This document shows positions 1-64,000 of a stretch of 64,000 nt of DNA, piece by piece. Under the pieces are notes generated by a model. The model had not been told where the DNA came from. It made no database searches and saw only the letters and a program-made list of their open reading frames with translations. Origin of the DNA: Paragonimus westermani. Lineage: Eukaryota; Platyhelminthes; Trematoda; Plagiorchiida; Troglotrematidae. The first letter of the stretch is position 1. The number at the start of each line of letters is the position of its first letter. Location of the stretch: NCBI GenBank assembly GCA_008508345.1, contig QNGE01000998.1:107236-171235 (forward strand). The letters run 5' to 3'. The position numbers and the translations under genes were made by a program.

Positions 1-156
1 GAGTTCAAATCCCGGCCGTGGCAAGGATATGCACTACTGACGAGCTCTAATGAGAGCGAAACTCGAGTGTAGTGCTTCTTTTCGAAAGAGGCTGGCTGGA
101 TAGTCTATCTGAATGCGAACGCTGCGATCAAATGTGAGTGATGGTCAACTTGAAAA
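1..156 (+). repeat. SINE copy 1, 5' end cut off by the window edge
   Basis: Near-identical to the body of the full copy at 15379-15618, starting inside the tRNA-like head at the B box (gttcaaatc) and ending in ggtcaacttgaaaa. Only a few substitutions separate the copies, for example cgagtgtag here against cgagtctag there. The 3' flank differs from the other copies, as expected for a dispersed insertion. Confidence 0.85.
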
Positions 157-334
157 CTCAGATCATGAAATGTAGTAACACTTGAGCCAATTAGCTGACT
201 AACCGAAAATATAGAAAATGGACACCGTGAACAGTGTCACTAGAATAAGAGATCGCATTGGGTGACGTTTTCAGTTTCCGTCACACTTACGAATGATTGA
301 TGACACAAAGCTCCTAATCTTTGTGGATCATCGA

Positions 335-1635
335 CACCTTTCGACAACACACCTCCTGGATACTAATCAGGGCTATTCTGTCAGTGACGAATCCCTCATA
401 CCCTGGATCGACACGCTTGATAGTCAATGTTCTAACTTTATTGAGACAGTTTGAAGCATATTCTATCAAAGATTCTTTTAAATTGATCATTTATCCGGAC
501 AACATTCTCACCAATGAGTTAGTGTGTTCTATGGACATTCACTCATTGTTTACGAATTTCCCACTACACGAGGCAATTGATTATACTTGGGCCCGTCGAA
601 ACCAGTAGCCTCACTTTTCCTCTCGATTGAACTTTGGAGAGAAACTATGCTGTTGTCTACTAAAAATGTCAGTTTCAGTTTTCCTGTTCGATAGTGCCGC
701 CAATTAGATGGGGGGGGGAATAACTATGTGCGGTCTACCAAAGCCATCTCAGCGGACTTTTTCATGTTAAGGATTGGGCTGAAGTTATCCGCAGACGTTG
801 AAGAGTTGTCATGTTACATACGGCACCTTGCTCGTTCCAAACAGACAATAACCTGGTTTGGTGCTCAAATACTTTTCATCCCATCCTGAAGATGACGTGT
901 GAAGTTGAAGCCGATACTTTTTTGGTGTTACTAGACCTACTCATAATTCGCCGCGAAGATGCCCCCTACTAAAATGGATGTCTATAGAAAATTGACATAA
1001 TCTCGGCAATACCTGAACCTTAATAGTTTCGCGCCAGTCCATCTCAGACACGCACTTGTGAATACATTATTCACACGAAACAGCCTTGGATAAGAATTGG
1101 TCTTGATCCTATCCTTGCTACAGTCGAGTAATTACTCCGGAAGATACATGGAAAGACACAGTAGACCGAAACGACCATCCGAACATGTGGTTGCTTTAAG
1201 AAAGCAGAAAGTTTTCATGCAACTGCTTTTAAGAAGTATTACTGTATGTATCAAACGATGCAAAAACTAATAGATTTGATTAAGCGTACATGTATCAGTT
1301 CGGACCCTGAACCTGGCTGTACCTTCAGTCAGATGAAATCAGCCTGTCGGTATCACCTCACGTTGTGTCCAGCAGTTTATACTTGATTGCAAAGAAAGCT
1401 ACGTAGGAAGAATCGATATATGGTTGACTCCCCAGAGCGAAGGAACATTTCCTCAAATGGTGCAGAACTCCGTACTACCGAAGAACGGCAATGTCTTTGA
1501 AACACGGAAATAACCAATACCAGCAGTCGCAAGACACTATCGATCTAGCCGATGCATTCAACACCCTCGTACGTCATTCCGAACGAAGATTCTTGCGGTT
1601 GACTGAGACTATCGCAATCAATCGACTGGAACCGG
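335..1635 (+). pseudogene. Penelope-like element (PLE) relic, RT plus GIY-YIG
   Basis: Decayed retroelement coding region, readable only in pieces that change frame. The open part at 321-608 carries RAILSVTNPSY and SLFTNFPLHEAIDY, matching the PLE reverse transcriptase fingers and motif A (family form LRPIVS..SPTY and SLFTNVP..EAI). Around 890-1080 the frames give LLDLLIIRRED, MDVYRKLT and RQYLNLNSFAPVHLRHALV, the PLE pattern LPFLDVLI..R, SVYRKPT, YL.F.S..P. Near 1375-1410 CKESYVGRI resembles the GIY-YIG endonuclease core, followed by RRFLRLTETIAINRLEP at about 1590-1635, like the PLE C-terminus. Stops and frameshifts interrupt every domain, so it is not functional. Confident in the family, approximate in the ends. 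Confidence 0.8.
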
Positions 1636-3469
1636 CCTAGAGCGTTCAGAAGGAATTGTTCGTGAACTTGACCCGTATTTGAACTTAGCGACCGTTCTCA
1701 AACCCCCGATTGACTGTCCACTCCCCCACTTGTTTGATGTAATAAACTAGTTCATGCAAAGTTAGCCGTTGATGGGCCAATGCGAAGTGCATGCATTTAC
1801 TGCTGTACTTGTTCTAACTGTTTTGTTCACAAAATCTTTTCTTTCTCGAGCATACATGGGTCCATTGTGACTGTGTTGCCGTGATCTGCTCGCTTGACAC
1901 AGGCAGTAATGTTGGATAACTGGTATCCTGTACAAAACTTGCAGTCTGTGTTCTGTACTTCTGAGATGCCATTCCAGCGCTTAGTACTTCATTGTCTCCT
2001 GAGACAGACGTACAAATGCAAAAGTCGTATTTGGGCAACATCACACTGAACTCTTGACAAGCATAAAATCGGTGGTTTCTGTTACCTGGTCAAGCAAACC
2101 AGGCATTTACAAAGAAGATTCTATCTAATTTGGCTCTTAATCGTTCTGGTCAATCGTTTTTGCTGAATGTTGATGGCCCCTCCGGCTGGTCGGTTGCTGC
2201 ACTAGGCCGCATGACATTGCCTGACTATATGTTACATCCCCAACAACGTGCACAACTGAAAAGGTCGACATTTTTAAGCCCCTACACAGGAATGCCAAGT
2301 TGGTTATTCTTTGACAAAGTTTATCGCATCCATTCTTCAATGAAAGCTTTTGGGAGCTCTGCAATGTGGTCTTGTTGTTTAACCGATATGTTTTCGTAGC
2401 AGTGGTGTGTACAACCTCATGATCCTGAAGGTCACTCAGCCAATGTGTTGACCACATTACTTCGTGTGTTTAAGATCAGAAATTCAAGCAAGCCATGGCA
2501 CGCGGTCGATGTTGCGAGATTTCCTTGTTTTCCGTGATGGTACTCCAGCGAGCCGGGACCTACTTACCTCGCAATATCCGACACTCCAAATAGGGTCATT
2601 TCGTGACTAAATGATACCCTTCCTCGAACCACTAACGATTTGTTCATAAAATTCTTACATTTCCCAATCGATCAAATAGCAGCCCATACATAACCTCAAT
2701 TAGCGTCGCTTTACGCACTCTTGCCATCATTGAACCAGATATTCTGGAATTTTCTCGAACTTACTATTACAACCAGCTTTCTGAAGCAAAGTCATAGTTC
2801 ATTGCTCCACCTTCCTCATTACACTCAACTGCCATTTGTTTTCATCGTTGTCAGTCAGCATACGGACCTTGATGGAGTGGTTGTGGGTCAGACGACTTGA
2901 TGTAGGTTGTAAAAGAAGGCCTGGATGAACTCTTTTGTTTTCCTGAATGCATTCAGGCCATTCAAACGTACATGACTGACAACAGCACATTCTTTATTCA
3001 CTCTGACTGAGCGGACGCTCAGTTTGTGAACATACTTTAAATTGACAACAAGCCCGGATGAGGATGACAGAATTTATCCATGTGACCAAGAACCGCAAAT
3101 CATTCTGTCTATTTTTCGACTAAAAGTGTGTGTAGCCATGTGTGACGCGAACGGTTAAATGACTGTAGTATGCAGATAGGTACTTTGGTTTTGAATGCCA
3201 AGTTGAATTGCTAATGAAGTCGCCTGACCGCCATATTCAATTTGCCTTCTCGAACTTTTTGATTGGTGTGTCAGCCTTCTGATGTGTTTGACCTAAAACG
3301 TCATCTTTACTCACAATAGTCGACGCATGATTTGCTTTCTATATGCAGATTTTTATGGTATATGTTTGCTGTGGGAAAAACAGAACTACCTAGATGCTCT
3401 GAAATGTGTTAGATGATTATCTAGGTTCCATGTCGCTTCACCGTAACACTTTCCTTTCCGACTTATCAG
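1636..3469. other. Non-coding stretch upstream of the gene
   Basis: No supported gene. Overlapping open frames lie on both strands at about 2130-2457 (up to 106 codons) and on the minus strand at 1814-2044, but none shows a recognisable motif or clear splice boundary. The true 5' exon or promoter of the downstream gene could lie here, but I cannot point to it. Confidence 0.4.
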
Positions 3470-4111
3470 TGATTCATCCTAGACGTGCCAATTTCGGTCG
3501 CTTGACTAGCTCACGTTCCAAGTCGAATGTAATGCGGGATTATGTGAATATGCCAGAATCTTCCCTAATCAACTGGCTTGCCACTGCGGTCACGGCTCAC
3601 TATCCAATCATGGCGGGAAACACAGCTTCCTTTTATTTGGCGCCCCAGGGTTACGTGTTGACCAGTGCTTGTCCTCAATCGCGCTCAACAGAGGACAACA
3701 TAGATGCTAATCCACTACAACCAACCCAACGAGCTGCTCTCCCGTCGGTTCCTACGCAACTGCCACCTCCTCCTCCACCATACAGACCTCATCCACCTGT
3801 CAGCCCACGAGTACCTCGCCAACACGCCTCCTTGCAGCCACCGAATAGTAATGTATTATGTCACTTTTCTGCGAATGGTTGCTCCCTGTGTTACACTCCG
3901 TTCCCAGCAGCAGCGGCAGCTTCCTTTGCAGTTATTTCCACTGCTGCTGCATCTGGCGCAGTCCTTTATTTCAGACCACCCGCTCCACCCCCTTGGCTCC
4001 TGAACCATTCTCCTGTAGGACTGGGCACTCCACTTCAACGGACCGCGCCCACCTTTGATGATGCCTCTGCATGGCTGGAGGAGACGTCGTGTGGTTTACC
4101 CCCGGAGCAAG
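3470..4111 (+). CDS. Exon A of a six-exon proline-rich gene
   Basis: Coding exon of a protein I do not recognise. The acceptor is strong: a pyrimidine-rich tract ending in cttatcag before 3470. The donor is caag/gtaagt with the intron starting at 4112. The exon enters with two bases completing a codon and leaves one base of the next (phase 1), which fits exon B. It encodes about 213 residues: a Ser/Arg-rich start, a polyproline run (PPPPPPYRPHPP at about 3763), an alanine-rich patch (AAAAASF) and an acidic end (FDDASAWLEE). Such composition suggests a disordered region able to bind SH3 or WW domains, but that is inference. Alternatively this is the first coding exon with ATG at 3430, since the same frame stays open back to a stop at 3400. 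Confidence 0.65.
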
Positions 4112-5882
4112 GTAAGTCTCTGCTGGAAGTCTTCTACCGGTTAGAAAATGTCAGTACTAAAATATCAGGAAGAAGACCTTACACAGTGTTACGACCGTAT
4201 TTATAATAGACACTAGATAGATCAGAGCAGCGTCAGCTGGAGAAAAAAAAAGAGAAAACATTAGGTTGGTGTGATTATCTCTACAAGCTTTAAACGATGG
4301 GATTGTGTATTCAATTTGCCTGAGGGTCGATTTTGCTACCGCTATTGAAATCAATTAACATGAAGTGCTAGTTGGGAAAACGTTGGTAAATACCAGTGAA
4401 TTGTCCGCTGCATATTGTGTTCCCTTCCCGGACTAGAAGGGGTTTCGTCCTATGGTGTGTGATGTCGGAGGGGCTCGAACAGATTTCGAATTAGATGATC
4501 CAGCGGCGTGAATGAATTAATCCTAACTGACGGCTGGAGCGGTGCAACTTACAATGCAGCTACTGCACTGGTACGTCAGGGTGTAATTACTTTGAAGGTA
4601 ACTATTTTAGTTTTGACGTGACTATTACGACTGAGTTGTTCTGCACCATTTCTTGGTCTAAGCTAAAGCCGTTTTTTTTCCTATGGTTATATCGCCTATA
4701 CATCAGTAGATATTGATATATGCATTCATGAAGTCGAGTCACGAACGGTAAGGAAATGAGCTTTACTGTCAATCATAGGATAATGACCAGACCATTTCGC
4801 GGCTCTACAACTTTCCTGTGCATGATTCTGTATGTGGGTGAAAGTGTTACTAATCAATCGTTGAAAATTCATGTGTTTTCAAATGAAATCTCTTATAAGC
4901 ACTCGTAGACATCATTTATCATGAAGCTACTACTGTCTGTCAATGCCCCACGTACACTCTTAGACAGAGACTTAGTCAGGGCCGGTTAACGCCTATTCGC
5001 TGACCTTGACCTAACATGAAAACGGCACAAGGCTCACTCAAAAACTATCACATCCTTCAATGTGCGCTGGTTTAACACTCACTTATCTGGGGTGAATGAA
5101 GCAATTAGTTGTTGCTAATCTCCCTCTACTATGGATAACGTAATCTTTCTACCGTCTGTCTCACTCATCCAGTCAAATGGAAGTGAACTTGTGGCGTGAA
5201 CACACGGGCATTTCCACGTGGTAGAGTAATGGTGACTCCGGTTAACTGGGGAGAAGGTGGTATGTCGATCTGGATCATACGAACAATCGTTGTGGAACTA
5301 CTGGCGCTTAGGATGATAAACTGTAGGTAACCTGCAGGAACGATTGAGATGTAGTAGTGGAATGAACGATTGATTTTCAGCAAACCTCTCGGAAACCATG
5401 TTTACCAAGACGTCCATTGTAACAGCACCTTGTTTCATTCATTCTGAACATGCAGTTACTGAACTCCGTGCGCTTATTAAAGTGCAGCATTTCCTAGCAT
5501 GGGAAGTGTGATTCATGCTGAATGTACTCGTCGGATCCATGCAGATTAAGTGTTCCAAACTACCTTATTCATTTCTCTTTCGATTTATAACTAAGGTTGC
5601 TACCAGATTTACGGCCGTGGATTAGCTTTATGACTGCTGGCTTCAGCACTCATATCGAATTTAGACAGACCGATTATGAAACCCAGCATTCGTCTTTCGG
5701 ATGGGCTGCTAGTACTTCGACTTATAGTAAGTTTTCTTATATGGCCCTGCAAATGTTCATATGGCTTCAGACATGTGGTTCTACAGCTGCATTCTTAGAA
5801 TTGTATATTTATGGTCATAATCGGTGCCTCCCGATTTTGCTGATGAGGCTGTTGATCTATTCCATTTTTCATTTCTGTTTAG
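4112..5882 (+). other. Intron 1 (1.77 kb)
   Basis: Starts gtaagt and ends in a pyrimidine-rich tract, catttctgtttag. It holds only short open frames on both strands (for example minus 5165-5383) and no recognised repeat. The frame open from 5597 runs into exon B without a stop, but the part before 5883 reads as hydrophobic low-complexity translation and is taken as intron. Confidence 0.5.
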
Positions 5883-6277
5883 TTCCATTTATTTCTGACA
5901 ACGACGGCTACATCTATCCAGACGCAAGACCCACACCAACAGCCATTTTTACGGGTATCCCACCTTTGAGCGCTGCTTTACTGTTCTCTACTCCGGTTCC
6001 GGGTCATTCACCAAAGCTAACCACCGTAGGTGGAAACTGGAATACGCGATATTGCCCGTGGTTTTTGCCGCCGGCCACTGTATGTTCTGAAAATCTGTTC
6101 AGTTCTACCAAACTAGGTCCATCTGCCGGCACGACGCTGCCACAGACGGACTGCTCACCGGGTATACACACTCCTGGTAGCATGGCCGACTTGGACGCTG
6201 GTCGATTGCGGAAAGAAAATCAGCATCTACGCAGTCTGTTGAGTGAAGCTACAGCCAGATTACAATATGTGGACGTG
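5883..6277 (+). CDS. Exon B, start of coiled-coil segment
   Basis: The acceptor is tttctgtttag before 5883, and the exon enters in phase 1, matching exon A. It encodes about 131 residues, Pro/Thr/Ser-rich at first, then a charged leucine-spaced segment RLRKENQHLRSLLSEATARL that looks like a short coiled coil. The donor is less certain: gtg/gtcagt at 6278 keeps phase 0 and is preferred, but GT dinucleotides at 6269 and 6275 also keep frame. The helical segment continues directly in exon C, which supports joining the two. Function unknown; a homotypic or partner-binding zipper is the only structural inference. Confidence 0.6.
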
Positions 6278-6386
6278 GTCAGTTTCTGTGGTCTATTTTT
6301 CTCTTGTTGCATCCAACCTTCTACGTACAATCTCTTCCTTCGTCCTGGACCATATATTTTTCTCATTTATTTCGGTCCCTGTTCAG

Positions 6387-6755
6387 CTTGAATGGCATCT
6401 TCAACGACTGAGTCTGCTGGTCGAATCCATGCTTGCTTCACATCACCGGCAATGTGAACTGGATCATCAGTTACATGGCTGTTTCCATCCGGATGTACTT
6501 CATGCTGATCCACGGGCTCCTGTACTTCTCCCGCCCGCTGTAACACCAGTTGACCCTAGAAATCCTGTCAAAGATCCGTACAGCGCTCCACCTTTATCCA
6601 CTTGCCTTGCCTATTACCCGGTCACGTGTCCTCTAGTTCACGCTATGGGACCAGCTGCGATTCCAGTATTTGCTGAGGACAAGGTCTGGGCAAACGAGAT
6701 GTCGATAGCTGGACCACAGCCAACTCGAAACGTAGGGCCTCTGCACTATCGCGAG
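6387..6755 (+). CDS. Exon C, coiled-coil continuation; possible GC donor
   Basis: The acceptor is a long pyrimidine tract ending ccctgttcag before 6387, after an intron of only 109 bases. The exon starts in phase 0 with LEWHLQRLSLLVESML, continuing the leucine repeat of exon B, followed by a His/Cys-containing stretch and more proline-rich sequence. Two endings are possible. Reading on gives a TGA stop at 6783-6785. Alternatively, gcgag/gcaagt at 6756 is a textbook GC-type donor in phase 0, which matches the phase-0 acceptor of exon D across a 7.7-kb intron. I prefer the second because the downstream exons have similar composition and compatible phases, but two separate genes cannot be excluded. 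Confidence 0.6.
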
Positions 6756-7583
6756 GCAAGTCAGTGTATGCATCATGACCCATGAGAGAGCATATCTTGA
6801 CGTATTGTGTGTAGATCTTGCTTGGTTCATCTTGTATTACTGTCTATTACTTACGGTTTTTTGTGCTGTACACGCACCGAGTGTCTCATCTAAAAGACGA
6901 AAAACGTCCTCATTATCCTTACATTCTTCTGTCATTTAATCTTACACTGCGTGCCTCACATTCTAGGTTTTCAAGACCACTTGGTCAAATGTACTATGAA
7001 TGATTACAGCAATAAGGTTAACCGATAGGTTACGAATTTGATTGGCTTATCAGATGATCCGATCTAGACGGCTATCCAGATTGGAATCTGACTGAACAGC
7101 CGTTCAGATTGCAAGACCGCTCACCCCTGGGTTATAACAGTGATCGGTTATCGTTGTCCGTGAAAGACAGTGTTCTGTGTACCACTGCTTTTCACCAAAT
7201 CACCACTTTCTCTCCAATTCGATTACTTTTCTTAATGTTACCAGGACATCTAAATTTCTCTTGCTTTTCGTGTTCAAGGAGGTGATGGTACGGACTGCAG
7301 GTGACTGACAGTCTTGAAGTTACACGGTATTTACGTACTTCTTACCTTTTGTAAAATATAGATTGAACGAATTCTTTTGCGATTGCGTTATTAAATATAT
7401 CTCTTAATTTCACTCGAACAGCTTACCCACCAAACTTTGGCCACTTCGTAAAACTGAATTCATACATTTCTGAGGACCGTCAGTTATTTTTGCGTCAATT
7501 TCATTGCAAGAGTACTCGGATCATTTACCTGTGTTTAAAAATCTTTTCGAAATATCACTGTAGTTTTTTAATTTCACTGAAAG

Positions 7584-7949
7584 ATGACCCGTTACGGGTA
7601 TTTTGGCACATTCAATATAACAATAGTTTACTTATTAGCGAAATCCACGCTCACAATATACTTATCTAATGGGTCTGCTTTGGAGTCCTGGTTGTTAACA
7701 TCCCAGCATGTCCATTATGCTGTTGGATTGCGATCCTGTCGTGTCCTTATTGGCAGCTATCAGAACTCCGACATTATTATGATGGTGGTTCTCAAGTGTA
7801 CACTGACAATTGGTTTACTCATATGTGTTGCAGTTTTGGTGGTTTTGGTCTATCATTGTGACACTCAATTTACCGTTCGTCTGGCTTCAAACGGAAAGAG
7901 GAGACACAGTAGGGAAGCAAGACTTTTAGAGTTAACGAATACTGTATAG
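7584..7949 (+). CDS. ORF with one predicted membrane segment (doubtful)
   Basis: An ATG-initiated frame of 121 codons. Residues about 72-93 are strongly hydrophobic (LTIGLLICVAVLVVLVYHC) and are followed by a basic stretch (NGKRRHSRE), the pattern of a single-pass membrane protein with a positive cytoplasmic side. No family is recognised. The TAG stop abuts the left inverted repeat of the PLE relic at 7950, so an original reading frame may have been cut by that insertion. In this AT-rich, gene-poor setting it may equally be a chance frame. Confidence 0.2.
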   Translation: MTRYGYFGTFNITIVYLLAKSTLTIYLSNGSALESWLLTSQHVHYAVGLRSCRVLIGSYQNSDIIMMVVLKCTLTIGLLICVAVLVVLVYHCDTQFTVRLASNGKRRHSREARLLELTNTV

Positions 7950-7979
7950 CGAACAAGTTCGTTTTCAGTGATTCATCAT
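7950..7979. repeat. Left 30-bp inverted repeat of PLE relic
   Basis: The reverse complement matches 8758-8787 with a single mismatch. On the minus strand it reads ctgatga, a short spacer, then gaaaac, reminiscent of the conserved boxes of a hammerhead ribozyme, although no proper stem II forms. Confidence 0.75.
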
Positions 7980-8640
7980 CAGAAGAATTGACATTCATAC
8001 GTGCAGTATTCTTACAAAATGGTTACCCAGAAAGAGTCATAAACAGAGCTGTGCAACAACAGAATGAAAGGGACCAGCTGCATCTAACGGAAATGAAAAG
8101 TGTGCATGTCGGATTGCCCTTCAAAGGTGACACGCTGGCTGAAACTATCACGTAGGTTCACAAGGGCGGTTAATACATTTTATGCCGCTAAGCCACGTGT
8201 CTACTCTACGTCCAATCCGATTTTTGTACTCACGCCTGAAAAACGAGGTGGCTGTTTCTCCCACCCCGTTTTGTGTATACTCATTCACTTGTTCCGGTGG
8301 AACCATTTGTGTTGGCCGCACGACCACGTGCTTATCTGAACGGGTCCGTGAACACCACTCGGCTTGACTCAATAGTGGAATAACGAAATTTGTCAACAGT
8401 GCCATACTGTCACTCCTGGTCGATTCGAATCACATTGTCAATGTGACGGACGTATTTCATCCAATCTACCAAGCTAGGGCCACCCAGTTTGATTCATTGA
8501 GGCGTAAGATTCTATTCACAGCCGAAGCTATTGGAATTTGCCCGTACGCCCCACCCATGTGTGCCTAGAAATGTTTTGTCCGGGCTTTGGACCTGCCTTG
8601 GCCAACCCCGTTAGCCTGTCAAGATCTAGTGGTTAAGTGG
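7980..8640 (+). pseudogene. PLE relic: RT C-terminus and GIY-YIG endonuclease
   Basis: Several frame-shifted pieces line up with the C-terminal third of a Penelope-like polyprotein. In order: AVLQNGYPERVINRAV (as aVFLQNGYP) near 8001-8050, LPFKGDTLAETI near 8115, FYAAKPRVYS near 8180, then the endonuclease core VYSFTCSGGTICVGRTT and LSERVREHHSA in the frame open at 8182-8367. The GIY-YIG signature here reads VYSF...CVGRT. It is followed by SLRRKILFTAEAIGICPYAP (about 8490-8550), the usual distal PLE tail. At least two frameshifts make it defective. The N-terminal reverse transcriptase is missing, so this is a 5'-truncated insertion, typical of target-primed retrotransposition. Confidence 0.8.
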
Positions 8641-8757
8641 ATACTTGATTGCAGTGTGACACTGGGTTGACTGACCCCATTAACAACTCGTTCCCCGTTT
8701 ACCCACTTAATGATTCTCCGGTAAAATTTTTGAAATAAATGTGATGTATGTGGCCTA

Positions 8758-8787
8758 ATGATGAATCACTGAAAACGAGCTTGTTCG
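8758..8787. repeat. Right 30-bp inverted repeat of PLE relic
   Basis: Reads atgatgaatcactgaaaacg then agcttgttcg and is complementary to 7950-7979 with one mismatch. PLEs are known to carry terminal repeats that can be partly inverted, which fits its place just beyond the GIY-YIG tail. Confidence 0.75.
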
Positions 8788-9106
8788 TTACACATTATTT
8801 TTCTTGATTACGCTTGGAATTTTTGCCCGGCTTTTAGGTTTTCTCCGCATTCGTGAAGGTCGATTACTTATGAGCTGTCTTCATGCTACCACTCAATGTT
8901 TCGTTCTAATGAAATAGAATTGTGACCAGCGGGTGTATAACTTATTACTGAGCTAACCTAACATAAAATTTTCCAATATGGCACTCGAAATATTAATGTC
9001 CACGACTTGCGTGCTACAGAATAGGAGATGATTTAGCGGAAAATGGCTCAGATGTGAAAATGAACATCCGGAGAAGACATACGGAGACATACGTGCTGTT
9101 CGCTAG

Positions 9107-9469
9107 TCGGTCATTATCATCCTTACTGTGGCAGTGCTAAGCTTACCAGTGAGTGCTTCTGCACACATAAAGGTTGATACCAACGTTTCACAACAACTGC
9201 CCCAGCATATTACAACAACCGCGAGACTTACTGGTTGCATAAATGACCGGATTCCCCCGTGGGATCTACCTGGTGATGTTTCTGCAGACGACGAGCGATC
9301 GCGGATGCCAGTGGTCTGCGTGATAGTCGCTGTGTTCACAGATGACTGTCGGCCTGCATTTGCCGTACATACTGCGTTACTCATGCTGGAACGTAATCTA
9401 GGATCTTTGGCTACCGCCCCGTCATACCAATGCGGTCGGCGTGGCAATTACGTGAAAATCGGTCAATAA
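9107..9469 (+). CDS. Possible exon with signal-peptide-like start
   Basis: The frame is open from after a TAG at 9104-9106 to TAA at 9467-9469. It begins SVIIILTVAVLSLPVSASA, a hydrophobic core with small residues resembling a signal peptide and its cleavage site, followed by about 100 residues of ordinary composition with a few cysteines. There is no ATG, so a start would have to come from an upstream exon; gctgttcgctag before 9107 could be an acceptor. The minus strand is open over the same bases (9103-9447, 114 codons), which weakens the case. No family recognised. Confidence 0.22.
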   Translation, partial: SVIIILTVAVLSLPVSASAHIKVDTNVSQQLPQHITTTARLTGCINDRIPPWDLPGDVSADDERSRMPVVCVIVAVFTDDCRPAFAVHTALLMLERNLGSLATAPSYQCGRRGNYVKIGQ

Positions 9470-10470
9470 CGAAATCTGGTGAAGGAGAGCATGTGGTAAT
9501 TTGGAAGTGTAGTTGTAACTAGGTTTGCGGTACATCTGTGGCATTGTACGTACGTTGTAGTGGCTAACTTGTATCATCTCCTTTGTACGCCAATCGTAAA
9601 AGGACTCGTAACTTTCGTACTATCACTATTTACTCAGGGGAATTCTTTGGAATGTTTGGAGACCAGTGGTTGTGGGTAATTGTCCATGAGAAGCATTCCA
9701 GTTAGGTGTGGGTTGCATCCTGAATACGGGTCTATCTGGCTGTATGGGATGATTTTGTTTTGTTTTTGGGTGTCACATTGTGTTCTGGCTCCTTAACCAC
9801 TTTGCTCTAACCGTACACTTGATCTGCTCTGTTGACCTGCCCTCTGTCGTTGTCAATGAGTCTGGTGGTTTTAACCTAAATGTGCATGGTCATTGAGTGA
9901 AGCTACTGGTGTAGTCACTAGAGAGCACTATGTGGCTTCGATTACGTCAGGTGAAGTTTTTATTGTCAACTAGTTGCATGCTACTAAATGGTGAAAAACA
10001 CTTAACTCAACGAATTGTTTGTGGAGAGTAACGTTACAGCGTGATGAATATTTTGGTGATCCAGCAAAAGTACGGAGTCGTTTGACAACAATAATCTATT
10101 GGAAATAATAGGTGAGCAATACATCCAGCACGGAGCGTGCAAACCTTAATGAAATGAATAATTGATGTATTACGAAAAAAGGAGAGAGTTTACACGCCGG
10201 ACGTAAGATGGTGTCTTCCTGATTCCGATAAAACATCTGTGCTGTGTGGTGACCCTGCCAGGTTGTTACTCAACCCAGTTTCCAGATATTTAACTGAAAG
10301 AAGTTTATGTAGGGGTTCATTATGTATATTACTTGGTGAACATAAGTTGGAAGGTTCTTCATGGGCAGAAATTCATCAGCCTTGTTAGTTGTGTTTGGCG
10401 AGGGACTGCGGAACACTCACCAGCTGGATAACTTCGATAAATTATCCAGCAGGGTGGAAGATAGAATTAG

Positions 10471-10970
10471 GTGTTTAATGCCTTGCGTTGGGGTCACTCG
10501 ATACTAGTTCCTATATTCAAGAAAGGTATAAGGGGCTCTTGTGAAAACCACAGAGGAATTAGTTTGACCCTAGTCATTTCTAGGGTTCTAACATCCATTA
10601 TACTTCGCCAACTCACTGCAGCTCGGGAGGTAAACATTAGGGAAGAACAGGCAGGATTTCGTCCAGGGCGGGGCTGTATAGATCACATTTTTACTCTTCG
10701 TCAAATTCTGGAGCAGCGTCATGTATACCGCCGGCCAACAATTGTTGTGTTTCTGGACTATAAAGGTGCGTTCGATTCAGTGGATCGATCTACACTTTTA
10801 GGGTCGCTCAAACGCATAGGTATGCCGACTAAGTACGTGAACATATTATCGGCACTCTATTTCCATACTTCAGCTCAGGTTAGGGTTTACGGTGAGCTGT
10901 CTGACAGTTTCAGCACCATGAGTGGCGTACGTCAAGGCTGTCCGCTGTCACCATTTTTGTTTAATTTCGT
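10471..10970 (+). pseudogene. LINE reverse transcriptase fragment, RTE-like, cut by gap
   Basis: Non-LTR retrotransposon reverse transcriptase, open for 166 codons up to the N gap. Recognisable motifs in order: ILVPIFKKG and ENHRGISLT (fingers), EEQAGFRPGRGCIDHI, IVVFLDYKGAFDSVDR (motif A with catalytic Asp in FLDY), and SGVRQGCPLSPFLFNF (motif B). The catalytic (Y/F)ADD box should follow within about 60 residues and would fall inside the gap. The motif style resembles RTE-clade endonuclease-reverse transcriptases of flatworms; clade assignment is from memory of motif style only. No upstream endonuclease is readable, so the copy is probably 5'-truncated. It lies within intron 3, in the same orientation as the gene. 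Confidence 0.85.
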
Positions 10971-11621
10971 NNNNNNNNNNNNNNNNNNNNNNNNNNNNNN
11001 NNNNNNNNNNNNNNNNNNNNNNNNNNNNNNNNNNNNNNNNNNNNNNNNNNNNNNNNNNNNNNNNNNNNNNNNNNNNNNNNNNNNNNNNNNNNNNNNNNNN
11101 NNNNNNNNNNNNNNNNNNNNNNNNNNNNNNNNNNNNNNNNNNNNNNNNNNNNNNNNNNNNNNNNNNNNNNNNNNNNNNNNNNNNNNNNNNNNNNNNNNNN
11201 NNNNNNNNNNNNNNNNNNNNNNNNNNNNNNNNNNNNNNNNNNNNNNNNNNNNNNNNNNNNNNNNNNNNNNNNNNNNNNNNNNNNNNNNNNNNNNNNNNNN
11301 NNNNNNNNNNNNNNNNNNNNNNNNNNNNNNNNNNNNNNNNNNNNNNNNNNNNNNNNNNNNNNNNNNNNNNNNNNNNNNNNNNNNNNNNNNNNNNNNNNNN
11401 NNNNNNNNNNNNNNNNNNNNNNNNNNNNNNNNNNNNNNNNNNNNNNNNNNNNNNNNNNNNNNNNNNNNNNNNNNNNNNNNNNNNNNNNNNNNNNNNNNNN
11501 NNNNNNNNNNNNNNNNNNNNNNNNNNNNNNNNNNNNNNNNNNNNNNNNNNNNNNNNNNNNNNNNNNNNNNNNNNNNNNNNNNNNNNNNNNNNNNNNNNNN
11601 NNNNNNNNNNNNNNNNNNNNN
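10971..11621. other. Assembly gap, 651 Ns
   Basis: Runs of N interrupt the LINE reverse transcriptase immediately after motif B. Sequence on the far side belongs to a different LINE in opposite orientation, so the gap hides at least one element boundary. Confidence 0.99.
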
Positions 11622-11655
11622 TATAGGGTTTGCTGTTTCTTCATGGTTGTGTGGC

Positions 11656-11925
11656 AGTTAAGCATTAGTGTTAACCACTGATGTATTGCTGTCTGTGATG
11701 GTGATGATGATATCATCAGCCTACTTGATTACAAAATTGTGATCATGATCGGATGCAATATAAAGTAAAACTGAGGACCAGAAGAGGATTGTACTGTGTA
11801 GAACACCAGAGCCACCGATGACTGGTGATGAGACATATTGGGTACGTTGACCGTGATTCTTAAGGCAATCCCATAAATGTTCAGAATTTGAAGTGCAGAT
11901 GCCAAATCCGTGGAAAAGTTGAAGT
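11656..11925 (-). pseudogene. Second LINE relic (CR1/SR1-like RT), minus strand
   Basis: Reading the minus strand from 11879 downward gives WDCLKNHGQRTQYV, GVLHSTILFWSSVLLY and NFVIK*ADDIIIT. These fit the CR1/jockey-type reverse transcriptase order: WI..FL.NR.Q, then G.PQG..LSP.LF...Y, then FKYADD. The tyrosine of the catalytic box is replaced by a TAG stop just before ADD. In another frame at about 11925-11881 FNFSTDLASALQIL resembles motif A (DFSSAFNTI), so a frameshift or small deletion separates them. The copy is plainly dead. Its orientation is opposite to the LINE on the other side of the gap. Confidence 0.6.
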
Positions 11926-14436
11926 GGCCTCTCTCTGTGTCAGTGCTTTCGACTGTATCGCTTTAGTTTAAGAAACATGTGAAACAGCCATAGATTTTCC
12001 GTCAGACAGGAAGGGCAACCAACCGCTCATTTCCGGGCTCTACTCTTATTGTAACTCGTATGTGAAGCTATGGTCAACCGTTTAGTGTGTTTTACTACGG
12101 CTTTTCAAAGTACTGTCGGGGTTCAGGCGTTGCATCAATTTGAATTCTCATTGTTCATTCATGAGCGCTGGTCGCCACGGTTTGCAGAATCATTCTGCAG
12201 TTTAAGTGATCGTCTATGCAGTGGGTCGAGAGCGTCATATTAATGTACTTCCAGTAAATAATATCAATCACTGACACAACGTTTGTGCAACTTGATGTGA
12301 CTTGACCAGTTGAGGGTGGAGTGCTTTTCCGGATGAATTGAAGTTTATGCTGCTGTGGATGTCAGTTAACAGCTCTTTCAACTTATGCTGACTGTTACCA
12401 AATGATGAATTCGCTTCTGTGGCGTTGTAAAGAGCATAAAATACCTTTCCCAATGTATTGGCCCATAGCGCGCGGGAGCATTTAGCGTGACATGCATTCT
12501 TCGTCCCTCCTCTGAGTTATTTGGGTCTCAGTCGCGTGGGTTTGTTGAATGTTGGTGTATCGACAGTGATACACTGAGTGTGACCACAACAGACACCTTT
12601 ACGCAGGTGTGTATGATCTAGTTTTCCTCTGGGGAGTGGTTACAAGACCAAGCAGCTCTCTTAGGCGGATTTTCCTGTTATCTCGACTGACATATGTACA
12701 ACGATGATTTGGTGTTCCGTTCTGAAGGGTTTTGCACAGTAAGCGATCTGACGACAATAAAACATGATTGTGTTGCCGGATGCTTATAACTCCGTGCAAG
12801 CTATGATGTGCACATCTGTTATCGGATTGCAATATTACACTTTTTGGCTGCAGACATTTGGCTGTGAACACCTCGGTATTAGTGATGCCGCACTACTAAA
12901 CACAGTCACGAGTACAATTCTGTTTTCAGCAACTTCTCTCTAATCTTAGAAAGTCTGACTGTATTCAACCCACAATAACCTCACATGCACATAACAGGAG
13001 GCACCTTTGGGAATAAAATCTTAAATCTGAACTTACCTTCCGGTCTAATTTTAGCTACTGCTCGCAGCACGTGCATGGTATCCCTCCACCGGTCTCATGT
13101 GGTCAGTAACCTTAGCTCATCTGAGCAACCGTGGCTGTGTCTCACCACCGAGGTAGTATTTCCGTTCAAGATAAATTGACAGTTTGTTGTTTGTTTAAGG
13201 AAGCTCTCGATTAACCGCCGGTTTATTATCAGTAACGTCAGGTGTGACTGTCAATATTAGAATGCCCTATTTATAAGCTCTACTGAATATTGATCGGTTA
13301 CTCAACACGAGTGTTCGGAGTACTGTGAGCTTGCACGATTGGCGTTGTTCAGTGACTCCGTAGTTTAGTCTTATCTGAGGCAACCTTGGCAATTGCTTAT
13401 GATTACGTAATCATGATGGGATTTGTTTAGAAGGAGGTTGGATTTTTCCAACGGCAGACGTTGATCCAGCAACAATCCTACTCCCCGCATTAAGTAGCCA
13501 ATAAAATCAGGATACTTTTCTGGTGGTATGCGTAACGAAAAAAAACTATGTAGTCAAACATAAAATGAAGGCTTCTGACTTTCTTCCCGCTTCTGTACGA
13601 CCCACTGAGGCATGTATGTGCCGAGTGCTGTACTTTGCTCGTGTACAGCTGTTTACTGCTCGTCTTGTGACCACCTCTAGTTGAGGAGTGTCTGCTGCTT
13701 ACAATTTAGGATAACAGAGAGGCTTTGTAAACTGTTTGCTTAGTAGATCCTAACCTTGCTGTCAGTTATGGTCCTGGTCACAGTCGCGACGCTGTCGAAG
13801 AAGAATCGTTAATCATTGATGTACTTTTAAGTTGTGAGTAAACGTCGGGCAACATTACTATTTTGAATTGTCTCATATGCACTCATAAGTCAACATTAGA
13901 TGGCGCTTGTTATCCTCGTATGAAAGTTGTAAGATTATGGACCTAACGTGCGTACAGCACCCAAGCTGATGTGCTTAATTGACTGTGCTAAATCGGTCGG
14001 CAGCGAATCCACCAGTTGGCTGTTTGTGTTGTCTACAGTCAATTAGTCCCAAACTTCAGTTTCACCAGCTTGTGTTCCACATAGTTATGTGCTGCGTAAT
14101 GTACTCAGTTATTTGTGGGGTTTGGATACTGCTGAGCTGTCCTAATTAGGGCTACCGTATGGTTACCACTATATTATTTTGGGAGAACGAGCAGCAAGAG
14201 ACCACTGAGTTCGTCGCTGGCACGTCCGGGTGGTTAGACTATAGATCAAGTAAGACATGAACGTTGACTCACAGTAACGCTTGGGTCCAACTGAACAATT
14301 GAAATCTGGGCAGTCTAAACCAGTAACGAGCCGACATCATCAAACAGTTTCTCAGGGTAGGTTGCTAACCCTAACGTTGAATATCCTAGTTCCTTACAGC
14401 TTCGTTTTTTTATTTTGCATCCACCGATCAAAACAG
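11926..14436. other. No recognisable feature (distal intron 3)
   Basis: About 2.5 kb of unremarkable sequence. Short frames occur on the minus strand (12268-12453, 12599-12871) and on the plus strand (12985-13179) without motifs or splice boundaries. The end, ccaccgatcaaaacag before 14437, is a plausible acceptor. Confidence 0.4.
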
Positions 14437-14809
14437 GTTCCTGAGGTTGTGGATCGTGCGGGCCGGTCCTACACAAGTCATTCAGCCTGGCCACGCACGG
14501 TCTCGTTGGATCGTGCAAGTTGTGTACGATCAGCCTCCAATTATGCCGTAAGTGGCAAGCAGCCGGGTCCCAGTCTGATCCAGTCGGAGAACAAGGTGAC
14601 TCACAAAACGGTCCGAGTGGTTGATGACTCGGTCGTGCTGCCCGCGAAACCGACTTTCAATAACGACACCAACGACAACCCCCTACCTTTCCGTTCCGTT
14701 CAGGTCACGCGGCGTCATCTAGTTCGCCCTACAACGTTTGTCACCGGTACTTGTAATCAGCCTCGCTCGCAAACCCCTCCCTCCACGGACGTCTACTCTT
14801 CTGGACTAG
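14437..14809 (+). CDS. Exon D of the proline/serine-rich gene
   Basis: The acceptor follows a T-rich tract (cgtttttttattttgcatcc) and ends aaaacag before 14437. The donor is ggactag/gtagtt with the intron starting at 14810. It enters in phase 0 and leaves one base (phase 1), exactly what exon E needs. It encodes about 124 polar residues rich in Ser, Thr, Arg and Val (VPEVVDRAGRSYTSHSAWPR at the start, PLPFRSVQVTRRHLVRP in the middle), with no hydrophobic core and no recognised domain. Local GC content and codon use are higher than in the flanking introns, which supports it being coding. It is joined here to exon C across the long intron; it could instead belong to a separate downstream gene. 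Confidence 0.65.
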
Positions 14810-15955
14810 GTAGTTTTCAATTTTTAACCACTCTCCTATCCCTGCATTCTGTACAGGTAGGGGGGGCTATATCTCATCATCCTCATTATCATAGATAACA
14901 ACACCAGTGGCTTTCACACGGATATTTAACCGTCATACAAGTCCTAACAAAGAAGCAACAGGAAAAGAGGGAGTGGCGCTCAATCCGAATTCATACGTGC
15001 AACTTCAAATTGCGTATGCCTTGCACACAATATCCGAGCTGTTAGTGTTACTCATTGGTCGTCTGGCAGATTTGTCAAGTTAAGAGAGCTCAACTGTACG
15101 AAATCGGCTTCGGCTAAATTCAAAACAGTAATGCTGTCTGTTGGAGTCTTGCTGAAAAACCAAATTTTGCGAAATTGCATCATGTTTGTGCCGTAAGAGA
15201 AACTAAGGCGTCATTTGCAAATTAGCCCTTTGATGAACGACTTCAATTCTCTGCCACAGCTCATCATTTGTCCACTTCATACCTTATACCAATCTTCCGT
15301 GGCATCACAACCTGATCATTGCTCACAAGCGAGAGTGGTTGAGCGTTCAGATTTGATGATTCGGTCGTGCCTAATGTGAGGTCAATGGCGCAGTGGTTAA
15401 CACGGTTGCCTCATGATTGGAATGTCCGGAGTTCAAATCCCGGCCGTGGCAAGGATATGCACTACTGACGAGCTCTAATGAGAGCGAAACTCGAGTCTAG
15501 TGCTTCTTTTCGAAAGAGGCTGGCTGGAAAGTCTATCTGAATGCGAACGCTGCGATCAAATGTGAGTGATGGTCAACTTGAAAATAAACCAAATCCCCGA
15601 CTACTCACCAGCATCACAAAGAGTTGTTCGATGTGATAGACAACTATTTGGCACATAAGGCTGTGCATACCTAAAGATCGAGCAGATGAATTCGTTTAGT
15701 GGAAGTACTTGTTGCTTTGTGTGCGACAGCTGACTGACTCTTCGGTCCAAGGGTCCACATTTTAAAGGACGCTGACAGATATCGAAACACACTGTAGCAG
15801 CGTGTAACGGTCGGTGGTATGCGTGCATCTCATATTGATTCTTTGTGTGTCTTACCCTACATATCCAAATTGAGTTGCATTTGGCTGAATGATTCGTTTC
15901 AACATTTTCCATCCAGATTATTATCCTTTGTTCTCTTTCCCACGACTCTCTACAG
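14810..15955 (+). other. Intron 4 (1.15 kb) carrying a SINE
   Basis: Begins gtagtt and ends with a long pyrimidine tract, cacgactctctacag. It contains the complete SINE at 15379-15618 in sense orientation. The 125-codon minus-strand frame over 15601-15978 overlaps the SINE tail and exon E and is regarded as a shadow. Confidence 0.55.
15379..15618 (+). repeat. Full-length tRNA-derived SINE (reference copy)
   Basis: The best-preserved copy. The 5' part has a Pol III type-2 promoter: an A box within atggcgcagtggttaacacg and a B box within ggagttcaaatcccgg, whose flanks ccgg/ccgg can form the T-arm stem, as in a tRNA. The anticodon stem pairs poorly, so it is a tRNA-derived head rather than a working tRNA. 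A tRNA-unrelated body of about 130 bases follows (gagctctaatgagagcgaaa through ggtcaacttgaaaa) and then a tail aaaccaaatccccgactact ending near cagcatcaca. The same tail occurs inverted at 21803-21854, defining the 3' end. At least three copies in the window make it an active or recently active family. Confidence 0.85.
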
Positions 15956-16356
15956 TCCCCATACACACGAAACGTCATTTCCCGCTGTCATCACCCAAAC
16001 CGGCGACCCCCCACCGCCCAATGGGTATCAGTTTGGTCACCCGACATTCAGAATTTGGTGAAGATGAACCGATCAATCAGCTCACGCCACACACCGAAAC
16101 ACTGCCTGTGAAAATGGCTGTGAGCACAATGTACCACGCAGCGTCAGCCTGTCATGTCTGCTTGGCTGACCCAGGCATCCCATTGAGAGATTCACGTGCA
16201 CAGATAGTGTCTGTAGACCCTCGTTCAACGGGGCCTTCTCAAAACACATTCGTTGCTGCATTCCGTCAGCCGCGTCTAGCTGATCCAGCTTTCGGAGTAT
16301 GTGACAATATCCCTCATCCTGGCTCTCAGCGTTCGACCCCCAAGTCAGACGGTCAG
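15956..16356 (+). CDS. Exon E of the proline/serine-rich gene
   Basis: The acceptor has a strong polypyrimidine tract (cctttgttctctttcccacg, then actctctacag). The exon enters in phase 1, matching exon D. The preferred donor is cggtcag/gttagt at 16357, phase 0, matching exon F. It encodes about 134 residues with clustered His/Pro and a Cys pair (ACHVCLADPGIPLRDSR), otherwise polar and probably disordered. If the donor is not used, the frame continues to a TAA at 16423-16425 and this would be a terminal exon. No domain is recognised. Confidence 0.65.
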
Positions 16357-19187
16357 GTTAGTCTGACCGTGATGGATTTGACGTTTGCATCCAATCGGCT
16401 CAGTCGTTCTTATTGTCAACCATAATGTTACTTCGCTAATCATTAACTTGGAGATCCCACTTGTTGTTTACTAACTATACCGTTTAATAGTCATACAATC
16501 GTGGATATGGTTTCACTGTCTGCTGCTGAATAGGTTTAGACAATATGAGATTGTTCAGCTCACAAGTGATCATTTATGACAGCACATGTTTAGTGCGACA
16601 AAGGTTACGAACTCAATTGAACCTGTGGAGGGTACACCTAAGACAAAAGTCCCTCAAAAATTGGGCACCATCCTTAGGAGACGTCAAGTGATATGCCAAC
16701 ACGAATCTGACCTCTAGACCAGACAGCTGATTTTCTTGGACCTATTATACAATCCGACTGCGTGGCAACTTGAATAAATGATTGTGACAGCTCGCTATTC
16801 ACTTTCCTGAGTCTATGCCGATCCGCAATATCAGCGGGATGGTAGCTATATTCTGCTTCACTCATGCGGTCCAAGTTGAATCAGGCGAATGAACAACTGG
16901 TTTGTCACTATCTACGCGTCGATGGAGACCAAGCTGACTTTGTTTTGACCAGCTCTTCTGATGTAGACGTGGACGGAATCCAGCTGGTAGATCCGAATAG
17001 CGAAATGGCCGTACGGGCGCTTGCCAGTCAGTTTGAAGGTTTTGACGTGTCTCAAAACGAAGAACGGATTGCTTTTAGGAAATGCGAAAACTTCTCGATC
17101 TACCTCCCAATTTTCACCGCACAAATTGGACTAGATTTAATCTCCTATGATGTGTTGTTCGCCAGCTGAACGCGTTCAACTCTGCTGGCCACGAATCTTG
17201 AAAAAGAAAGGTAGATCTCAAGGCCAAACGTCATTTGTAGTCCTTCGAATACTCCCTTCTGTATATTTGCGGCGAATAAAAACGCACTTGATGCAAAGCA
17301 CGGCATGGTGCCGGTTTCTAATGTATAACAAGTTGCATCACTTCTGAGTACCCTGAGGAGTAAAATGAGCATGGGCAACAGCGCCGTAGTTAATTTTGGA
17401 CTCTAGAGAAAAGGTGCAGTTGAAAATTGTCATCGCGAGCGTGTGATCTACCTTGCGCAAGCTTTGCCTGTTCCTTATTAAGTAGATCTTCGTGTCCCGC
17501 CTTACAACCTGCTGTACCGCATCCCCTGGAATTACCACAGCCTTTGGCGGGAGCTCCAGGTTTCAGCCGGCTGGGACACAACTTTTTGCACCTCGTGGGC
17601 TCCCATCTTTTGCTAATTCCTAGTTCAGAAAATTCGCTACAGTCAGTCAAGATGTGATGGGCATGTAACCAACAGTGGAGTAAAATCCACCTACATCGAC
17701 AACGTACTCGACAGTGTGAAAAAGATTTGGTAAGGTAGTCGTATTAAAAGAAGACAATGCATGATGTAAACACGGGTGCCTATTTCTGAATATATGTAGA
17801 GCTTTTACATTAGTTTCAGATGAAGGCTTTCGCCCCGTGCACTTGTCCGAGGTGCAGTTAGCAGCGCTTACTAAGGACCATGCGATGCTGCACTTGACCA
17901 TTTTACACATGTTTCAGTGTGCGATTATGCCGAACGAAGCTTCTAGTGTACGTCATGGTGCCTGGTAGTTGTTCCCGTGGATTGGATTGCCAGGCACAAT
18001 GAACCATGAAGCCTCGGATGCAGGGCGAATTGGAAGTTCTTTAAAAGCCTATTGACGAACCAGTTTTTTGACTGTGGACAATAGCTGGATGACAGCTTTT
18101 CACAAAGGTACAATGCAATGCCAGATACATGTTGAGTAGCAAAGAGGTGTGCATCATCACGTACGAACTGCAGTGCAGTCGATAGGCCAATCACCACGCG
18201 CTTTCGATCCCGATCCATTTGGGCATGCTCGTAATTAATGAGGTCGGAACGTCGGGATGTACGATTATATAGGGGTCGCATGCACATTTATCAGAACGGC
18301 TACAACTAGCTACCAACTAAGGCTACTTTCGATGTGGTTCAAACAATTAAGACCGCCACTTATGATTTCAGAAACGATGCGACAGCTTGCTCACGGGATT
18401 TACAGAGTTTCCTAACGTGCACTTTTTTTACTCACGATACTCCTTGATTCATGATATACCATACTGAAATCTTGTGTTGAGTGTGCGGTGGTGGTTACAG
18501 AGTGAAAGCTGGAGGTGGCTATCATAAACAATTAAAAATTGACCTGGTGTTCCCCCAGACAGTGCCTTTCAATCATACAGCTGTGCCGTTGATTGTGTTT
18601 ACGGTTTCGTTGATGATTTGCTCGCTGGTGTTTAGACATCCTAACACTTTCTCGGGAATTTTAACCTCCTCGTTGAGCAAACCGATTTATTCGATTATTA
18701 CATGCGACACGAGTCGTGTGGTTATAAGCTTGTTCTGTTTCATGCCAATTGTTTGAATAAGCCAGTTTCTGGGTACGGGATCTCTGGTCGTATGAGTTCC
18801 GCTTACCTGAGGTCATCATTATAGGACAGCAACCTGCTTTCATCACAGTGTGACGCGTGTGCGTTTTCACTTTGCTGTAACTCCCTATGTGTATTAGTAT
18901 ATACTGGAGGGTTTTCATTAAGGCATGTGGCGTTGTAGATTTACACGTGTTTCACACTTTCATCGTGATATAATGGGCATTGCATATACCTGACTGGAAG
19001 CAGATGACATGTTATCGTGACCATTGTTGTGCTTACCAAGTACGACCCATAAACACTGTTTATGTAGTACTACCACGTCTGCTCCACATGAACTCAGTAA
19101 TCTTTAGCTAATTACAAGGTGTTCTTCTTGAACTTCTCTCGACTTCGCTGTCTGTCATCTTACCTTCCCATTCCCCCAATTCACTAG
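16357..19187 (+). other. Intron 5 (2.8 kb)
   Basis: Begins gttagt and ends with a pyrimidine-rich stretch, cttcccattcccccaattcactag. It contains the candidate exon at 16851-17169 and a GC-richer patch near 17390-17657 that is open on both strands. No repeat is recognised. Confidence 0.45.
16851..17169 (+). CDS. Possible additional exon, acidic segment
   Basis: A plus-strand frame that reads like protein: MRSKLNQANEQLV, then an acidic stretch SSSDVDVDGIQLVDPNSEM and SQFEGFDVSQNEERIAF. The ATG is at 16864 and the stop at 17167-17169. An upstream AG at 16849-16850 would keep phase 0 but lacks a pyrimidine tract, and gctg/gtagat inside the frame could be a donor. It could be an alternative exon between E and F (both phase 0), an independent short gene, or chance. 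The minus strand also has an open frame starting at 16874, overlapping the first ten bases. Confidence 0.3.
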
Positions 19188-20003
19188 CCCACTATCTCGG
19201 CACTGACTAACGTGGTTGCCGCCGAGCCGGATGGGAGCGGTAGTTACGAGGGTGTCTCACTTCCACGTGCTGTCAGCGTCGGGCCAGTGGATTCACGATA
19301 CATTGCTGCGGTTGCTTCCAGTGCAACCGTGACAAACAGTCGCGAGGATGCGCTGATCGCGACTCTGCAACCTAAACCAACCAGACAGTCTTCTCTGTAC
19401 CCTAGCTGCCAAAGTGCATCGTCGCAAGTCACTTCGGCGTCGGGCCACATAGAAAGGCATAATGTTCCATGTACTGTCCATTCACCCCCTATCAGACGTC
19501 TCACACATCCATTCCATCAGACCCAGCCCATGCCTCCAGATTTCTATTCGCCCGCCGCGGGAGAAAGTCGCCTGAACGTTTGTCCGGTCCTCGGCCCAAC
19601 TGGTACTCATGTTCCTCGGTATCGGGCCCCATTTATGGATGTTGATCTTTCTCGATTTCCACCGGATTATGGATTACCCGGTGCTATCAAAACGACCGAT
19701 CGTCCGTACACAGTCAACCCTGCGCTGCCTCATGGTCCGAAGCAGTTGGATTTTCACGGCCATACACGTGGACCGTACTGTTCTGTCTCCAATCTGTCGT
19801 CCCATCGTCTGGTTCGGCCATCTCCCGGTGAAAGACCGGAGTCCAGAGTACATTTTGCTTCACCCAACCATGCATATTTGCCGTTGCGTGGCCACCGACC
19901 GCTTCGAGCTCCGCTCAGTCCAGCACATATCACACCCCGCAATCTGACCATTGATAGTATTGTATCACCGCATTTGCTACGTCGGCAATATTGTTACGAA
20001 TAG
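19188..20003 (+). CDS. Exon F, terminal exon of the proline-rich gene
   Basis: The acceptor is a pyrimidine-rich run ending aattcactag before 19188, phase 0, matching exon E. The frame stays open for 271 codons and ends at TAG 20001-20003. The product is rich in Pro, Ser, His and Arg (HVPRYRAPFMDVDLSRFPPD and RPSPGERPESRVHF are typical), without transmembrane or cysteine-rich segments. The 816-base open frame with raised GC content stands out clearly from its surroundings. No canonical AATAAA follows within 250 bases; gataaaataag near 20259 is the nearest AT-rich candidate. Together exons A-F give 998 codons including the stop. The protein family is not recognised and may be lineage-specific. 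Confidence 0.7.
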   Translation, partial: PTISALTNVVAAEPDGSGSYEGVSLPRAVSVGPVDSRYIAAVASSATVTNSREDALIATLQPKPTRQSSLYPSCQSASSQVTSASGHIERHNVPCTVHSPPIRRLTHPFHQTQPMPPDFYSPAAGESRLNVCPVLGPTGTHVPRYRAPFMDVDLSRFPPDYGLPGAIKTTDRPYTVNPALPHGPKQLDFHGHTRGPYCSVSNLSSHRLVRPSPGERPESRVHFASPNHAYLPLRGHRPLRAPLSPAHITPRNLTIDSIVSPHLLRRQYCYE

Positions 20004-21802
20004 CGTATTCTTCGTCGTTACCTTCAGTATCACCATTCACAACCACGTTGTTTATCAGGATTTTTATTTGTTTTAAACGATTGACCTGTTTTCCTTACTC
20101 TCTGCACTGTTCATTCTCTATGCCCGAATGACTTGTTACCCTTTCCGCGCTGCCTACCTCTGCTTCCACTTTACTAAACAGTACTACTTATCGATCGCCA
20201 CAATTTGTCCCGGCAGACGCCTACTGCTGTGTGCTCTTTGCAGGTCTTTGTTTTGTCTGATAAAATAAGTTATAAAGCACGTGACTTCCGGTATTCACTT
20301 TTCCGCAAAGATTGTTGTGCTTTTGATTCGAGTTCCAACTTTTCAAGCTGAATTGTGACAATCGGCTCATAAGAGGTTACGATAGTCAGCTGTTGTCTTA
20401 CAGGTGAAAAACTTTGTGATTTGGATTATGCAGACATCTCTCCTTTGTGGTTACTTATAGAGCCCTAACCATGTTGGTGATTTCCGTTCATCTGTGCAAG
20501 TTCCCCCCTGTTGCAGTAAACGATAGATCACGTTTTGTGGAGGTGCGTACTTGCGCTCCTTCTGGTCTGCTAGAACTACGTGATTTTCCGTATTTTGTCA
20601 CACACACCCAGTCGTTTGTTATTCTTGGTCTGCTGTTAATTTATAACTCCGCATGTTTGCAGCCATTAGCTTGGCATCTGAAATCTTGAAGTCCGCTTCT
20701 GACTAAATTGCAATGGCCACTGGGTACTCTGTTGAGAATCGCTACCTTCCAGAACGAAAGCAAAAGTCAGTCTTCGTGGCACAGTTTATTGAGTTTCTCT
20801 TAGTTATTTTATAGGCTAGACGCATCGGTAGAATGAAGAATTATAATTGGTGTTGACGCTTTCTCTTTCTTATTGATCGGCTCTGCTCCGCTTGTAGCTC
20901 GTTTGTTTCAACACGTGACGCGCTTAAACAACTTGTTTTACTCCGGTGCTCGTTATGACAAAATCCGATGCTGGAGCACTGTGCCGTGCTGATTGATCCC
21001 CGCGTTGACATACAAGTCTGTTCATGTTTTCGACACTGATACGCCGTAGACCTCTGCGAATCAGTGTTTGACTTCGTGTTGATGCGTTTGTCCAATCCAA
21101 TCCCTTTACACTCTGTCCCTCGAAGGAACCATGAACTACTGGCTACCTACTGGAAGTAAAGAATGGACAGGAATTGCTTATTCAGGAAATTGTCGGACTC
21201 ATTCTATCTCAAAAAGTGTGCTTTCAGGCTAAGGCAGTAATATATGCTAAGGTTGTTTATTTCATTTGAGGAGTGTTGCTTCACAAGTGATGGCTGATGA
21301 TTCTGCCAAATCGAACTCGATATCCTTCTACTTCACACACTGTTCGAGTGTTTTCAACGTCCAGTGTGTTCCAACAAAACAACCAAAGATGTTTCCTCAC
21401 TAACAACGTCGCCGATGGACTGGACCACATCTCCTTTCGTATTTATCATCCACTATCATCAGTCTTTAGTTTTATTATGTCAACAGCAGAGGTAGAGTCA
21501 GAGCTATCGATCGGTCTCCTCCCAAACTCAGGAATTTTTATTCCTTTATACTCAAACAGTCAACGATAAATCATTTTCTGCGCTCAACTCATTGATAACC
21601 TCCAAAAGTTATGCTGCTGGTTACGTATATTACCGGCATCTGAATGGAATTCTCTTTGGTTAGTTGCGTTGCCCACGGTTGACGGCATCCGTTCCAGATT
21701 AGGTCGTCACAATGACCGAAGTCAAGGGGCGCGCGCACATGGTCATCACCCTAGGTGGCTTGCGGTGCACCACTTGTGGCTCTACTCACACCTCGTATCC
21801 AA
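20004..21802. other. 3' flank of the gene, no feature seen
   Basis: Presumed 3' untranslated region followed by intergenic sequence. Short frames (plus 20447-20689, minus 20841-21095, plus 21297-21569) carry no recognisable motif. Confidence 0.4.
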
Positions 21803-21854
21803 TGTAATGCTGATGAGTAGTCGGGGATTTGGTTTATTTTCAAGTTGACCATCA
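21803..21854 (-). repeat. Inverted 3' tail of a SINE, broken at N
   Basis: Reverse complement of the SINE 3' end: attttcaagttgaccatca ends at 21854, preceded by the complement of the aaaccaaatccccgactact tail. It faces the next SINE copy head-to-head across the single N at 21855. Confidence 0.85.
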
Positions 21855-21855
21855 N

Positions 21856-21978
21856 TACTGACGAGCTCTAATGAGAGCGAAACTCGAGTCTAGTGCTTCT
21901 TTTCGAAAGAGGCTGGCTGGATAGTCTATCTGAATGCGAACGCTGCGATCAAATGTGAGTGATGGTCAACTTGAAAAT
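21856..21978 (+). repeat. SINE copy 3, 5' end lost at N
   Basis: Starts at tactgacgagctctaatgag directly after the N and ends ggtcaacttgaaaat. It lacks the tRNA-like head. Its body is almost identical to copies at 1-156 and 15379-15618. Confidence 0.88.
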
Positions 21979-24900
21979 TAAATCCTTTGATTGGACGAAT
22001 GACACTGCTGGCCACACAGTCGACCTTTTTGAGTGGCGTATTAACGAGTGCAATAATTTGTTCCTTCAAACACGAATTGACTGAAATGTCGGATTGCAGG
22101 ACTTTTCGTGACGATGATGACTATGCAGCAGTTTATGGTATCGTTTCACGGGCTTCTCAAAAATGCCAAGCTAACCGGCAGTCACCACATTGGCGCGTCT
22201 GAGTATTTGGCTACCACGCCCAATATGGCTGTCAACTTCTGGTTTCGGTTGTTCGCACAGCATGGTCGTGGTGTGTTCCTATGAGATGAAATATGGTGGT
22301 CAGTTATGGTTTGCTTTCGCACGCACTGAACATGAAGTCTGGTTAGTTCATCTTCATATCTTATTCAGTGACTCACTATGCATCACCGTAGGGACTGGTT
22401 GCGTGCACTCGATTCCGTTGTTTCTTCACATTCGGTGTAATCTCATGCACAAATACGTGTTCTAAGTTATTTGTTAACTCTCTTGGTGTCATTGGTATTG
22501 ACGGCTTTTCGCACTGCTGATGTGTACCAAATTTAGAGAATTAGATGTTTCAATTTAATCAGACTGCACCTTGTAACAGGGAGGCTTAAGTATGATTCTC
22601 TTCGTGTCTGTACGTCGGTCAATTTCAACTGGATGGGTCAGAATTGATCAGTTATTGTTCTTTGTTACTCCACCCGGATTTATGTTCAAAAACCCTTCGT
22701 TCACACCTTGGGATTACTAACACGTACACCCAACCCACGCGATAAGTTGGTCCCCTCGCCAACTCACCACAGTTGACACTGACTTCCTAGAACCTGCCTC
22801 TGGCTTATGGGCATAACCACGACGCAGTCGTATCTGTGTTTCACCCAATCGTCTTGCCCTCGTACTATTTTTGATCAGTAAATTTCCTTACTGTTATATG
22901 ATGTGCTATATGACTGTACCAGCTCAAGATGAGAGTTTATCGAAAACAGTTCTGTTCGCCAAGAGGACAAGAATTGTTTTACGTGAGTTCCTCGGGGATT
23001 TCCAATTATGTTCCATCGTGCACATTTTGCGAACTCCACTACAGTGTGTACTATCTATCAGTTTGCCCCGAGATCCTCCTTAATGTGACTTCACAATGTT
23101 CATAAGAAACAGTCTCAATTTTTATCGGCAATATATTTCAGCTGTGCACATCGTTACTTTTTAGTAAACAGAGGAGCGAAACAGACTTTATCGTGCTGTT
23201 TTGTTCACTCACGTCAGAGTGTTTGTGAGATGTCTGAACTCATTGCCCATCTCAATATTTGAGGATGTGATTATACAGCAAACGAAAATAGCGGATTGCC
23301 TCAACGTTATCTATCATTCAAACAACGTTTTACTCTAGTCCAAATAATTTAACACAAGTGGAATGTCCTGTAGTTTATATGTCAGATTTATTGCCCACTC
23401 AAAAAATAACTTCTAACTGGTGTTGCCAGTTAAGCCCTAGAAGTAAAGCTGCAAAATTCTAAAATTATTTTGGGCATTTCAGCATACATTATGATTTATT
23501 ATATTTTTAAAAAACGACAGTATTTTATTTTTGTTATTCAATTGAGGAAGTCTGACAGTTGTGCTTTTGTTTCGTTGCATTTTGAGGGTTGGATTGTATA
23601 TCAGCGTTATCCAGACCTCAAGCCCTGATAAAATGTTACCTGATCTCCTATAATTTGTAAAAATCACTATTAAATTTTATGGGGTTTCAATGTAGCTGGC
23701 TACTATCAGGAGCTTGTTAGTTAGATTGTGTAACTAAATGTAGCAACCGGTTAGTGAAAACACGAATGGTTGAGTGTGATGAGGGGTACAGGCAGCCGTA
23801 GTGCATCGTTCAAACGGACACTCAGAGTTAATCATAGAATGTTTCCTTAATTTGTCATTGTGCTCCGCTAAAGCATGTTCAGTAGCAAGCTTACAGTGTT
23901 TCAAACGGGGTAATGATCTTCTTGGTCGTACGAGTTGTCTAGGTTCGTGCGTTGTTACAGGAAGGAGAAACATCTTGTGCGTTACTGTCACCGTGTGATC
24001 GATTTATATTTGTAGGGAAAGGTTGACTGGAAACAAACTAAAGGAAACTAGTGAAGCTGCTGGCTGTAGACATAACAGCAACGAACAGTGAAATGACTGA
24101 AACAACGTCCCGTCAGATTTACACATTCAGTGACCTGTGGGACTGATCCATAGAAGAGTAGTTAGGAAAATTGTAGCGCAATTTGTCCCTCACGTAGGTG
24201 CTGATCAATTGAAAGTTTAAAACACTCAAACGATTCAGTCGTAACCACAGATTTTGACAGTGTGCCTCAGTGTAAAACATACCTTAGTTGTGAAGCAGTT
24301 CTTTCTGCAAAAAGATCTCTTATTCTAGAACCCACTTCCAACAACTGACCACTCAGACGTTTATCCTTGTTAATTGAGGGGAGTTGTGTCAAGTTCTGTT
24401 CGTCGCATGATAAGAATTGGAACAATTAGGCATATTCAAAGAAAGTGGTCGGTGTCGTTTCTGAAAACATGTCGCATGAAAAGTAACTAGTGTTGAACTT
24501 GGCAGAGGGTTTCAGAAGGCAGATGGAAAATTCATCACCAAGATTAAGCGCTATTTTAACAAAAAAAATAGAGATCGAGTCAGATGAAAGAGGAACATCT
24601 GTGCTTCCAGCTGTAATTTCTCAGACGAAAGAACAAGGCGTCCTTTGTTCAAAATCGTGTTCACATGGCCATCACATTTACACCTCACTGTTTAAAGAAG
24701 AGAGAGGCGGAATAAGACAAGAAAGACTTCCTCTCACAGGGAATGCGATTATGAATAATCGGCAGGACGAGAGGCTGACCCCATTTTCCAGAACGACGTG
24801 AACGAAGGAATCGTTGATGGCTTAGGTGACGTCATTGCAACATACAGCTGTAGAGGAATTATAGCTCGCTGGCTGTTGAAATGTGTTTGACATTTTGGCT

Positions 24901-26544
24901 GCAACAATTCCGTATTCTATGCCATACGAAACAGGCTTGTGCTGAAAACTTATAGAAAAAGCGGTCATCGCCTTTAGAGCTGGAAATAGTCATCTCCACT
25001 AACAAATTTACAGAAGAAATGGTTTTTGCTAAGCGTCGAGTTGGTGCACTTTTGCTTGTCGCTTCTTTTTCCGATGTTTCTGTATCTGACTTGGTCGTGC
25101 ATCCTGAATAGTATGAGCCACCGAGACTGATGTTGGAAAAAGACCAAACCTCATTTAACGTGTTGTCATTTTAATCGTTATTTTTGCGAATCAACCGTTT
25201 ATACTATCATATGCTGCTACCCATGTGGAAACTGCATAAAAAGAGCTTTATCAGTGTAACTTAATCAAAACTGGAACAGGGAGTTGGAATTTCACATTTT
25301 TAGGTCATTATTTTGTAAACTGGATTAATCTGACTGAAACCTTATTTAGTGAAAACTCGAATGCGCACATCGATTTGGCTCCAGAGGCGTCGCGCTCAAG
25401 ATTACACGTGCGAACACATGAAGTTACACAGTTAATCAGTTCGAAGAACGGCAACTCGGCCTTTACAGTGGCTGAAAGCTGGCGACCAGGAAATACTATG
25501 TGATCGGCGTACGAGGGCGAGTACAATTTGATGTTAGTCTAGAAAGATAAAGCTTGTTAAAATGATCTTCAGGAGTGCCAGTTCGAACCGTCGGTTTTAG
25601 GGAGGAGACATTTCCGGCGATTCGAACAACTTGGTAGTAAGGCGCCTTCCACTGAAGGGCTGCCTCATCAACACTCCATTTTCTGGACATTTTTGATGCC
25701 CTGAATAATGCCGGATACATTTGCGATTTGCAACGACGTAATGTACAAAGTCGGGAATCGAAAATATAACTATCCAAAGCTTCTAAATACACAGGAGGTC
25801 TCACTTACATTAAATTAAACTGTACCCTAGATTTACTGAGGGGCCGCAACATCTCCGGGGCCGGTCCACCTTCGTACATCCCACTGACGTTGACCTCACC
25901 AATGTTGGCAGTAATTTATACCAAGATTATTATGTTACTGGCGAGTAGTGTGATCGTTACGTTAATTTCGAGATATGCGAGAAACATCTGATCATCGCAT
26001 AATTGTCCAAACAATAGGTCTGCACTCCCAGGCCTCGCGTGCAGTCTATCATCTTAGTTAATAATGTGATTAGCGTGCATTTCATTTTTATCATCTCAGA
26101 CTCTGACAAATTTGCTTGGTTTTTCTGTTGGCTTTCGTTCACTCCTGATGAATTATGTTTGAACTTGTTAAATTGCCAACAGCCCGCGATACTACTGATT
26201 TCCTTCATGTGCGTATGGTCCAAGACACAATACCTGAAGATTCACATAGTTATCCTCTTTTCATCTGCTGCATCTAGTTACGACTTTTTGTTGGTATGTC
26301 TCATCTAGATTAATGTCGGATATAACTGATTTACCAATCAAATTGATTTTTAATTTCTTGCCAGTTGTTCTTAACCTGTGAATTTTTAAGAGGTGTACAG
26401 CAAAACAGAAGCACTGATGTGAAAGAACACACTATTTCTTAGGCTAATAAAAGTGCACGAGTTCGATCGGACTATGACACGAGACAAACCACAAAAATCC
26501 TTGGGTTGTTTGTTAACATGTGACATTAAACGCGAACAGTGCAT
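21979..26544. other. 4.5 kb without a supported gene
   Basis: No recognised gene or repeat. Frames that read somewhat like protein but lack splice or family support are plus 21987-22202 (contains TFRDDDDYAAVYGIVSRAS), plus 24490-24801 and minus 25496-25804 (103 codons). None is called. Confidence 0.35.
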
Positions 26545-27058
26545 CACTTACGCATCAGCTTCTGCAGCGTTCGGGTTCATTTCTCTTTGGAACAAACTCA
26601 AGTGCCCCATTAGTGGAGCTACGTTTCAAACACTTCTACGGTTGACACTCAGTCGGAGGTTTGCTATCGATCAGATAGCAAAATGGATGTGGATTTGGCA
26701 CGGTCTTCTGATCATGGAAGACGTAGAGGCGGTCAGACAAATAACAAGATAGAACTTCAAACACGATGTAATCAGACCGTCTAATAGAGTGATCGGCCAC
26801 TGTGATCAAATGAGCACACTTCCTCTATGCGCAGCGATAACTAACGCAGCCCACAGATTGTTAGCACGTTAGGGGTCGGCAGTAGGCCAGCAGAGGTGTC
26901 CACTACGATCATGCATGCGCACGTTAAGCCGGTTCGTAGCACACAATACCGGCTATTTGCATCTGTCGGGTGATTTTCATTCAAGATGAAGATTCAAGAA
27001 ACGTTGCCCACACCCGTGGATACTATTACCTCTTCGTGGTTCTGGTTTTACAACCGAA
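26545..27058 (+). repeat. Left arm of perfect 514-bp inverted repeat
   Basis: Each base from 26545 to 27058 is complementary to the base at 54564 minus its coordinate, with no mismatch or indel found in a line-by-line comparison. The first bases are cacttacgcatcagc. The arm carries no recognised gene; the 99-codon frame at 26453-26752 runs across its start. Confidence 0.95.
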
Positions 27059-27505
27059 TACATAAGGTTACCACATCAAGGTGGCTGGAGTTCAAATCTC
27101 TGCTGTGCTTTGTACTGACTAAACCCTACAGGTTCAAAATTGAAGCCTTTTTAAAAATGTCTAGTTATATTACTCTGCGAATGTACGGTGGTAGAACTGA
27201 CTTAGAAATTTTTGTTTGGGAAGTTGCAGAGGAAATGCGTTAAACAATATTGTATGTCAGTGAACTCACTGCAAACAGTCTTTTAGTTTGCAGACGCTTA
27301 GTCACCAGCTCGTCCAATTTCTCTGAGGAGAGTCGTAGAAACCGTCATTTTGAAGCCAGTGAATCATTTGTGATAAAGGTGCATACACAACTGCTTATCT
27401 AAATGGTAGAGCCACTGGATGACGGGATAGAATGAAGGTATGGGCTGTACATTATTTAGAGTTCCAACTAGCGCAAGCCTGAATGAAAATCATACGACAG
27501 TTGTG
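27059..27505. other. 447-base loop between inverted arms
   Basis: Unique spacer. Near 27090 it holds ggagttcaaatct, resembling the B box of the SINE head. Its last bases (27481-27500, gaatgaaaatcatacgacag) repeat a 20-mer of the right arm (27582-27601) with two differences. Confidence 0.7.
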
Positions 27506-28019
27506 TTCGGTTGTAAAACCAGAACCACGAAGAGGTAATAGTATCCACGGGTGTGGGCAACGTTTCTTGAATCTTCATCTTGAATGAAAATCACCCGACA
27601 GATGCAAATAGCCGGTATTGTGTGCTACGAACCGGCTTAACGTGCGCATGCATGATCGTAGTGGACACCTCTGCTGGCCTACTGCCGACCCCTAACGTGC
27701 TAACAATCTGTGGGCTGCGTTAGTTATCGCTGCGCATAGAGGAAGTGTGCTCATTTGATCACAGTGGCCGATCACTCTATTAGACGGTCTGATTACATCG
27801 TGTTTGAAGTTCTATCTTGTTATTTGTCTGACCGCCTCTACGTCTTCCATGATCAGAAGACCGTGCCAAATCCACATCCATTTTGCTATCTGATCGATAG
27901 CAAACCTCCGACTGAGTGTCAACCGTAGAAGTGTTTGAAACGTAGCTCCACTAATGGGGCACTTGAGTTTGTTCCAAAGAGAAATGAACCCGAACGCTGC
28001 AGAAGCTGATGCGTAAGTG
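27506..28019 (-). repeat. Right arm of perfect 514-bp inverted repeat
   Basis: Exact reverse complement of 26545-27058. Flanking sequences beyond 28019 and before 26545 are unrelated, so the match ends sharply. Confidence 0.95.
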
Positions 28020-28769
28020 GTGAATTTGAGTGGGTGTTACGTCATAGGGTAAGGCTCTTGTCACGGGGTTATGACTGATAATGTTTGGGCTGCCGCTATG
28101 GAAGTTGCGATAACTGAACTGGTTTTCCTTCAGGGAGCAGTGGTTAAAGTTGCGCAACCTGACTGCAGTTTGTTTCACTCGTCATCACCTAGGGCTATTT
28201 GACTGTCTTTATTTGTTTGGTTGCAAACGTAAATAACTGTTGGTCTCTATGCAATGATTGGTGTTAGCAGGATCTGTTACAATAGAACTGTTAACTAATT
28301 TTCTCAATCGCTTCCAGTCTAGATTGGATGATATTCTCTACTCCTTTTTAATAAGCTCTGGATCGTGCTACCCACCTGCTTTGCAGTACAGCAACAATGG
28401 CGTGCAAACGGGCACATGAGCATTGGTTTGATTGCGGTGTGGTAGATTGTCTTTCTAGTCTATGCTTCCTAACCACATTGTATTTAACCAACTCCGTTAG
28501 GTGATCCATTGAATGGTACGCTTGAGCGATGGGTAAGTGCGTCAGTTAGATTAGTCTGCAACAACTTTTCCTTTAAAGGAAAGTTTTATAAGCATCACAT
28601 TCTTTTCAAAACGGAAATTATCCAATGTGAACGTTCACCGATCATATTCGCTGTGATGAATTGCTCCGATTGATTGTTTATCTCGATCTTTTTTGAACTA
28701 TCTTAAACTATTGCTCCACCGTGTTATCCGAACCGATTTTTCCTGCTGTTAGTTTCAAGTTTCCAGCCA
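28020..28769. other. No clear feature between inverted repeat and PLE relic
   Basis: Contains the minus-strand frame ending at 27951 and otherwise no coding signal. The distal part of the minus-strand PLE relic would be expected here but cannot be read; no GIY-YIG core was found. Confidence 0.35.
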
Positions 28770-29410
28770 GATTTTTTCTTTGTTAAATCCGGTTCATTAT
28801 CCCGCCAGTGTTGGTATACAATATACCGACCCAATGATTGCACCATTTCCACGTCTGGTCAGTGTGACATCTAAAAAGGGAATGTATTGTTCGTCATCTC
28901 TCCCAAGCTACAATGCATCAAAAAGCTAATCTGTGGCAGTTAAATTACCACCGGACCATATAACGATAACAATGTCACCATGATATCATATGAAGACTGA
29001 CTGGAGTCGGGATTCTAGTTTGCTCAAGAATACGTCTCCTAGCAATCAACCTAAAGGTTATCCCATTGCTAACCCATGCGACTATCGATACAACTCACCA
29101 ATGAACATGAACTGAACATTCAGTACACACGAGAAAAACAGTTCTTGGGTTTGATTCATTCAATATGAATCTGCTCTCTGTTTTTGTTCTATCTCATTGC
29201 ACACAATGTTAGTTGTCTTCCTCAACGGAACTATGGTGAATGTTGAGGTTAACGTGAGGAATTTCACGAGCTGGTAATATCTCTCACTAAGTGCCATTGA
29301 GACCGTGTATATATAATCTCCGTCATATCGACCCCAGCATTTCCTCTAACCCATAAGTCGCAGGACCTGTCAAGTATAGGCTCGAGTGGAAATTTGTCCG
29401 AATAAAGCTA
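28770..29410 (-). pseudogene. PLE reverse transcriptase relic, minus strand
   Basis: Reading the minus strand downward, changing frames, gives KFPLEPILD near 29400, IVPLRKTTNIVCNEIEQKQ and LFFSCVLNVQFMFIGELYR near 29225-29110, then GDIVIVIWSGG near 28990 and FPFLDVTLTRRGNGAIIGSV with a following Y near 28880-28820. These follow the PLE order: PLRPI, SLFTNVP...V.EI, C..NVQF.FNG..YRQ (before VAMGSPLG), YVDDI, LPFLDVL.TR..NG...SVYRKPT. In the catalytic box YVDD is changed to YHGD, and stops and frameshifts are frequent, so the copy is dead. The plus-strand frame at 29663-29845 is not part of it. Confidence 0.75.
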
Positions 29411-30218
29411 GGGTAGATCTTTCGAGCGTGGGATGGTGAATCTAACCGGTTTCACCTGGTAAAATCGATTTCCTATGACTTGGCCCTGTTAGATTTGTGA
29501 TCAATTTCACATTGGGTTCAAACGTTCTCTGATTAATGGGATCGCCTCATTTTTCCTAATTCAATGACTGTATCTCACGGGCCATATTTGGAGTATCTTG
29601 GCAACTGCGTCGACCTGGATACTATGTGTCACCATACCTTTGAATGTACATAGACGGGAAAGATGGTGAACGCTTTAGTGAAAGTCCCCATCGAACAAGA
29701 ATGTTTGTTCAGTTTCATTTTCGACCGATTTCAATTTACCGTTTTGAAACACAGGAAATCTTTAATCGGGATCAACCGACTTCACTGTTGTCCGATTGAC
29801 GACTCAACGGAAATTTTCGTGCAGCAATTACGAGAAAGTTTTTGATGCGTGAACTCATTCATCCCGTAATCACCCTCCTCCGCTGACCTTTGTGGGCAAT
29901 GCCCCAATTCCTCCCATTGTGTGCTCATACAACCGTTCATTGTTGACAGTCAGTCACTGGAAAGTCACCTTTATGTACTCAAGTTAAATAGACCGAATAA
30001 GGACATCAGCTTCTTTTTGCACAAGCGGTCATGACAGACTTGGATAGAAAATGAGTTGGTAATCTGTTTATTTCCTTTGTCTGTCTTGTTTACAAATCAA
30101 CTTTATTCCCAAAAACGCATACGAGCTAGTAGCATCGCAAGGAACACACACTTTAGCACATCATACTTGAAGTTTATAAGTTGGTTGGTTTTTGAAGCGC
30201 CATTTTTAAAAGTGTCGT
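29411..30218. other. No supported feature
   Basis: A 60-codon plus-strand frame at 29663-29845 starts with ATG but shows no motif. Upstream PLE sequence may extend into this region on the minus strand but is too decayed to read. Confidence 0.3.
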
Positions 30219-30364
30219 ATGCGTTTCAGTAAGGTTGAGTTGTCACACAAAAATCCAACTATAGTTGTTTGTGCTGAATTTATCTCAGATGAATCACCGA
30301 CGAATAGTGATAGTTGTGGGGTCCCTAATTCACCACGCGTTGCTAAGCTTTCCGATGATTTCAG
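30219..30364 (+). CDS. Candidate first coding exon of a small gene
   Basis: Opens with ATG and encodes MRFSKVELSHKNPTIVV, then FISDESPTNSDSC and SPRVAKLSDDF, hydrophilic and Ser-rich. It stops at a good donor, gatttcag/gttagt (intron from 30365), phase 2. A strong acceptor lies at 30583 (cctcactttctttttatag), and the next bases complete the codon and give MVHRSRQ before TAG at 30606-30608. The spliced product would be about 57 residues. The 219-base intron is a multiple of three and has no stop, so the unspliced frame is also open (129 codons). Other acceptors (ttcttcacttcag, tttattttgcag) occur inside. No family recognised. Confidence 0.35.
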
Positions 30365-33300
30365 GTTAGTTTATAGAACACTTCCTACTTACGGCTTACG
30401 TAGTTTACAGTTTTATTTGTTCTTCACTTCAGACACGCGTTTATTTTGCAGCAAACATTGTTTCAGGTGGGGGCACTATTTTTACACTCATCCACTGTTC
30501 TTATCACCCCAGCAATCCAACAAATCTTTAAAAAAAATTGTTACACCTCATCATACGTTCAATTCCTCACTTTCTTTTTATAGAATGGTTCATCGCAGCA
30601 GACAATAGCCAACGTAACCTTACTGACCTTCCAAGACTTTAATCTTACTTGTAAACTGGTGTCAACACATTGTCAGCATCATAACATCGTTTGACTTTTG
30701 CGGGCCAGCCAACTTGGCAATTTTGTATCTCCAAACCATACGTGAGCAACACTGTGTACGCCTCGGATTCAACGTCGTCATGGTATAAACTAGTAACATC
30801 TCCATCGAAACCAATCAACCCTAGGCCTCTGGAATATCACATCTCAAGTCACTGACCTTTAATTTATGGTTCAGACAGTCCTGTGAATGCGGTAATGCAT
30901 CCACCATCGGTTTTTCACCAAGGTGCAATCAGCACACAAAACAGAATGAGTGATTATATCTTTCACTGTAGGCTACGAGCATAGCATCAAACACAGTAGA
31001 TCTCAACTGACATCAGACTCTTCTACGCAATAAGTATTAACTACCACCGGAACTGCATGGAAAACTGGAATTGCACTAACAGTTTCGTTGCATGGTCATT
31101 ACAATGTGTTCATCGGTGCACAAATATAACGAGTCTTGTCAGTTCACTTGTTTTTGCATTAATACTCAAAAAGTTCTGTTGGTTCTCAAAAGGGTGGATT
31201 GCACAGATTCAAAAGTAGTTTGCTCACTTTGCTTGCATGTCACAAGCATCTCAAAGCCAACGGGTTTGTTACTGGAATTGTTGGACTGGTGGCGTCATTG
31301 ATATCGAGCAACCAGCTTTGTCTTCCTTTTTGAGTAGCGTTTGCTTCATTGTCTGAGTGTAAATATATTTGTAGACGTTTTGTAATATTCCTAGGTGTGC
31401 AACTACATGGTGTTTCAGGAATTTGACCTTTACTCAATCAGCATAGAGGGTCTCATGCACGCAGACCGGATTTTACTCTTTACGTCAAATTCTCACACTC
31501 ACTGACTTCACATCGTAGTCGCAGCCTATATACGTCTTTTGTGCCCTATGAGGTTTTATCGTTTCCACGTGATTGGATTTTGAGAGTTAGCATGTGTCAC
31601 ACATGCAAGATGACTCACAGAACTCCATGTTCATGTGGGTGCCTAAGCGTTTGTGAATTTGGATTCACTGTTTATGGATTGATAAATATGAGTTCGCGCT
31701 CGTATCACGTACCTAAGGTCAGAGGGGACTGAGCTAAATATAAAAGCATTAGTTAGACGTTAAAAGCTTGTTTGAATGTAGTTGGCACTAAACCATTCAG
31801 AATGTAGTAGATATAAACTACATTGCACGATATCACAGAGATACTGACTCTTCAGAGGTATTGTTCGAAAGGAGGTTCATTCTACAACACCGCTATCGAT
31901 ACACTAGATCAGCATTCTAGAAAGACCACGAGGCAAACTTCCTAATTTATGGTCTAGGTGGCAATAACATCAGCCAAACCACCACAGACCTCTTACGATC
32001 ACTCTCAAGTGAAAAGTCCACGATAAGTTTTGACAGATAAGTAATCTAAACGAGAGTCTGAAACTTCGTGTTACCGGCGAAACGCCACAAGCGCTCTACC
32101 GAATTCGTAGCTCAGTTGCATTCGGGTGTATTTTTCCTGTTGTTGATTAGCGTCCATCTGAAGATAATATTTTTCGCAACCGGATCTCTTTTATTTTTCG
32201 TAATATATTGACATTTATCCTAAATAACCACCTATCTCGGGGGGCCATTCCGTTCACTAGTTACTCATGTTTACTCGCTCCTACTCTCCTGTTGAGCCTC
32301 TGGAGTATCTTAATAAAGTAAAGTCCTTTATTTGTTGTTAGTGCAAGTCACTCTGATAGCCTCTTACCTCTTTTTTTTTGTACAGAAACATGAAAACAAC
32401 ATGACACCCCTATTTTTAATCTATATGACATGCTTGCGATAGCCAAAAGTCGACATACTTAGTAACAGAATAGATCACGTATTCTATACAAGAAGAAATA
32501 GATTAATTGTAGAATAGCTGTTCAAAAGGATACAAAGATTAATGATGAATGAAAAATAACTTGAAAATAGTCTAACCTTCTTTCACAAATATCTAACTAA
32601 TCATAAACCTGCCTCATTAAAATTCGCAAAATTTTACAGGATGATTGCTCAGTTCTTATGTGTGTAAGCGTTTGAAACAGATCAGACTAGGATTGGTAAT
32701 TACATTCCCGCAAACTATTTATTAACAATGTTAGACATAGGACTAGCTTTCCTCGGCTGTTACGCTGGCTTTTCTGACGGGCTTTAATCGATCAGTAATT
32801 AGTGATCAGCTAAGAGACACATGCTCGTTTCTTCACATCAACCTAAAGCGACAGAGTGACTGCAGCCTATGGGAAAAGTAAATACAAGACCTAAAGAGAA
32901 TAATCCACATATTTTCCTATGTTTTGAGTATTCATCGTCAAGTGGTTCAGGCGCCTAACGTTAAGCCCAGAAGTCTTCAACACACTTTCCGAGCTCACTT
33001 CCTTGTTGTGTATGGGTCTGGCAAGGTCCAACTATCTCAAACCACCATATCTTTTTTGGCCTCTTCCAATAACGCGAATCCATTTCAGTGAAATTACTAG
33101 GGCTACTTTCTTCAATGATTATTTTTGACAGTATGGGTAGTGAAATTGTACAAAGTGGATGTTCGAATTAGACAGCAGAAAATATGCGCATCATAGAGCA
33201 CATTGCACTTGAAGCAGAACTAACATGACAAGCATGTAAATTTCAAACCAAATTTAAATTTGAAAATTTTTCACTCGATATTACTTCACAGTAATGCTTG

Positions 33301-33890
33301 TAACATTTCAGACAAAATAATCCCTATGTATAATCACCATCGCTCCCTAGCAATGAAAAAAAGGACGTCATATTTAACTTATCTTCTTTGTTGTCCGCAC
33401 CATAGAAACTATTTCGAATTCGTTTTTATATCACGCTAAGGCCCTGTATATTCATGAACAGTACAGAGTTTCCTACTATACTTCAGCACCTTCTCGCCCT
33501 CGACTAACGTTTCCACCTGGTTGCCATATTTCACCATGCACACTGCGTTTGTTCCTGTTGTGCAATGGTTGGGCGGAGCGAGCACACCAAGCATGGTACG
33601 TCGATACGCTCTTCTAGTATGTGTTCACACATATTCTAGTGTGCCCTGACCCTTAAGAAACCTATCTGACTATCACCAGAAAAAGCCATTGGTGAATAGA
33701 TGTCAGAGCGGGCCAAACGGTGTGGTTGTGTTTGCCGAAGTGCAAGCTAGGCTCAATGCGGTCCTTATAACCATCGCTGTGTGGATGGCCGCTTGTTAAC
33801 CGTAACAAAAATAGCTAGTGTTCGATAGCCATGGATCAAATGAGAGTGGTCTCGGGCTAAACTACAATAAAAATGAACATCTTAAATCAG
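30365..33890. other. Mostly empty 3.5 kb after the candidate exon
   Basis: Includes the candidate terminal exon at 30584-30608 described above. Short frames at 31092-31301 and 31541-31732 (plus strand) have no motif. The stretch from 31750 to 33860 is AT-rich and has no open frame of note. Confidence 0.35.
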
Positions 33891-34223
33891 GAATGCCACG
33901 CTTGACACCAACTACAACAAAGGAAATGTTTCTGTCGTTACCACTGAGGTCATAATTTGCGATCCGCATTTGAATAAACATGAAGAACGTAGTTTTCGTG
34001 TTACAATAACTCTTGGGTTTCTGGTTACCAATCGAATGATAAACATCGGAACGGAACCAAAACAATCACCCGAAGAACTGCCGGAAATCAGAACGTTGCC
34101 TACCAGATTTTCACTATCCAGCCCTTTTATCCACAAGCAATTCTCCGAGGTTACCAAGATCTCTCCCAAGTATGCTTTTCTAAGTATGCCGAGGGCACCT
34201 TACATGGAATCTGGAGTGAATGT
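33891..34223 (+). CDS. Candidate internal exon, unknown protein
   Basis: The plus frame reads NVSVVTTEVIICDPHLNK, then SFRVTITLGFLVTNRMINIG, then a Pro/Ser-rich part ending RAPYMESGVNV. A possible acceptor is atcttaaatcag before 33891 (weak tract), and a donor gt/gtacgt lies at 34224. The balanced composition is more protein-like than most frames in the window. Minus-strand frames (33862-34065, 33912-34169) overlap it and are judged shadows. No family recognised. Confidence 0.28.
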
Positions 34224-34708
34224 GTACGTTTGTTAGTGCACATTTTAGGGTTCTAAAATTGTCGTCTGCTTAGGGTTCACGTACTCAGTGCTTACTCGAA
34301 CTCAAGCCCAGGACGTTCAGTTCTGTTTGAAAATGTTTGTTTGACAACATGCATGACAAACGGATTGCTGTGCGGATAGGTGATCAGTCTGTTCATCCCT
34401 TATCCCGAAATATTTATTCCGTCTCCTTGTTATTTTAGTTTCGGTACACTTGAAATTGAAAATTCGATACTGTTCTTCATTTGCCCACCCATACAACGAC
34501 CGTCTGGCGATCCCTTAATTTCTCTCAATTAACCACCGGATTTAACTTTTTACAGACGGGAGCTCAATCTTTGGCCAGATGTTTGATGTCAGCAATAACC
34601 TCCTGCAGCCAGCACATCTGTCTCGTGAGAGATTTCATTTTTGGTTTAGATGAACTGATCACCAGTTATTAAAACTCACGCATTCTGTTAGTCTTCAACT
34701 ATACTTAT

Positions 34709-34743
34709 ACTCGAGTTTCGCCCTCGTTAGAAGTCAGTAGCTG
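34709..34743 (-). repeat. Diverged SINE fragment
   Basis: The sequence actcgagtttcgccctcgtt followed by agaagtcagtag resembles the reverse complement of the SINE body (actcgagtttcgctctcatt, then agagctcgtcagtag), with scattered differences. It is only about 35 bases long, so an old, eroded copy is likely but not certain. Confidence 0.4.
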
Positions 34744-36887
34744 AGACTATTTTTCTGATTGAGACGATATGACCCAACGATCTCCTTGACATACCACACC
34801 GTCCGGCTAAATCACTGACTTTTCTGAGGTTTGAAAAAAGTGAAAAGCCCTTGTCGGCATGTGATCCTCGTTTTTTCATGAGTACTGATGATATTGCACC
34901 ATCATACTGCCGCTTCTCTTAACAAACAGGGGTGTGCTAAAAACTGAAACGGGAAGCCTCGAGATCAACAAGCTTTGAAGAATGTGGCAAACGATCGGTT
35001 GACTCAAGTTGTTTGTCATGAGACTTTATTGCGGTCACCCGTAACCTTTGGCTTAATGATCATTTGTTGGCATACTGACAATGTACAACCTGGCTAAACG
35101 GACTTAGTGTTACACACACAAAAACGAAGGATTTCAGATGTTATACAGTAGTATCACAGATTAAAAATATAGCACACTGTGCGATTGGATGGTTTGGACA
35201 AATTGGAACCCATTAGACAAGCACAGCACACATCTCGGCTGGACTCCGGTGTCACTGTACACGCTTTGCGTTGTTTTCAGATTGGTAATAGCGTTCATTA
35301 AATCACTATACCTTTGAAAGTTCTCAAGGGTGCTGCAATCCGTAATTTGTGGGAATCGTACCTATCCTCCATTTTAGAACGGTTTCAGTTATTTTTTCAA
35401 TGGGAAGGTACACAAGTTTTGTGTCCGAACTACTAGAAAATGAAGCGAAGAGCATTTTAAGTGAGAAAAACGCCAGGCAATAAAACATAAGATGTTTCAC
35501 ACAGAGGCATTTTATTCTCACCAGCCAAATTTTTACAATCATTATACACTCATGGACAAAAGCAGTAGATCGAGTGATTTGCAGCGCTCACACTACACGG
35601 ATTTGGCAAACATATTTGACAAGAACTGTTTATTGATCTCGCTGAGACTTGCGGTCTCATTTACAAACACAACCTAATCGAGTATACATCTTCCTAGAAT
35701 GCTTTAAGTTACTCGATACAATTCAGTGAATGTCGGTCGTCCATTTGATCGTTTATTCGTTTATCCCTATATTTTTCCTACATTGGTCTATCCTGTTTCA
35801 AAAACGTCCACAGTCCCGCATATGATATGAATACCCTTATGCTGGAAACTTTTAGGCCCAACATTTTATGGCGACATCAAGGAAGACCGATTCATTCATT
35901 CCAGATACTTAGACGCTGACCGGTAAGTGAACTCAAACATCATTCCTTAGTATTGTCGAAAGTCTATATTGTCTGTCCAACCTCCTGAGTTGGAATGGTG
36001 AATAATCATTCCTTCTTTCACAATCAAAAACGCCGATCAACTCTTTTAATAGCTGTTGGTCGGCACGCCGACTTCGACGGTGTTTAGCTGTCCGACGAAT
36101 GAATGAAGACAACGTACGGGAATGAATGAGAATTACTTGAACGATGTTCATCGAGATGTCCATAGTAGCATCAGATAGCTTTGTACACTGTGAGCGAGTG
36201 GTTACTTAGTAAACTCCCGTAAGCAAAACCACAGCAGATCTGGTCGAAGGCGTCATATATGACAGAACTTGTACCTGTCGGACCCGTGCAAGCTGTGCGC
36301 TGCAAAATCCCTGTCTATTCCGTGCCACGAAGTTTAAAGTTGGACATTCTTACTGAGTATAAGCCTGATAAATGGGGTGTTTAATTACAATTCGAAAACA
36401 GATCTTCACATGACATACTTCGTATGCGATAAAACATGGGAACGGAAGTTGAAGTAGTGTAGGACAGGTAACAACAGAAGAGCTTTTGCGGGTTAGGTTA
36501 GGTGAGCAAGTGTTCGTGTTTAAGTTGGTAATGGGTGAGAGATTTTAAGTCTGGTGGGAAAGAAACAAGACTTAAGAGGTCACAGAAGAGACGGCTAGAA
36601 AAAACTCACACATTGTAGGGGTTTCAGAGAAGCAGTACACAATTAACAGGTCGGAAGTAGATTGACAATAATCTAATTCTTTGCACACAGCAGAGGATTT
36701 CCTCCTTTAACCGCGGTAGTTTTACCATGTCTCAGAATATACTGCGTCTCAGAGCAATAGAAGGAAAGAGATCCATTGACTGAACAGTCGCAACTGCTTT
36801 GTGCTTGCGCTTGGGGCTGCCTGAACTCCGGATGTATATGAAAGTTTCGGAATGTTCTTGTTGGTAAGCGTTCTTGTCTTGTTTCAG
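34744..36887. other. No supported gene
   Basis: Short frames on both strands. Minus 35933-36163 reads HRRSRRADQQLLKELIGVFD, basic and protein-like with a possible acceptor (cattcgtcggacag), but no family or partner exon is visible. Confidence 0.3.
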
Positions 36888-37117
36888 CGGATGGTGTTCG
36901 CAATCCTTCCAGAGTGATCCATTATTCTCGCACAGCTCCGCTCCCTCTTAACTTACAGCCGTCAACTGTGATACGCTTGCAAATGGGCTCAGTTGATTTA
37001 CGATTACATATTCAGTTTTCAGCTCGACCGCACGCGTCTGTAGGAATACCATGCAATGTGGCGCAGGTTCACGAATTGGCATCCCAGAATTCACGTACAC
37101 TGCTTTTCGGTAGTTAG
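36888..37117 (+). CDS. Candidate exon with strong acceptor
   Basis: A good acceptor tract, gcgttcttgtcttgtttcag, ends at 36887. The exon enters with two bases (phase 1) and reads DGVRNPSRVIHYSRTAPLPL, then STVIRLQMGSVDLRLHIQF and VGIPCNVAQVHELASQ, to a TAG at 37115-37117. It can be terminal, or use gcgcag/gttcac as an internal donor. Minus-strand frames overlap (36673-36903 and 36948-37229). No recognised domain and no partner exon identified. Confidence 0.35.
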
Positions 37118-40100
37118 CTCTTTGCTCCTTGGAAGTCCTAAGATTTACGGGGACCATTTGAATCATGTTGTTAATCACCTTTAGGATGGCGAAGGGAACA
37201 ATATTTCTGAAAATTGTGTGGTTTACCATACTAACTTTCTTAATTGTTCAAATGACGTTGAAGAATCTCGTCAGAGCCTCCACATCTTTTCTTTTGCGTT
37301 CAGCTGAATCACTTATTTGTTAACAAATCAAATCCTAAATGGCATCCCCGAGTGGACGTTTACAGCGTCTAGTTTGCGCCCGGAACAATCAAAGTGATAG
37401 CTTCTGAGATATTTGTGGGGTTTGTTTTATATCCTCGAAGGTTTTTAGACTCTGAAATGGAGTAGCTTTTGCGAAAGTTTTATCGATGTAAAATAGTAGA
37501 GTTAGGAAATCGCGTAAAATCGGCTGTTTTCTATAAGTAACAAAAAACCTGTTATTCTGTTTTGCCAGATATATAATTGTATACTTTCTTAAAGGCATTA
37601 TCCCGTCCTCAGAAATATATGTATACGTCTAGTTCAATAACCAAAGTTGCAATATGTGAATGACTGAATTAATCATTTGTTTCTCTAAGTACCTTCTAAA
37701 CTGAGTACATTTTCTCTACATCCGCTGCAGTTCACGTTCAAAACCTTAGTGATCTACGACGAGTTTTGCCTGTATGAACAGCCTTCGAAAACACGTAGAG
37801 GGAATTTCTTTCTTCAAGAACACATTGTTGATCTATCCATGATCAAGCAACAGTTGGTCACTTATGGCATAGATAACAGGCAAACATCTGTTGAATTTAT
37901 AGCAAGGCTCCTAAACAGAAACCATTTCTTATGTTGTATCTCATGAGTCATATTCACAATGGCGCAGCATTGCTTACTGTCTGCCGACCATAAGTTATTG
38001 GTAGAGGGCGTGGCTTTCATATTTAGCCATCGCTTTTGTAAAAAATTGTTCTGTTTTTATTCCCCCTTCTATCGGCATCACATATTTTCTACAACTTTAT
38101 CATTCTTGATATCTTTTACATTATTTTTTTATTTACTGGTCATCAGGACCATCAACAGGGTTTCCACACGCCGTCTGTTCACGTTGTTCGTCGAATTGAT
38201 GCCTGATTAATTGAATGATGCGATATTTTCGCTCTGCGCTGCCATAGACCTGCCAACGCCCAAGCTTTTGCCTGTTACCTCGTGCGCGGAATCGTTAATC
38301 CGACAGTATCTGATTTCATCTTCTGAATTCGTCTTGTCTACGTATATGCTAAGCTTTTCAGTCCAAATGGACATTACTTTGTCTGCGAGTCATACTGTTT
38401 TTAACACTGTTCATTTTCTGTATAAATACTCCTGTATCTATGCTTTACTGGCGTAGTGAACTAGTTCTATCGTACTCTTGATTGGTTGCCATTCTGATGA
38501 GCAAACCAGTAAAAGTCATTATTTCCCCCCAAAAACAGGTTTCACGCTGCGAGCGATAAAATTAAAACTTATTGTTGATTCATTGGTCAATTTATACATG
38601 CGAGCATATACTGTCGAACGCAGCTTGTCAGGTGGTTGTCATAACATCCTTATGATACCCCTGTGACCGGTATATCATTTGGTTGGATTCCAACTACCTA
38701 TCGAACAGGCATACCTTCACTCAGCGTCCGGTCTTTCACTCCAGCCAAAAGATGGGCTCAAAACTGACAAAGTTGGGTCTCCGTTTCGAGCCTGTTAGCT
38801 CATTTTCCCCTATCATCTCCGAGTCGATGAAATGTTGGCAGTTATTTTATTTGCCGAGCACGTGTTTCTCGTCAATAGTATTTTGAGGGTTGTCCGGTCT
38901 CTTCTCCATGTATCTAAAATGGAACGAAAATGGTCATGAAGTGTGAACTTGAGAATGACCATCGTGTATCCGAAATACCACTGGAATCTCTTTTCTAACA
39001 AGATCGTTGGACCGTGATGTAGCTGATCTTTTTCAGTTTACGGTCTGATAACGCAAAACAAAGAAGTAATTGTTAACTTGACTGTACTGTTTGAAAAACA
39101 ACCCACCATACAATTTTAGTCTACTAGTAATAATGTAGCTCCCTGTTGAACAGAAACATATTGTCTGAAACAGTGCAAATTTATTTCTGAAAAGAACCAT
39201 CTGGAAGCAAAATAATGAATTCTACAAATTCGTAATTCCCAATTAGGATGTTGAATGAGTGGTACCGCATTCTTTTCCATACGATTAAATGCATACATTT
39301 GATCAGATAGTGTCCATATATCGAATCTGTGTTTTGAGAACGGATGGTCAGGATACACCGTAGTAATTAAGTTGAGAGTTTTGATGATAGCTGTTTCAAC
39401 CTACAAATTGTAAGCTGTGTGGCGCTTACAGGCGAAGTTTCACGTGAATTCGCACTTACTCAAAATAACCCCAATTTTTTTAACACTAAACAAGTTCATC
39501 GTGCGCAACCCTTCTGTAAAGTTAAGTGAACCTTGATCGTTTTGCTGCTGGAATTGAATTGATTACACGGATATTTAGAATGACAGCTTTCTTGACATGA
39601 AAAATCCTTAAAGTTTTACCAGGCGAACACCAGCATCACAAAGAACAATTTTTACATTTACGGACTTGTCCGGATGGTCATTCCTATTTAAAAACGTTTG
39701 ACCATCTACTCGCGTGACTATTGCTCACTTTGGTCAGTCTGTCCGGTAGGTGTCAAAGTGACATCTCTTTTACTCACTGTAACCGGTTGCTCCGTTGCTG
39801 GAAGGTCTCAGTGAGGGTGATAGATTTGATCTCACTAAAATAACAGGAATGTTTGAAGTATTGATTCAAGTAGATTTTCAGTTTCAAGGTCTGGCTGTAT
39901 GATTAAGTACGGTTAGAACAGATTTCCTGTGGTTTCGTTGTGACACTTCTAGGCCTCAGCATCACCACGGAAACTGCCGGAAATGACATATTTGTCGTCC
40001 CTGATGTTTGAAAGTGGATCTGTTGTGAATAAGGTAACTATGATAGATTTTAGCCTATTGAGCGTGGCAGACTGTTTACTTCTAACCATTGCTAGTCTGT

Positions 40101-43100
40101 GACAAACGTTATTAACGGTTTATCGGAAGTTCTGACTTGCAATTGTTTTTGAATAGACCTACTTGAAATGATAACACACACAACTTTTGTTTTGCTTGGG
40201 TCTGGTTGAACGCGCTGCTAAGTTCGCATAGATTTGGAACACATCTAACAATGCGTTATACTCCTTGACAAGTCTGTACGGCTTTTTGAATTGATAGCAA
40301 CAATGAATACAACATTAAGGCAGTTTTTGCAGTCAGGCTGTTACTTTCAGTGTGTAAATTAAGTGAAGAATTGACAGTGCAGTCAACCTATTGGATAGCC
40401 ACTGATGTAACGAGGGTATGATCTTTATCCGTAGGTTAAGGTTACTCGAAACTGCTAAAATCCACTCAATCGAGTGAGGATCGTTGGATGAAACCGGTGT
40501 CTAACGGTAGACAAACAATGAATGTGACTTTAACATGAGCATAACAGAAAAAAATGGTAGAAGTAAATTTGTTATGTATACTCGCAAATGTACCCACGTA
40601 CAGCGAATGCGTAACATGCTTTCCGTTCGAAAGATTTTCATACAGACACGTTAAGCGCTGCAGTTGATACACTGGTGGATTATGTCCACGTGATTGATCA
40701 GCGTCAGTCACTGGTCAGAGATAACTTGCATCATATTAATGTGTGAAATTTCAGAGTGGGTTCATGGTCGCTAAAAATAGGGAATGGAAAATCATGTGGA
40801 ACGCGAACAGATGCTTAGGCCAATGATACCTCGTGAGCAGTAGGGCAAGATGTTGCCTGCACTAACATATTTGGGTTTAGTTGACAGAGTTTTGTCCCAA
40901 GTAGTCTATATTCATTTCATGAACTGAAACCGTCATTCACAAAACAAGTTCTTTTGACATTCAGATCTGGCCAGATGGTTGAGAACTTTCGTGTATAACA
41001 CGCAGGCGGAATGACTAACCTCGAGTTGAGTTTTCTACTTTATTGAAAATAAGTAAACACTAATCATCAGCTCTTTTTATTTTCTTAGCTCTTCCCATCA
41101 AGAAAGAATGATGCTATTCTCGTTGAAGGTTAGGTGACAATGTTAGTAAAAACTTACTAAATACGCAAAATAAGAGACCCCAGTTCTGAAGAGTAGAAAA
41201 CAAGCACCATGCTCTAGGTCAACTGGACGGAGACCTAAAAGGTGAGGAGAAACCCGCGACTGAGCTTGTCACGTGAGTAAAGGTACAAGAAACGGAAAAA
41301 ACCCAATAGGAATGGAACAGTAATCGAGGAGTTGGTCGAGGAGATGGTCAACTGACGTTGAAACAAACAGTGACGGCGACATCATGAGTTGGACATGTTG
41401 TTCAAATAACGCGGATCAAGAATGTGAGGTGTGTTTCGAATGGCAGGGCGAGATATGGACCATCTTATCATTTGTCATGTCAAATCGTTACACACGGTAG
41501 CCGAAAATTACAAACTAAAATTACAATGTTGTGTTAGTGGTGGTTTTTTTTACCAAATTATTAGAAACATCCATTTTTATGTGGTATATAAAGGCACACA
41601 TGTTATTGTAGACAGTCGGATAAGATAGTCGAACTGACAGTAGTTTAGAGGCTCCTAACTAAAACGTCAGTGTTGTAAGCACCCCATGCGACGAGGGTAT
41701 GTGAGTCAGTATATCCTGTTAGTTCTCTATCGACCTCGACGGACACGAATCAACTCAGGTTACAATTTTTATCTGGATAAGCTTTGTGCGCATAAAATAA
41801 CGAAATTTTAATGCTTCAGTATAATCCGTACCATGTGTACATTTAACCGACCAGCGTCCTCACTTCAGATAAGTTTATCCGTAAATTTTTTTAGACAAGC
41901 CCTTCGTTTACATAATAACAGTTGACAAACTTCATACTCCAAATTCGTTTCGTGACTTTATTCTCCGGTTCGCTTATCGCTAGTGCACATTCCAAAATGC
42001 TCATTTTAACCGCCGTTCGGTCGTGACCTCCTCCTAAACGTCTTCTTTTCGAAATCTTCCAAAGGTTGCCGTCAAGAAAGACTTTGTTTTTTGTAATCAT
42101 GTTTGAAATATTCCTGACAAATCCTGTGTCGGTTTTTAGTGACTGCTAATGTCATTCAAATAATTACTCTGTTAGCCTAACTGAAGTGAATCGTAGTTAG
42201 CCAGCTACAACTCAGTTCGCTGTTTTCCGTCTTTGCTATCGTCATTGCTATCCAACACAAACGGGTGCGCGCTTTCTACAGAGTCAGTCCGGTACATTTT
42301 TGACTTTCATCAATTCTGCTTTTAGTTTAGTGTCCAGTTTTTGATATGAAAGAATCCTCAATCGGCCAGAGCTTGTTATGAACTATATGCAACCAATAAC
42401 ATCTGTCAGCTCTATAGTTTGGGGTTGTCAGTTTTGATTTCTTCTTGCCTGATACTTTAGCCGATCGGGCCGACCATAACGATAAAACTAGCTTGCACAA
42501 ACGAAATATGTCAAACCTTACAGTTCGAGTCATAAGCTCTTTTCCTCCTCGGTCGTGGTAGTTGGGTGCCATGAGATGTTTCCACTTCATCTGACACATA
42601 CACACACGCATCCAGCAAAGATCATCCTATATCAGACAGGTGCTGAATGATACGTACGGCATAATCTTGCTTTCAATTAACCAGGCCAATTGTTATAAAA
42701 CTCGTCCCGTAACCAGTTCGAAAATGTGACCTGTAAACGAAAAATAGAATTAGCATGCTTTATGGACGCCGTATTGTAAATATGTGCAGTTTTTGTTCCA
42801 TGTATTCCCCTTTATTCTCTAATATGAGAATATTTTGTGAATTGGGCTTCAGTCAACCTTTTTGTGGGCCAAATCACTCATTTCTGGTTGGCATACAGAC
42901 AAGCGAAAATGCACCATAGCCTCAAGGATGTTTGCAGCTAGTCCGCCTCGGTTACCACCACAGTGGTGATATATAGCTGTTCCAATTCACTTAAAGTTTC
43001 TTCAATATCATACATGCTGAGGAATGGAACACATGAGCTGGAAATGACAGGATGTTCACCCAGACGCTTATTGTCTATAGATCATGCAGTCTCGTTCGTG

Positions 43101-44274
43101 GTGTTGTAAGAAGGTATGTAGATTTGATCTTTTAAGCTGCTACGCACGCAGTTCTCTTCCATACCATCTTACAGCTGATGAATTAACCATTCTTTTCAGT
43201 TTCTGTTCTGAATTTGCATGCTGATAACTGATCGCCACTCCGAATTGAATAGAGCCAACTCCAACTCGGCACATTTAAAACGAGTAATGGTGGGTTGCTG
43301 GGAAATGATTGGAGTATTCGTCTCTTTCATACACATGGCTCCAGGATGTTGGTTTTCAGTCTATCTCATATAGCCATCCCATAGTGATCTGATAAGCTGA
43401 TTAACTGACGCTTGTAAAACGCACATTGCAGACCCACAATATTCTATGAAATGAAAAACAATGGATGCCTGCGTGAAGATAATTCGAAAAACGACTGGGG
43501 TTGATCTCAGCTTTCACATTTGGACAGCCATTTCGATCAGTCCCTTCGAAAAGAGGCACTAAACTCAAACTTAACTTTTGTTTGATCTCACTAGTAACAT
43601 GGTGACCGCTGCTGTGGACTCGTGTGTTTTCCTGATACAATCGCGCTGACTGTATACTAGACAATTTGAATGCTTGAAAACATTCGTTTGCGAATGATAT
43701 TTATGTTAATCACTCACATTGTGAATAAACGATAGCAGTCCTTTCTATTCCTATGGCTAAGATTTTTCATTGGAATGATATTTACAGGGTTCTTTAAGCA
43801 TTCTAAATAACACTTTTATTGCTGACCAGTGTTACGAAATGTAGCCGTTATACAGTGGACTTCAGTCAAAACTGATTGTTATTTTCCTAACTCTCGTAGA
43901 CGTTTCAGGAAACTCTTTTCGATAAAAAGCATCAGATATAAGTGTCTCATGTTAGAATTTCGTACGGTAAACGATTACCATTGAATTTTGTAGGTGTTTT
44001 GCAAAGCAAATCACTTTTACACATATTTCTAATAATAACCTATGATTTTCCCCAAGACTGCCGAAAGGAATCAGCCGGATGTTAATCAGATGTCTTGCTA
44101 TGTGTGGCTGATCCACATTTCGCAGATGATTGTAGGCTGATACTGTGATATCACCGTGTTACAGCGGAATGCAATTAAGCTGCTCAAAGTTGCCGCTAGA
44201 TTGGACGAATTAGTAATAACGTTCAGCGATGGACAATGATATTTTGCTTTAACGAAAGGGGATTTACAAAGTGT
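37118..44274. other. 7 kb with no supported feature
   Basis: AT-rich sequence with scattered short frames. The most protein-like is plus 37749-37946 (FLQEHIVDLSMIKQQLV), followed by hydrophobic frames at 37959-38210 and 38211-38456; none has convincing splice sites. A 17-base match to the SINE 3' end (caccagcatcacaaaga) occurs near 39631. Confidence 0.35.
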
Positions 44275-44283
44275 AAGCGATAG

Positions 44284-44459
44284 TTGTAAGATATCCGCAC
44301 CAAATGTAGTACGAATGAAGTTGAATAGTTTGGGCGTCGTGTTTAACATGTTATTGATAAACAGATTGGGAATAACACAACGTTTCGAGCAAGTTGTAAT
44401 ACTCTACGTTTCAACCACCTCGGGTGACCTTCCTCAGGAGTGTTGTAATCGAAATCTCG
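44284..44459 (-). mobile_element. Small PLE-like element with hammerhead-like core
   Basis: A 176-base insertion flanked by a perfect 9-bp target-site duplication, aagcgatag (44275-44283 and 44460-44468). On the minus strand it reads ctgagga (44437-44431), a 7-bp stem (ggtcacc/ggtggtt) with a 3-base loop, then gaaa (44412-44409): the order and spacing of a hammerhead ribozyme core up to stem III. A related sequence occurs as an inverted dimer at 52679-52955. The same strand can be read as PEEGHPRWLKRRVLQLARN, so it may derive from the end of a coding element. PLEs are known to carry hammerheads, and short non-autonomous retrozymes depending on them have been described in animals; assignment here is inference. 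Confidence 0.6.
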
Positions 44460-44468
44460 AAGCGATAG

Positions 44469-47400
44469 AATCAAACATATTTTCTTGGTTATCCCGTTTG
44501 CGGTGAGAAATTGTCTGAAACTGTGATCTGCTTGTATTTGCATGGGTTGACTATGCGCCTTTGTGCCTGATTGTTTCTTGACCCTGATCGTTTTCATGAA
44601 ACCGTTCGGAAGGGTACACTATGAGTGAACTGAGGATGAACGATCACACTAGGCTACTCGTTAGCGTAGGCATACACGTGGGTACGGAGTTATCCGAGAA
44701 AAAATACAAAAAAACATACTGGAATGTACTCGGTAAGGAAATGATGTTTCTTCCCGTCGATGAAATTGACACTGAAAACCGTAACTTACCGGGATAACTG
44801 TTATGTGCAAATGTGTTAGTGTTTGGGAGTGGTTTTGAGACATATACGTTCTGTGTTGATATTTCGAATACAAAATATTTTTGTCATCCGCATCCTTGGC
44901 TCACAAAAGTACACACTAACGTGCGACAAACAAGTGACGGGTACATTTGCAAAAAGGAGCATGTACTTTCATTCTACTGCAGTATTCTGATAATCCAATT
45001 GTTTAAGTGCATTGGTTGGTGTTTTGAAAGTGTGCTCCAATTCTGGACTTGAATTCGAATGCTAGTTGTGTCATTACATCATTTTCTAAATGACTGTCCA
45101 GACTGGGCATATCCTGAACCTGAAAGTGTATTGTGCATGTTGAAGTAGTTAGTTTGGCTAGAAGTAAGAATGTTTCATAAGGAGTGAGAAATTTGACGGA
45201 AGGTCCTATTTTCTAGTATTCAGCCTTCCTTGAGAAGACGGTAGTTCATTGAGGGATGTTTTGGGTTACATTACCTATCTGTACGATCTTCCACGGAGAC
45301 GTTGAGCAACGCGTAGCGATAAACCAATGATCCGAACTATTCAAAACAAGATTGGATCGTAATACCACGGTACTATTGAACAAATTATCGAAGTGAATAT
45401 TTGGACAACCTCAACAGTTTCGATCGATAGATCGTTTCCGGGGAACGGGTTGCAATTTGCTGCTGAACGGGCTAAATATGAACTATAATAACATAGTAAG
45501 GCATTCATACTCAAAAAAGCTCTTCCGAGCAGTCAACAGGTTCAAAACAATGGGGATGAGCCGAGCTCCACAAAAGGGGGTGCACGCACCACTCAAGTAA
45601 AGTACAATGACCGACAACTGACTATCCACACAACCATCAAATTGACGTGACAAAACAAAATCGTCTAGGTCAAGGTCCAACTAACGTCCAGAAACAGGGG
45701 AGGTTGAATGCAGAGGGGTGAATATTTAGGGGAATTGGGTTGGGTCGGATTTTCACATGACTGTAGTTCAAAAATTCGATACACTATCGAGGTGTGTTTA
45801 TTAGACCGATTATGGTATCTCGTGGCTCACAGATGAGTTTTTTTTTAATTTTCACAGTCCCGCATGACATGACAGCAACCTTAAGTAGTTAGCTCATATT
45901 GTTGACTAGCCATCCAACTGTACATATTCAAACATTTTTAGTTAAACAAAACAGCCTTACGATTATTCACGCACGAACTTCGTCTTTATAGCTGTCGATG
46001 TGCGTGGTGTAATTGGCAAATATCACTGTGGACAGTCACTGCTAATTCCTATCCACACATACCGGTAGCCAGAATGTATGCTGTGCAGTTATGAAGACAG
46101 AGGTGCATGTTGAATCGGATCCGGTTTTTAGTAGCCAGAATTTGTAGAGCATTTATATCAGCCAGGATGTTCTTAATGTCTATCACATTTTCTGTTGTTT
46201 GCTAACTTCTAGCATCATCGGCTTACAATAGCTGAGGGAATTTGGCAAAATGTGAGAGGTCCAGCCCAAACGAAATTCTGGAATCCCTTGACACATCGGT
46301 CGAACAGTACGAATTTAGAGGTGCACCGTTCACGTTGACACTAAAATCGTCATCTTGCCTGCAGTTGGCTAGCTATTTGCTAATAGGATTAATCACAGTT
46401 ATATGTAGATTTTGTTGCACACTCCTAAATAGCCTCTCGGTCAGAGACTTTCGATCAATACGGAAGAGAGCATTAATTGCTTCGAATTCACCAATCGCTT
46501 TATCACTTCCGTCCTGGCGTCAAGTAGAATGGTACTGCACAACTATCTACTTCGAAGTTCACGATCATTTTTGGACAACAGTTTAAATAGAACTAACCGC
46601 CCTTGTAGCTGACCAACAAACAAATTCATTACGAGCTGTGATTTAATTGACAGTTATATGGCCGGCCATTAAGATCATCTTCAAAGGTGGATGACACTGT
46701 GCGTGCCCTTCACGTTTTTGGGAAGTTTGTCAGTCCTGAGGAACCAGATTAAACAGTTTGCATACTGGTCTTGGACATAATTTTGTAGTATCAGTTTTAG
46801 GACAACAGTGAGTTTTGGACCTGTGGACACGCTATCAAAGTGTTGATTCTGTAATACGTCGACATCGATCTGTAACGCGTGGACCCTAGAACCACTTCTC
46901 ACTATCATATGTGAACGACGAGTCGATATCGATCGAAAGAATGGTTAAGACCAAATAGTTTGTGACGCTGGTTGATCAACCCTTCCAGGTACCAACGGTT
47001 GGAAATAGCAATGAGGACAGTGGTTTAATACGGTAATAAATGAAACGGTAACATGCGAGATAAGTGTAACAAAACTTGATTGCGATTCCTCATGAAAACG
47101 TTGAGCAAGCAGAACTAACAGGTAAAATAATACATAGCGTCCAGTGAACACTGAAGAGTGTAATAAACGCAGTGGAGTACAGTGTAGCAGTCGGACCAAA
47201 AACGTGATGAATATATAAGATAAACGACGCACTAACATCATTTGGTTACTACGTTGATACGAAACAAAGCCGAGACGAGCTAACAAACAGGGAGTTGCCC
47301 ACTGGATAAGGGAACAGTTTAAAGGGACAACAGGAAACAGATGTCCGTTGAGTTTAGTGAGATTCACTGAATAAAAACCTCCTTTGAAGCTAATAGGAAA

Positions 47401-50400
47401 TTGTTAGTGAAACAACAGAACACTAATGAACATAAGGTTGTCATTCACGACGAAACCAATAAATGCGTCGGGTAAGATGATAAGCAGATGAACTAACCTT
47501 AACTGTATAGTACAGATGAAATTGTTAGTCAGTAAAGAAGTTATCGTTTTGGTCAGCTGCATATGACAGTTTAAGAAGAAAAGGAACGAAGAAATGTGTT
47601 TGTGTCAAATAACGAACAATGTGGGACTGGTTACATCTTGAATCTAAACAACCACTGATTTTAATAGCTTGTAATTACACTGTTCTTTTGCATTTCATCA
47701 TATACACAACATGCCGATGAACGGTCCCGGAAAATTGCACTAAATCCACATCGACTTCCGAAAGTTAGCCTGGCTTTCTAACCTAGCTGACTGGATGGAT
47801 AGTGTAATGCTTGTTTTCCTATCTGCTGGGGTCTTTTTCTAGATGACAGCTCTTACTTATGTCTCGCTGACAGTATGTCCCGCTAAACATCTGACGATCT
47901 GTCTTAATAATTCGTCTTAAGGCGGAACATGAACAGTGCTTGTAGACTCGCCAAAAATTTCCTGACATCTGACCCTATTAATTCAGGCTATTTCAATGGG
48001 AGTTGTGAGCCATTTGTCCGCCTTCTCCTCAGAGATGATAAGCGTTCCTCGTACACAGTACGAACATCAGCGGAAACATCCATATCCGGAAGCATTGAAA
48101 AATCTATCGCCCACTGGTTCAAGCAGTCTTCATTACCTCCAAATCAACAGAATGCTCGGTTGTATTCACCAGCTCAGCTGTCTCAGTCTTGATTTCGTAC
48201 GCGCAAGTTACTTCATCTGTTAACACTTGACCAGCTCTGACGTTACTACCGACCGACTAAATCTTTGATTCAACATGGCCTGGTATGAATAGACAAGACT
48301 TCCAAGTTATGTCACCTTCCAATGGTAATTTGCAATTCCGCAAAAATATGGCTAATGCAGCTCTGATGCTGAACTTGAAGGAGGAGTGATGAAACAAAAG
48401 CAAACAAAGAGCGATTACGTCAGCCAAACCACACTGTACAGTTGGCGTGTGTATTCTCCAACACCGGAGCCATCAGCGTACTTGCAGCAGCTTCAGCACC
48501 GATTTGAAAGAAGTCGTTGAAACTCTACGTGTGACTAGAATTGAATAATTTTGAAAGGCAAACAGTTTAGGTTGTCTCTTCTAATATTATATTCGCATAA
48601 TTATATCATGGTTCCTCAAACGTTGTTTATGATCTTCAGTGTAGGCACCCAGTACAATACTGCTCCATGTTGGCCAACAGGTCTGGTCATTCTAGCAGAT
48701 GATCTCATACTTTTGATTAACGACTGATCGAACAAAGACGACTGTGTTATTCTTTTTCACTTGTAATCACGTCAATGGCTGACTGACCTGCTGACTGTGA
48801 AAATGTGGTTGTGTGCCTTGTAAATTAGTGTTCCGACACTTGGCTTGGTCAACACCGAGCACCACAGTGCACGTTTCTTGAATGCGCTATAAGCATTGAA
48901 TGAAAAAGAGAACACAGTTGGGTTCAGTTGAACAATACACACACACACACAGTGGTGAATAATCGGCGCTTCGCCAAATGTTTATCAACCCGGTGGAAAA
49001 TTTGTGTGCTGTTTCGAACTAAACAGAAACGATTTTTATCCTACAAATAAACACATAACCAACATGTCTAATTTTTGTTTGTCCTAAGCAAAACCTCAGT
49101 ATGCTTTTGAGGAAATTGCATATTTCATATGGCAAGATACTAGGCATTGCCAACAAACTGTGCGCCCGAAAGTTCACTCAACTGTGACCTGTGGGAAATA
49201 TTTGAACTCAACTCACTCGTTTAATTTGTAGACAATTGCTAACTACCAACTGATGTTTACCTCGGCCATATTCCAGTTGAAACGGGAAGTATTTTATGAC
49301 GTTACGTAAGGTGGTATACTCAAATCCTTTGTGCCAGCAGACCAGGAGGCTTACTCTGATTGGCGGTCTCGAAAGTTCACTTGTTGACACAAGGGTTCGT
49401 ATAAACTTTTGGTGGACAATCTTGCGGGCATCCAGTTTTTGTTCAAAATTCAGCGAATATTTAAATTAGTCTGTTCTTCAGACATAAGGCTGGTGAAAGT
49501 ATATTGTTAAGTTGGTTGGTATACTGAAGGTCGACCGAACTATGTTACTCGTGATCAGACAAACGGATGTCCGTTTTGGAGTGTCAGATTATATGAGACA
49601 GAATGAAAGGCAATTCGTAAAGCATTCCGGCAGGAAATTGTAGTTGTCAAGTCCTGCGCTGTCGCTAGCAGATGGATCACTCCGAGACGACTAAAAATGA
49701 CGGTTTAAAATGAACGCCTGTGTTAGTAGTGTTGCTAAAGCATAGGCCATCTGTTTCTATGAACCACATAAGCAGTCCCTGTGTCGCCCTCATATTTCGG
49801 TCTTAGAATCACTTCCGTAGCTGAATGGAGGAACAATCATTAAGCCGTCTAGAGACTGGCATCGGAAAATAACAGACGATACAATAGGCACTGTGTGCAC
49901 CAGAAAGTAGCGAAAATAATGTTAACGGAACGTGATGTAGACTGAATTCGTTCCTTCATACAATCCTTCTGCCTGATGTCGCTTACTCCAAAACGGACGG
50001 CGATTATGGTTGTCTACTTTTTCCTGTGTAACTCACCTTATGAACCCACATAAGTAGTCACAAAACTGAACGTTATAGAAATGGGCAATCTTCTGGGTCT
50101 AAAACTCATGAACTATTTATCTAAGCAACAGTTCAGGCAATTGGTTTTTAGTATCATCCGGACAATCCGTATTCGGTGTTTCAGCCTACGGGATTCACTT
50201 TCAATGTTTTTCACGGAAAAAGTATTCTGAAGATTAGTTTTCAGGCTGAATTTCCTAATCATTGGTCCAATGTTTTTGAATGTCATATGAAAGAGACAAT
50301 TTTCAGTCACATGCCATTGTGACAGGTTTCTACGTACGTCACATTCGAGATGTTGCGGTCTATTGGAGTCTCACGCATTAGTAGGTTCAAGTGTGGCGGG

Positions 50401-52667
50401 ATACGAAAGCTTCTAAATAGGAGTCATTGAGCAGATAGATTCATCTCAATTAATCACGCGATGCACGTCCCTGTGACTATATACTTTGAAGATGGAACGG
50501 AAAGGTCAAATCGGCTTCATGCTGGATGTGTTCATACTGATTATCGTTGTGTTTACACGCGAAGCACATGAACAGCTCCACAGATATGTCCTGCGATCAC
50601 AACCAGTCATTGCGGCAAAAGTAATCTATGCTCGGGGAGCTTCATAAACAGCTTTTACAACAAGAAAAGCTAGTGTGGTAGCAGATTTCCTAAGGTGGAG
50701 GAAGTGCTTTTTAAACATGAGGGGTATCTTAGCCAACAAGGAGAATGACAGTGAGCTTCATAACGAGGATGAGGTTACCCTTCGGAAAACCCAGGGGCCA
50801 ACGTATCATTGATTAGCTGATAAACCTGCTGTGTTAACAGAAATACGGATATTATGAGTGGTGAGATTGGAGAATCTTGTTTTGCCAAGTATGAATTACT
50901 AAGCACTACTACAAACCGATCAGTGTGGTGCAAACGGGTAAAGCAACTCATGTTATATTAGTGTTCTGGGCAAAATGGTGGGCACTAATGTGTAGCTCAT
51001 GTCACTGAGGCATCGCGCTCTTTAGCTTATAACACAAAATATAGAACAAAGATTGAACTACCTGTGACAGTGCTGCGATCGGACTGTGAAAATAGATGAT
51101 AGGCCTTTAAGAGATACCAAGAGATATGGGTTAGTACCAGCCTGCCACACACGCTTAATAATCAACCGCTGACTTCTTGTAATATCCTACAGCGTTGTGG
51201 ACACCCCTGTAAATTGATGCTAGAGTTTAACAGTATCAAGATCTCATCAGAAATTCGGGCACCGCCTAAGAGCTAGAGCTCTTTTCTTCCACATGTCTAA
51301 CCGGGTGGTATCTGAGATACAAGTTTGATTGTTGTCTACAGGTCACAAGCTGTTTACGCATTCACATCTTTACCTTCCACTGTTGAGATTTCAGGATATA
51401 ATTTAATTGCGACCAAGCATTTTGTATGCTCTGTCAATGTGGTCGTCAATCCCATGGGCACCAGTCTAAAAACTATGGGCCCTTTGCAGCAAACCGTTAG
51501 CGTCTGAGTGCCAAATCTGTATTTCATTGAAACCCTCACTGCATTGAGAAATACCGTAAATGGCCATCACGAGGCTCTTCCTTTTAGCTTTTGCCGGTCG
51601 TTCACCCGTTCCATAATTACATCAAGAAAACTGCACAAAAAGTTCTTCAGTAGTTTCTGCATTTCAGGAGATTATGTGGTTTCCTCTTTTCATAAAAGAT
51701 ACAGGCCGAGAACCCGATATGAATATTTCTAGGACGCTTCTCACACCGACGCTGCTCTCCATAAACGCCTTTTCTAACACCATCCGAGCAGAAATTATTT
51801 TCCACACTGTCTGTGATAGAAAAAAAAGCGTGGAGTTTTACTCATTTGTTGCACCGTTCTTGCAATTCTCTTCAAACTGTGCGCAAGTGGGAGGCTTATG
51901 ACCTATTTGGTTATCAAAATGTGAGAGCTGTTGTGTTCAGTTACACGGCGAAGCATCAGATGGCTGTTGAAAGATGATTGCTCTTGACAAAACTGATCAT
52001 TTTTTGGGCTGTTCATAGAAAGTGAACCAGAGTTAGCTAATCACAGTTTGTGCGTATGATGTTCCGAACGATATTTCAGCCAACAGTTAGAATGAGTTTC
52101 GCAAACCCGGAAGATTTCTAATTCACTTTAGTAATACGGTTCGAATTAATCAGACATTGGTAGGCACATTTAAATCGTAATTTGTGTATTCACGGTTGTT
52201 GCAATAAAAGAAGCTAACTTTACTTTCAGTGTTTAACTGACGGGTAGCAGGAATATTAAATTTGTGTCACAGCAGGAGTGTCCATCGGAAAGTTCACCTG
52301 CCACCAATTTTCACTGCGAACGAAGAGGTTATTTTATCGTGACAGTCGTTATTCTATACTACAGTTGGTTTTATTGGGCAAACTATTACAGTACACTATG
52401 GCTTACGTTCTCTCCGTAGATGGTTGTACACAAACTACATCGCATTTGACGAGATGTCATAAGAGAGCAAGATCCATCATGTGTTTACTTAGTTGCTGCA
52501 CTTTGGCCAGCAAAGCAACAAAACAGTGTGTATCTTTCTAGGTGTACTTGGCACAACTTGAACAGGACGGTGATGAGAAATATTTCGTATTGCTTTCGTA
52601 ACCCACTCCAGTTTCTGTTTCATCACAACGACAAAAATGTAAGCCTTCACCCTGAGTTGGAACACGC
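44469..52667. other. 8 kb with no supported gene
   Basis: Numerous short frames without motifs, the longest being minus 46945-47367 (140 codons, hydrophobic) and plus 46242-46586 (114 codons). Plus 51325-51732 is one open frame apart from a single TGA. A short (AC)n run lies at 48937-48951. Nothing here can be assigned. Confidence 0.35.
48937..48951. repeat. Short (AC)n microsatellite
   Basis: About seven AC units within aatacacacacacacacagt. Confidence 0.8.
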
Positions 52668-52678
52668 AACGGAATATT

Positions 52679-52955
52679 TTATAGATAAACAGATTGGGAA
52701 TAACACAACGTTTCGAGCAAGTTGTAATACTCTACGTTTCAACCACCTCGGGTGGCCTTCCTCAGGAGTGTCGTAATCGAAATCCATTTCGATTACAACA
52801 CTCCTGAGGAAGGCCACCTGAGGTGGTTGAAACGTAGAGTATTACAACTTGCTCGAAACGTTGTGTTATTCCCAATCTGTATATCAATAACATGTTAAAC
52901 ACGACGCCCAAACTATTCAACTTCATTCGTACTACATTTGGTGCGGATATCTTAC
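52679..52955. mobile_element. Inverted dimer of the small hammerhead-like element
   Basis: A 277-base insertion flanked by an 11-bp target-site duplication, aacggaatatt (52668-52678 and 52956-52966). The left arm (52684-52783) is a truncated minus-strand copy, then two bases (cc), then a plus-strand copy from 52786 to about 52955. The plus copy has ctgagga at 52804-52810, a 7-bp stem (52812-52818 with 52822-52828) and gaaa at 52829-52832. Compared with 44284-44459, one stem base differs (C to T opposite G), which keeps pairing. The 3' end gatatcttac is shared by both insertions, so the element boundary is reproducible. Confidence 0.7.
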
Positions 52956-52966
52956 AACGGAATATT

Positions 52967-55900
52967 GTATAATTTCTAACAATCTCAGGATTTAATTACA
53001 CTCAGTAATTGTCACTAATGTGATAAAATTCTGAGAATACTAAGTAAACTACTGAAAATGAAGGATGTGGCACAGTTTGGAATGGTTGTCCTATTCATTT
53101 TACTTATGACACAGCCAAAACATTACGCTGTTGGCTAAACTGGTGGAGCAGCATTCAACAGGGACGGTTCGTATATCTTGCGAGTTATACTATCTCTCAG
53201 TCGGATTTTCCAGCCGGACGCTGTGTGTGGCATCCGTTTGATCTTCCGAGTCAGCTTACTTACACTGTGCTCTCTATACCGATCGAACCAGTAGATCGAT
53301 GAAACCACCGTATCTTGGAACCATCTTGTTTAATTGCGACTTGTTCGAATCAACTGTGAGGTTACTGAATTAACCCCTACTCAACCGTGTACAGTGTCCC
53401 TGTGGTGTACAACTAGGAGAAAAGTGTCAGTCAATGAGCTAAGATTTCAGCAACATGCAGTACAACCTCACCCAAGCGGGCATTACGGATAATTGAAATT
53501 AATTCACGTAGACGTCAGATGAGTTATCAGTGAAGTGCCGAAATCGTGTCAAGTTTAATTGACCATTATGTATTGTTTGCCGGAGTTCAAACAACTAACT
53601 CATCAAACTTTTCGAGCAACTAAGTGCTAAATTTTGAATATGTAACATTCTAAGGCAAAGGTTACTTGGACCTTCGGTAGGCAGTATATTTTTAATTGAG
53701 AATTGTTCCACTAAATAACTTGCCACGGCAACAAAATAAAACGATTATAAAAATCTACTCTTGAAACAGCTGAATAATTTTTTTGAAAATTCCTCCGGAT
53801 AGTTTCGTTCATGTCTGTGATACAACTACTTGTCACCGGCTAGATAATTAGCTGTTAAAGTATCAACATACGGCGAAAAAAGACCAAACTGGCGCTGGAC
53901 AAATAAGCACAAATATTGACTAACTTTATACAATCATGAAAAAGTTCATTCTAAGTCAATATGTATTCTTTTTCACACAGATTTGCGAACTCCAGGGACG
54001 CGGTGTGAGTAAGAACACATAAGTTGCCTCATTATCTGCATCAAATTACATCGGCATAAGTCGCTGACAAATTTCATCTGCATGTTTGCTGCTGAGACCC
54101 TTGAGATTGGTCTTCCTCTGTTGTTCACTATCACAACAGTCAGCCAATTGTCATGTCAAGCGTGACTCCGTTCCACCGTTCGTATTTCAACCAGACATGT
54201 TTATGAGGTGTAATGGACAACCACAAAAATCTAATACAAAACATACCTTCCTAGGAATAATGACAGATATAAGAATATCCGGTGTTAATCGTAGGCGAAT
54301 TAAGCCATAAACACCGGGATACGAGAGCAACAGCTGCTAAACCATGTCTACGAATAATGCAAATTGTGGATGTCAGTACAGGTGAGCCAATCATGATGAA
54401 CGCTTTTATCGCTGAGATTAGAAGGAAGATGAAAGAATTGAATGTGAATTCGAATACCGGGAAACCGTCAGTGTAGAGCGCATCGCAAACCTGAGGGAGG
54501 GAATGTGTTAAAGACCACAACGATCAAGTGGTCTGTCAGATGGTGTAGGTAGTTGGTTGATAAGAAAAAAGATAAACAGTTATAAACACATAACCCTAAC
54601 TGCGTCCAAGGCATTCAATGTTGCTTCGTTGATGTTCTTTCGACAATACCTAGATAACCCACTAGTCCGAGACTGTCAACGCATCTGTGGCAACGTTCGT
54701 TGTAGGACTGTATGGTCATGCCCTTATGACTTGAAAACTCCTGCGTACTGGGCATACGAATTATTATTCAGGCTGCTGTCACTCGTTGACGTTTCAGAAG
54801 TCATCCTGAAGGCACTTTTCTAAGACGTCATAGAAGTTTTCTTTCACTATGAGTTCGCTCAATTGCTTTTAACCGTCCGTAAAATAACCGATTCGGAATC
54901 TGTTCACCGGCCATTCGACAGTCGTGTCCTGCCCAAAAGAGCTAGTTGGACGTCGATGTGTTTAATGTTGTTCACTTTCGCTCAGCCATTCACTTTAGCT
55001 TTCAGAACCGTGTCCGATCACTGAACATCTAAGGTGTATTTTGCACAGTTGAAATGAAAGCAGTTGAGGTACTGCATAGTTCAGCAATGTAGTGTGCAAG
55101 TGTGGCAGTCATGTAGAAGTGTAAAAGACAAGTAGCGTGTTTCCAACTTGAGGATTTGAAACTTCATTTAAACTGTTCGAAAGCAACATTAGTCTTAGCT
55201 ATACGAAGTTGAGTTTCGCTGGCCAATATAGATCTGCCAACAGTTTTCTAACCAAGCAGAAGAACGTTGCACACCTACGTACAGCATCTGCATTGATGAG
55301 AATTCCTGGTGTACACAAAAAACCTTCATGCGTGTAAGGCTAAGAGAAATAAGAATCTGTATATACAGGGTTGTATTTACGTGTTTATCCAGTTACATCT
55401 CGTGCAGTGGACTAGCGTTTGTACGTAATGGGAATCAAAATCATACATTACGGCAGGTCGCATATGTGCTAGACATTACAAATATCACACCTTCGGAAAC
55501 GTAAAGGGATAACCGGATTTAACTCCTGATGTCCAAGTTGCAAACTCTGGTGCAGTTTGCTGTGGTACCAGTGAAACGGCAACACGCATTTTTCGCGGAT
55601 GGAAGATTTCGAACTTCCTAGATTTTCATACCAAGAGTTAAGCCAAGTGACCAGTTGTGAAATGTACACCTGACCATTTGTCCATTCTGTTAGCGTTTGA
55701 GGAGGGTTGGCAGTGGCTTCACATTCATTCTATCAAACAATCGCGGAAACAAGTTATGCACAGTAATCGTTATGTTGATCCCCATTACACTGTTGTAAAG
55801 CAACAACAACAATCTTCATTATGACATGCACATACGGGGGCCGATACGTTTTTTGTAACTAGTGTCGTTGCCGATAGATTGTCACAGTACTCTAAGTGGG

Positions 55901-57659
55901 TTTCATTGATAATTAAAACATCCTGATTGTTAAATTCCCTAAGTATTTTGGACGACCAAAACCAAAAAGTATTCACGTCCCTATCAGGTAAGCCTTTGTT
56001 TTCACCGTAATCTCGGAAATATAGTTTAAAAACCTGGCAAAAAACATCCGTGTTTTATCAAATGCATTGTTACCTACTACATATGCCCTTTGTCAGGATG
56101 CCAAATAAGTACACACTGCTGTGATCTATTCAGCTTGCAGCAGACTAGCGAAATACACCGTCTTGTAAGACTTAACGCTGGGTCCAAGAGGGAATTCGTA
56201 ATACTTTCTGGATAATTGGAATCTGGCTTCAATAACGTTAGAACTGAATTTGCCCTGCTTTGTTCTAGACGGTCTTGTGAAACGAAGTGAACAATTTGGC
56301 CACAAACACCTCTGTAATGCTTGGTTCCGAAAGCCTGTGAAAATACTTCATTTTGTCGACGATTTCTAACTACTTTTCTATGATTGGAGGCTTTGGTTTG
56401 TATAGATTGGCAGTGTAAATCCATGGCTAACTAACTGGAGTCGTGTACACAGTAAATTGACATGTAAAGCGGCAGAAGAATGGACATTTATTATGTGGTT
56501 TGGGAGCGCTGACATTATACATACACTGAATGCCTGGAAAAGAGTTGTGGACGCACGCTAGATAGCCACAGAACGTACGATGATCATCGCAGTACTTATG
56601 GCACAGGGACCACTTACACATCTCGGTGGGGAGATCATGAATATACTATGACGTGTCATCCTTCGAGCTGTTACAAAGTACACCGTGGTACGGGCTTGGT
56701 GTAAGTGAAGCGTGGGAAGATTATGAAGGGTAGGAGGTTTGATGGATGTGTAGTACTAATTCTTCCCGTGAAACAACTTGTTGAAGGTGAACAATCAGCT
56801 TGCTGTTCGAACTTACACGAACCCATGTTATGTAAAGTGGACCACAAATATAGATCCAGAATTCTAACAAGGAGATTACAGTCCAATCGACGCTTTCCAC
56901 AAACTAAGCTAGACTCCCATGGGAGTTTCATGCTTCTAGTCACCGATATTTAGACGGAGACATCGTATTTCGGCCGTTTTTTAGGACTATCGTTGATGGC
57001 TCTCCAGTAAGCAAAGATTTGGCTCCAGTCATTGAGTTTCGCTCGTACACCTACGTGAGCAACGATGAGGCCAGACACGTCCATTACAGTGTTACTTGGC
57101 TCTAAACAGTCACTAACGGAGACGGATAATCAACGTGGCTAGAATCTTGCCAAGGAGAGTAGGATGTCGACGACTTGCGTTAGAATACAGTCTTAGCAGG
57201 GTTTGCATGTTGGTCTTTTGGAAAACTGTTTTTCTAAGAACCGCACCTCAGTGACCCACCTCACTGATTGAACTTATGTTCATGGAGTTCCGGTGTCTCT
57301 GATTTCATGAAAACACAACACATTGATGAAACGGCCTGTTGTCCAATCAGGCTGAGTTCAAAAAACCAAATTCTACGTCACAGTATGCCAACATGCAATC
57401 TCATCATGTGGTAGACAGTGTGACCTGGAATTAATGGCCTAGGTGAGTATTCCGGGAAATCAGCTGACTCTTTCACCTCGTCCTGCGCGGGTAAGGTTTT
57501 GTGGTGTTTTGTTGACTGATTTTGGCTTTAAATACTAAGTTTGGAATAGCTCGCATCTATGTCGGAACCCTGCTTTTGACTGAGTTAATGGTTTTCCATA
57601 TCCATATATATTGATAATATAAGTGGCTTTTGCTCCTGTTCGTTCATAGCCAATCGGTG
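52967..57659. other. 4.7 kb, possible PLE trace only
   Basis: No gene is supported. On the minus strand at about 56300-56150, QDRLEQSRANSVLTLLK and SNYPESITNSLL resemble the PLE segment between reverse transcriptase and endonuclease (S.E.L..EL..L...L..NGYP..FI), but nothing around it confirms this. Other short frames (plus 54086-54310, plus 54557-54823, both strands near 56671-56953) have no motif. Confidence 0.3.
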
Positions 57660-57900
57660 TTTTTGAGAGCTTTTGTTGATCAGTTACCTTTCTGTTTGAC
57701 CGATCTGGTAGGTGTACTTTCTGCAGATGAATTTGTAGAATACATTTGGCGTTTCTTCCTCTGGGGATTCACCATTAATTTCTTAAGCACATTTGGAATA
57801 GTTCTGTCGGTTTGTGCGCTATTGTGGTTCATAGAAGGAGTGAGTTTGGTCAATGTTTTTGAAGTACCCTTGATGCTCGATAGGATTACCAATTTCATTG
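57660..57900 (-). pseudogene. PLE C-terminal relic with GIY-YIG core, minus strand
   Basis: Reading downward on the minus strand, one frame gives VILSSIKGTSKTLTKL and TIPNVLKKLMVNPQRKK, the PLE linker (family form LPYI.G.SE.L.. and TL...LVHPKDKR). A second frame then gives ETPNVFYKFICRKYTYQIGQ followed by TER and a stop, matching the GIY-YIG endonuclease start (GVVYKI.C....YIGQTGR). A frameshift lies between them at about 57770. The complementary plus-strand frame at 57630-57930 looks like a membrane protein but is a shadow of this lysine/asparagine-rich coding strand. Confidence 0.65.
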
Positions 57901-57939
57901 AACCGTATTGTGTTCCTGTTCGTTTGAACAGCAGTTCGA

Positions 57940-57943
57940 TATA

Positions 57944-57980
<37 letters not shown>
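57940..57980. repeat. (AT)n microsatellite, first block
   Basis: Almost pure AT dinucleotide run with one GT interruption, directly followed by the 52-base unit that recurs at 58076. Confidence 0.95.
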
Positions 57981-57984
<4 letters not shown>

Positions 57985-58032
57985 TGTCGGATGAGAGCCG
58001 AAATATTCAGAAACCTATTGAATGTGACTTGT
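57981..58032 (+). repeat. 52-bp duplicated unit, first copy
   Basis: Starts gcggtgtcggatgagagccg and ends gtgacttgt. It is identical to 58076-58127 and stops at the N at 58033. Confidence 0.95.
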
Positions 58033-58033
58033 N

Positions 58034-58074
<41 letters not shown>
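58034..58074. repeat. (AT)n microsatellite, second block
   Basis: AT run immediately after the N at 58033, similar in length to the block at 57940-57980. Confidence 0.95.
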
Positions 58075-58075
<1 letters not shown>

Positions 58076-58127
58076 GCGGTGTCGGATGAGAGCCGAAATA
58101 TTCAGAAACCTATTGAATGTGACTTGT
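58076..58127 (+). repeat. 52-bp duplicated unit, second copy
   Basis: Identical to 57981-58032 and continuing into unique sequence (cactccttagacc). See the finding on the likely assembly duplication. Confidence 0.95.
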
Positions 58128-59974
58128 CACTCCTTAGACCTAGTTTCCCGTTAACTGATGTGGATTCTGTTGGGCACGACATCTGGAAATGCTGTCTGAC
58201 AGTTGTTTAACCCAACGAACTCGGCGAACTGTATACCGGTGCAGGAATCGTTGAGTTTTCTCCAGTTTGGCAAGGTTAAAAGTGGCAGAGATTTCGTTGG
58301 TGTATCTTGCTCAGAATTTTGGTTCTATTATCCGAAGTATACCCTGTTCAAGTAGTTGCCCCGTTCATGGGACTAGTGATTCTATAAGAGTGTCTTCCGA
58401 TTTTCCGCACACATCCCCGTCGTACTCAAAATACGTTATAAGAAGAGGGTCCATTAAATGTGGCGTGCTTGTTAGGCCATTTAAATTGCGTTTCATGGAC
58501 TTTACTCTCCCGTAATAATGTTGCTTATGTACTTCTAGCCAACGTTGGTGTAGACCGACTTCCTTCTCATGAATATTAGTTTGACAAATGCATTGGAGAA
58601 AACGCTCTGACCAGCAGATACGCTGAGAGGAATTCCAGTTTCATGGGTTCCTGTGTGACTCTAAAGACGCCGTAGTGCACAATCCTCTAGGTTCATCCTC
58701 TTCTGTCCTAACTTCGTGATCTGCCCTTGTTTCCTAAAAGCGTCTTGATATTTCTGACTTTAGCTTCTAACTTCTTAATAAGGTCATGCTGTAATTACTT
58801 GTGGCTATTTCTTTTACAGTATTCTGTACCTTTCACTAAGATCACAATGCTTTTGAATTGTCGCATATTCTTAAAGATTTCTCCTTCCCTTCGAATACGT
58901 TTGCTTTGGCTTTACTGGTAATTTTTACAGGGTTTTCTGTCATATGTCTACTTGCAACTCAAAAGAACTGTTACTGGACATGTGAGTTGACTTCACTAAA
59001 GCCAGGAAAATGAAGCAGTTCGAATCTGTGCGACTGAGACAATGTCCTCAGATATGAACGACTTTTTTCCCATAAATGTTTTCCCACGTCTCCAGGTGTT
59101 GTTGTTGTTGGTGTGTTGATCAGCATCTTCTACAACTAGTGTTCCGCTAGTAGCTCCGTTTTGTTGGCATATGAAATGAACACCTTTTTCCGTGTTTTAC
59201 ATTAGTTATGCTCCGATTTTGTCGACACACATTGAAGCCGGCTGAATTATGACGCGTTTGCGTTTGTCGGAAAAGTCCCGTAGGATCAGAAGTAACGATC
59301 TAACGGAAAATGGTTTCCGATACGTTTTACTCAAATCAACATAATTACACAGGTTTTATGAAGACGTGCCAAGAGACAAACTACAAAAACTGTAGTGGTC
59401 AAGAAGGATTTTCTGAGTAGTCTAATTAAAAATGTGAGCATACCTCACTAGATCATCGGTGACACGAAATGAACAAATGCAACAGTACAGTTACAGGGGT
59501 TCCAGAAAGTAACGGCAATCAAAGATTCTGGCTCACAGAAGGTGTTCACATGCGTTCAAGATGATCACAACGATATCCTAAAATACCAGCATCCGGGAAG
59601 CAAGTATATTTCGGAGTTACCATAGACTGCTGAAGCGTGATCGGAGCTGTGAAGTTGTTCGTAGTACGACGGAGCTAAAGGAAAATCGTCAAGCGAATAC
59701 ATAATGAAGAAAAGGAGCAGACTGGTGTGCAGAAATTTTGTATTGTTGTTGCAAGGTCAATTAAATTGATGTTAACAACATGCAGAGGTGACGCGAAAAA
59801 CGTTGTACAAAAGTTAAGCAATTTGAGTAAACACGAATAAGAAAGGACTCTGAACAACCAAGGGGTGGCTGTTACCGGATGACACTAAAAGCTACCACTA
59901 TAAAGCAGGAAGCACAAAATCAATTCGTGGTTGCTCTGAATAGAGCATTCTTCGTTTACTGAGAAGATGTGGGT
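58128..59974. other. No supported feature
   Basis: A plus-strand frame at 58267-58515 and its minus complement both lack motifs. Near 59495 caggggttccagaaagtaac resembles the end of a Tc1/mariner-type element, but no matching inverted copy was found beyond the transposase at 61094. Confidence 0.3.
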
Positions 59975-61094
59975 TTACTGTTGTGACCCCATCGTCTCAC
60001 CGTTCATTGACCGCATACAGCATCGTTCGGCAGGACGAACGAAGCTAGCAGTGGTCTCCGGTGACATAGCAGAAATAACTACTCTTCCGGGGTCCCACAT
60101 TCTCTAGTCCTGTTGGCTTGGCACACTGTGAGGATCTCCATTTATTATTGTCTCATGCTGCATCTGCAGTTCCCTCCTAACTCTTACTTTCGCCATGCTC
60201 CAGACATTCTCATTTGGATTCAACATTGGTGAATAGGGTGCCAGTTGTTAGAGTTGTCCTCAATTATATACCCCCTCAACAAACATACTTTACAGATTTG
60301 TGTGATACGGTGCATTGTCGCATATCAGCACAATGTCTGACATAGGTATACTGGTCTTTATTCGACCTTGCAGGGTTCTCAGCCAACCCTTGCAATGGCT
60401 GCTGTTATATGCTCCCCGTCTTGTCGTATAGCCTACTATCGAGCTTGGTGTCACAGCTTCAGTCAAATGAAGATTACGTCCTCGGCTGTTTGTTACAGGA
60501 ACGCGTGCTCCCGTTTCATTTATTGTACGTCCCACTGACCTCGTTCAGAACAAACTGAAGTTTGTCACATCAATCCGGCAAATAGTCTTTGATTTTGCAT
60601 AAAACTCCACCATCCGATGAGCAAACACGTGGTAATTGTAGCGTCTCAGTTGGGTTCTTTCAAAAGAATGTTTGACACAGTCTCATAACCATTATGCACC
60701 AACCATCCAAGTATCGTCTGTTCGTTGTGGTCGATAACTCCTTCTCAAGCCCAGTGTTGACGCGCAATCCTAAAAATCGCAGTGTAATCGTTGGGTCCAC
60801 GGAAATCCACTCCAACAAGATATCGGTATCTGATTCTCTCAGAATCTTGCTTCTCTGTCCTCTAAGAGGCTGAGCTTCATAACTGATGCAATCCACATGA
60901 AGCCACTTGTAACCGGTATTACACTTGACTCCGTTCAGAAGGGCAACCGTGCGCCAGTCATCGCCCCTTATAGATATTTCGATAATACGTTTGTGTGTTT
61001 CGTCACTGATGCGCGTGTAATTGCGTCCGCCAGCCATGTATGCGAGAGAACTAATGAAGATGTTCTCACGAACTTGTTCACTCTCATATTGCAC
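59975..61094 (-). pseudogene. Tc1/mariner (IS630-type) transposase, degraded
   Basis: DDE transposase on the minus strand, readable over almost its whole length in shifting frames. The first frame (61094-60660, likely true start at MAGGRNYTRISDETHKRIIE, residue 20) gives an N-terminal helix-turn-helix (GDDWRTVALLNGVKCNTGYK) and ends STTTNRRYLDGWCI. The next frame carries DVTNFSLF then TRSVGRT (first catalytic Asp, family form DETNF...R..GR), a TGA at 60547-60545, then DIVLICDNAPYHTNL (second Asp, at about 60290-60335) and a stop. A third frame resumes with APYSPMLNPNENVWSMAK (third catalytic residue, Glu, near 60215). The three acidic residues survive, but at least two stops and two frameshifts disable it. 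No convincing terminal inverted repeats were found. Confidence 0.85.
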
Positions 61095-62899
61095 CTATCA
61101 AAGAAACCAATACGGCCCACAGGTTGACGAATCAGCAGGAACAGGGTCGGGTGGTCTGTGCCCCATTTTGACCGCTAACCCCCTTCTTATTAGACAAATC
61201 CGTTGACAACCCTCGGAAAACCCATACCGTTCCCTCGATCAAAGTAGCCAATGTGAATTGTCCTAATTGAGATTGGTTGCCGGTTTCGGTTAGTTAGATC
61301 AACCTTGTTCTAGCCATCACGTCCAAGATTCTAACGTGGAAATTTTGTTGCAGCAGAATGAACTGGCTTATAGTTCAGTAGAAATTCTTGTATCTAAAAT
61401 GGAAACGGACATGTAAAAATGTATGGTTGCTATCCCTAACATTAGTGATGATAGGTGAAATATATCAACTTAGCTGACGAATGTTGCATGTTTAGGAGAT
61501 GTCTATCTATTTGTTTCTCCTGAAAATAGGACAGCGCGCCCGTTAAAGAATAAATTGTTCTGCTTACGTTAATCAGGAAGGATGTGCTGACTAGGACTTC
61601 GGTTCTTCCATGTGTTGCAACGACAGACAGTTCAAAGAAGAGTAGCTAGATGAAAACGTGAAGGGTTGTAGTTGCATCATCGATTTGTGATTCTGATTGC
61701 AAGCGTTGACAGGACAGTTCAAAGTTCTTCAGCTTAGACAAAGTCAGGCACGATGTCAGACAACGAGATCTCACCGTAGATTCGTGACGTGCTTTGACGG
61801 GACTGTAGCGCAGTCTCACAGAGGTAATTCATGGATTCATTTCGGATACACTAGTCCACACTTGATTGTTTAATTACAGGAGTTATGAATCACTCACGAG
61901 AGAATGTTCCACTGAGCTCTATCGAGTTCGCACCTTCAACGAGTTGAAATCGAGCCTAGTTTTCTGTTGGGATTAAGCCAGTCAAATGTCTGTATGGGTG
62001 CGACAACAACACAATTAGATGTAAATATAACTTGGTTTGTAGCCACCACGACGCATAATTTGTCGGAATACTTAAAATGCTTGTCAAGTATTCTTCATTC
62101 CACTGTGGGTTATGTTAACTTTTTTCAATTAGCTTTGACATCTTGTCAGAGGGACGGTGAATCCTCATAATTGACACTTTGGTCCTATTGTCATCCAGGT
62201 AGCTGTAGTCCTTATAAGTAAATAGCTGATTGCAGGAATAACAGAATTATTAACCAACTTTTTTTCAAGGTTTATAGCGTGGTCAGTCTGACGATATCGG
62301 CGTCTCATTACATAGTCAATACAGACAAAGCTTGTCAACTATCTTTGTTAGTATATCGCTTAATCGTTCTGACCTTGACGTACTCAATTTGTGAATACAA
62401 TAGACATTACGTTTTGATATGTGGCGGTTAACCGAGCACGGCACTTTGGTTAGAAACGTTTAATCACCAAACGAGGTGGCATCATCATTGTCCATGTGTT
62501 TGGAGATATAGAGTGGAGCATGGCGGTTGGTGAAGTATTCCCGATCTCCTATGCGAAGGTGAGTTGGCTATTTGACCTGAATTCTGAACAGTTACTTTCG
62601 ACTGTTTCTGGCCTTTTTATCTAGGGCATGGCTGATTATTATTTTAGCTGTGTTTTGGACCCTGAACTGAAGCCTCATTGGACATTTCTTAGTGTTGTTG
62701 AACCCTTTTCTGAAACCTGAATGAGTGGTGTTCATCTTTTGACTGGAGCTTCTTACTTGAACTTTCAGCCGATTGATTAGGCACTGCCCAGTTTTCATTA
62801 CCAATGCGATGTGCTCGATTTGCTCCGTTCCGTTGTGCATGCATTTGAGAACGACCACGTTCATCTATCCCTAGATCTTTGATTCCCATTGACTGATGG
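61095..62899. other. No supported feature
   Basis: Short frames only (plus 61021-61206, plus 61967-62170, minus 62592-62864). The start may include the unread end of the transposon. Confidence 0.35.
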
Positions 62900-63006
62900 A
62901 TTTTACCCGTTTCAAGGCGTTTGTTTAGTGAACTGGTGGATGAATACCACGCTTCAGGAAACTGTTGTATGTTTACTATTTGCCTGGATAGGGAGGTCCC
63001 CGTCAC
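62900..63006 (-). pseudogene. Possible PLE C-terminal tail, minus strand
   Basis: The minus frame starting at 63006 gives FPEAWYSSTSSLNKRLE, resembling the extreme C-terminus of some PLE proteins (EAW.S...SINRHIDL). The GIY-YIG core expected about 100 residues upstream (63100-63400) could not be read. Recorded as weak. Confidence 0.3.
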
Positions 63007-64000
63007 TCAGAAGGTCGGGAAAGATTGATTGTGTCTCGTACTAGCCAAATCATTTTCATCTACTCGTTTGGATTACCTTCGTCCAATTTGGCCGACAGCG
63101 TTGTTTGCCGTCATTGTGCTTAATTTTGTGCATAACGTTCCTTTAATCTGTGGGCTTAAGTTGCCTTTTCGGCTTTGATAATGTTTTTCGCAGTGTTGCT
63201 GTCGGTGAGTGTGCAAGCGTGGTGTCATATGGTCTCACAAGTTCTGATGTCATTCCTGTACGGTTTTAACTTAGAGTAGAACAGATCGTTTTGTTTGTGC
63301 AGTTCCTTGAGATATGAAACGCTTTTTCTCTGTAGCCAACTTCGTTTGACAAAATTTTGATATTGTTTGTGAAGAAATATTCGAGTTAATTATTATGATT
63401 ATTCTCGTTGGAGCTCTGCAATACTGAAGTGTGTTGCAGCCCTTTTTAACGGATTTTGGACACAATTTTTTCCATAGCAGGCTGAAGGGTTACCATGACA
63501 ACTGGGGACCAGATCAGTATGTTTTCCGTAAACGGAGATATCACTGTCATAGCAGTCGTGAAAATGTTCGACAATAAATGTGACCGGTAACACCAAATAA
63601 TACATCACAGTGAAGATTATCATGATGTGCTTTTATGCCTTTGTAAATGGATTAATATGATCTTGCATGTAACTCTGACGGGGTCAAACTACACTATTCA
63701 GCTTCCTTTTTTCTTGCAACATAACTGCTCCAAACTACTCTTTAGTTTAGAGAAAATTAGCGTGATTTTATGTCATCTCATTCAGAATGTTTCGCACAGA
63801 TAATTTTTTAAGTGCAGCCATACCCGTAAAAACCAATCCGGAAGCTGTTTGCTGTGATACAAAATGACGTACTCGAGGAAATGGACTAAATGTACTAAAG
63901 CACAATCTGGGTATTAAGTAAAAAAGTTTGTTGAGTATTTGGGTAGTAAATGACAAAAGATTTGTTTTGTGTGTCAGTGTGATTAGGCGGCTGATATTCT
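63007..64000. other. No supported feature to window end
   Basis: Short minus-strand frames (63271-63465, 63399-63623, 63768-63956) without motifs. Confidence 0.35.

Follow-up and report, generated by a model that had tools for sequence, protein, structure and literature searches.

A short, probably PLE-derived insertion with a hammerhead-like motif in Paragonimus westermani and the asymmetric head-to-head arrangement of its relatives

PLE mobilisation is still poorly understood. Minimal PLE hammerheads consist of a CUGANGA core, stem II, GAAA and stem I, with a stem III that is palindromic or absent, and these minimal ribozymes were reportedly the subject of works by Cervera and de la Pena in 2014 and by Luense et al. 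in 2017. Adineta vaga Pen2a has a 9-bp target-site duplication and an inverted pLTR of reduced length, and its pLTR plus tail spans 22 codons (PMC3846280). For the Anolis PLE, both strands are described as cut and extended, and two internal reverse transcription start sites have a spacing that corresponds to the tail; a protein-assisted hammerhead is described as well (PMC11167929). Minimal hammerheads without helix III are described in PLEs (PMC6155905).

Here we describe an insertion, copy A, in a stretch of 64,000 nucleotides of Paragonimus westermani DNA (the window). The best joint explanation, to which we assign a probability of roughly 0.92, is that copy A represents a short insertion from a PLE of the endonuclease-bearing type, made of a pLTR with a minimal hammerhead motif and a 22-codon tail, and that such copies arise by internal priming, often on both strands. 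The element shares with Penelope/Poseidon-type PLEs (Pen2a and Anolis Poseidon PAc) an RT and GIY-YIG frame, a pLTR and an optional tail on one arm (PMC3846280). It resembles Pen2a further in the head-to-head inverted pLTR, the duplication of about 9 bp and the pLTR plus tail to codon 22 (PMC3846280), and the Anolis PLE in the hammerhead motif and the two internal start sites (PMC11167929). By contrast, the tail is about 60-77 nt here and 31 nt in these PLEs, and most of the copies examined here lack a nearby coding region. The arms are asymmetric here, whereas the Anolis study saw no strand difference in start site (PMC11167929). Judged by title and the start of the abstract, none of the open-licence literature on Paragonimus with Penelope or hammerhead concerns this element, which is weak evidence of absence.

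A discrete insertion and its PLE context

Copy A occupies 44284-44459 as a discrete 176-bp insert, and the window reads AAGCGATAG identically on both flanks, over 9 bp at 44275-44283 on the left and at 44460-44468 on the right; an earlier note's description of a 176-bp insertion between perfect 9-bp duplications thus stands. The RNA sense lies on the minus strand, with sense position p at window position 44460 - p. These boundaries are backed by a second copy in the window (52785-52957), which has exactly the same 3' end, and by the 40 scored genome matches, copy A included, whose 3' ends fall at sense 169-176.

The second copy belongs to a paired insertion flanked by CGGAATATT at 52670-52678 and 52958-52966 (12 bp when CAA is counted). 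Its tail-less arm, copy B, lies at 52679-52784 with the RNA sense on the minus strand and lacks about the last 61-65 bases of that sense. The tail-bearing arm, copy C, is full-length, has its sense on the plus strand (52785-52957) and stands head to head with copy B. Copies A and C are 98% identical and have the 3' end TTACAA exactly in common, while their 5' ends differ by a few bases.

Elsewhere in the genome, the same repeat is found behind a coding frame. In locus L056, a 432-aa frame with matches to RVT_1 (E 4.5e-6) and to GIY-YIG (E 0.0045) that score under the Pfam curated cut-offs ends about 150 nt upstream of the repeat. Sequence of the same PLE also lies upstream of the repeat in L062, L063, L065 and L074, the last of which contains a direct partial tandem of the repeat, and the PLE origin proposed in the earlier note is supported by the L056 frame and these sequences. 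L082 covers more of the L055 locus; there, the same RT/GIY-YIG sequence is preceded by a stretch of the public protein model P0121 (from residue 59 to about 165), in a frame broken into pieces; the RT/GIY-YIG sequence ends in a tail-less pLTR, and a tail-bearing inverted pLTR lies at the opposite end. The L082 pieces gave a GIY-YIG match (E 0.0033), the only one among the frame pieces of L062, L063 and L082, and none of these pieces, including the RT piece of L082, gave an RT match. The few long copies viewed were all broken or 5'-truncated, and none was an intact PLE flanked by this pLTR on both sides. The PLE features found are an RT and then a GIY-YIG frame attached to the repeat (scores below the curated cut-off), a repeated or inverted pLTR with an optional tail, and a short duplication.

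From its ATG to its 3' end, copy A encodes MLNTTPKLFNFIRTTFGADILQ, an ATG and 21 codons (44284-44349, minus strand) that correspond exactly to residues 1-22 of P0121 (DEA37_0000839), a 998-aa Paragonimus westermani gene model labelled 'PH domain-containing'. Because of this match and the layout of L082, we read the last 66 bases of the insert as the opening codons of the PLE frame, and the insert itself as a pLTR plus tail. P0121 is thus in part PLE sequence, at residues 1-22 and again from 59 to about 165, probably through a repeat that was absorbed into the gene model; residues 23-58 would also be PLE sequence, and no copy spanning them was found. The 64-kb window encodes nothing of P0121 beyond residue 22, and the P0121 N-terminus had no useful match in Pfam, PDB or viral contigs.

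The window holds other features. An RT frame within it has trematode relatives among its named best matches. A broken frame at 363-1090 resembles a PLE reverse transcriptase by its motifs (SMDIHSLFTNFP..., VYRKLT...); its 363-605 piece had no match among proteins, Pfam or PDB. An inverted repeat with 521-bp arms at 26542-27062 and 27502-28022, 100% complementary and 439 bp apart, is either a recent insertion or an assembly effect, and 57939-58127 comprises two 95-bp tandem units with AT runs and a single N between them.

The hammerhead-like motif

On the minus strand, copy A presents stem I, CUGAGGA, one extra A, a 7-bp stem II and GAAA, which confirms the CTGAGGA, 7-bp stem and GAAA in hammerhead order reported by the earlier note. 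The motif scan and the alignment of copies place the core CTGAGGA at 44431-44437 (sense 23-29). Stem II, GGUCACC-CGA-GGUGGUU, follows the extra A at 44413-44429 (sense 31-47), and GGUCACC/GGUGGUU includes three G-U pairs among its 7 bp. The next stretch, GAAACGUA (44405-44412, sense 48-55), comprises the catalytic GAAA, the palindromic ACGU as stem III, and A17; this self-complementary ACGU is all there is of stem III, which is not closed. The two strands of stem I, located by scan, folds and copies, are AACACUC (44438-44444, sense 16-22) and GAGUAUU (44398-44404, sense 56-62), which flank CUGAGGA...GAAACGUA and form 4 bp plus 2 bp. The AACAC/GUGUU stem I previously considered is unsupported and unconvincing, because GUGUU pairs far better with AACACGACG downstream, in a 9-bp hairpin seen on folding. 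Cleavage is predicted after sense 55, 55 nt before the ATG, as opposed to 26 nt inside the frame in Penelope/Poseidon-type PLEs.

Judged from its letters, the motif is of the minimal PLE hammerhead form: it has the core, stem II, GAAA and stem I, and no closed stem III, and its palindromic ACGU would permit a dimer. It differs from that form in the one extra A before stem II. Hammerheads in which stem III is not closed are reported to be the usual kind in PLEs, and this reading replaces the 'decayed or variant ribozyme' of the earlier note. Scanning the 64-kb window for a core, a stem II of at least 4 bp, a palindromic stem III and a stem I of at least 3 bp returned three occurrences, each a copy of this element; 200 Markov-simulated windows gave an expectation of 0.01 per window, or 0.005 with a stem I of at least 4 bp. 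The Rfam search of 43900-44900, element included, returned no match at E <= 10, so that the relaxed-score hammerhead match by which the earlier note proposed to check its reading did not appear, probably because stem III is not closed.

Rfam does detect a canonical type I hammerhead at another site in the same window. It lies in a second hammerhead-bearing repeat, with copies at 1-156, 15429-15584 and 21803-21979, which may be akin to the Sm-alpha-like hammerhead elements of trematodes. The Hammerhead_1 match at 15459-15503 is above threshold, and weaker matches occur at 19-92 and 21852-21896. Unlike copy A, this repeat has the canonical type I fold at 15459-15503, and it has no sequence match to the copy A element. 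Its head is tRNA-like by eye, ARAGORN found no tRNA there, and the copy at 21803-21979 carries an inverted 3' piece at its front.

Conservation of the copy A motif was measured across 57 copies with a complete core. The core was unaltered in 38 and altered in 19; stem I pairs were kept in 315/332 cells and stem II pairs in 396/406, and no compensatory double changes were seen among these copies. The core diverged at 21/690, stem I at 26/680 and stem II (without position 33) at 16/754, compared with 264/5752 for the remainder, from which two polymorphic columns and those close to the ends were dropped. These figures mildly support constraint on the motif. Whole-copy folds do not favour the hammerhead stems, with a stem I pair probability of at most about 0.02 in copies A, B and C and a strong stem II only in copy B. 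The predicted 3' cleavage product folded better than 200 of 200 shuffles (z -3.0); the corresponding scores of the antisense strand (0.5) and of the whole element (-0.75) are not informative.

An exact search of IMG/VR and GTDB contigs for pieces of the repeat returned no match. Generic PLE-hammerhead patterns returned nothing at first and then 4 Pseudomonas and 34 viral-contig loci, which were rejected: none of the 38 had a stem II of at least 5 bp or a stem I of at least 3 bp.

Ends, arms and duplications of the genome copies

The assembly searched comprises 823,446,929 bases in 9701 contigs. The first look yielded 549 candidates, of which the best 40, copy A included, were scored (93-100% identity to the element); together with the second window locus they make up the 41 loci examined. 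In all 41, the tail-bearing copy ends at sense 169-176, a constancy favoured by the way in which matches were picked, namely for alignment over the whole 176 bp, a choice that would pass over pairs with no tail and any copy whose truncation extends past about position 30. PLE coding sequence lies near the repeat in seven loci (L055, L056, L058, L062, L063, L065 and L074), and 33 of the 40 judgeable loci have no nearby coding region, L071 being excluded from this count as it is preceded by Ns. The earlier note had set against its own reading the joint outcome of no hammerhead match and copies that always extend into a long PLE; given these 33 loci, half of that outcome fails, and the other half, no hammerhead match, occurred. 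The 5' start falls at sense -4 to 11 in 28 of the 33, a clustering that could mark the 5' end of the RNA or a preferred joining point.

BLAST found an adjacent inverted arm in 19 of the 41 loci. The outer ends of these arms lie at 99-116 in 16 cases and at 86, 64 and 42 in the others, and none reaches 150; on copy A, the inner zone where tail-less arms usually end corresponds to 44344-44361 on the minus strand (sense 99-116). Outside these 19, L055, L058 and L062 are also pairs, with one arm longer and tail-less ends at 113, 109 and 101, as is L054, with its tail-less end at 111. Among the pairs examined, none carries a tail on both arms. Inverted stubs were recognised in L047 and L059 by exact match and in L050 by eye; those of L051 and L072 are doubtful. 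In some loci, such as L049, L064 and L070, the joints of the arms overlap at the palindrome TCGA (positions 8-11). Boundaries, duplication, the place of the repeat behind an RT/GIY-YIG frame, the near-constant 3' end and the head-to-head partners with a shorter 3' end can be read in the sequence itself.

Of 31 short loci, a set that leaves out ten complex or long ones and includes L071, which cannot be judged for its Ns, 16 are flanked by an exact duplication of 9 bp or more, as opposed to 0.1% when flanks from different loci were paired. Such duplications flank 12 of 18 loci with a BLAST inverted arm but 4 of 13 without, and three of those 4 are stub loci. Among short copies in which no inverted piece could be recognised, a duplication occurs only in copy A (1/7, or 1/9 with the doubtful L051 and L072). 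The comparison with versus without an inverted piece gave a Fisher p of 0.002, a rough value, since L071 was entered as lacking a duplication and both L051 and L072 as having no inverted piece. Of three long loci viewed separately, L082 and L084 have no duplication, and L085 has only a doubtful 10-bp match within the repeat.

In a tree built from the 41 tail-bearing copies, the branches radiate like a star, none is well supported, and short and ORF-bearing copies mix. The eight rows labelled long (including L060, without ORF) form one clade in 0/200 bootstrap trees, although they cluster more than in 497/500 shuffles. Short copies may well arise repeatedly from PLE RNA.

At position 33, 32 of the 41 tail-bearing arms have T and 13 of the 17 inverted arms with a letter have C; within 17 pairs, nine differ as T/C and none as C/T. 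At position 74, the only other site of common variation (A or T), at most one pair is discordant. Two source pLTRs differing at position 33 would explain the arm bias. L042 contains, at 1090-1673, two copies of the repeat in the same orientation, spaced by 411 bp; they share sequence from outside the element as well, which looks like a local tandem duplication. A repeat of different sequence and the same layout occurs in L086 (1871-2147, reverse complement) and also in L067, with CTGATGA, a 6-bp stem II, GAAACGT and a weak stem I; in L086 its arms lie head to head, one of them alone carries an A/C-rich extension, and the duplication (AATAATTCGTCTCT) spans 14 bp. It is possibly another PLE family.

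Alternative readings and a two-site copying model

The many loci without coding sequence and the clustering of their starts could also point to a stand-alone non-autonomous family, SINE-like or retrozyme-like, with short genes of its own, perhaps circularised by its ribozyme and moved by PLE protein in trans. Animal retrozymes of 170-400 nt, non-coding and with type I hammerhead order as here, are known (PMC7229834). However, the copies end at about 1-11 and 176, off the predicted cleavage site at 55; no permuted or monomer-length tandem copies were seen among the examined loci, the 411-bp period of L042 including other sequence; and the long rows form no clade, despite some clustering. We therefore consider a separate non-autonomous family or small circular retrozyme unlikely, if still to be taken seriously. 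That the hammerhead likeness is accidental, the element being a PLE end without a ribozyme, is quite improbable: the Rfam result, the unfavourable full-length folds and the altered cores would fit such an accident, but the count expected by chance is low, the stems are largely kept across copies, and such motifs are reported in PLEs generally (PMC6155905; PMC11167929).

Copy A, with its clean duplication and without an inverted arm, might also be a solo pLTR, left in the manner of a solo LTR after a full insertion lost its interior when its two direct pLTRs recombined. Such recombination cannot yield head-to-head pairs, and copy A lacks the sequence found ahead of GATTTCG in copies with an ORF, for instance L056 (where it ends CCTCTGTTCCTCTGTCAAGGT), making this origin very improbable. 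A foldback, MITE or MULE-type DNA transposon is scarcely credible: the 9-bp duplication and the foldback-like 52670-52966 recall one, but terminal inverted repeats are absent from copy A, the two arms differ at their outer ends, and the repeat occurs behind an RT/GIY-YIG frame.

We return to a short PLE insertion as the preferred reading. The loci fit a two-strand model with starts at 176 and near 105. PLE protein would bind PLE RNA and begin reverse transcription from a nicked target, at an internal start at about sense 176. The second strand would often be cut some 9-16 bp away and extended on the RNA from the inner site near 105, and the two cDNAs would join close to their 5' ends, at about positions 1-11, to leave a head-to-head pair and a target-site duplication. 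For copy A, only one strand would have been copied, its far end being joined to the other cut. The predicted hammerhead would work on RNA that is full-length or in tandem, probably dimerised or helped by protein, and the inserted copies would derive from uncut RNA. A more tentative extension, on balance doubtful, is that the RNA from the hammerhead to codon 22 is the natural minimal substrate of the PLE protein, with both cut strands copied at once from their own sites (176 and about 105); the copies would then be a self-standing class of trans-mobilised PLE stubs and an in vivo record of two-site, two-strand priming.

The element appears to be a PLE of known type, and the instructive part would be its asymmetric head-to-head footprint. 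For annotation, an Rfam search can miss the minimal PLE hammerhead class, and the public Paragonimus gene model P0121 contains a PLE start. The many short copies with near-identical ends and asymmetric arms match the two start sites seen in vitro for the Anolis PLE. Since the arm asymmetry and the shared ends match this two-site idea, a strand-specific start-site model is directly testable.
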